Below are positions 1 through 34,392 of a stretch of 34,392 bases of DNA, piece by piece. Under the pieces are notes generated by a model, which did no database searches, was not told where the DNA came from, and saw nothing but the letters and a program-made list of their open reading frames with translations. This stretch comes from Actinomycetota bacterium. Lineage in GTDB: Bacteria > Actinomycetota > Geothermincolia > Geothermincolales > RBG-13-55-18. Position numbers and translations under genes: made by a program. Numbering within the stretch: position 1 is the first letter of the stretch; each line of letters begins with the position of its first letter. The stretch spans positions 1-34,392 of the forward strand of contig JAQVFR010000025.1 in assembly GCA_028697145.1 (NCBI GenBank). The letters are read 5' to 3'.

Positions 1-1
1 C

Positions 2-616
2 GTAGCATTTCTGCCCATCGAGGTCCTCCTGGTCACCATCATCGTGCACCGCGTCCTCGACATGCGGGAAAGGCGCACCAGGATGGAGAAACTCAACATG
101 GTCATCGGGGCCTTCTTCAGCGAGATGGGGGTGCAGTTGCTGGGCTCCTTCGTGGAGTTCGACACCACCTGCGGCGAGATCAAGGAGTGCCTGGCCGTGG
201 ACGCGGCATGGAAGAGCGACGATTTCCGCCGCGCGGGCAAGTCCGTCTCCGAATACGATTGCGCCATAGACTGGGACGACCAGCGCCTGGAGGAGATAAG
301 GGACCTGCTCGTCACCAAGAGGGACTTCCTGCTCACTCTCCTCGAGAACCCGGCCTTGCTCGAGCACGAGACCTTCACCGACCTGCTGTGGGCCGTCTTC
401 CACCTCACCGAGGAGTTGAAATACCGCCATCTCATCAAGGTCCTGCCGGAAGCTGACCAGAGGCACCTCTGCAACGATATAGCCAGGGCCTACACCCTGC
501 TGCTCAGGGAATGGCTGGCGTACATGGAGCACCTGCAGAACAACTACCCCTACCTGTTCTCGCTCGCCGTGAGGATGAACCCCCTGGACCCCGAGGCGGA
601 CCCCATCGTTAAGTAG
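2..616 (+). CDS. C-terminal part of a membrane-anchored protein of unknown function (5' end outside window)
   Basis: The frame is open from the first bases of the window, so the true start lies upstream; an internal GTG at 44 is not needed as a start. The first visible residues (VAFLPIEVLLVTIIV) form a hydrophobic membrane segment, followed by a basic stretch (MRERRTRMEK) that suggests a cytoplasmic C-terminus. The remaining 180 or so residues are soluble and mostly helical, rich in Leu, Glu and Asp, with a Trp-rich middle. I do not recognise a family. The gene ends at TAG 614-616 and is followed by a 228-base gap before the next gene on the same strand. Confidence 0.75.
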   Translation, partial: VAFLPIEVLLVTIIVHRVLDMRERRTRMEKLNMVIGAFFSEMGVQLLGSFVEFDTTCGEIKECLAVDAAWKSDDFRRAGKSVSEYDCAIDWDDQRLEEIRDLLVTKRDFLLTLLENPALLEHETFTDLLWAVFHLTEELKYRHLIKVLPEADQRHLCNDIARAYTLLLREWLAYMEHLQNNYPYLFSLAVRMNPLDPEADPIVK

Positions 617-725
617 AAAGAGCACGGTTTCCGGGTCCCACGGCATGTATGGTACCCGCGATAAAGCCGCTCACGGCCCTGCGGCCCGGGTGACATGGTC
701 TTCGTACCCGTGTTTGTGCATTCGG

Positions 726-746
726 ATACGAAGCCCCGGTTCGTAT
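726..746. promoter_or_regulatory. Perfect 7-bp dyad (ATACGAA / TTCGTAT) upstream of the gene at 845
   Basis: ATACGAA at 726-732 and TTCGTAT at 740-746 are exact inverted repeats separated by GCCCCGG. The dyad lies about 100 bases upstream of the next start, where an operator or a short RNA hairpin would be plausible. No U-tract follows, so a classical terminator for the preceding gene is less likely. The function is inferred only. Confidence 0.35.
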
Positions 747-844
747 TATCCACACCCTTTTCCGGGCTCTAAAGACGCCCTCATACAAGGACGATACTTA
801 GCTTGTATTGCACACAAATAATGTCTCGGGAGAGGAGCGGAAGT

Positions 845-1897
845 ATGTCGAGAATCAGGACCTGTAGCGTATGTGGTGTTCCCAGCGTGTATTCGAGGGG
901 CCACGTCTGGAACGACAATGGCACCATTGTCCAGCGCCGAAACGCAAATAATCGCCTCTGCCTATACGAAGCGGAGGGGCTGAGGAAGCTTATTGCCAAC
1001 ATCGAGGAACTGGTGGGGATGCCCGTGGACCGGATCATCGTGGAGGGCAAGAGGAAGGCGAGTCTTCAATACCTGCGCGACGCGTTTCCCGACTTCAAGC
1101 TGAAAATGGCGCGCATGCTGCGCAGCAGGGTCTACGGCAGCCTCTCGGACATGGGAGCGGTCTTCGGTTTCGGCAGGTACGAACTCCTCGATTTCAGGAG
1201 GAAAGAGCACGTGAAGGTCTTCGGGCGCAACATCTATTGCCTGCCGCTTTTGTGCGGGGACCTCATCGCAACCTTTAATCTCGTCGAGGAGAAACAGGCG
1301 AAGCTGGACATAGCGGATAAGGATGGAGGGTACGAGATAACGGTAAGGGCCGGTGGGGAGTACGACGAGGAGACGTCCCGGCGGCTGCAGAAGAGCGTAA
1401 TCGTCCCCAGGCCAGGCGACTACGAATTGGAAGGGTGCCCGGGCTGCGGGGTGCCGCAGGCTCTCAAGGAGTACAAGTGGGACCAGGGGGAGGGAGTGAT
1501 GACGGATACCGTGACCGGAAGGCACATGGCTTTCTTGGGACCGGAGGAGATAGAGATCATACTGCGGGAGCTGGAGGTGGAGCTGGGGGAGGACATCCCG
1601 CGCACCATAGTCGAGGCGCAGCGCCAGTATGTTATCGAGGCCTTGGGGCAGAGCGAGTTCGAGAAGTCCCCGGGATACCTGCGCCGTCAGCTGGCCATGC
1701 GAGGCCTCGGAAACCTGGTTGACTTGGACCTTGCGAACGAGAGGCTGGATGTGGTTGTGGAGAACGCCAGCCCAAGCCTGCTGGTCGCCGGGATCATGCA
1801 GGGCATCTACGAACTGATCACGGGCAACACCTCATCTTACGATCTCGACAGGGATGGGGATGGGACCCTGCGCATGACCGTGACCCGGGCTTCCTGA
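845..1897 (+). CDS. Uncharacterised protein with two Cys pairs and a possible 4-vinyl-reductase-like C-terminus
   Basis: The ATG at 845 is chosen because a purine-rich ribosome site (GGAGAGGAGCGG) precedes it; an in-frame ATG at 821 is possible but has no such site. The product is about 350 residues. It opens with RTCSVCG and has a second pair, CPGCG, near residue 200, so a zinc or iron-sulfur site shared between the two halves is possible. The last 100 residues (FEKSPGYLRRQLAMRGLG, then SPSLLVAGIMQGIYE) resemble by eye the small-ligand-binding 4-vinyl reductase (V4R) fold, but this is weak. There is no signal peptide or membrane segment. It stands alone with no operon partner. Function unknown. 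Confidence 0.7.
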   Translation: MSRIRTCSVCGVPSVYSRGHVWNDNGTIVQRRNANNRLCLYEAEGLRKLIANIEELVGMPVDRIIVEGKRKASLQYLRDAFPDFKLKMARMLRSRVYGSLSDMGAVFGFGRYELLDFRRKEHVKVFGRNIYCLPLLCGDLIATFNLVEEKQAKLDIADKDGGYEITVRAGGEYDEETSRRLQKSVIVPRPGDYELEGCPGCGVPQALKEYKWDQGEGVMTDTVTGRHMAFLGPEEIEIILRELEVELGEDIPRTIVEAQRQYVIEALGQSEFEKSPGYLRRQLAMRGLGNLVDLDLANERLDVVVENASPSLLVAGIMQGIYELITGNTSSYDLDRDGDGTLRMTVTRAS

Positions 1898-1976
1898 AAT
1901 CCTTTGCTCCCCGATATCATGGGATCACGAGGGATCCCGACCAGGCCGCACGCTTCCTTTGCGGCGGCGGGGGAGG

Positions 1977-2447
1977 TCAGGCCCTGGATACGGGCACGGA
2001 TATCTCGGTGAGAAGCTCCTCGGCCGGTACCTGGCCTGGGTCGTTTAAATACACCTCGCGGAAGGGACCGGCGTACTCGTAGCCGTTCTCCTTCACCCAG
2101 GCGTCGATCTCGGCGTATACCGGCTCTATCCCGCTGTAGGGTCCCTTGTACATGGTGACCACGGCCGGCCCTCCCGGCACCTCGTGCGCGATGATGTCGC
2201 CCCTGCCCTCCAGGGGGCGGTTCACGGGAACGCACAGCTCCATCTCGAAGTCCTCGGGATTGAACTCAGGGCCGAAATAAAGGGCGAAGGGCATACCTCC
2301 GGGCTGTTCGCCCATCTCCCCCAGGTAACCGAAAAGCGCCCCGTAGCCCGCGCCGATGTCCCCCTGGATCCTGTCCATGGAAGTGCGAAAACGCTTCCCG
2401 ACCACGTTCAGAGCCGGCTGCTCCTGTAGTTCTATCTTCCTTTCCAT
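1977..2447 (-). CDS. GyrI-like / AraC-type effector-binding domain protein
   Basis: The ATG at 2447 follows AAGGGGG at good spacing and begins MERKIELQEQPALNVVGKRF, the usual first strand of the GyrI-like (AraC_E_bind) domain. The protein is about 156 residues, the length of a single stand-alone domain. Other family features are present: a cis-peptide-like segment (ALYFGPEFNPEDFEMELCVPV), a conserved GPYSGIEPVYAEIDAW helix, and a closing LTEISVPV strand. Such domains bind small hydrophobic or cationic molecules, and free-standing forms act as sequestering proteins or hydrolases of small compounds. No DNA-binding domain is fused. It is divergent from the radical SAM gene across a 287-base gap. 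Confidence 0.85.
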   Translation of the reverse strand: MERKIELQEQPALNVVGKRFRTSMDRIQGDIGAGYGALFGYLGEMGEQPGGMPFALYFGPEFNPEDFEMELCVPVNRPLEGRGDIIAHEVPGGPAVVTMYKGPYSGIEPVYAEIDAWVKENGYEYAGPFREVYLNDPGQVPAEELLTEISVPVSRA

Positions 2448-2734
2448 GAGTACCCCCTTCAGCTTAAACGCCGCGATGGCCCGGGAACCGCCTCGCCTGG
2501 AGGCGCAGAGCGGCGCAGGAGCCGCGGTCCCCGGCCACATATGGTACATGTTACCCCACCGCGGTGACATATATGCCTCATATGCCTCCGGAACGGGTGG
2601 GGCGGGTGACATGCATCACCCGGAACGGACGAGGCGCGTGACCCGCATTCCCCGTGAACGGACGAAGCCCGGGGGCCTGTCACTCCCGCCGCCCATAATG
2701 ATCGTGGAGGAGTGTGAACGGACACGAGGATGGT

Positions 2735-4051
2735 ATGGCCGTGGAAGTGGAGAAGAAGCTCGAGATACTGGGCGCCGCGGCGCGCTACGACGTCTCCTGC
2801 TCATCCAGCGGGGTGAGGAGGGCGGGGCGCAGGGGCGGGCTGGGGGACTGCGCCAGCGCCGGCGTCTGCCACAGCTGGTCCGACGACGGGCGCTGCATCT
2901 CCCTGCTCAAGGTGCTCTTCTCCAACCGCTGCATCTACGACTGCGCCTACTGCGCCAACCGCGCCTCCGTATCCCGCCCGCGGGCTTCTTTCACGCCGCG
3001 GGAGCTCGCGGACCTGACCATGGACTTCTATCGCCGCAACTACATCGAGGGGCTCTTCCTCAGCTCCGCCGTGTGGGTGAGCCCCGACTACACCATGGAG
3101 CGCCTGCTGCTCACGGCGCGCATGCTGCGCGAGGAGAAGGGCTTCAACGGCTACATCCACCTCAAGGCCATCCCCGGCGCCAGCCCGGAGCTCATCCGGC
3201 GCGCGGGCGTCTTCGCCGACCGCATGAGCGTGAACATCGAGCTGCCCACGGAGAGGAGCCTGCGCCTGCTGGCCCCCGACAAGAGGAAGGAGGACATCCT
3301 CGGCCCCATGGGCGACGTCGCCGAGGGCATCACCGGCAACCGCGAGGAGAGAAGGCGCTTCCGCAAGGCCCCCGCCTTCGTCCCGGCGGGGCAGAGCACC
3401 CAGCTCATCGTGGGCGCCACGCCCGAAAGCGACCTGCGTATCGTCAGGCTGGCGGAGGGCCTCTACGGCAGGTACCGCCTCAAGCGCGTGTATTATTCCG
3501 CCTTCGTGCCGGTGTCCGAGGACCCGCGCCTGCCCGGCCTGGACGCGCCGCCGCTGCTGCGCGAGCACCGCCTCTACCAGGCCGACTGGCTGCTGCGCCA
3601 TTACCACTTCACCTCCGGCGAGATCCTCTCCGAGGAGCACCCCGACCTGGACGAGGAGCTGGACCCCAAGGCGGGGTGGGCCCTGCGCAACCCGCACTTC
3701 TTCCCGGTGGAGGTGAACCGCGCCGATTATGAGTCCCTGCTGCGCGTCCCCGGGCTGGGGGTGAAGTCGGCGAAGAGGATCATCTATGCGCGGCGGGCGC
3801 ACTCCCTGGACTTCGACGCCCTGAAGAAGATAGGGGTGGTGCTGAAACGGGCCCGCTATTTCATCACCTGCAACGGCAGGTATTTCACCGGCCGCGGGGT
3901 GCGCGAGGAGGAGATGCGGCGCGACCTCGCCACCCTGCTGCGGGCGCCGGCGCGCAAGGCGGAGGGCGCGCGCCAGCTCTCTCTCTTCACGGGAGCGGGG
4001 TCCCTCGCGGGGGTGGAGGACGCCCTGTCCAGCGCGAGCGGGGAGCTGTGA
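2735..4051 (+). CDS. Putative DNA modification/repair radical SAM protein (TIGR03916-like)
   Basis: About 438 residues. The early motif YDVSCSSSG, then a radical SAM motif CIYDCAYC (C-x3-C-x2-C, binding a [4Fe-4S] cluster and S-adenosylmethionine), and a C-terminal helix-hairpin-helix (LLRVPGLGVKSAKRIIYARR) for DNA backbone contact are the hallmarks of this family. I start at ATG 2735 (GAGG five bases upstream), which gives the usual short lead-in MAVEVEKKLEILG; GTG 2714 is an in-frame alternative. The substrate is unknown in the family; the HhH domain and its constant partner suggest a role on damaged DNA. The partner DUF4130 gene follows after 52 bases, so the two are probably co-transcribed. 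Confidence 0.9.
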   Translation: MAVEVEKKLEILGAAARYDVSCSSSGVRRAGRRGGLGDCASAGVCHSWSDDGRCISLLKVLFSNRCIYDCAYCANRASVSRPRASFTPRELADLTMDFYRRNYIEGLFLSSAVWVSPDYTMERLLLTARMLREEKGFNGYIHLKAIPGASPELIRRAGVFADRMSVNIELPTERSLRLLAPDKRKEDILGPMGDVAEGITGNREERRRFRKAPAFVPAGQSTQLIVGATPESDLRIVRLAEGLYGRYRLKRVYYSAFVPVSEDPRLPGLDAPPLLREHRLYQADWLLRHYHFTSGEILSEEHPDLDEELDPKAGWALRNPHFFPVEVNRADYESLLRVPGLGVKSAKRIIYARRAHSLDFDALKKIGVVLKRARYFITCNGRYFTGRGVREEEMRRDLATLLRAPARKAEGARQLSLFTGAGSLAGVEDALSSASGEL

Positions 4052-4103
4052 GCGTGGCGGGGGCGGCAGGCGCTTTCTTTGTCGCGAGAGGGGAGTCCGG
4101 GGC

Positions 4104-4856
4104 GTGACCGGGCTCTACCTCTACGACGGCGGCTTCCAGGGGCTCCTCACCGTTCTGCGGGTATTGCGGGAGACCGGCGCCGAGCCCGCGGACATCCGGG
4201 CGGACGCGTCGGCCCTGCAGGCGAGCCTGCTCGACGACGAGGTACGCGTGAAGACGGACGCCGCGCGCGCGGAGCGCTTCTCCCGCGAGGTGTGCGAGCG
4301 TATCTCCCCCGGCGCCCTCCGCCGCGCCTTCCGCGCCTTCCTCTCGGAGGAGGACGGAGCCGAGTACGCCATCTACCGCTACCTCCGGTTGGGATGGGAG
4401 GTGGGCGATAGCGTGGACGCCCACGTGGGGGACGAATACGTCCACGCCGTGCGCGGCATGAGCCGGCGCACGGGGCACGAGGCCCACCGCATGCAGGGCC
4501 TGCTGCGCTTTCGCCAGCTCCAGGGCGGGCTCTTCTACGCCCCCATGCGCACCCGCTGCGACGTGCTCTGCCTGGTGGCCCGGCACTTCCTCGGCCGCAT
4601 GGGCGATCAGGACTGGATGATCCACGACCTGGGCCGGGAGCAGGCCGCCCTTTGTAGCGGCGGCGAGCTCGGCTTCGTCTCCCTGCCGGAGTTCGACCCG
4701 CTCCTGAGCGAAGGGGAGCTGACGTGCCAGGAGATGTGGCGCGACTACTTCCGCAACATCGCCGTGCGCGAGCGGCGCAACCCCCGCCTGCAGCGGAGCC
4801 TCATGCCCATGCGCTACTGGCACCTCCTCGTGGAAGAACCCGGGGTCAGCCCTTAA
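4104..4856 (+). CDS. DUF4130 / TIGR03915-type putative DNA metabolism protein
   Basis: GTG start at 4104 with GGGGAG upstream; 250 residues. It opens LYLYDGGFQGLLTVLR, the typical opening of this family, and has the conserved central GHEAHRMQGLLRFRQLQGGLFYAPM segment, given here only as a hallmark region. Members pair with the upstream radical SAM protein in many bacteria; this is established for the family, the biochemical role is not. The C-terminal segment RRNPRLQRSLMPMRYW is followed by the residues EEPGVSP, and the last four of these (GVSP) and the stop codon are encoded by a mobile repeat (4842-4883). The native C-terminus may therefore have been replaced or extended by a few residues. 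Confidence 0.88.
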   Translation: MTGLYLYDGGFQGLLTVLRVLRETGAEPADIRADASALQASLLDDEVRVKTDAARAERFSREVCERISPGALRRAFRAFLSEEDGAEYAIYRYLRLGWEVGDSVDAHVGDEYVHAVRGMSRRTGHEAHRMQGLLRFRQLQGGLFYAPMRTRCDVLCLVARHFLGRMGDQDWMIHDLGREQAALCSGGELGFVSLPEFDPLLSEGELTCQEMWRDYFRNIAVRERRNPRLQRSLMPMRYWHLLVEEPGVSP

Positions 4857-4883
4857 CATTCATCATTATGTTATCAAAGCTAA
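4842..4883 (+). repeat. Solo copy of the left end of the transposase element
   Basis: Bases 4842-4883 match 7093-7134, the left end of the transposase element, with a single mismatch (A instead of T at 4868). The shared core begins GGGGTCAGCCCTTAACATTC. No right end and no transposase are nearby, so this is a solo end or decayed element. It overlaps the last codons of the DUF4130 gene and supplies its TAA stop. The arms AGCCCTTAAC and GTTATCAAAGCT are imperfectly complementary, allowing a stem-loop as expected of HUH-transposase ends. Confidence 0.85.
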
Positions 4884-4951
4884 CTATCCCGTCGGGCCGT
4901 TGGGCTCTTCTAGCTTGACTCATTTCCCCCCGGGTCGCTCCGGCCGACCAT

Positions 4952-6943
4952 TCAGCTTCCGTCGGGGACGGCGGGCAGGATGAGCCGCGACGCCGCGCCC
5001 GGGCTGTGCATGAGCTGGATGAAGGACAGGCCCCAATGCGGCCAGATGGTGAGCAGGTCCGCGGTGGCTATCTCCAGCTTGACGCGGCCGCCCTCAGCGA
5101 AGCGGTGGTAGCAGGCTTGCATCTCCACGGGCTCATCCGACGTGCTCAGGGTGGTCCAGGTGCGCGGGTCGTAACCCTCGTAGAAGCCCCGGCTGACGAG
5201 CGTTTCCGTCCCGTCCGGCGCCACCTCGTACAGCGTCGGGATGAGCTGGGTGAAGGGGGCTGAGGACTGGTAGTAGGCCTCCAGCAGGGGGGCGCCCACG
5301 ATGGTCAGGTCCTCGGCCAGGGGACCGGAGACGTAGCTGCGCTCGGTCAGGGGTATGGTGAGCAGCCGGAGCTTGATGGGTATCTGCATCGTCTCGCCGC
5401 CCATCATCTCGGTCACGTCCTGGTAGAAAGGGAGCGAGATGGAGCCGGTGATGCCCAGGTTTATGAGCAGGTCGGCCCCGGAGCTTGTGCCGTTGGGGGC
5501 CGAGGCGGTGAGCATCCCCCCTGCGGCGGAGGCCCCCAGGTAGAGGGACTCGCCCATAGTGCCGGGCAGGGGATAGGAAGAGGCCTCGCCGTAGTCCCCG
5601 GGCCCGCGGTAGAAGGATACCGCCGGCGCCTCGTCGGCCCCGTTGTCCTCTCCCTTAAGGTAGTGGTCGAGCCACGCCTCGATCTCGGCGTTCACCCAGT
5701 CGTACTCGGCGTTTCCGGGCAGGGGGATGGAGAAGTTGCCCCCCATGCCTCCCACATGCCCGTGGTTGGTGATGATGGCGCGCGCCGGCGCGTCCATGCA
5801 GGTGGAGAGGGCCCTCAGGACTTCGTTGGCGTAGAAGATGTCGTCGTTCCACCCCGCTACCATGAGCATGGGGGCCGTGACCGGGTGCTCCACAACGCCG
5901 TCGTATTCCTCGTCGCACCAGTAACGCAGGGAGCGCTCGCGCAGGTACTGCCTGCCCTTCTCCACGTCCTCGATCCGGCGCTGCATGGCCGCCCCGGTTA
6001 TCCAGGCGAGGGTGGGGGTGACGCTGCTGATGGGGGAGGCTAGCTTGAACACCTGGCCGACCAGGGCGGTGAGCTTCTGCCACGCCCCCAGGTCCTCGCG
6101 CAGGGCCAGGTTCACGGTGCTGAGCATGAAGCCGGAGATGTTGCCGATGTACGAGCCGGCCACCAGGAAGACGCCCCACAGCGCCTTCGACGCGCCGTTG
6201 GGCAGGATGGAGTAGACGAGGTCGGTGCCGCCGTGCATGGGGACGACGGCGCGTATCCTCGTGTCTCCGGGGTCCCCCGGGCGCGGGTCCTTGCGCGGCG
6301 CGATCAGGTAGGAGAGGCACCCGCCCATGGAGTAGCCCGTGACGCCCACAACCGGCCCCATCTCGTCCCGGAGCACCGGGAAGCGCCCGTCCTCCGAGAC
6401 CAGGGTGATGATGTCGCTGATGTCGCGCACCTCGTAGGCGGGGTCCATGCACCCTATCTCACCTTCGGCGCCGAACCATCCCCGCACCGTGAAGGTGACG
6501 CAGACGTAGCCGCGGGCGGCGTATTGCGGGGCCGCCCCCTCGAAGAAGGTCTTCTCGCAGTCCCAGGGGTGGATGAAGAGTATCACGGGGTACGTTGTGC
6601 CCTGCGCTGCCGCCCCGCCGGAGGGGTAGAAGACCGACACCGGGAGCCTGGTGCCGTCTCGCATGGTCCAGGTCTCATCGACGCGCAGCACTTCGAGGGG
6701 TTCTACCTCAACAGCCGTGGTCTCTTTCAGCCCGGCCTCCAGGGTGGCACCTGATTCGGCCGCAGCCCGGGTGGCCGCCCCGGGTTCGGTCTTGACTCCT
6801 CGGCCGTCAGCGGGCTCGGCCGCCCCGGGATCTCGTTTCGGAGGCGTCTTGGCGGCCGGGGCGACAACGGTCCCCAGCCCCATGAAGAGAAGAAAGAAAA
6901 GGCAAAGATAAACGACGTTCCTGACGGGATAATGACGCAGCAT
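4952..6943 (-). CDS. Exported CocE/NonD-family (peptidase S15-like) serine hydrolase
   Basis: 663 residues. The ATG at 6943 follows AAGGGGGG. An N-terminal hydrophobic segment (VVYLCLFFLLFMGLGTVVAPA, residues about 10-30) is a signal peptide or anchor, followed by a Pro/Ala/Gly-rich linker to about residue 85. The alpha/beta-hydrolase domain shows the nucleophile elbow GYSMGG (Ser near 205), an acid AGWNDDIF and a histidine motif NHGHVGG. The C-terminal part (GSISLPFYQDVTE, then SGPLAEDLTIVGAPLLEAYY) is the beta-jellyroll typical of X-Pro dipeptidyl-peptidase/CocE enzymes. It probably hydrolyses an ester or peptide outside the cell; the substrate cannot be told. It is a single-gene unit, with a mobile repeat beyond each end. 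Confidence 0.88.
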   Translation of the reverse strand: MLRHYPVRNVVYLCLFFLLFMGLGTVVAPAAKTPPKRDPGAAEPADGRGVKTEPGAATRAAAESGATLEAGLKETTAVEVEPLEVLRVDETWTMRDGTRLPVSVFYPSGGAAAQGTTYPVILFIHPWDCEKTFFEGAAPQYAARGYVCVTFTVRGWFGAEGEIGCMDPAYEVRDISDIITLVSEDGRFPVLRDEMGPVVGVTGYSMGGCLSYLIAPRKDPRPGDPGDTRIRAVVPMHGGTDLVYSILPNGASKALWGVFLVAGSYIGNISGFMLSTVNLALREDLGAWQKLTALVGQVFKLASPISSVTPTLAWITGAAMQRRIEDVEKGRQYLRERSLRYWCDEEYDGVVEHPVTAPMLMVAGWNDDIFYANEVLRALSTCMDAPARAIITNHGHVGGMGGNFSIPLPGNAEYDWVNAEIEAWLDHYLKGEDNGADEAPAVSFYRGPGDYGEASSYPLPGTMGESLYLGASAAGGMLTASAPNGTSSGADLLINLGITGSISLPFYQDVTEMMGGETMQIPIKLRLLTIPLTERSYVSGPLAEDLTIVGAPLLEAYYQSSAPFTQLIPTLYEVAPDGTETLVSRGFYEGYDPRTWTTLSTSDEPVEMQACYHRFAEGGRVKLEIATADLLTIWPHWGLSFIQLMHSPGAASRLILPAVPDGS

Positions 6944-7091
6944 CTCTTCCCCCCTTGTTGAAACCGCGACTTACGTGTGGGAGATAGCCGCTTTTACTGC
7001 TGCGTCTGAGTGTGCGTGCGCGTCTTGTATCCCCCGGCAACCCCTCTATATCGAGAAATGTATCACGCCCCACGTGCACAATTCAACCAAA
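6944..7091. other. Upstream region of the hydrolase gene, up to the transposase element
   Basis: No gene is seen here. On the minus strand a weak promoter-like pair exists (TTGAAT about 17 bases before ATACAT near 7040-7086), which could serve the hydrolase gene. The element boundary follows at 7092. Confidence 0.3.
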
Positions 7092-7120
7092 TGGGGTCAG
7101 CCCTTAACATTCATCATTTT
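7092..7120 (+). repeat. Left terminal inverted repeat of the transposase element
   Basis: 29 bases identical to the reverse complement of 8332-8360. The similarity to the solo copy at 4842 continues 14 bases further inward. Confidence 0.9.
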
Positions 7121-7290
7121 GTTATCAAAGCTAAATAATGCATCTGGCCCATTGAACTCACCGATATTCACTGATACCCCTGCTCGGAGTAGCTTGCCGG
7201 GGTGCAGCATGATCCTTTCAGCGGCAGCATCAGATACGATTTCAAGGAGACTTTGGAATATGCTATTCAAAACTATAATTTTAATGTATA
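7097..7290 (-). pseudogene. Open coding-like remnant inside the left end of the element
   Basis: Read on the minus strand, this stretch is open and ends SFDNKMMNVKG then TGA inside the left inverted repeat. The preceding residues (SDAAAERIMLHPGKLLRAG, then VNIGEFNGPD) look protein-like rather than random. The solo copy at 4842 reads RPDGIVSFDNIMMNVKG in the same frame, so similarity at peptide level extends beyond the inverted repeat. It may be the tail of a lost passenger gene. No start codon with a ribosome site was found and no family is recognised. Confidence 0.35.
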
Positions 7291-7332
7291 ATAACACTGA
7301 CTTATATAAGTTTAATAAGTTTGGTAACTGAG

Positions 7333-8355
7333 ATGGTAAGGCCATTAAGAATCATTTACGACGGCGCGCACTACCACGTGATTTCACGGGGTAACATGAA
7401 GCACTTCATTTTTCCCGATGAAGGTGATAAGAAGTATTTCGTTTCTTTGCTCGGAAGAGGTGCCGAAAGATACATGGTGGAGGTCTACGCGTATTGCGTT
7501 ATGGGAAATCATTACCACTTACTCATACAGACCATAAAAGCGAACCTTCCCGAATTCATGCATTTCCTCGGTTCGTCTTACGCAAGCTACCTGGCAAGGA
7601 AGGAATGGAAGGGACACATATTCGCTGGAAGATATAAGGCGATTTGCATCGAAAGAGAAGAGTACTTTCTAGGCCTGCAGAGATATATCCATTTGAATCC
7701 AGTAAGGGCGGGTATCACCACGAGGCCGGAGCATTACCCATGGTCGAGTTATGCTTATTTCGTCGGAGATTCCGCAGCGCCCGAATGGCTTTCGAGTGAT
7801 TGGATAAAGGAATACTTCGGTGCTGAAGAACGGAAAAACAGGAAGGCCTTAAGGGAGTTTATGGAAGAAGGTATCGTCTCGCCGTCCGCATATCCGTGGG
7901 ATAGAGTCGTGGCTCAGTCGATCCTCGGCAGCGACGATTTCGTGAAGAAAATCCTCGAGAGCCAACCCGTCGCGGACTCTCCAGAGATACTAGGAAGGGG
8001 ATGTTTCGCCAAACAGCTTACCCTGGAGCAGGTTGAGGAGGGCGTATGCGAGAGGTTTGGGCTGCTGGATCTCACACGTGAGGCTGCAACAAGTAGCGAA
8101 GTACTCAGGAGCGCCAGAAAGTTGCTTATCTACCTGGCAAAGGAATACACGGTATCAACTAATCGTCAGATCGGCGAGACAATTGGAGTGAACAATCCCT
8201 ATGCGGTGGCAAATCAGTATACACGGATTCGAAGGAGACTGCGGGAAGATGCTCGATTCGTCCGCTCATTCGGCCAGGAAGTAAAGATGATAATTGAAAT
8301 GATAGGTGAAATTACTATTAGCAATGCTAATAAAATGATGAATGTTAAGGGCTGA
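7333..8355 (+). CDS. REP-associated tyrosine transposase (Y1_Tnp, PF01797-like) with DnaA-C-like tail
   Basis: 340 residues starting at ATG 7333; MVRPLRIIYDGAHYHVISRGN is the classic opening of this family. The HUH metal-binding motif is H60-Y61-H62 in MGNHYHLLIQT, and YIHLNPVRAG near residue 118 holds the candidate catalytic tyrosine. These single-strand endonucleases nick and join hairpin-ended elements or REP sequences. The region at about 250-320 (VLRSARKLLIYLAKEYTVSTN, then QIGETIGVNNPYAVANQYTR, each shortened) resembles the helix-turn-helix of the DnaA C-terminal domain, a known fusion in a subset of these transposases. The last eight residues, NKMMNVKG being shared with the left end, are encoded within the right inverted repeat, which also supplies TGA. 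Confidence 0.9.
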   Translation: MVRPLRIIYDGAHYHVISRGNMKHFIFPDEGDKKYFVSLLGRGAERYMVEVYAYCVMGNHYHLLIQTIKANLPEFMHFLGSSYASYLARKEWKGHIFAGRYKAICIEREEYFLGLQRYIHLNPVRAGITTRPEHYPWSSYAYFVGDSAAPEWLSSDWIKEYFGAEERKNRKALREFMEEGIVSPSAYPWDRVVAQSILGSDDFVKKILESQPVADSPEILGRGCFAKQLTLEQVEEGVCERFGLLDLTREAATSSEVLRSARKLLIYLAKEYTVSTNRQIGETIGVNNPYAVANQYTRIRRRLREDARFVRSFGQEVKMIIEMIGEITISNANKMMNVKG

Positions 8356-8360
8356 CCCCA
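8332..8360 (-). repeat. Right terminal inverted repeat of the transposase element
   Basis: Exact 29-base inverse of 7092-7120; it overlaps the 3' end of the transposase gene and contains its stop codon. Confidence 0.9.
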
Positions 8361-8366
8361 TACGAT

Positions 8367-8389
8367 GAGGGGGCCCCGTGGGCCCCCTC
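8367..8389 (-). terminator. Strong hairpin after the 21-residue peptide gene
   Basis: GAGGGGGCCC (8367-8376) and GGGCCCCCTC (8380-8389) form a perfect 10-bp stem with a CGT loop. It starts 16 bases beyond the stop codon of the peptide gene at 8405. There is no U-tract, so it may act as a G+C-rich hairpin terminator or stabilise the 3' end of a short abundant mRNA. It could also serve the transposase gene from the other side. Confidence 0.6.
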
Positions 8390-8404
8390 GATGCTCAGGG
8401 CGTG

Positions 8405-8470
8405 CTAGCCACAGCTCTTATTGCACTTGCAAGTGCCGCCCTTCCGCCTGGGGATCTTCGTGATCCTCAC
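8405..8470 (-). CDS. 21-residue Cys-rich peptide, candidate RiPP precursor
   Basis: GTG at 8470 preceded by AAGGAGG with a 7-base spacer, an ideal ribosome site. The peptide begins MRITKIPRRKGG and ends TCKCNKSCG, giving Cys14, Cys16 and Cys20 (C-x-C-x3-C) after a Gly-Gly. Third codon positions are G or C in 18 of 21 codons, as in real genes here. It has its own consensus-like promoter (8506-8533) and a 10-bp hairpin just after the stop. It lies 91 bases downstream of a radical SAM/SPASM gene on the same strand, the usual arrangement of a ribosomally made, radical-SAM-modified peptide. A small metal-binding peptide is the main alternative. The exact family is not recognised. Confidence 0.7.
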   Translation of the reverse strand: MRITKIPRRKGGTCKCNKSCG

Positions 8471-8505
8471 TTCACCACCTCCTTGGTAGTGTGCTGCCTG
8501 TAAAT

Positions 8506-8533
8506 ATTATACACCGGACGGGGGAGTGGTAAA
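8506..8533 (-). promoter_or_regulatory. Promoter of the 21-residue peptide gene
   Basis: On the minus strand TTTACC (8533-8528), a 16-base spacer and a perfect TATAAT (8511-8506). The predicted start of transcription is near 8499, leaving a 5' leader of about 29 bases that contains the strong ribosome site. This separates expression of the peptide from that of the maturase. Confidence 0.7.
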
Positions 8534-8561
8534 CCGGCAGATGCCAATCCCCGCGCGCGGT

Positions 8562-9752
8562 TCAGCGGCGTCGCCATGGCTTTCCCATGCGGACGCACAT
8601 CAGCGGGTCTGGGCCGCCCGGCCCGGCCATCAATTCGGCCCGGAAGCGGCAACCGCCGCCACATTCCGCGAGGACATCGCACTCCGCGCAGGACCCTGCC
8701 AGGTGCATCTTCGGCAGCTCGAGCCAGGCGCGCCGCAGGCCCCCCTCGGCGCCGGCTTCCCCGCCGTCCTCCTCACGGTAATAGCCGCACTTCACCAGGC
8801 GCCCTCCCGGCTCGACGTTGGCCAGGTGGGCCCCGCAGGCATATCCCGGGGACCCCTCGTGCGCCCCCCAGCCCCATTCCATCTCGAACAGCGGCGCCGC
8901 CGCCTCGAGGTCGGGCATGAGCTCGCGGTTCTCCCGCATCCGCCCCCACTCCACGGGGTACTCCAGCGTCCAGGAGCGCACGTCCATCTCGAAAAGGATC
9001 TCCCCCAGGCGCTCCAACTCGTGCAGGTTACGGGAATGGATCACCGTTGCCACGGAGACGTCGATGCCCGCCTGCAGGGTGCGCCGCAAGGCCTTGAAAG
9101 CATTGCCATAAGAGCCGCCCCCCCTCAGGAAGTCGTGGCCTTCCTCCAGCCCGTCCAGAGAGTATTGTATCTCCCTGAAGTTGAGGCCCCGCAGATCTAT
9201 CCCTTCCATGAGGGTGCCGTTGGAGATGAGCACGGCGCGGAAGGACCTCTGTGCCAGCTCCCGGTTGAGCAGCTCGAAGTGGGGGTAGAGGAGGGGCTCG
9301 CCGCCGGTCACCATCAGGCGCAGCCCGCCCATGTCGTCGAAGTCCTCGATGATCCGCCGCGCCGTCTCCCACTCCAGGTCCGCCGTGCCCACGCCCCCCA
9401 GGTAGCAGTGGCGGCAGCGCAGGTTGCAGCGGTCTGTGACCTCCACCATGAGGTAGCGCAGGGAAGGGTTCTCGTTGCGCCCTACGACGATAACCCTCCG
9501 CCCCGGCCTGTCCAGGACCTCGAGCACCTCCTCCTCCAGGCAGTAAGCGAGGAAATCCTCCTCGGGCTCGAGCTCTTCCGCCGTATGCGTGCCGTCGCAG
9601 CGGGACAGCAATTCCATGGCCTGCGGCGACAACTCGTAGAGCTCGTCATTCTCCACGTCGTAGACGCACGGCATCTCGAGGGACTTCAGGAAGAACCTGC
9701 CGCCCAACCTGAGGTAATATTTCCCGGTAGGTCCGCCGTTGTCCGAGCTCAT
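8562..9752 (-). CDS. Radical SAM/SPASM peptide maturase
   Basis: 396 residues from ATG 9752. Residues 1-90 resemble a PqqD-like leader-recognition fold (YDVENDELYELSPQAMELL). The radical SAM motif is DRCNLRCRHC (Cys109, Cys113, Cys116), followed by the glycine-rich MVTGGEPL. The C-terminal SPASM domain has seven cysteines (306, 322, 355, 358, 364, 368, 386), enough for two auxiliary iron-sulfur clusters, as in PqqE, AlbA and anSME-type enzymes. Such enzymes make thioether or C-C crosslinks in peptides, or oxidise side chains. With a 21-residue Cys peptide gene just downstream and a small Cys protein upstream, peptide maturation is the most likely job. The product of the reaction is unknown. 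Confidence 0.88.
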   Translation of the reverse strand: MSSDNGGPTGKYYLRLGGRFFLKSLEMPCVYDVENDELYELSPQAMELLSRCDGTHTAEELEPEEDFLAYCLEEEVLEVLDRPGRRVIVVGRNENPSLRYLMVEVTDRCNLRCRHCYLGGVGTADLEWETARRIIEDFDDMGGLRLMVTGGEPLLYPHFELLNRELAQRSFRAVLISNGTLMEGIDLRGLNFREIQYSLDGLEEGHDFLRGGGSYGNAFKALRRTLQAGIDVSVATVIHSRNLHELERLGEILFEMDVRSWTLEYPVEWGRMRENRELMPDLEAAAPLFEMEWGWGAHEGSPGYACGAHLANVEPGGRLVKCGYYREEDGGEAGAEGGLRRAWLELPKMHLAGSCAECDVLAECGGGCRFRAELMAGPGGPDPLMCVRMGKPWRRR

Positions 9753-9814
9753 TCCCCGTATACTCCCGGATACGCAACGGCGTGCATCCCCACGACGCTT
9801 TTGCCAGATCGCAT
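9749..9814 (-). CDS. Possible 21-codon upstream peptide coupled to the maturase start
   Basis: ATG at 9814 is preceded by AGGGGGTG with 8 bases spacing, and its TGA overlaps the ATG of the maturase (ATGA overlap). It reads MRSGKSVVGMH then AVAYPGVYGE. Only 13 of 21 third positions are G or C, well below local genes, so it may be a coupling leader or chance. The same frame is open back to the TAG of the gene at 9908. Confidence 0.25.
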   Translation of the reverse strand: MRSGKSVVGMHAVAYPGVYGE

Positions 9815-9907
9815 GCGGAACACCCCCTGGTCCGATATCTCATCCCTTACGGCGGAATCAAGCGCCGGGAACTGGCGCGCTCCGGCGCAGCGCTCGCCCT
9901 GAAGCCG

Positions 9908-10132
9908 CTACCCCAGCTCGCGCAGTGCGCGCTCCAGGTCGAAGGCACCGCGCTCCAGCAATGCCTTGAGCAGCAGGAAGCTGCCGCACTCCTCGTTCTC
10001 CTCTTCTCCGTGGTGGTAGAAGGCGCAGTCGGTGCAGAGAAGGGCGCGGAAATCCTCGATGTCCTCCAGGCCGGAGCCGCCCTCCAATATCTCCCGCGCT
10101 TTGCTCACGAAACCCGGAAAACCGTCGCTCAT
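9908..10132 (-). CDS. Small Cys-containing protein of unknown function
   Basis: 74 residues from ATG 10132 (AAGGGG about ten bases upstream); an upstream TTG at 10186 is judged unlikely. A short helix is followed by LLCTDCAFYHHGEEENEECG, with Cys33, Cys36 and Cys49 plus His40 and His41 as possible metal ligands, and then a Leu-rich helix (LLLKALLERGAFDLERALREL). It has no signal peptide. It is the first gene of the minus-strand unit leading to the radical SAM/SPASM maturase 155 bases downstream, and may be an accessory protein of that system. I do not recognise the family. Confidence 0.7.
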   Translation of the reverse strand: MSDGFPGFVSKAREILEGGSGLEDIEDFRALLCTDCAFYHHGEEENEECGSFLLLKALLERGAFDLERALRELG

Positions 10133-10214
10133 GTCGCGATCACCCCTTCCTTGGTCTTCGCGTCTCAACGGATCGATCGGGGTCAAACATCAGTTCAAAC
10201 CCGGCCTTGCCTAA

Positions 10215-10242
10215 TTCATACATACTCGGGTCGAGCGGTAAA
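10215..10242 (-). promoter_or_regulatory. Promoter of the small Cys protein / maturase unit
   Basis: On the minus strand TTTACC (10242-10237), a 16-base spacer and TATGAA (10220-10215). The -35 hexamer and spacer length are the same as in the peptide promoter at 8506-8533, so both transcription units of the locus may use the same holoenzyme or regulator. The rest of the gap 10133-10449 holds only the repeats at 10332-10389. Confidence 0.45.
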
Positions 10243-10331
10243 GTGCTTATATCATCATTTCCAAAAGCAGCACCACTCTAAACGAGGTTCCGGGTAGCTG
10301 CGCCTATCGCGATGACCAGGACGGCTCGCTC

Positions 10332-10389
10332 AGGCACGAGGCGAGGCTTGACCCCAATGCCTCCGAGGCGAGGCTTGACCCCAATGCCT
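10332..10389 (-). repeat. Two copies of a REP-like GGGGTCAAGCC repeat (inverted orientation)
   Basis: Two units, 10332-10362 and 10365-10389, share GAGGCGAGGCTTGACCCCAA and TGCCT. They are reverse-complement copies of the units at 23936-24025. The full unit has complementary ends (AGGCA, TGCCT). Confidence 0.85.
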
Positions 10390-10449
10390 GAGGGGTTAAT
10401 ATGAATAGGGTGCCAAGCAAACCGGGCTGAGTAATCGGGGGGTATGCGC

Positions 10450-12657
10450 ATGAGGAGGCGCAGGGGAATACCCTTGGAGGGTGTCTTCGAGCATGCCGGG
10501 CTGCTCCTGGTGGGACTCGATGGCGAGGGGCGCATCGTGCACTTCAACGCCGCCGCGGAGAGGCTGAGCGGGTATTCCATCCAGGAGGTGATGGGCAAGC
10601 ATTTGTGGGACTTCGCCATCGCCGACGACGCGCGCGAGGCCTGTAAGTCTTACCTGCAGAGCTTCAGGGATGGGAGGGTTGTGGACACGCTGGAGCAGTA
10701 CCTGCTGACGAAGGACGGCAGCAGGAGGCTCATCTCGTGGCGCGCAAGCGCCCTCTCCAGGGGGAAGCGGCGGTCTCCCGTGATCCTCGCGGTGGGCATG
10801 GACATCACCGAACGGCGCATAGCGGAGGATGCCATGGCCAGCAGAGAGGGTTTCTTCCGCATGCTCATAGAGAACGCCCTCGACCTGGTCACGGTGCTGG
10901 GAAGCGACGGCAGGGTCATCTACGTGGGCCCGGCGGTCAAGCGCCTCCTGGGTTACGCCCAGGAGGAGTTGATCTCAAGGAATATAATCGAATTCATCCA
11001 CCCGGACGACAAGGTCGCGGCGAAGGCTGGCCTCGACTTCGCCCTCACCCGCGCCGGGATCACCGGGGACATCGAGCTGCGTATCCGGGACAGGGAGGGC
11101 GGCTGGCGCATTCACGAGGCAACCTCCTTCAACCTCCTGGACGATCCCCTCGTGAAGGGGGTGGTGATTAACTCGCGCGATATCACCGACCGCAAGGAGG
11201 CGGAGGAGGAGCTCTCCCTGAGAAACCGCGAGATAGAGGCGATCTTCCAGGCCCTGCCCGACATCTTCTTCCGCATCGGCGCGGACGGGACCATACTCGA
11301 TTACGGGTCCGGGCGCTCCACTTACCTTTACGCGCCCCCCGAGGAATTCGTGCGCAAGAAGGTGCGGGAGGTGCTCCCGCCCGAGGTGGCCGAGGTCACC
11401 GAGAGGTCGGTACGCGAGGTGATCGAGGGCGGCAAGCCCGTATCCTTCGAGTACGATCTGCCGTTTCCCGGCGGCTCGAGGAGGTTCGAGGCGAGGATGC
11501 TGCCGGTGCTGGAGAAGGAGGTCATCACGGTCGTCCGCGACGTCACCGAGCGAGCCGCGCTCATCTCCTCGCTGCTGGAGAGCGAGGAGAACTACCGCGT
11601 GACCTTCGAGTCGACCGGCAGCGCCATGGTGGTCCTTGGGTTGGACGGCACCATCCTGGACACCAACCAGGAGATACAGAAGCTCCTGGGATATTCCCGG
11701 GAAGAGGTGGTGGGCAGGAAGAAATACATGGAGTTCGTCCACCCCGAGGACCGCGAAAACGTGAAGCGTTACTCGCTGCGGCTCCTCAAAGGCGAGCTGA
11801 AGGGCCCAGCGAGATACGAAGCCCGCACCGTGCGCCGGGACGGGAGAGTGCTCAACACCATCATCAACGTCAGCGTGCTCCCGGGAATGGGAAAGAGCGT
11901 GGCTTCCCTGGTGGACATCACGGAGAAGAAGAACTACGAGCTCGAGCTGGAGGCCCGGGCTGCCCAGCTCAGGGATTTTCTGGACATCGCCGCCCACGAG
12001 CTGCGCCACCCCGCCACCCTCATCGAGGGATACGCCATGACCCTGGCTGATTTCGGCGGCGAGATGAGCCCGGACGAGCTTACCAGGGCGCTGTCGGCGA
12101 TTGTGCGGAGCGTGGACAAACTCACCGGCGTGGTGGACGACCTGCTCGACGTATCCCGCATCGAGCGCGGGTTCATGTCCCTGGAGCGCGGCGAGCATGA
12201 CGTGCTGCCCCTGCTCCGCGGCGCGGTTCACGACATGGCCGCGAGGAAGGGCGGCAGGGCGATAGAGATAACCAGCGTGGAGGACCCCGGACCGGTATGG
12301 GTGGACCCTGAGAAGTTCACGCGCCTCATGGTCATCCTCCTGGACAACGCCGTGAAATATTCACCCCCCGGGTCCCTTGTCGAGGTGAACCTGGGGATTG
12401 ACGGAGACAACGCCCTCTTCTCGGTGCTGGATCGCGGAACGGGCATCCCGGACCGGGAGCGGAGCCGCGTCTTCGACCGTTTCTACCAGTCGGACGAGGT
12501 GCTCCATCACTCCAGCCCCGGGCTGGGCCTGGGCCTCTACATCGCCAAGCGCATCGTGGAGGCACACGGGGGGAGGATCTGGTGCGAGGCGCGCGAGGTA
12601 GGCGGCTCCGCCTTCCGCTTCACCCTCCCGCTGCGCGGGGACGACGCGACCACATAA
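10450..12657 (+). CDS. Soluble hybrid-input sensor histidine kinase with four PAS domains
   Basis: About 735 residues; ATG 10450 sits 7 bases after GGGGGG, ATG 10444 is the alternative. Four PAS units follow one another (about 10-122, 132-248, 255-362 and 375-490), three with a PAC-like ending such as VGMDITERR, NSRDITDRK and SLVDITEKK. The dimerisation helix carries the phosphorylated histidine, AAHELRHP (His516). The ATPase domain has the N box (DNAVKYSPPGS), a G1 box DRGTGIPDRERSRVFDRF and a G2 box GLGLGLYIAKRIVEAHGG. There are no membrane segments, so the signal is intracellular (ligand, redox or light through a PAS cofactor). No response regulator is adjacent; the partner is elsewhere. 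Confidence 0.92.
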   Translation: MRRRRGIPLEGVFEHAGLLLVGLDGEGRIVHFNAAAERLSGYSIQEVMGKHLWDFAIADDAREACKSYLQSFRDGRVVDTLEQYLLTKDGSRRLISWRASALSRGKRRSPVILAVGMDITERRIAEDAMASREGFFRMLIENALDLVTVLGSDGRVIYVGPAVKRLLGYAQEELISRNIIEFIHPDDKVAAKAGLDFALTRAGITGDIELRIRDREGGWRIHEATSFNLLDDPLVKGVVINSRDITDRKEAEEELSLRNREIEAIFQALPDIFFRIGADGTILDYGSGRSTYLYAPPEEFVRKKVREVLPPEVAEVTERSVREVIEGGKPVSFEYDLPFPGGSRRFEARMLPVLEKEVITVVRDVTERAALISSLLESEENYRVTFESTGSAMVVLGLDGTILDTNQEIQKLLGYSREEVVGRKKYMEFVHPEDRENVKRYSLRLLKGELKGPARYEARTVRRDGRVLNTIINVSVLPGMGKSVASLVDITEKKNYELELEARAAQLRDFLDIAAHELRHPATLIEGYAMTLADFGGEMSPDELTRALSAIVRSVDKLTGVVDDLLDVSRIERGFMSLERGEHDVLPLLRGAVHDMAARKGGRAIEITSVEDPGPVWVDPEKFTRLMVILLDNAVKYSPPGSLVEVNLGIDGDNALFSVLDRGTGIPDRERSRVFDRFYQSDEVLHHSSPGLGLGLYIAKRIVEAHGGRIWCEAREVGGSAFRFTLPLRGDDATT

Positions 12658-12723
12658 AGATACCGGGGCGCGTCAGACGATGAACCCCGCCCTCACGCTC
12701 GCTTTCGCCGCCTCGGGCCGCGG

Positions 12724-14148
12724 TCAGGTCTCGATGCCGGCGAGGAACTTGGCGATCTTCTTCCTCTCGCCCAGGTCGTAGGTGCCCAGGATGGCGATGT
12801 CCTCCATGATGGGGGAGCCGCCGCCGTGCACGCCCGCGTACTGCATGACGCCCGCCATGGACGAGCAGGAGAAGTCGCTGATCCAGGCGAAGCACTTGTA
12901 CACGTCCTCGGCGCTCACGCCGTCCGCCCGCATGATGTACTTCTTCACCAGCTCTCCCACCTCGGGGCTGGCGTATTCCTCGCTGTAGGGCAGGGTGGCG
13001 GGCAGCCCGCCGGCGACCTCCGCCAGGAGGTCGTACTCGTGGTAGAGGTTGACCCCCGCGTGCTTGCGCGCCACGTTGCAGTAGACCACGTCCGGCATCT
13101 GGGTGCCGGAGGGGGTCTTGGTCGACTTCACCGCCGCCGCGATGCCGCACCCGTACACCAGCTCGGCTACGCTGATGAGCTCGGCCAGGGCATGGCGCAC
13201 GTGCTGCTCCCTCTCGATGCCGTTGTACTCGGCCGCCAGGGCGGTCGTCCCCATGATCACGTCGGACATGGCCGGCTTGCAGCCGGTGTAGGAATGGCGG
13301 TGGTAGAGGGAGAAGAGCAGCGCGAGCTGGCCCCCGAACTCCGTCTCGCCGTTGAGGAAAACGCGCTCGTTGGGCACGAAGACGTCGTCGAAGATGGTCA
13401 GCGATTCTATCTCGCCCTTGCCGGAGAGCGCCGTGGCCACCTCGGGCACGCGGTCGCGGTACTTCGCGCCGCGGCATACCAGCTTCACGCCCGGCCAGTC
13501 GCCGGGGATGCCGAAGGCCACCGCCCAGTCCCCCTCCTCGGGGGTGAGGAAGCGGGTCGGGGTGACGATGATCTCGTTGGCCAGGGGGGCGAAGGAGTTG
13601 TGGGCCTTGGCGCCGCGCACCACGATGCCGTCGGGGCGCCTCTCCACCACGCGCAGGTAGAGGTCCGGGTCGGCCTGCTCGTGCGGCCGCCGCTTGCGGT
13701 GGCCCTTGACGTCGGTCTGGGCGCAGCAGCCCACGATGTCGTTGGACTGCCAGTACTTAAGATACTCCAGGAAACGCTGGTGGTAATCGGTGCCGTGAGC
13801 CTGGTCGCACTGGTAAGTGATGACCGAGAGCGAGTTCATGGCGTCGATGCCCATGCAGCGGGCGATGCAGCCCCCCACCAGGCGGCAGGCTGTGCGCGTC
13901 ATCTCCTGCTTGGCCAGAAGGTCCTCCACGCTCTGGTGGATGTGGCAGAAGCGGCTGATGGTCTCGCCGCTCAGATGGGACTTCGCGGTGGTCAGTTGCT
14001 GCAGCTCCTTGTTATGGGCGAGTTCGATGGTGAGGTCCATGATGTCCGTGCCCGGGAGGTTGTCCCTTCCCAGCACCTCACCCCCCATGTACACGTTGGG
14101 CTTCATGGCCTTGAGGCTCTCGTGATATTCGTCTACCGTGCGTATCAT
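12724..14148 (-). CDS. abfD: 4-hydroxybutyryl-CoA dehydratase / vinylacetyl-CoA isomerase
   Basis: 474 residues, ATG 14148 after GGAGGGGGAG. This is the FAD and [4Fe-4S] enzyme that turns 4-hydroxybutyryl-CoA into crotonyl-CoA through a ketyl radical. All four cluster ligands known from the Clostridium aminobutyricum enzyme (three Cys, one His) have counterparts with matching spacing: C94-IAR-C98 and H283-RHSYTG-C290. The fold is that of the HpaB flavin family, seen in ITYQCDQAHGTDYHQRF and RGAKAHNSFAPLANEIIVTP (a 20-residue segment). It is a single gene with a near-consensus promoter, divergent from a TetR regulator. It implies use of 4-hydroxybutyrate, gamma-aminobutyrate or succinate-derived carbon; no CoA-transferase or alcohol dehydrogenase is next to it. 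Confidence 0.9.
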   Translation of the reverse strand: MIRTVDEYHESLKAMKPNVYMGGEVLGRDNLPGTDIMDLTIELAHNKELQQLTTAKSHLSGETISRFCHIHQSVEDLLAKQEMTRTACRLVGGCIARCMGIDAMNSLSVITYQCDQAHGTDYHQRFLEYLKYWQSNDIVGCCAQTDVKGHRKRRPHEQADPDLYLRVVERRPDGIVVRGAKAHNSFAPLANEIIVTPTRFLTPEEGDWAVAFGIPGDWPGVKLVCRGAKYRDRVPEVATALSGKGEIESLTIFDDVFVPNERVFLNGETEFGGQLALLFSLYHRHSYTGCKPAMSDVIMGTTALAAEYNGIEREQHVRHALAELISVAELVYGCGIAAAVKSTKTPSGTQMPDVVYCNVARKHAGVNLYHEYDLLAEVAGGLPATLPYSEEYASPEVGELVKKYIMRADGVSAEDVYKCFAWISDFSCSSMAGVMQYAGVHGGGSPIMEDIAILGTYDLGERKKIAKFLAGIET

Positions 14149-14192
14149 TACACTCCCCCTCCAAGACTCGTATTTTGGAAACTTGCTTATTA

Positions 14193-14222
14193 AGTATAGA
14201 TGAATTACAATTATCTTGTCAA
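14193..14222 (-). promoter_or_regulatory. Near-consensus promoter of the dehydratase gene with an AATT-AC-AATT dyad in its spacer
   Basis: On the minus strand TTGACA (14222-14217, perfect), an 18-base spacer and TATACT (14198-14193). Inside the spacer, 14203-14212 is AATTACAATT, a two-arm dyad flanked by GAT and ATC. A repressor bound here would block RNA polymerase; the TetR protein encoded 45 bases away is the obvious candidate. The stretch is unusually A+T-rich for this genome. Confidence 0.7.
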
Positions 14223-14256
14223 ATATATAGTCTTACTACAGGATAAAGGTAATATT

Positions 14257-14898
14257 ATGGGGAACGACTACAGAAGTAAGGATAAATTCTCGGTCATTAT
14301 CGATGCAGCCCTTGAGGTTTTCGGCGAGAAGGGATACTACACCGCCACCATCTCGGAGATAGCCCGCAAGGCCGGCGTGTCCGAGGCGACCATCTACGAA
14401 TACTTCGGCAGCAAGGAGGACCTCCTCTTCGCGATACCGGGCGAGATCACCACCCAGGCCGTGGAATTCCTGGAGGCCATGAGCCCCTATATCAAGGGCG
14501 CCGAGAACAAGATAAGGGCCAGCGCCTACGGGTACTTCAACCTCTACAAGAACAACCCCGATTACTCCTCGCTGGTGCTGCTCGACCTCAAGCACAACCG
14601 CAAGTTCATGGAGGCCGAGGGGTACCAGGCGGTGAAGCGGTCGGCCGCTCTCATCCTGGATGCCATCGAGGAAGGCGTGCGCTCGGGCGAGTTCGCGGAG
14701 GACATCGACCCCTATCTCGTGCGATCCATGATCCTGGGGACCATCGAGCACGTCTTCTTCCGCTGGCACCTCAAGGGCCGCAAGGAGGAGGTCGCCGACT
14801 TCATCGACCCCATGCTGGGCATCATCCTCGGCGGGATCAAGCGGGACGGGCAACCGCGCGCCTACCAGATAAACATCACCCTGCCTCCCCAACCCTGA
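14257..14898 (+). CDS. TetR/AcrR-family transcriptional regulator
   Basis: 213 residues from ATG 14257, with AAAGGTAAT upstream; an in-frame ATG at 14200 lacks a ribosome site. The N-terminal helix-turn-helix is canonical: IIDAALEVFGEKGYYTATI, then IARKAGVSEATIYEYFGSKE. The C-terminal 150 residues are the ligand-binding helical domain, with MILGTIEHVFFRWHLKGR near the end as in FadR/TetR_C-type fatty-acyl-CoA regulators (inference). It is divergent from the 4-hydroxybutyryl-CoA dehydratase gene, so it probably represses that gene and responds to a CoA thioester or related acid. The stop codon TGA merges directly with a REP-like repeat. Confidence 0.92.
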   Translation: MGNDYRSKDKFSVIIDAALEVFGEKGYYTATISEIARKAGVSEATIYEYFGSKEDLLFAIPGEITTQAVEFLEAMSPYIKGAENKIRASAYGYFNLYKNNPDYSSLVLLDLKHNRKFMEAEGYQAVKRSAALILDAIEEGVRSGEFAEDIDPYLVRSMILGTIEHVFFRWHLKGRKEEVADFIDPMLGIILGGIKRDGQPRAYQINITLPPQP

Positions 14899-14960
14899 GG
14901 CATCGGGGTCAAGCCCCGCCTCGTGCCCCAGGCATCGGGGTCAAGCCCCGCCTCGTGCCT
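14898..14960 (+). repeat. Two copies of the REP-like repeat, CCCC variant
   Basis: Units at 14898-14927 and 14930-14960 read AGGCATCGGGGTCAAGCCCC followed by GCCTCGTGCC. In this variant GGGG and CCCC can pair around TCAAG, in addition to the outer AGGCA/TGCCT ends. The first base is shared with the TetR stop codon. The repeat separates two convergent genes and may act as a hairpin terminator for both. Confidence 0.85.
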
Positions 14961-14984
14961 GTAAGACTTGATCGCTGGAGCCCT

Positions 14985-15380
14985 CTATTCCTCCAGCTTG
15001 CCCACCACCGGCATGGCCTCGATGAGGGCGCGCATCCTGGCCGGCGACCGCTCGAGCACCTCGGAGAGGTCTTTGCCCGCGACCGCGTCCAGGTCGCACG
15101 GCGCATGGTCCCCCTCCGGCCACTCGTCGGAGCCGGTGACGTCATAGACAACTCCGTCCACCGCCACGTAGGCGTGCCTGCCGTCCTTGCCGTCAAACTC
15201 GGCCAGTTCGGCCAGGGTGAAGGCCTCGACCTCGGGCCCCGGGCCCGCGCCCCCGTCGTCAGCGCTCCCGCCGTTCCCCGGCTCCGCCGTCCCGGAGCCG
15301 TCGCCGCCGCAGCCGGCCAAGGCCGCGGTCAGCAGGGCGAACAAGAGCAGTGACATGAACACGAACAACGCTCTCTTCAT
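14985..15380 (-). CDS. Lipoprotein with a cytochrome b5-like heme/steroid-binding domain
   Basis: 131 residues from ATG 15380, preceded by GGGAGG. Signal peptide MKRALFVFMSLLLFALLTAA with lipobox LAGC (Cys23), then a Gly/Ser/Asp-rich linker. The domain from about residue 52 (FTLAELAEFDGKDGRHAYVA, then VDGVVYDVTGS) matches short bacterial cytochrome b5-like modules that end H-x-aromatic-x-AGKDL; here GDHAPCDLDAVAGKDL retains the His but has an extra Cys and no obvious second histidine ligand. It may bind heme weakly or another ligand. It sits on the outer face of the membrane and is monocistronic. Confidence 0.85.
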   Translation of the reverse strand: MKRALFVFMSLLLFALLTAALAGCGGDGSGTAEPGNGGSADDGGAGPGPEVEAFTLAELAEFDGKDGRHAYVAVDGVVYDVTGSDEWPEGDHAPCDLDAVAGKDLSEVLERSPARMRALIEAMPVVGKLEE

Positions 15381-15613
15381 CGTTATACCTCCCGCCGGCT
15401 GCCGCCGGGCGCCCCGCCCGGACCCCTCTTGCATGCACCGGCTCTCTGACTATTATCTCCGCTTCCCGCCCCGCTAAACGCCGGCGTGGCGATTCCCGGG
15501 ATGATGCCTCGCGCAAAGGCCCCATCACCCAGGGTCCACGCGCCGTCCGCGGGCCCCCGGAAACCGGCACGCGAGATTCCCGCCGGGGGGAGAGAAGGTG
15601 TTTTCCGCCCGGC

Positions 15614-15808
15614 GTGGAAGAAACGATTGTGGCGACACCCTATCAAAGGGGGCGAAGGCCTTTGTGCCTGTTAGAGCACGAGATAGACTGCAAAGAATGC
15701 CCGTTCGTTACCTGTAACAACCACCCGCTGTTCTACCTGGCCCTTCAGTGCGCCGTGAGAGCGTACGAGAAACGTGCGGCGGCGTCGGCGAGGGCGCGCG
15801 GGCGCTGA
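15614..15808 (+). CDS. Small Cys-rich protein of unknown function
   Basis: 64 residues if the GTG at 15614 is used; GTG 15629 is an alternative and neither has a good ribosome site. The core IDCKECPFVTCNNHPLFYLA is protein-like, with Cys18, 26, 29, 34 and 46 and His37 as possible metal ligands, and the second half has the strong G/C third-position bias of local genes. It lies upstream of the sufC-like gene on the same strand, 186 bases away and separated by a hairpin. A link to iron-sulfur metabolism is only a guess from position. Confidence 0.5.
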   Translation: MEETIVATPYQRGRRPLCLLEHEIDCKECPFVTCNNHPLFYLALQCAVRAYEKRAAASARARGR

Positions 15809-15894
15809 ACGAAACCAAGACTGCGCCCGCCCGGCCATAGCTTCGTCTTGCCCGCACCGCCATCCTCCGGGCACACTCCCTTGCGGTAAGCGCC

Positions 15895-15916
15895 GGCCCT
15901 CCTTGCCCGGAGGGCC
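15895..15916 (+). terminator. 8-bp hairpin between the small Cys gene and the sufC-like gene
   Basis: GGCCCTCC (15895-15902) and GGAGGGCC (15909-15916) pair perfectly around TTGCCC and are followed by CGTTTAACG. A short run of T is present, so it may terminate the preceding gene; attenuation of the Suf genes is also possible. A -10-like TATAAC lies downstream at 15963-15968. Confidence 0.5.
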
Positions 15917-15994
15917 CGTTTAACGCCCCCGCTTATGGGAAGAATCATGAGAGGAAACGCCGTATAACACGCTGAAGACAACGGAGGTGATCGC

Positions 15995-16747
15995 GTGGGG
16001 GACCCGGAGAAAGAGCGCGATGCGATGCTGGAACTGCGGGATCTCGCCGTGGCGGTCGATGGCAGGCAGATCCTCAGCGGCATCGACCTCGAGATAGGGT
16101 ACGGCGAGACCCACGTGCTCTTCGGGCCGAACGGATCGGGGAAGACCACGCTGCTCATGGCGCTCATGGGCTTCCCGCGCTACCAGGTGACCGGAGGCGC
16201 CATCAAGCTCAACGGCGAGGACATAACCTCCCTCCCGCCCGACGAAAGGGCAAGGCGCGGTATCGGGATGATGTACCAGAGGCCGCCCACGGTGAGGGGC
16301 GTCTCCCTGCGGCAGATGGTGAGCATCTCCTCCCGCGACGACCTGGACGTGGCATCGCTCGCCGGGGAGATGAACCTCGAGGAATTCCTGGAGCGCGACG
16401 TCAACCACGGCTTCTCCGGCGGCGAGATCAAGCGCTCGGAGCTGCTGCAGCTCCAGGCCCAGAACCCGGACCTGGTGCTGCTGGACGAGCCGGAGTCCGG
16501 GGTGGACATGGAGAACCTGCAGCTGGTCGGCAGGGCCATCCGCCGCCTGCTGCAGAAGGACCTGGTCAGGAGGCGCAGCAAGAGCGGCCTCATCATCACC
16601 CACACCGGCTACATCCTGGACTACGTGGAAGCCGACCACGGCCACGTCCTCTGCAACGGCACCATCGTCTGCTCCGGCAACCCGCGGGAGCAACTTGAGG
16701 GGATTCGCCGCTACGGTTTCGAGGAGTGCGCGACATGCACGCGCTAG
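15995..16747 (+). CDS. sufC: SufC-like ABC ATPase for iron-sulfur cluster assembly
   Basis: GTG at 15995 follows GGAGGTG with 5 bases spacing; 250 residues. Walker A is GPNGSGKTT, the Q-loop lies in GIGMMYQRPP, the signature is FSGGEIKRSELLQ and Walker B is LVLLDEPESGVD. The SufC-specific FSGGE-x-KR-x-E signature separates it from transporter ATPases, and no membrane partner is near. The C-terminal LIITHTGYILDYVEADHGHV is the H-loop region of SufC. It powers cluster building on the SufB/D scaffold, whose gene overlaps its end by 13 bases, so the two are translationally coupled. Confidence 0.92.
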   Translation: MGDPEKERDAMLELRDLAVAVDGRQILSGIDLEIGYGETHVLFGPNGSGKTTLLMALMGFPRYQVTGGAIKLNGEDITSLPPDERARRGIGMMYQRPPTVRGVSLRQMVSISSRDDLDVASLAGEMNLEEFLERDVNHGFSGGEIKRSELLQLQAQNPDLVLLDEPESGVDMENLQLVGRAIRRLLQKDLVRRRSKSGLIITHTGYILDYVEADHGHVLCNGTIVCSGNPREQLEGIRRYGFEECATCTR

Positions 16748-17958
16748 AGGAGATCAGGGAGAGGGCGCGGGCGGCCGCCGCGAAGCCCGCCCTCTACGGC
16801 GCCGACCTCGACCCGTGCGAGTACACCGCCGAGGCTGGCGAGTGCGGGTACGTCGAATCCCTGGACCAGCTCGAGGAGCTGGGAGCAGAGGAGCTGGCCC
16901 GGGCTGGCGTGGAAATAAGTGGCAAGGAACGCTCCGGGTCCTACGTGCAGATAGACGGCAGCGTAGTGCACAGCAAGGCCCTGGAGAAGGGCCTGGAGGT
17001 CCTGGGCTGCCGCGAGGCGCTGGAGAAGTACGACTGGCTGTGGGACTACTACTGGAACGCCGTCGCGGTGGACGCGGACAAGTACACCGCCGACGTGGAG
17101 CTCAACCCCTTCGAGGGGTATTTCATGCGCGCCATGCCCGGATCGCGCACCATCTACCCACTGCAGGCCTGCCTGTATATGCGGGAGCCCCGCTTCGTGC
17201 AGAGGGTGCACAACATCATCATCGCCGAGGAGGGGTCCGAGCTGCACATCATCACCGGCTGCGCCAGCAAGCACGATATAGAGGCCGGCCTGCACCTGGG
17301 CGTATCGGAGTTCTACGTCAAGAGGAACGCGAAGCTGACCTTCACCATGGTGCACAGCTGGGCGGAGGGCATGGACGTGAGGCCGCGCAGCGCCGTGGTG
17401 GTGGAGGAGGGCGGCCTGTTCATGAACAACTACATCGCCATGGAGGCGGTGCGCAGCCTTCAGACCTACCCCACCTGCCGCCTGGTGGGCGAGGGGGCGA
17501 CGGCGCGCTTCAATTCCATCATGGTGGCCCAGCCGGGGAGCGAGCTGGACGTGGGATCGCGGGTGGTCCTGGGCGCGCCTGGGTGCAGCGCCGAGATAAT
17601 CTCCCGCGCCGTCACCAGGGGAGGGAACATCGTGGCCCGGGGCCATCTCAAGGGCGAGACCGGCGGGATCAGGGCCCACCTGGAATGCCATGGCTTGATC
17701 CTCGAGGAGGGCGGCGCCATCCTGGCGGTCCCCGAGCTGGAGGGGCACCATCCCGACGTGGACATGTCCCACGAGGCGGCGGTGGGCAAGATCGCCCAGC
17801 AGGAAGTGGAGTATCTCATGTCCAGGGGCCTGAGCGAGGAGGAGGCCACCGCCGCCATCGTGCGCGGCTTCCTCAACGTGAAGATAGAGGGGCTGCCGCC
17901 CCGCCTGGAGCAGGAGATGAAGAGGATGATGGAGATGTCCAGGCGGAAGGCGCTGTAG
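16735..17958 (+). CDS. SufB/SufD-family scaffold protein
   Basis: About 407 residues from ATG 16735, which has GAGGAG at 16721-16726; GTG 16726 is an alternative. The protein is a right-handed beta-helix with the family landmarks GCASKHDIEAGLHLGVSEF, the Cys-containing strand AHLECHGLILEEG and the C-terminal SHEAAVGKIAQQEVEYLMSRG (cut here). Being the only SufB/D in the pair, it probably forms a homodimer with two SufC subunits. This resembles the minimal two-gene Suf-like systems (SMS) known from archaea and deep bacterial lineages. No cysteine desulfurase, SufE or SufU is adjacent. Confidence 0.9.
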   Translation: MHALEEIRERARAAAAKPALYGADLDPCEYTAEAGECGYVESLDQLEELGAEELARAGVEISGKERSGSYVQIDGSVVHSKALEKGLEVLGCREALEKYDWLWDYYWNAVAVDADKYTADVELNPFEGYFMRAMPGSRTIYPLQACLYMREPRFVQRVHNIIIAEEGSELHIITGCASKHDIEAGLHLGVSEFYVKRNAKLTFTMVHSWAEGMDVRPRSAVVVEEGGLFMNNYIAMEAVRSLQTYPTCRLVGEGATARFNSIMVAQPGSELDVGSRVVLGAPGCSAEIISRAVTRGGNIVARGHLKGETGGIRAHLECHGLILEEGGAILAVPELEGHHPDVDMSHEAAVGKIAQQEVEYLMSRGLSEEEATAAIVRGFLNVKIEGLPPRLEQEMKRMMEMSRRKAL

Positions 17959-18013
17959 GGGAAGAAAGGCGGACGTCATCACGCCCCGGGGCGTTTTAGG
18001 TTAGACTCTAGGC

Positions 18014-18358
18014 ATGGGACTATTCGATCTATTCCGCAAGAGGCCCGGCGAACAGGCAGTGGTCTTCGCGGGCGGCCGCATCGAGGCGGAACTCGTAATG
18101 GGTATGCTCCGGGAGGAGGGTTTCCACCCCCGGGAATGGGCCGACCTGCCCGCCCCGGCCTACGCGGGGCCCATCGGGGCCGCGCGCATCGTCGTGCCGC
18201 CCGAGGAGGGCGGGGCCGCGAAGGCGTTCCTCGCCGACCTCGAAAGATCCGCGCGGGAGGCGGAGGGAGACACGGCCGCGGCGGAGGCGACCCCGGGAGC
18301 GGATCCCGAGAGCGGCGAAGGGGCGGGAGAGCGCCCCAGCCGCGGCTGCCCCCCTTAA
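18014..18358 (+). CDS. DUF2007-type putative signal-transducing protein
   Basis: 114 residues from ATG 18014. Residues about 15-80 (VVFAGGRIEAELVMGMLREE, then ARIVVPPEEGGAAKAFLADL) follow the DUF2007 pattern: a strand, an E-A-x2 helix, and an IVVPPE strand. The C-terminal 35 residues are a low-complexity acidic/Gly tail ending in SRGCPP. Ribosome site is weak. It is cytosolic and its role is unknown; members often bind or regulate enzymes (limited family knowledge). Confidence 0.7.
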   Translation: MGLFDLFRKRPGEQAVVFAGGRIEAELVMGMLREEGFHPREWADLPAPAYAGPIGAARIVVPPEEGGAAKAFLADLERSAREAEGDTAAAEATPGADPESGEGAGERPSRGCPP

Positions 18359-18431
18359 TGCATTGGCGACCGTCGGCCGATAGAATCCAATATGGCTTTT
18401 TCGTGGATACCGGACGATACGGGAGGTGTAC

Positions 18432-18863
18432 ATGATGTCATTGACGCGCAGGGTGATGGTCCTGGCGGTGCTCGCCGTTCTTTCCGCCATAGTCCTGGCC
18501 GTCGTCCCGGGCTGCGGCGGAAGCGGCAGCAGCGCGGAGGCTCAGGAAGATGATTACCGCAGGGGATACGAGGACGGCGTCAAGGCCGAGAAGGCGAAGT
18601 GGAGCGACCAGAAACTCCAGCTGGCCCGCAACATGATAGAGGAGCAGGAAGCCAGCCAGGAAAACATCACCAGGCTGCTCGGCGGCGAGGTGGCGGACGT
18701 CACCGTCGACGAGGTCAGCATCGACGGCGATACCGCGCTGGTCAAGATAACCGCGAGGTTCAAAGACGGGACCAACGTACCCGGCACCGTTGACCTGGTG
18801 AATATCGACAACATGTGGTATATGCAGAAGGTCACGGCGGAGCGGGGGAGCACCCCGAGCTGA
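18432..18863 (+). CDS. Small lipoprotein
   Basis: Starts at ATG 18432 or 18435, both after GGGAGG. The signal peptide is MVLAVLAVLSAIVLAVVPGC, with lipobox VPGC. A charged helix follows (YRRGYEDGVKAEKAKWSDQK), then a beta-rich C-terminal half (VTVDEVSIDGDTALVKITAR, then VDLVNIDNMWYMQKV) that recalls the DUF4878/NTF2-like fold of small secreted lipoproteins. It lies 37 bases before a Wzc-type kinase gene and may be co-transcribed with it. Function unknown. Confidence 0.75.
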   Translation: MMSLTRRVMVLAVLAVLSAIVLAVVPGCGGSGSSAEAQEDDYRRGYEDGVKAEKAKWSDQKLQLARNMIEEQEASQENITRLLGGEVADVTVDEVSIDGDTALVKITARFKDGTNVPGTVDLVNIDNMWYMQKVTAERGSTPS

Positions 18864-18900
18864 GATCAAGGCGAGCGCGTCGCCGGACTGAGAGCCCCCT

Positions 18901-20463
18901 TTGGAGCTGAAAGATTATATAAACGTAATCTGGAAGAGGAAGTGGTGGGTCATCGCCTCTATCGTGCTGGTGACCGCTGCCGCGCTGCTCTTTTCTTTTT
19001 TCCTGCAGGAGACCGTATACCAGGCCTCGTCGTGGGTGGTGGTCAAGGAGAAACCGCTGGAGAGCAGCGTCCTCCAGGAGACCATCAGCGAGCTGTCGAG
19101 CCAGCCGGAGAGGTCGCTGCAGACCCATGTGGAGCTGATCAAGACCAAGGAGATGGCGGGCAAGGTCGCGGAAGCCCTGGAGCTCGACCTCACACAGCAG
19201 GAGCTCATGGCCAGGATAAGCGTCGAGCCCTTGAGCAACACCAACATCATCGTGATCAAGGCCGCCGACCATTACCCCGAACGGGCCAGGGACATCTCCA
19301 ACCAGTACGCAATCGCCTACCAGGAATGGAGGCGCTCGGAGAACGTCAAGGAGATCTCCAAGGCCAGGGGGGAGGTATGGGAGGTGCTGCAGGCCACCAA
19401 GGACGAGGCCATAGAGCTGTCGCGCGAGATCGAGGCGCGTTTCGGCAACCAGGCTATCCCCGAGGAGCTCAAGGTCGAGCAGCAGATAGCCTACAGTTAT
19501 TACGTGGACCTGCAGCGCATGTACCGCGAGCTCTCCATATCGGAAGACCTCATGTCCGGCGGCCTGGAGGTCATCGTCGACAGCGACGCGCCCTCCAGCC
19601 CCGTGAATCCCCGCCCGGTGCGCAACGGCGTGCTCGCCTTTTTCCTGGGGGCCATCCTCGGGCTGGGCCTGGCCTTCCTGGTCGATTACCTGGATGACAC
19701 CATCGAGACACGGGAGGAGGCGCAGCGCCTCTACGAAGCGCCGGTCCTGGGAGAGATCCCGCGCTCCCGCGAACTCGAGGGAGAGCAGCGCCGCTCCTCG
19801 CTGGTGATGGTAACGGAGCCCAAGTCCCCCATAGCCGAGTCCTTCCGTGCCCTGCGCACCAACATCCAGTACGTCAACTACGAACGCCAGCTCAAGGCGC
19901 TCATGGTCACCAGCGCCGGCCCCGCAGCGGGAAAGACCTTCGTGCTGGCCAACCTCGCTGTATCGCTGGCGGAGGCCGGCCACCGCGTGATCGTGATCTG
20001 CTGCGATATGCGCCGCCCCACCCTGCACGAGTTCTTTCACCTCAGCAACGCCGTGGGGCTGTCCACGGTGCTGGTGGGGAAGAAGACCTTCGAGGAATCC
20101 TTGAAGAGCTCCGGCAAGCGCAACCTGCAGGTGCTCACCAGCGGCCCCCTGCCGCCGAACCCATCCGAGCTGATAGGCTCTCGCCGCATGAACGAGCTGC
20201 TTGCCCAGGCGAAGTCCATGGCCGACTTCATCCTCATCGACACCCCTCCGGTGCTCGCCGTCTCAGACGCGGCCGTCCTCGCACCGCGCACCGACGGGGT
20301 GCTGGTGGTCTGCGGCATGGGCAGCGCCAAGCGGGACGAAGCCCGCAAGACCCGCGACATGCTGCAGCAGTTGAAGAGCAACCTGGTGGGGGTGGTGCTC
20401 AATTACACGGAGGAAGCCAGGAGCTACGGCTACTATTACCACTACAACCACACCGCGAAGTAA
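18901..20463 (+). CDS. Wzc/CapB-type polysaccharide co-polymerase and tyrosine kinase, paralogue 1
   Basis: 520 residues from TTG 18901; the opening MELKDYINVI is shared by all three paralogues in the window, which supports this start despite a poor ribosome site. Wzz-type N-terminal part with membrane segments at about 17-35 and 242-262 around a coiled-coil extracellular region. The cytoplasmic kinase has Walker A GPAAGKT (about 340-346), Walker A' VIVICCDMRRP and Walker B DFILIDTPPVLAVSDA. The tail EARSYGYYYHYNHTAK is the tyrosine cluster that is autophosphorylated in this family. These proteins control length and export of surface polysaccharide. Confidence 0.9.
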   Translation: MELKDYINVIWKRKWWVIASIVLVTAAALLFSFFLQETVYQASSWVVVKEKPLESSVLQETISELSSQPERSLQTHVELIKTKEMAGKVAEALELDLTQQELMARISVEPLSNTNIIVIKAADHYPERARDISNQYAIAYQEWRRSENVKEISKARGEVWEVLQATKDEAIELSREIEARFGNQAIPEELKVEQQIAYSYYVDLQRMYRELSISEDLMSGGLEVIVDSDAPSSPVNPRPVRNGVLAFFLGAILGLGLAFLVDYLDDTIETREEAQRLYEAPVLGEIPRSRELEGEQRRSSLVMVTEPKSPIAESFRALRTNIQYVNYERQLKALMVTSAGPAAGKTFVLANLAVSLAEAGHRVIVICCDMRRPTLHEFFHLSNAVGLSTVLVGKKTFEESLKSSGKRNLQVLTSGPLPPNPSELIGSRRMNELLAQAKSMADFILIDTPPVLAVSDAAVLAPRTDGVLVVCGMGSAKRDEARKTRDMLQQLKSNLVGVVLNYTEEARSYGYYYHYNHTAK

Positions 20464-20569
20464 CGGGCGTCCGCTGCGCCGGGCCTAAGCTCGCGCGGTC
20501 CCCATGACGATATATATCAGCAAACGGTGTTGTCGCTGTGCTATATTTTTACAGAGGTGGCGCGGGGCC

Positions 20570-21367
20570 ATGAGAAAGGTGGTTTGGATGCGAAAGATTG
20601 TCGTCATCCTCGCGGTGGTCATGCTGTGCGCCGGGGGCGTGGCAGTGGCTGCCTGGAGGATAATGGATGACGGGGGAGACGAAAATACCGCGCTAGGGGG
20701 CGCGGAGGCCGCGTCCTTCAAATCCGAGCTCGAAGAGGCGGCATCTGTGGAGGATGCGGAGGCGGAGGGCAGCGCCTCGAGCGCGGACAGTGCCGCGGCC
20801 GCGAACCCCGGGACAGCCGCGCAAGATATTATCACCGGCGAGGATTTCGCCTATGCCACCCCCGATCAGCGCTACGTGACCGAGACCCAGAGGCACCAGA
20901 ACTTTTTCCTCGCGGTCGCGGAGGGGAGGGTGAAGCGCCTGGAGGTGATGAGGACCGACGTCCGCCCGGTCGGGGACCCCAACACCTCCTACATCTATTT
21001 CACCCTCATCACCGACACCGGCACCAGCACCGGCACCTTCGTGATGAAATACTCAGGCGGCATATGGAGGATCGCGGCCATCAACCAGCTCCTGGGCGAC
21101 CTCGACGGCGGCACCAATTACATGGTTCCGGGCAGCTTCGAGGGTACACTGAGGCGCGAGGTAGTGGACCTGCAGCCCTTCCTCGCCAAGGTGGCGGAAG
21201 GCCGCCTCGCCTACATGGAGGTCCATACCGTCAACCGGCCGAGCGAGAGCGAGAGCATATTGACCGGTATCGTGGTGGGGAAGAGCGGAGTCTCGGTGCC
21301 GGCCGAGATGCGCCTGAGCAAGGACTACGGCATCTGGCATCTCACCTATATCACGGACCCATCCTGA
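20570..21367 (+). CDS. Secreted or membrane-anchored protein of unknown function
   Basis: ATG 20570 follows AGAGGTGG; a later ATG at 20588 is also plausible. About 265 residues. A single N-terminal hydrophobic helix (MRKIVVILAVVMLCAGGVAV) is followed by an Ala/Ser/Glu-rich disordered linker to about residue 105. The globular part contains two similar beta-rich units, one with FLAVAEGRVKRLEVMRTDVR and WRIAAINQLL, the other with FLAKVAEGRLAYMEVHTVNR and WHLTYITDPS, so it looks like an internal duplication. It sits between a Wzc-type kinase and a large secreted repeat protein, so a cell-surface role is likely. Confidence 0.75.
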   Translation: MRKVVWMRKIVVILAVVMLCAGGVAVAAWRIMDDGGDENTALGGAEAASFKSELEEAASVEDAEAEGSASSADSAAAANPGTAAQDIITGEDFAYATPDQRYVTETQRHQNFFLAVAEGRVKRLEVMRTDVRPVGDPNTSYIYFTLITDTGTSTGTFVMKYSGGIWRIAAINQLLGDLDGGTNYMVPGSFEGTLRREVVDLQPFLAKVAEGRLAYMEVHTVNRPSESESILTGIVVGKSGVSVPAEMRLSKDYGIWHLTYITDPS

Positions 21368-21400
21368 CCAGGTGCGAGTGGCCGCTGCCCGGAGGTGCGC

Positions 21401-23935
21401 ATGAAGGGATCGCTTATCGGGGGTAGAAAGAAGCCGGCAAGGACCACCCTTACTCTCTTCGCCGCCCTCGCGGTCTGCATGGCCCTTTTTCCCGCCTCGA
21501 TGGCGCAGGGGGTACAAGGCGAAGTCGAAGCGGTGACGCCGGAGATAAAGGCGGATCCGCTGGGCAGGCTCCCTTCCACCCCCGAGGAAGCTCACCAGCG
21601 CCTCGCTTCCCGCGAAAGCCCGTGGCCTGACGGGGAAGGCGCAGAGGGAGATTTCGAAGCTGCCGGCGTGCGGCCCGGGCTGTTTGTCGCCATCCCCTTC
21701 GACACCGTGGAGGGATTTACCACCAATGCCAACTCGGATGTGAGGGTCGAGCTTTGGCGTGGAGCGACACATCTGTACGACATAACCACCAAGACCAACA
21801 ACGACAGATGGTTCTATGCGAGTTTTTACGATGTGGGCAGGAACATACAGTCGGGAGACTCGATCAAGGTGACTGACCTGGCAGACATGGCTACCGTAAC
21901 CGTAAACTGTACGCTTACGGGCAGCGTGAATATGACCAACAAGAGGGTCTCCGGAAGTGCACCTACGGGCAACCAGGTTGACGTCTATCTCAAGACCCCC
22001 AACACCTACTACGTCCCAAGCACCTACTACGGCGATACCCCGCCGTGGGTGGCGCACCGCAGGGTAACCGCCTCCGGAGGTGCGTATGTCGCGGACTTCA
22101 CCGGCACCAGTATCCGTAACGGCGACGTGGCATATGTCTATTCCACCAACACCGGGGATCACGTGGTGATGAACATCGCCAGGACCGGCCCCATCCTGGT
22201 GGTCTATCCCCAGTACGACGAGGTCATGGGCTTCTACGATCCGGGCGCAAGCGTGACCGTAAAGGCGGGGACCGCCACCCAGGCCGTGGGTACGGCCGGC
22301 GAAGGCTTCTTCGACGCCTGGTTCATGGACCACGATATCGTCCCGGGCGAGCAGGTATCGTCCGGCAGCCTGGGCACCCCCCGCTCCATCACCGTGGGGG
22401 ATGTCGCCGCGACCGCGGATCCCATCACCGATGTGGTCCGGGGCTTTGCGCCGCCCGACCGGCCCATGCGCATCACCATGAACACCTACCGCGGCCCGGT
22501 GATGGTGGAGCTGCGCAGCGACGCCTCGGGCAACTACGCTTACGATTTCACGGGCACCTACGACATCTCCGGCATCGAGGTCTACAACGTGGCCTGGTAC
22601 AACGACGCCGGCGACTGCGTCGTTTACGAGTTCTTTACCTACAGCTGGTTCCTGCCCGAGGGATACACCGGGCCGGGCTTTGACGAGTGGGTGCTGGTGA
22701 TGAATCCTGGCGCCAAGATCGCCCAGGTAAGGGTGGTTTTTCAGACCCTCGCCGGCCAGGTGGAGGGGCCGCTCATTGACGCCCGGCCGGGCTCCCGCGT
22801 CACGGTGCACGTAAACCAGTGGACGCCCATGAGCCACGTCTCCACCATGGTCACCGCTATCGACGGCGCCTCCATCATGGCGGAGCGCGCCATGTACATG
22901 TACGAGACGGTCGACGGTAAGTGGGGCTCCCACGATTCCATCGGCATCCTTTCGCCCAGCCCGGTATGGTACCTGCCCGAGGGGGCTACCTACTTCGGTT
23001 TCGACCAGTGGGTGCTCATCCAGAACCCCAACAACGTCGCGGTGCGCACCAGGGTGCAGTTCCTGGAGAGGGGAGGGGTGGCCGAGGAATTATACGTGGA
23101 TATCGGCGCGACGAGCCGCTACACGGTGCACGCCAACGAGTTCGTCCCCGATACGGAGATATCGACGCGGGTGGAATCCCTGACCGAGGAGAACGGGGAG
23201 GTCCTGCCGGTGTTCGCCGAGCGCGCCATGTACATGGCGACAGCGGATGGCAAGGTCGGCGCCCACGATTCCATCGGGCTCTCCACCCCGGCGCCGGAAT
23301 GGTATCTGCCAGAGGGGACCACCCGACCGGGCTTCGACGAGTGGGTGCTGGTGATGAACCCCAACCTGGCCGGGACCACCGTGCGGGCTACCTTCCTCAC
23401 GCCTGACGGGGTGGGAGGCACCTACGAGATGTATATGTCGGGCAATTCGCGCGGCAGCATCCACGTCAACGACTACGTCGTGGGCCAGGACGTATCCACC
23501 GTGGTGACCTCCCTGGAAGGGGCGGGCATCCTGGCGGAGCGTGCCATGTATATCAACACCGCGGACGGCAAGAGGGGCGCCCACGACTCCATTGGCGCCT
23601 ATCAGACCAGCACCTACTGGTACCTGCCGGAGGGTACTACCCGCCCCGGCTTCGACCAATGGGTCCTGGTGCAGAACCCCAATGATGCTCCCGCGGAGGT
23701 AAGGGTGACCCTGCTGGGGCCGGACGGCCCGGCGGCACAGACCGGCTTTATCATGCCGGCCAACAGCCGCAGGACGGTGCACGTGAACGAGATGGTCGAC
23801 AACCTGGACGTGTCCACGGTGGTGGAATGCATCGGAGCCAGCCCGGTGTGCATACTGGCCGAGCGCGCCATATACATGTGGACCGCCGACTTCAAGCAAG
23901 GCGCCCACTGCTCCATCGGCGTCCCTGCCCTCTAG
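21401..23935 (+). CDS. Large secreted protein with four DUF5719-like C-terminal repeats
   Basis: 844 residues from ATG 21401, which has GGAGG five bases upstream. Signal peptide: TTLTLFAALAVCMALFPASM with cleavage near AQG. Residues about 80-405 are beta-rich, with Ig or bacterial adhesin-like units (VRVELWRGATHLYD, VDVYLKTPNTYYV). From about 416, four units of 105-110 residues each carry WYLPEGTTRPGFDEWVLV, then NPN, HVNE, then VSTVV, then AERAMYM and GAHDSIG. This layout matches DUF5719-type surface proteins of Actinomycetota. No LPXTG or membrane anchor is present, so attachment may be non-covalent. A REP-like array begins at the base after the stop. Confidence 0.85.
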   Translation: MKGSLIGGRKKPARTTLTLFAALAVCMALFPASMAQGVQGEVEAVTPEIKADPLGRLPSTPEEAHQRLASRESPWPDGEGAEGDFEAAGVRPGLFVAIPFDTVEGFTTNANSDVRVELWRGATHLYDITTKTNNDRWFYASFYDVGRNIQSGDSIKVTDLADMATVTVNCTLTGSVNMTNKRVSGSAPTGNQVDVYLKTPNTYYVPSTYYGDTPPWVAHRRVTASGGAYVADFTGTSIRNGDVAYVYSTNTGDHVVMNIARTGPILVVYPQYDEVMGFYDPGASVTVKAGTATQAVGTAGEGFFDAWFMDHDIVPGEQVSSGSLGTPRSITVGDVAATADPITDVVRGFAPPDRPMRITMNTYRGPVMVELRSDASGNYAYDFTGTYDISGIEVYNVAWYNDAGDCVVYEFFTYSWFLPEGYTGPGFDEWVLVMNPGAKIAQVRVVFQTLAGQVEGPLIDARPGSRVTVHVNQWTPMSHVSTMVTAIDGASIMAERAMYMYETVDGKWGSHDSIGILSPSPVWYLPEGATYFGFDQWVLIQNPNNVAVRTRVQFLERGGVAEELYVDIGATSRYTVHANEFVPDTEISTRVESLTEENGEVLPVFAERAMYMATADGKVGAHDSIGLSTPAPEWYLPEGTTRPGFDEWVLVMNPNLAGTTVRATFLTPDGVGGTYEMYMSGNSRGSIHVNDYVVGQDVSTVVTSLEGAGILAERAMYINTADGKRGAHDSIGAYQTSTYWYLPEGTTRPGFDQWVLVQNPNDAPAEVRVTLLGPDGPAAQTGFIMPANSRRTVHVNEMVDNLDVSTVVECIGASPVCILAERAIYMWTADFKQGAHCSIGVPAL
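22645..23930 (+). repeat. Four in-frame repeats of about 320 bases in the secreted protein
   Basis: Units start near 22645, 22966, 23299 and 23620, each with the codons for W-[FY]-LPEG. Protein similarity is far higher than base identity, so the duplications are old and kept by selection. Confidence 0.8.
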
Positions 23936-24025
23936 AGGCATTGGGGTCAAGCCTCGCCTCGTGCCTCAGGCATTGGGGTCAAGCCTCGCCTCGCAGGCAT
24001 TGGGGTCAAGCCTCGCCTCGTGCCT
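23936..24025 (+). repeat. Three copies of the REP-like repeat, CCTC variant
   Basis: Units 23936-23966, 23968-23993 (lacking its end) and 23995-24025 share AGGCATTGGGGTCAAGCCTC then GCCTCG. The array fills the gap between two convergent genes and begins immediately after a stop codon. Unit ends AGGCA/TGCCT and the inner GGGG/CCTC (with one G-U pair) can form a bulged hairpin when transcribed from the plus strand. Confidence 0.88.
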
Positions 24026-24041
24026 CGTGGTGGCGAAAGCG

Positions 24042-25151
24042 TTAGAAGCGGCGGCGTCCCTTGTACATATGCAGGGGCATGTAGGCCAGGCCGCGGGCGC
24101 GCGCGAGGGGCGTGTCGGACAGCATGAAGAACAGCAGGTTCGCGGGGGTGTAAGAGCGGGACCTGTGGCCGGGCAGGGCCTGGACCGGCAGGGCACGATG
24201 GAAAGCCTTCATCGCGGCGTAGGAGGGGAGCACGGAAGCAAGCGTGCCCGCGGGGATGGAGAAGCCCTCGTTCATCTCGGCCAGGTAACGCAGACCGGGG
24301 CCCACGAAGCTGCATACCTTCCAGCGCCGACACCATCCTTCCAGCGCCTCCCAGTCCACCTCGTGCCTTCGCGTTATCTCCAGGACGTCGCGGAACTTGA
24401 TCAGCCGCGCGTAGCGGTGGTTCACCGCCGCGTCGAGCAAGGTCGTGATCACCAGGTGCTCCGGGCTCATGGCCCATGAGGGCATCCCCTCCAGCTCCAC
24501 CGGGGCCGCCTCGGCCCACAGGTCCTCCGCGCGGAAGGCGGTACGGCGTTCGTACTCCTCGGGCCAGTGCATGCCGACGTGTATGTCGATCTCCATGGCG
24601 GTCTCGCTTCCTTCTACGGGCAGCGAGTACACGGTGCAAGCGGGGGCGGGGACGAAGGCGGGACGCCCGGGGGCGGGGGTGAAACCGGCCGCGAGCAGGA
24701 CGTCGTTAAGCGCCGCCAGTGACGAACGCTCCACCAGCAGGTCAAGGTCCTTGAAGGTGCGGGCACCCTTCCTCTCGAAGGTGGCGGAAGCGAGATAGAA
24801 CCCCTTGAGCGGGATCGCGCGGATACCGGCTCTATCCAGCGCGCCCAGTGCCTTCAGCGCACCGTAGTGGATGAGGGCGGTGCGAGCCATCTCCCGGGCA
24901 TGGACCCGCGACCACCTCTCCAGGAGTTGCGGCGGCAGGGTCAAAGGGAAGCCCGATGCGGAACAGTCCACGGCGACCGTGTGCAGGAGGGATTCCATTT
25001 CATGGTAGGCGGCGTTCTCCTCCAGCCTGCCGGTCTCACGGACGTCGACGTCCGACGCCGACTCCGCGATGCGGCTGGCCCGTACCGCTTCCCCGTAGCG
25101 GTAGGCCACCGCGTCCAGGAGGAACGTATCGGCGCGGTCATCCGCGTGCAT
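24042..25151 (-). CDS. Nucleotidyltransferase-family protein (NTP_transf_5 / PF14907-like)
   Basis: About 369 residues from ATG 25151; earlier in-frame starts (TTG 25169, ATG 25196) are possible. The core AIPLKGFYLASATFERKG and ARTFKDLDLLVERSSL is the nucleotidyltransferase active-site region, with the paired Asp of DLDLLV as metal ligands. A second block, AMEIDIHVGMHWP, supplies the third acidic strand, and HLVITTLLDAAVNHRYARLI and KFRDVLEI follow as in this family. Members occur in lasso peptide clusters of Bacillota and in polysaccharide loci; the acceptor is unknown. It is divergent from the B2-PqqD-kinase-radical SAM operon, which makes it a likely sixth member of that pathway. Confidence 0.85.
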   Translation of the reverse strand: MHADDRADTFLLDAVAYRYGEAVRASRIAESASDVDVRETGRLEENAAYHEMESLLHTVAVDCSASGFPLTLPPQLLERWSRVHAREMARTALIHYGALKALGALDRAGIRAIPLKGFYLASATFERKGARTFKDLDLLVERSSLAALNDVLLAAGFTPAPGRPAFVPAPACTVYSLPVEGSETAMEIDIHVGMHWPEEYERRTAFRAEDLWAEAAPVELEGMPSWAMSPEHLVITTLLDAAVNHRYARLIKFRDVLEITRRHEVDWEALEGWCRRWKVCSFVGPGLRYLAEMNEGFSIPAGTLASVLPSYAAMKAFHRALPVQALPGHRSRSYTPANLLFFMLSDTPLARARGLAYMPLHMYKGRRRF

Positions 25152-25535
25152 CTGCGCCCCGGGTTTCAATCCTCCCCGGGCATGTTTTGTGGGCACTTTG
25201 CCGCCGGCCTTTCGTTTCCCCCCACTCCATCAAAACCGTATATTGAGTCCCTACGGGGAATCCGCGGGGATGATACACCCACCATTTATTTCCTACTGTG
25301 GTTTACGTCATATGCCCTGGAAATATGAGAGAAAATCTGGAAATAGGTAACTTGGGGCGCGAACGGCGCCGCCGGGGGGGTGAAAGGCTGCTTCGCTGAC
25401 AGGCGGTAAGTAATGAGAGGGCTTTCGATTGCCGGGACGGCCGGGCGCCGCTTGCGGACAAATGCGGCACTGCCTGTCCGGTTCCGCGTGCGTCCGCCGC
25501 TGCCCCTGAAAACCCCCATGGTTTATACTTGGTGC
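25152..25535. promoter_or_regulatory. Divergent control region with a -10 box suited to a leaderless mRNA
   Basis: This 384-base gap holds no convincing gene. TATACT at 25524-25529 lies exactly six bases before ATG 25536, so transcription would begin at the A of the start codon. No Shine-Dalgarno site precedes that ATG, which agrees with a leaderless mRNA, a common mode in Actinomycetota. No clear -35 box is seen. A moderately A+T-rich stretch at 25270-25350 could hold the promoter for the divergent gene. Confidence 0.45.
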
Positions 25536-25958
25536 ATGAAAGAGACACAACAGTCCTGGTTGCTCGAGATGTGGAATATAAAGGTAAACAAGTGGCGCGA
25601 GGCGGTACGCGTCTACGCGCGTTCCGGTGCCGCCCTGCTGCGCGCCTTTATCTCCCCGGCGCTGGAGATGCGCGGGCTGGAACGCCGGCTGGCGGGAAGG
25701 CGCGGAGCGTGCGAGGAAGAGGTGCTGCGACGTAGCGGCAAATGGTTCGCCCTCCTGGACAAGGCGGGCTTGCGGCCGTCCTGCCTGGTGCGCTCGCTGA
25801 CCCTGGCGCGCGTGCTGCGCGAGGAAGGCCACGATGCCCACCTGGTTTTCGGCGTGCGCTCAGGCAACGGAGACGTGGAGGGACATTGCTGGGTCGCGGT
25901 GGACGGAAGGCCCCTCACCGAGGCGCCGCGCAGCTTCAAGGAGCTGAAGAATGGTTAA
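25536..25958 (+). CDS. Lasso-type B2 leader peptidase (transglutaminase-like)
   Basis: 140 residues from ATG 25536, the usual length of stand-alone B2 proteins. The Cys-His-Asp triad is visible: Cys83 in RPSCLVRSLTLARVLREEGH, His117 in VEGHCWVAVDG and Asp123 in the same motif. The pattern SCLxRSLxLxxxLxxxGxxxxLxxGVR is diagnostic of the lasso peptide B2 family (PF13471), which removes leader peptides after the Thr-rich leader end. A small oddity is Cys118 where Ala is usual in the His motif. It overlaps the PqqD-like gene by 8 bases. No ribosome site; likely leaderless first gene of the operon. Confidence 0.88.
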   Translation: MKETQQSWLLEMWNIKVNKWREAVRVYARSGAALLRAFISPALEMRGLERRLAGRRGACEEEVLRRSGKWFALLDKAGLRPSCLVRSLTLARVLREEGHDAHLVFGVRSGNGDVEGHCWVAVDGRPLTEAPRSFKELKNG

Positions 25959-26262
25959 GAAAGCAGGTGGCGCGCCCGGGCTCGGCCCGCTGTCCAGGCT
26001 CCGGCGCGTCGAGGGCGTAGCCTGGCGGGTGATCGGGGAAGAGGCGGTCCTGGTCAACGTGCGCAGCGACGAGGTCATGCACCTCAACAGCGCCGCCTCG
26101 TTCCTGTGGTCCAGCCTGGACGGAAGGGCGTCGCTCGAGGAGATAGCGCTGTCCATGACGGGGCAATACGACGTGGACGCCGACACGGCGCTGTCCGACA
26201 GCGTGGCATTCGCGTCAGAGCTCGTGGAACAGGGAGCGGCAGAGGTTGTCGAGCCGGGCTAG
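25951..26262 (+). CDS. PqqD-like leader-peptide-binding protein (lasso B1 / RRE type)
   Basis: 103 residues, ATG 25951 with AAGGAG upstream inside the B2 gene. It follows the PqqD fold: three strands (VAWRVIGEEAVLVNVRSDEV), the MHLNSAASFLWSSLDG helix and a C-terminal helical pair ending LVEQGAAEVVEPG. PqqD-fold proteins bind the leader of precursor peptides by beta-strand pairing and hand them to the peptidase and modifying enzymes. Being stand-alone and overlapping the B2 gene, it corresponds to B1 of split lasso systems. Its expected ligand is the YEKPQM region of the peptide at 28223. Confidence 0.88.
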   Translation: MVKKAGGAPGLGPLSRLRRVEGVAWRVIGEEAVLVNVRSDEVMHLNSAASFLWSSLDGRASLEEIALSMTGQYDVDADTALSDSVAFASELVEQGAAEVVEPG

Positions 26263-27148
26263 GACCTACCTCATCGCCGGGCTGCGCCTGAAGATAATCT
26301 CGTCCGTGGGGGAAGCGGCCACCTTTCTGCCGCCAGTCATGGACGCTTTCGTCACCTCGGGGACGGAGGCGGCCGACCTCACCATAACCCTTTACTACGA
26401 CGAGGAGGCGCAGGCCGACCCCCTGCGCCGCTTCTTTCCCCCGCAGTTCATGATGGAGATCCGCGACGGCGGGTTTTCCTTCGACGGCATGGAGGGCAGG
26501 AGAAAGCGCCTGGGGCTTGTATCCGCCGGGTGCGCCGGCGCGGAGATGGGGCTTCCTCTCCTGGACACCGCCTGGCGCATTAGCGAGGAAGAGGAGGCGT
26601 TGCGGGAAGCCCTGCAGGCTTTCGTGCGGGCCTGCCTGCAGTGCCGCCTCCTGCAGGAAGGCGGCACCCTCGTGCACGCCGCCGCTATCGACTGGGAGGG
26701 GGACGGTTTCGCGTTCGCCGGCCATACCCGGGCCGGCAAGACAACCCTCAGCCGCGGTTTCGCCGCGGAGTGCGTGCTGGGGGACGACCTGGCGGCGGTG
26801 GGCAGGGGCCCGCGAGGCTTCACGCTTTACGGCACGCCCTGGCCGGGGAGGGAAGGGGGGATAGTCGCCTACGGAGGGGTGCCGCTGCGGGCCGTATTCA
26901 ACCTCCACCCCGAGATGGACACCGGCCTCTATCGCCAGTCTCCCGGGGAGGCCCTGGCCGACCTGGCCGCGAACGCGCCCCGGCTCGGGTACGGTGGAGA
27001 GGAAAGCAAGCTCCTGGGAGTATTTTCAAGTTTGGTCGAGACCGTCCCGATATACAGATTGAGCTTGAGACTGGGCGATGACGCAGCTGTCTATCTGCGG
27101 CGTGTCTCGGCGGAGGAAGGTGAAGGGCAATGGAGAAGACCGACCTAG
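26246..27148 (+). CDS. HPr-kinase-like (HprK-type) kinase of a peptide-modification cluster
   Basis: 300 residues from TTG 26246, with GGAG and GAGG just upstream; it overlaps the PqqD gene by 17 bases. The N-terminal half is unconserved, while the C-terminal half has FAFAGHTRAGKTTLSRGF, a P-loop (159-166), followed by CVLGDDLAAV, the acidic pair of the HPr kinase fold. Kinases of this type in paeninodin-like lasso clusters phosphorylate the C-terminal Ser of the precursor (established for that class). A true HPr kinase role is unlikely because the P-loop GHTRAGKT differs from GxSGxGKS and no PTS gene is near. Substrate here is inferred to be the cluster peptide. Confidence 0.82.
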   Translation: MSSRARTYLIAGLRLKIISSVGEAATFLPPVMDAFVTSGTEAADLTITLYYDEEAQADPLRRFFPPQFMMEIRDGGFSFDGMEGRRKRLGLVSAGCAGAEMGLPLLDTAWRISEEEEALREALQAFVRACLQCRLLQEGGTLVHAAAIDWEGDGFAFAGHTRAGKTTLSRGFAAECVLGDDLAAVGRGPRGFTLYGTPWPGREGGIVAYGGVPLRAVFNLHPEMDTGLYRQSPGEALADLAANAPRLGYGGEESKLLGVFSSLVETVPIYRLSLRLGDDAAVYLRRVSAEEGEGQWRRPT

Positions 27149-28233
27149 AATTCGTGGACAGGATCTTCCAGGAAAGCGTACCGTATTCGGGCAGCCTGGA
27201 ATTGACCCACCGCTGCAATCTCGCCTGCCGGCACTGCTACCAGTTTTCGCCCGGGGACCGGAGCGAACTGGGCACTGGGCAGTGGATGAAGGTCATGCAG
27301 GAACTCGCTTCGGCCGGCTGCCTTTTCCTGGCCTTCACCGGGGGGGAGCCGCTCTTGCGCGAGGACCTGCCGGAGCTTATCCGCGCCGCCGCCGCCATGC
27401 GCTACGCGATCACCCTGCAGACCAACGCCGTGCTCCTGGGGGAGGCCGATGCCCGCATGCTGGGGGATATGCCCACGGTGAGGGTGGACGTGAGCGTCTA
27501 CGGTGCAAGGCCGGAGACGCACGACCGCCTGACGGGCATGCGGGGCTCCTTCGCCGCAACGCGCCGCGCCCTGGAGCTGCTGCGCGAAAACGGGGTCCCG
27601 GTGCTGCTCAAGGTCACGGTCGGCGACTTCAACTTCGGCGAGATCGAGGACATCGCGCTCATGGCCGACGGCCTGGGCGTCAAGGCCGTGTTCTCGTCCC
27701 TTATCTTTCCCCGCAACGACCGCGACGCGGCGCCCACCTCGCTGCGCCTGGAGGACGCGGAACTGGAGCGCTTTATAGATTTCGACGCGCGCTACATGCT
27801 GGACAACATGGGCGAGCTCATGGGGGTCGATGCGGGGGAGCTGGCGTACCCAGACCTTGTCGACTACCTTCACAAGTGCGCCATAGACCCCGCCCGGGTG
27901 CGGAGCGAACATCGGCGCTACTGCGGCGGCGGCAGCACCGTGTTCGCCATCAATCCCTACGGGGACGTATATCCTTGTGTCGCCTTCCCCCTTGTGGTAG
28001 GAAATATCTTGCAGTATAGTTTCGTCGAGATATGGAAGAAATCTCCGGAGCTTCTGCGCCTCAGGGCCCAGGAGGACGAGCTTCCCCGGGAATGCAGGGA
28101 GTGCGACCTCCTGGACAGATGCGCGATATGCAGGGCGCTGTCTTTCCTCGAGGGAGGAGAGGCGATGGCCTTCAGCAGGGAGAGGTGCAGGCAGACACGT
28201 GCTCTAGTAAAGGTGCTCGCGGATGAAGGATGA
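27130..28233 (+). CDS. Radical SAM/SPASM enzyme of the lasso-like cluster
   Basis: 367 residues, ATG 27130 with GAAGG upstream, overlapping the kinase gene by 19 bases. Radical SAM motif LTHRCNLACRHC (Cys29, Cys33, Cys36) and FTGGEPLLREDL are near the N-terminus. The SPASM part has cysteines 250, 265, 283, 322, 325, 331, 334 and 353, around GSTVFAINPYGDVYPCVAFP and ECRECDLLDRCAICRAL, consistent with two auxiliary [4Fe-4S] clusters. The fold is close to PqqE and sactipeptide or ranthipeptide maturases, which form C-C or thioether bonds. No N-terminal RRE is fused; leader binding is probably left to the PqqD protein. The precursor gene overlaps its 3' end by 11 bases. Confidence 0.9.
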   Translation: MEKTDLEFVDRIFQESVPYSGSLELTHRCNLACRHCYQFSPGDRSELGTGQWMKVMQELASAGCLFLAFTGGEPLLREDLPELIRAAAAMRYAITLQTNAVLLGEADARMLGDMPTVRVDVSVYGARPETHDRLTGMRGSFAATRRALELLRENGVPVLLKVTVGDFNFGEIEDIALMADGLGVKAVFSSLIFPRNDRDAAPTSLRLEDAELERFIDFDARYMLDNMGELMGVDAGELAYPDLVDYLHKCAIDPARVRSEHRRYCGGGSTVFAINPYGDVYPCVAFPLVVGNILQYSFVEIWKKSPELLRLRAQEDELPRECRECDLLDRCAICRALSFLEGGEAMAFSRERCRQTRALVKVLADEG

Positions 28234-28375
28234 TTCAGGCGACAGGAAGGCATACGAGAAGCCGCAGATGAGCGTGATGCGCATAAACCGCTTCTTCTTC
28301 GGCTCATGCATGGAATTGTGGCCAAACTGTTATTCGCAGTACATGTTCGTGTCGGGCGCCGCGTCGTGCCGCTGA
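28223..28375 (+). CDS. 50-residue candidate RiPP precursor with a lasso-type YxxPxM leader motif
   Basis: ATG 28223 lies inside the end of the radical SAM gene, with AAGGTG seven bases upstream. The peptide starts MKDDSGDRKAYEKPQM, and the YEKPQM box (Tyr11, Pro14, Met16) matches the YxxPxL motif that PqqD/B1 proteins recognise in lasso leaders. The second half contains FFFGSCMELWPNC and then YSQYMFVSGAASCR, with Cys29, Cys36 and Cys49, one Trp and many aromatics, unlike the charged leader. It ends Ser-Cys-Arg. All five plus-strand genes overlap, so peptide and enzymes are translationally coupled. Family not recognised; the cleavage site and bonds are unknown. It could be a fragment of a larger protein, but SD, overlap and motif argue for a precursor. 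Confidence 0.72.
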   Translation: MKDDSGDRKAYEKPQMSVMRINRFFFGSCMELWPNCYSQYMFVSGAASCR

Positions 28376-28387
28376 GCGCGTGCCGCG

Positions 28388-28400
28388 CCGCCATTGGCGG
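28388..28400 (+). terminator. Weak hairpin after the precursor gene
   Basis: CCGCC and GGCGG pair around ATT, 12 bases after the stop. Only 5 bp and no U-tract; offered as the best candidate for the end of the operon. Confidence 0.25.
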
Positions 28401-28620
28401 TATCCCCTGAACCTCTCGACATTTCCCGCACGGGAGCGGCGCTGTTCACCCTGGCAGAGCAGTCCGCGCCCCCGCCCCCCATGCGGTGTCCCTCCCGGGT
28501 GATCGGGTATTAACCGGCGCCCCACCCACCCCCCCAAATGCGCCGCCGGCATCCCAGATGTCCCGAATCCCGGATTTTTGTGTCATTATCGCGGCTTTTG
28601 GCCGTTAATAGTGGTGGAGA

Positions 28621-28750
28621 CAAAGAAAGGCGGCGAAAGCCCACAAAGGATTCAGGCGACAAAAGGTTTCTCGCGATAACGTAGGAGGCGAGGAAAAGCC
28701 GGCAAAACCGTAGCCCGCAAAGCGTTCCTGCAAAAGCGTGGCCGACGAAG
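28621..28750 (+). repeat. Degenerate GCxAAA-type tract of about nine units, possible structured RNA
   Basis: About nine units of 12-17 bases repeat a [C/G]GCxAAA theme, for example GGCGGCGAAAG, GGCGACAAAAGG, CCGGCAAAACCG, CCCGCAAAGCG and CTGCAAAAGCG. The unit is too degenerate for a CRISPR and has no constant spacer. A perfect 10-bp hairpin follows at once. It may be the body of a noncoding RNA or a protein-binding array; no known riboswitch class could be matched by eye. Confidence 0.4.
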
Positions 28751-28751
28751 A

Positions 28752-28775
28752 GAGGCCGCCCGGACGGGCGGCCTC
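28752..28775. terminator. Perfect 10-bp hairpin
   Basis: GAGGCCGCCC (28752-28761), loop GGAC, GGGCGGCCTC (28766-28775). No U-tract; similar in build to the hairpin at 8367-8389. Confidence 0.5.
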
Positions 28776-28866
28776 GCCGTCTGTGAGAACCGGTTCGTTC
28801 CGTATAGTCCAGCTTTCGGCCCGCGGGTCATGACGTATGCGATACACTCCGTGGGGCCGGGGACGA

Positions 28867-28872
28867 TATAAT
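28867..28872 (+). promoter_or_regulatory. TATAAT -10 box of the gene at 28931
   Basis: A perfect TATAAT 58 bases before the start codon; a weak -35 (TACACT, 18-base spacer) is possible. The leader ends in GGAGGGAAT before ATG. Confidence 0.5.
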
Positions 28873-28930
28873 CTTTGAGAAAGCAAAAACTGGCAAGGAC
28901 CCTTTTCGGACAAGACAGCGCGGAGGGAAT

Positions 28931-29866
28931 ATGGGCGGCCTGACCGGAAAGTTCGGGCTGGGCGGAGGGTTTGCCGGCCGCAGGGGACCTGGGTGGCCGG
29001 TGGCTGCCGCGATTATCTTGTTGAGCGTGCTGGTGATAGCCAGCTTTTTCCTCTACCTGTCGAGGCTCTCGGGCGCTTCCTCCGGCGAGAACGATGCGGG
29101 CGGTCAGACCTTCACCCGGGACAGGGAGCGGATCGGCGCCCCCGAGAACGTCACGGTGACCGTCGATAAAGGCGCCACGGTAAGCTGGGAGGGCGAGGAT
29201 GACGTACGCATCATCGGATACAACATCTACCGTTACAAGGCGGGCGACGATCCCGGCAGCAAGGTGAACGCCGCCATCATCTCCGACACGGTGTACCACG
29301 ACGACGAGGGGACCATGTTCAACAGCTACGCCGTGGCGACGGTGGACGCCAGCGGCAGGGAGGGCGTCATGTCCGAGCCCGTGGCGGCGGTGCTGGAGCC
29401 GGCGTCTCTTTCCGGGCTGGCTCCCACCCGCGAGCCAGAAAAGGTGGAGGACGTGACCTTCAAGGGACCGCCCGAACAGAGCCTGCCGCCGACCCTCGTC
29501 GGCAGTACCGCCGAAGGCATGAGTTATAACGGGGTCTGGTACAAGGAACACTACGCGGACGTGACGGGCGGCGTGATCATGGTCACTCCTTATTACGGCG
29601 ACAGCGTGAGCTACACCTTCACCGGCGACAACGTCGCGGTGATATCGACCCGGCACTGGAACTACGGCATCATGGACGTATATATCGACGGCGAGCTGCG
29701 GCAGCAGGTGGACCTGTACTCGGCGCAGGTGAAGGTGAGGGACACCGTCTTCACCGCCACGGGGCTGGGGCCAGGCGCCCACACTGTCAAGCTGGTATGC
29801 ACCGGGAGCAAGAACCCCGACGCCGACTTCACCTTCATCAACCTCGAGGCCCTGCAGATCAAGTAG
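28931..29866 (+). CDS. Membrane-anchored fibronectin type III plus beta-sandwich surface protein
   Basis: 311 residues, ATG 28931 after GGAGGG. A short basic N-terminus precedes one membrane helix (VAAAIILLSVLVIASFFLYL, about 26-45). Residues 68-155 form an FnIII-like domain (ENVTVTVDKGATVSWEG, then IIGYNIYRYKAGDD). The C-terminal part from about 195 is a galactose-binding-like beta sandwich: VSYTFTGDNVAVIS, then MDVYIDGELRQQVDLYSAQV and HTVKLVCTG. The same kind of sandwich forms the protein at 31679. It is convergent with a Wzc-type kinase gene and probably sits on the cell surface, perhaps binding polysaccharide. Confidence 0.82.
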   Translation: MGGLTGKFGLGGGFAGRRGPGWPVAAAIILLSVLVIASFFLYLSRLSGASSGENDAGGQTFTRDRERIGAPENVTVTVDKGATVSWEGEDDVRIIGYNIYRYKAGDDPGSKVNAAIISDTVYHDDEGTMFNSYAVATVDASGREGVMSEPVAAVLEPASLSGLAPTREPEKVEDVTFKGPPEQSLPPTLVGSTAEGMSYNGVWYKEHYADVTGGVIMVTPYYGDSVSYTFTGDNVAVISTRHWNYGIMDVYIDGELRQQVDLYSAQVKVRDTVFTATGLGPGAHTVKLVCTGSKNPDADFTFINLEALQIK

Positions 29867-29924
29867 TGCCGCGGCCCGGCGGCGGGCGCCGGCGCGGTGG
29901 CCGGTACGTTCTCACGGTTCTCTC

Positions 29925-29940
29925 GGCCCGCGCACGGGCC
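29925..29940. terminator. Hairpin between convergent genes
   Basis: GGCCCG and CGGGCC pair around CGCA in the 116-base gap between convergent genes; possible bidirectional terminator, no U-tract. Confidence 0.4.
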
Positions 29941-29982
29941 CGGCCGGCCGTTGACCGGTGTGGGGGATAACCGCTGGCCCGA

Positions 29983-31641
29983 CTATCCTTTCCTGCGGAA
30001 GAGCCTGCGGCGGCCGCCCTCTTCCTCCTCCTCGGGCTGCGGGGTGTAGTAGTAATAATGGTAATAACCGTAGCGGGTCGACGGCGCTATGTTGTTGACC
30101 ACCAGGCCCAGGACGCGCGCGTTTACCTTGCGCAGCAGCTCGGAGGTGCGGCGGGCATCATCCCGCACCGCCTTTGCGTGGTTGGTCACGAAGATCACCC
30201 CGTCCACCATGGAGGCCAGGGCCATGGCGTCGGAGGCGGCCAGGACGGGAGGGGAGTCAACGAGTATGAAATCGGCGGACTCCTTGACCTTCTCCAGCAC
30301 GGCGCGCATGGCCTCGGAGGCCACCAGCTCGGCGGGGTTGGGCGGCTTCACTCCGGCCACCATGACGTAGAGGTTTTCGTAGCCGCCGGGCTGCACCGCC
30401 TCCTCCACGGAGATGTTGCCCGCCAGCACCCCGCTGATGCCCTTGCCCGGCGACACCTTGAAGTACTTATCCAGGACCGGCTTGCGCAGGTCGGCCTCGA
30501 TCATCAGCACTTTCTTCCCCATCTCCGACAGGGCCGCCCCGAGGTTGACCATCACCGTGGACTTGCCCTCCTCGGGTCCGGCCGAGGTGAAGAGGATGAC
30601 GCGGGCCTTGCCCTCCAGGTTGAGGAACTGCAGGTTGGTGCGCAGAGTGCGGTATCCCTCCACCGCGGGGTGCTGGGGCATCTCGAAGTAGACGATATGG
30701 TTCCGGGGGAGGTTCTCCCCCGAGATATGCGGTATCTCGCCTATGATCGAGGTGTCGTAATACCTCTCGAAGTCCTCCCGGGTGTGCAGTGTGTCGTCCA
30801 GGTATTCCACCAGGAAGGCCAGGCCCACTCCCAGGATGAGCCCCAGGAAGATGGCCAAGACGGCGTTGCGCGTGGGGCGCGGGCTGGTCTTTGTCCCGGA
30901 CTTCGCCGGCTGCACGATCTCCAGGCCCCGCTGCTCCAGGGATTCCGCGATGCGCAGGGTGACGTATTTCTCGTACAGTGCCACCCACAGGTTCACGGCG
31001 CGCTGGGCTTCGTTGAGTATCTCGGCGGGGACGTTTCTGCCCTCGTATTGCCTGGCCTGTTCCGTGGCCTGTCCTATCTCCTCCTCGACCTCCTGGATGC
31101 GGTTCCACACCTCGCGGCGCGCTTCGCTTATCTCGCGGATGGCGGCGAGCTGGCGGCTGGCGATGTATTCCTCCGCGTACGCCTGCGCGACGTCCCGGGC
31201 GAGCAAGCGGTCGTTGCTGGTTATGACGATGCCGAAGATGTTGGTGCGCTGCACCTGTTCCACGCCCACCATGGATGCCAGTTCGGAGGCAGCGGGAATC
31301 TCCTCGGGGATGTAAACGTCCTCGCCCTCCTGGCGCAGCCTCGCGTCTTCCTCGTACTTTATGTGCAGGGCGCTCTCCACAGCCTGGGCCATAGTGTCGG
31401 TCTTGATGATCTCCGTCTGGGTCTGGATGTAACGGTCGGGGTCGAAGAGGGCGGAGGTGAAGAAGCTGCCGAGCACCGATTCCGAGGCCGAGCTGACCTC
31501 GCTCAGGATCTCAACCTTGGACTGGTACACCGGCGCCTGCAGGAAGGTGAAGATGAGGGTGAGGGCGAGCACCACGGCTATGGTGCCGACAATGATCCAG
31601 CGGCGGTTGATGAGGACGTTGATGTAGTCCTTTAGCTCCAA
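29983..31641 (-). CDS. Wzc/CapB-type tyrosine kinase, paralogue 2
   Basis: 552 residues from TTG 31641, with GGAGGGGA directly upstream. N-terminal MELKDYINVLINRRWIIVG (membrane helix about 14-33), a coiled-coil region rich in Glu/Arg, and a second helix (RNAVLAIFLGLILGVGLAFL). Kinase motifs: GPEEGKSTVMVNLGAALSEM, VLMIEADLRKPVLDKYF and DFILVDSPPVLAASDAMAL. The C-terminus has a dense Tyr run (YGYYHYYYYTPQP), then five Glu and a basic end (RRRLFRRKG). The tyrosines are autophosphorylation sites in this family. The secreted protein gene at 31679 precedes it by 37 bases on the same strand. Confidence 0.92.
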   Translation of the reverse strand: MELKDYINVLINRRWIIVGTIAVVLALTLIFTFLQAPVYQSKVEILSEVSSASESVLGSFFTSALFDPDRYIQTQTEIIKTDTMAQAVESALHIKYEEDARLRQEGEDVYIPEEIPAASELASMVGVEQVQRTNIFGIVITSNDRLLARDVAQAYAEEYIASRQLAAIREISEARREVWNRIQEVEEEIGQATEQARQYEGRNVPAEILNEAQRAVNLWVALYEKYVTLRIAESLEQRGLEIVQPAKSGTKTSPRPTRNAVLAIFLGLILGVGLAFLVEYLDDTLHTREDFERYYDTSIIGEIPHISGENLPRNHIVYFEMPQHPAVEGYRTLRTNLQFLNLEGKARVILFTSAGPEEGKSTVMVNLGAALSEMGKKVLMIEADLRKPVLDKYFKVSPGKGISGVLAGNISVEEAVQPGGYENLYVMVAGVKPPNPAELVASEAMRAVLEKVKESADFILVDSPPVLAASDAMALASMVDGVIFVTNHAKAVRDDARRTSELLRKVNARVLGLVVNNIAPSTRYGYYHYYYYTPQPEEEEEGGRRRLFRRKG

Positions 31642-31678
31642 ATCCCCTCCATGTACTGCCGGCCCCGCCGCGGAGGGG

Positions 31679-32218
31679 TCACCACAGCTTCAGGTACTGT
31701 ACGTTCACGAAGTGCAGCCAGGACAGGTCGCCGAAGGGCGTATCCGCGCCGGGGCCGCCCGTGCCCAGGGCCCTTATCTCCACGGTGTGCGGGAGGTTGG
31801 GATCGCCCGAGAACTTACCGCTGTAGATGAGCACTCCGAAGCTGGTCGTCTCGCTGTTGAGGTCGACGGTGGCCACCAGGGCGCCGTCCACGCAGACCTC
31901 GACGTCGCCGCACAGCCAGTAGGTGGCGGCATAGACCTCGATGAACTTCGCCTTGGAGGTGGTCGTGTAGGTGGCCGTGGCGCCGGCGTCGTTGGCCACC
32001 AGCAGTTTGTCGCCCCCGGGATCCGGGGAATAGTCCTCCACCATCCACGTGCCGCTCTTCGACCATCCCGGATCGTCGGCGTAGACGTAGACGGTGCTGC
32101 CCCCGTCAGGCGGCTTCTTCGACCATTCCGGGGGTTTCGCGATGGCGGCGGTCGACAGAAGAGCGGTGATAATAAAAACCAGTGCCATAAGCACTGCCGT
32201 TCGCGTTACCTTATTCAT
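31679..32218 (-). CDS. Secreted single-domain beta-sandwich protein
   Basis: About 179 residues from ATG 32218, which has AAGGAGTGGAG upstream. Signal peptide: TRTAVLMALVFIITALLSTA with cleavage near AIA-KPP. The mature protein is one beta sandwich (VYVYADDPGWSKSGTWMVED, then FIEVYAATYWLCGDVEVCVD and HTVEIRALGTG) with an apparent disulfide pair at the two Cys of LCGDVEVC. It resembles the C-terminal domain of the protein at 28931, a carbohydrate-binding or galactose-binding-like fold. Placed between two Wzc-type kinase genes, it is likely to act on or bind the exported polymer. Confidence 0.8.
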   Translation of the reverse strand: MNKVTRTAVLMALVFIITALLSTAAIAKPPEWSKKPPDGGSTVYVYADDPGWSKSGTWMVEDYSPDPGGDKLLVANDAGATATYTTTSKAKFIEVYAATYWLCGDVEVCVDGALVATVDLNSETTSFGVLIYSGKFSGDPNLPHTVEIRALGTGGPGADTPFGDLSWLHFVNVQYLKLW

Positions 32219-32261
32219 CTCCACTCCTTGTGTCAGATACTTCTTTGCCGGCCCAGGCATG

Positions 32262-32280
32262 CGCGGACCGCAGGTCCGCG
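32262..32280 (-). promoter_or_regulatory. Perfect 8-bp hairpin in the leader of the secreted protein gene
   Basis: CGCGGACC (32262-32269) and GGTCCGCG (32273-32280) pair around GCA, 44 bases before the start codon. On the minus strand a TATAAA lies just upstream of it, so the hairpin would be near the 5' end of the mRNA, where it could stabilise it or terminate transcripts from the kinase gene behind. Confidence 0.4.
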
Positions 32281-32439
32281 GCCTTTATATCTGTATCGTA
32301 TCATCCGTTTGCCTTCTTTAGCCGTTCCTCGTATCCGCTGTTCGTTCCCTCTGGAATATTTTAACGTCTGCGTGCCGTGAAGACAAGGAGAAGGGGAGGC
32401 GCGACGGCCACGGCGGCCGGAACGCCCGCCAGGGGCGCG

Positions 32440-34110
32440 TCATCCCTTCAGCTTTTTCCTCCAGCCGCGGGAGCGCCCGGGACCGGCTCCCTCGCCCTCC
32501 CCGTAGGAGTAGCGATAGGGTGAATAGTAGCCGTAGCCGTATCGGCCCGCCATCTCGACGTTGTTGATGACCACGCCCAGGATGCGCGCCTCCACCTTGC
32601 CCAGCAGCTCCACCGTGTGCCGGGCCCCGTCCCTGGTGGCGATGTTATGGCTCGCCACCACCAGCACCCCGTCCATCATGGGGGCCATGGCGATGGCGTC
32701 GGATACAGCCAGCACGGGCGGGGCGTCCACGATGACGTAGTCGAAGTCGTCGCGCAGCCGCATGAGCAGGTCGTTCATCGCCTTCGACGACACCAGCTCC
32801 GCGGGATTGGGCGGCTTGGGGCCGGACATGAGCACGTGCAGGTACTCGTTGCCCGTATCCACCACCACCGCATCCAGCTCCGCGGTGCCCATGATCACGT
32901 CGGTGAGGCCCCTCTCGGACTCCTCCACCAGGAACTTGCCGATCACGGGGCGGCGCAGGTCGGCTTCCACCACCAGCACCCTCTTGCCCATCTCCGAGAG
33001 GGCGGCGCCGAGGTTTACCGCTACCGAGGTCTTGCCCTCCTCTGGGCTGGAAGAGGTTACCATGAGCAGCTGCGTGCCGCCGTCCAGGTTGAGGAACCGC
33101 ACGTTGGTGCGCAGGTTGCGGAAGCCCTCCGCCGCGGGGCTGTCCGGACGGGTGAAATAGATGATCTCGCGCTCTTCCTCGTCCATGGGGGTCGTCAGGG
33201 CTATCTCCCCGATGATGCCGGTGCCGTAATAGCGCTCGAAGTCCTCGCGGGTCTTCAGGGTGTCATCCATGTAGTCCACGAGGAAGGCCAGTCCCACCCC
33301 CAGGATGAGCCCCAGGAAGAGGGCCAGGACGGTGTTGCGGGTGGTGCGTGGGCTCACCTTCACGCCCTCCTCCGCCACCTCTATGACCTCCAGGCCGCGC
33401 TGTTCCAGCGCCTCGGCGATGCGCAGGCTCATGTACTTCTCGTAGAGGGTGGCCCACAGGCTGACCGCCTGGCTGGCCTGGGCCTGCAGCTCGGGGGGTA
33501 TGGTATCACTGGTGTACTGCTTGACCTCCTGGGCAATATCCGAGATCTGGGTCTCCAGCTCGGTGATGCGGTTCCATACCTCCTTGCGCGCGTCGCTGAT
33601 CTGCTTGACGGCCGCGAGCTGGCGGTCGAGGATGTACTCGTCGGCGTAGGCCTGGGCTATGTCCCGCGCCAGGAGGGGGTCGCCGTTGGAGACGGCGATG
33701 GCGAAGACGTTGGTGTTCTGGGCGCGCTCCACTCTGACGCTGTCCCTGAGCTCCGCGGGGGAGGGGATGGAGGCGGGTATGAACACCTCCTCGCCTTCCT
33801 CGCGGGCGTAGGCCAGCTCCTCGTAGTTGTACTCCAGGCGGTCGTAGACGGCCCGGGCCGTGGTCCGGGTGCCGATGATCTCCGCCTGGGTCTGGATGAA
33901 GGTCTGGGGGTCGTTGAGGGCCATGGAGAAGATGCTGTCGGTGGCGGATTCTCCTGCGCGGTTGATGTCGGCGAGGATCATCACCCGCGACTCGTACACC
34001 GGGTCCTGCAGCAGGGAGAAGACGAGAGCGGCGATTACCACCAGGGCGGTCACCCCGATGATGACCCACTTGCGTGCGACGATGACGTTTATGTAGTCCC
34101 TTAGCTCCAT
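32440..34110 (-). CDS. Wzc/CapB-type tyrosine kinase, paralogue 3
   Basis: 556 residues from ATG 34110, with AGGGAG just upstream. MELRDYINVIVARKWVIIGV leads into the first membrane helix; the second is NTVLALFLGLILGVGLAFLV. Between them is a coiled-coil extracellular part. Kinase motifs: SSPEEGKTSVAVNLGAALSE, VLVVEADLRRPVIGKFL and DYVIVDAPPVLAVSDAIAM. The tail is Tyr-rich (RYGYGYYSPYRYSYGEGEG) and ends basic. It is closest to paralogue 2 over most of its length (for example DDTLKTREDFERYYGTGIIG against DDTLHTREDFERYYDTSIIG), so these two are a more recent duplication than paralogue 1. Confidence 0.92.
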   Translation of the reverse strand: MELRDYINVIVARKWVIIGVTALVVIAALVFSLLQDPVYESRVMILADINRAGESATDSIFSMALNDPQTFIQTQAEIIGTRTTARAVYDRLEYNYEELAYAREEGEEVFIPASIPSPAELRDSVRVERAQNTNVFAIAVSNGDPLLARDIAQAYADEYILDRQLAAVKQISDARKEVWNRITELETQISDIAQEVKQYTSDTIPPELQAQASQAVSLWATLYEKYMSLRIAEALEQRGLEVIEVAEEGVKVSPRTTRNTVLALFLGLILGVGLAFLVDYMDDTLKTREDFERYYGTGIIGEIALTTPMDEEEREIIYFTRPDSPAAEGFRNLRTNVRFLNLDGGTQLLMVTSSSPEEGKTSVAVNLGAALSEMGKRVLVVEADLRRPVIGKFLVEESERGLTDVIMGTAELDAVVVDTGNEYLHVLMSGPKPPNPAELVSSKAMNDLLMRLRDDFDYVIVDAPPVLAVSDAIAMAPMMDGVLVVASHNIATRDGARHTVELLGKVEARILGVVINNVEMAGRYGYGYYSPYRYSYGEGEGAGPGRSRGWRKKLKG

Positions 34111-34142
34111 AGCTCCCTAATTATACCCTCTGCCAAGATAAG

Positions 34143-34170
34143 GGGGGGCGCCCCGCCCGGGGCACCCCCC
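34143..34170 (-). terminator. Strong G+C hairpin between the partial repeat-protein gene and the kinase gene
   Basis: GGGGGG-C-GCCCC at 34143-34154 and GGGGC-A-CCCCCC at 34159-34170 pair with one C-A mismatch around GCCC. On the minus strand it lies between the stop codon at 34232 and the kinase start, and likely terminates the upstream gene. A TTTT run follows on the plus side. Confidence 0.6.
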
Positions 34171-34231
34171 GTGGTCTTTTCTGTGGTCCGCTCTCCCTGC
34201 CGGATGCGCGGACCCGGTAAGCTCCCTGACG

Positions 34232-34392
34232 TTACCAGCCCAGCATATTCGGGACGCCTACGGAGTCATGGCCTCCCGGGATGGCGCCGGAGTAGGTGAA
34301 GTACACCGCCCTCTCGGCTACCACCGGCTTGTCCGACGTCACCATGGTCGAGATGTCGTAGGTGGTGACGAACTCGCCCAGGTTCCAGCTGA
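34232..34392 (-). CDS. C-terminal end of a second DUF5719-like secreted protein (5' end outside window)
   Basis: Open on the minus strand from the window edge to TAA at 34232-34234, 53 visible codons. Residues STMVTSDKPVVAERAVYFTY and then PGGHDSVGVPNMLGW repeat the last part of the 105-residue unit of the protein at 21401 (VSTVV, AERAMYM, GAHDSIG). It is therefore another secreted repeat protein of the same family, ending at the corresponding point of its last repeat. The strong hairpin at 34143-34170 follows it. Confidence 0.75.
   Translation of the reverse strand, partial: SWNLGEFVTTYDISTMVTSDKPVVAERAVYFTYSGAIPGGHDSVGVPNMLGW

Follow-up and report, generated by a model that had tools for sequence, protein, structure and literature searches.

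Lasso peptide clusters of the paeninodin and pseudomycoidin type, in which B1 and B2 are split, combine an RRE and a B2 protease with a YxxP leader, a kinase and a nucleotidyltransferase; in pseudomycoidin, the kinase phosphorylates Ser and a protein annotated as a nucleotidyltransferase then adds a hexose to the phosphate (PMC8498205). Lasso leaders carry an invariant Thr at position -2 (PMC10885120), with an Ile exception (PMC10368454). Moreover, lasso, PQQ and sactipeptide pathways have YxxP leaders and discrete PqqD-type RREs in common, and the StsB/StsC sactipeptide pathway of Actinomycetota brings together a discrete PqqD-type RRE, a W/Y/LxxP leader and a SPASM enzyme (PMC12710340). The SynChlorMet cassette (ScmC, TIGR04249; ScmD, TIGR04248; ScmE, TIGR04250) has the same kinase, PqqD and SPASM set as the locus described here; in the literature searched, mostly outside subscription journals, we found nothing on SynChlorMet or on the full gene set.

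The Actinomycetota locus lies in a window of 34,392 nucleotides (the whole stretch of DNA analyzed) and comprises five plus-strand genes, encoding a predicted B2-type leader peptidase, i.e., a transglutaminase-like Cys protease (25536..25958), a PqqD-type RiPP recognition element (RRE) as putative leader binder (25951..26262), an HprK/PEPCK-fold kinase with a TTG start as putative peptide Ser/Thr kinase (26246..27148), a radical SAM/SPASM enzyme as putative cross-linking enzyme (27130..28233), and a precursor peptide of 50 aa (28223..28375). Successive genes overlap by 8, 17, 19, and 11 bases. Upstream of B2 and divergent from this operon is a gene for an NTP_transf_5 nucleotidyltransferase-fold protein (NTase; 24042..25196, minus strand; PF14907, 114 bits), putative phospho-glycosylation partner of the kinase. 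A preliminary description of this DNA had listed the same gene set and overlaps and had noted the lack of a C protein; each gene was found where it had been placed, the coordinates bore out the overlaps, and no asparagine synthetase gene was present nearby, here or in relatives. The reading that fits the locus best is a radical-SAM/SPASM RiPP pathway with B2 as predicted leader peptidase.

Among 31 genomes of the class, the B2, radical SAM, peptide, and NTase genes occurred in the same 13 and were absent from the other 18 (radical SAM presence was scored at E <= 1e-40, and a peptide match of 16 residues with E 0.004 in G006 was discounted). These carriers, whose record names include Candidatus Solincola and Candidatus Geothermincola, are uncultured, deep-branching Actinomycetota from one order and two of three families; being related, they are not independent. 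The order B2-PqqD-kinase-radical SAM-peptide was kept in all 13 genomes having any part of the operon, split over two contigs in G001, so that the co-occurrence proposed around the radical SAM gene held up, with the NTase unlinked in two genomes (G016 and G017). There, it sits on another contig adjoining a surface-protein gene, and since it co-occurs even so, its co-inheritance is informative. The asparagine synthetase model PF00733 found no gene on any cluster contig of the 13 genomes, and none anywhere in G002; the same model matched in 11 of 14 control genomes. Consequently, a lasso cyclase cut off by the window, which the preliminary description had allowed for, was not seen.

We consider the peptide gene real and not a chance ORF, since orthologues adjoin the radical SAM gene in all 13 genomes, one copy in each, with dN far below dS in pairwise comparisons (e.g., 0.16 vs. 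1.46) and third codon positions changing roughly twice as frequently as first and second ones, denoting purifying selection; the loss of this short ORF in relatives had been named beforehand as a possible refutation. A ribosome-binding-like site (AAGGTG, 28210-28215) precedes its ATG by 7 bases. Conserved residues suggest a leader of residues 1-28 (28223..28306, plus strand), with the motif YxxPxMxVxRINRFFFG(G/S), and a core of residues 29-50 (28307..28372, plus strand), which reads CxxxWPNCYS...PGAARCR in relatives. Constraint is strongest at leader residues 11-28, and the core is conserved to about the same degree as the pathway enzymes. Invariant across the 13 sequences are Y11, P14, M16, V18, I21, R23, F24, F25, C29, C36, Y37, and C49; W33 and P34 are kept in all but one, while 12 peptides have Ser at position 38 and the remaining one Thr. 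Most cores end in Arg, one in Gln and another in Cys-Arg-Leu-Phe. The predicted cleavage site is uncertain because the residue pairs preceding C29 differ among relatives (GG, GS, LH, GL, and SM).

The radical SAM enzyme matched PF04055 (85 bits) and PF13186 (46 bits), and its CxxxCxxC motif and seven Cys of the SPASM region, which include the auxiliary-cluster Cys, were invariant in 12 full-length sequences. Its nearest folds, by structure search of a predicted model with a shallow alignment and a low-confidence SPASM region, and by profile search, were SkfB, PqqE, and SuiB, all RiPP maturases that introduce cross-links into precursors; it also resembles the mycofactocin enzyme. Given the three invariant Cys of the core, Cys-centered cross-links, thioethers most likely, would be the simplest product, and a thioether from Cys to an alpha carbon (as in sactipeptides) or to a beta or gamma carbon (as in ranthipeptides) is plausible; three distant lineages have a Trp a short way after the first core Cys, so a Trp-containing link is also possible. 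A triceptide (three-residue cyclophane) was considered and set aside, W-P-N being present in 9 of 13 peptides, with WPQ, WPY, WPL, or no Trp in the others, and X3 not conserved. In comparison with SynChlorMet, the kinase, PqqD, and radical SAM protein each matched a counterpart, far under the curated cut-offs (e.g., 134 of 400 bits), and the operon lacks a second radical SAM enzyme (ScmF), adds B2 and the NTase, and has a different precursor. Likewise, the sactipeptide SPASM profile relevant to StsB/StsC (NF045574) gave a sub-cut-off 123.5 bits; B2, kinase, and NTase are additions here.

For the kinase, no Pfam match was obtained, and matches to TIGR04355 and TIGR04249 were weak. Nevertheless, an HprK/PEPCK fold with a P-loop is predicted: the AlphaFold model (mean pLDDT 91, from a shallow alignment) was matched by Foldseek to PEPCK (1e-8) and HPrK (4e-4), and the protein has a Walker A/P-loop, GHTRAGKTT, and a DD motif. 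In the kinase tree, in which many lasso-type rows (next to other B2 genes) are partial, kinases of radical SAM cassettes cluster apart from those adjoining other B2 genes (support 94/98). By analogy with pseudomycoidin (PMC8498205), the kinase and NTase pair suggests phospho-glycosylation of Ser/Thr38; the known paeninodin kinase targets a C-terminal Ser, and the cores here have none.

In this context, we regard as fairly probable a RiPP pathway built on the radical SAM enzyme, in which leader processing falls to a two-part unit of the lasso type, working as follows. PqqD would bind the YxxPxM leader and deliver the peptide to the SPASM enzyme for installation of one or more cross-links centered on the conserved Cys. 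The RRE-B2 pair would then cut off the leader, probably just before C29, leaving some 22 residues, which the HprK-like kinase would phosphorylate, with Ser/Thr38 as the leading candidate site; to this phosphate the NTase may attach a sugar or nucleotide.

Beyond the class, B2 was found in 34 genomes of a sample of 397 from the phylum, with an asparagine synthetase-like (C-like) gene nearby in 16 of the 34 loci and none in the other 18, for which the flanks read were in some cases short. B2 without a nearby C is therefore common in the phylum and the absence of C alone unremarkable, whereas adjacency to a radical SAM gene is remarkable. One genome of another family (G138, locus L129) has the order B2, kinase, PqqD, radical SAM, YEKP peptide (about 60 aa, containing CAAWGFRFGDPGC), ABC ATPase, and ABC permease. 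A spartobacterium (L058) carries kinase, PqqD, radical SAM, YEKP peptide (CDSGWVPRRTCMTQGQSGC), S24/S26-like peptidase, and NTase, without B2; an actinomycete (G312, L153) has two cassettes of kinase, PqqD, radical SAM, and YxxP Cys-peptide, with an S24/S26-type peptidase, an adjoining ABC ATPase gene and no B2, and G317 (L085) has PqqD, radical SAM, and a short YxxP-type Cys-peptide alone. Because G138, G312, and the spartobacterium share kinase, PqqD, SPASM enzyme, and YxxP Cys-peptide, we take this combination, by gene content, to be a wider kind of pathway. The GTDB scan, with two specific patterns that reach mostly close relatives, returned the own order and a few distant matches including L058; when the radical SAM profile was run across the phylum, only five candidates per genome were scored and G138 was missed, so absence beyond the class is not established.

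The leader peptidase varies among these kin: the spartobacterial and G312 cassettes match the present operon in neighborhood and order but have an S24/S26-type peptidase where it has B2, which is found in Geothermincolales and G138. B2 may thus be a component swapped in for an S24/S26-type peptidase. In the B2 tree, long branches leave the G138 protein unplaced, and one recruitment of B2 is therefore indistinguishable from two.

The surroundings of the operon bear on what the product is for. In one carrier family (f1), it lies among secreted and surface proteins and Wzz/Wzc-type polysaccharide genes, and secreted proteins with FN3-like and carbohydrate-binding-like regions stand beside it in the other (f3) too. 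Two neighbors fall outside the claimed pathway: a membrane-anchored protein with such regions (28931..29866, plus strand), members of whose family adjoin the operon, in f1 and f3 alike, in most relatives with sufficient flanking sequence, and, next to the NTase gene, a DUF5719-like surface protein (21395..23935, plus strand), whose adjacency is weak evidence because each of the 31 class genomes holds many copies of this family. Surface proteins were rejected as pathway members, since the DUF5719-like family is too large and many-copied throughout the class.

The neighborhood hints at a surface role for the peptide, although the protein families concerned are large. One alternative keeps the same enzymes and makes their product a resident, conserved functional peptide, such as a redox cofactor, a metal ligand, or a cell-surface or exopolysaccharide component, instead of an antimicrobial or signal for export. 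Purifying selection acts on the core, which is single-copy and roughly matches the enzymes in conservation, unlike arms-race peptides; no transporter gene occurs in the operon in Geothermincolales; the neighbors are those just described; and the SPASM enzyme resembles PqqE and the mycofactocin enzyme. Nonetheless, the G138 cousin has an ABC exporter after its peptide, and in f3 the NTase and surface-protein genes are at a separate locus from the operon. We see this reading as possible, though less likely than not.

The assignment of B2 itself allows another alternative. B2 matched PF13471 (about 59 bits) and, above the cut-off in all 13 genomes, the lasso_biosyn_B2 model NF033537 (53.6 bits here, against a 33-bit cut-off); its longest ORF begins at an alternative upstream start (25413), and no sequence match was found in the PDB. 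Of the Cys-His(-Asp) set of a C96-like protease, its Cys and His are invariant in the 13 relatives, and the third residue, expected from McjB to be Asp, is variable (Glu or Gly). PqqD (PF05402, 57.7 bits) is conserved in the 13 genomes, and since RREs recognizing leaders of the YxxP type work in lasso, PQQ, and sactipeptide pathways (PMC12710340), it could serve the radical SAM enzyme as well as B2. B2 could instead be an amidase or transglutaminase-like modifying enzyme and not a leader peptidase, considering that PF13471 is a broad transglutaminase-like family, that B2 also weakly matches a glutamine deamidase family, and that neither a lasso cleavage motif nor the triad Asp is conserved. 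We think this improbable, as the NF033537 score exceeds its cut-off throughout, the RRE is encoded adjacent, as in split lasso proteases, and sister cassettes carry an S24/S26-type peptidase instead.

The preliminary description had called the locus a lasso-like cluster with a radical SAM/SPASM enzyme in place of the cyclase. Its substance stands, i.e., a RiPP cluster that has the lasso-type RRE-B2 pair, a radical SAM/SPASM enzyme and no cyclase, but the label does not, and "in place of" is too lasso-centered for a locus some of whose kin use an S24/S26-type peptidase. On gene content and precursor features, this is not a lasso peptide pathway, because there is no C protein, no Thr at -2, and no conserved Asp/Glu acceptor: the peptide alignment shows neither a Thr conserved close to any likely cleavage position nor a conserved acidic residue in the core, and these precursor features are independent of what the window cuts off. 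The YxxP leader and discrete RRE are shared with PQQ and sactipeptide pathways. Set against paeninodin and pseudomycoidin, the locus also differs in its three invariant Cys, its radical SAM enzyme, and a kinase apparently of another lineage. A true lasso pathway with its cyclase encoded elsewhere is very unlikely, for although B1/B2-type proteins, kinase, and NTase all occur in Bacillota lasso clusters (PMC8498205) and the genome has one full-length asparagine synthetase-like gene, its only strong match, that gene sits in a glycan locus without B1/B2, the cluster contigs and G002 have none, and the precursor lacks both Thr(-2) and a conserved acceptor.

We therefore return to the radical-SAM RiPP pathway with an RRE-B2 leader-processing unit, which is conserved, apparently undescribed and not a lasso variant, firm at the level of genes and proposed at the level of chemistry. 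Its fullest form, a new RiPP class whose Cys cross-linked, phosphorylated, and phospho-glycosylated peptide is released by RRE-B2 without a cyclase and is retained across an order as a surface or cofactor peptide rather than an antimicrobial, is offered tentatively and strikes us as rather unlikely as a whole.

The lasso RRE and B2 pair is suggested to be a portable module able to serve a radical-SAM maturation enzyme, and the presence of B2 is therefore no ground for annotating a lasso peptide; NF033537 labels such B2 genes lasso, and at 18 of the 34 loci outside the class the flanks read, partly short, contained no C-like gene. Furthermore, the locus is a place to ask whether a kinase and a nucleotidyltransferase-fold partner phospho-glycosylate radical-SAM peptides, and, as a compact pathway from uncultured Actinomycetota whose precursor is strongly conserved, it is open to testing.

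Three genes of Wzz/Wzc type (chain-length/tyrosine-kinase-like; window 18901-20463, 29983-31641, and 32440-34110) flank the cluster on either side, and a DUF5719-like surface protein with repeated units of WYLPEGTTRPGFDEWVLVMNPN type is encoded at 21395-23935. This family is represented by about 10-44 matches per genome in every one of the Geothermincolia genomes searched. Elsewhere in the window, a second radical SAM gene (8562-9839, minus strand), which is devoid of SPASM, has no relation to the cluster, and an IS200-like transposase (7321-8355) showed a weak match to the DnaA C-terminal HTH.

Outside Actinomycetota, a spartobacterium carries a kinase-PqqD-radical SAM-peptide-S24/S26-like peptidase-NTase cassette (L058:3118-7062). 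In the actinomycete G312, two kinase-PqqD-radical SAM-YxxP peptide cassettes lie in tandem (L153:1-7700), separated by an S24/S26-type peptidase and adjoined by an ABC ATPase gene; their two peptides have Cys-containing cores unlike each other.

Furthermore, kinase, PqqD, and B2 genes adjoin at six B2 loci of phylum family f27 (L144, L145, L148, L150, L139, and L135), where the B2 flanks read contained no cyclase and no SPASM enzyme adjoins these genes. In several of the six, the neighbor is a CxxxCxxC protein (e.g., CARRCGYC), and these loci possibly represent another B2 RiPP type without a cyclase.
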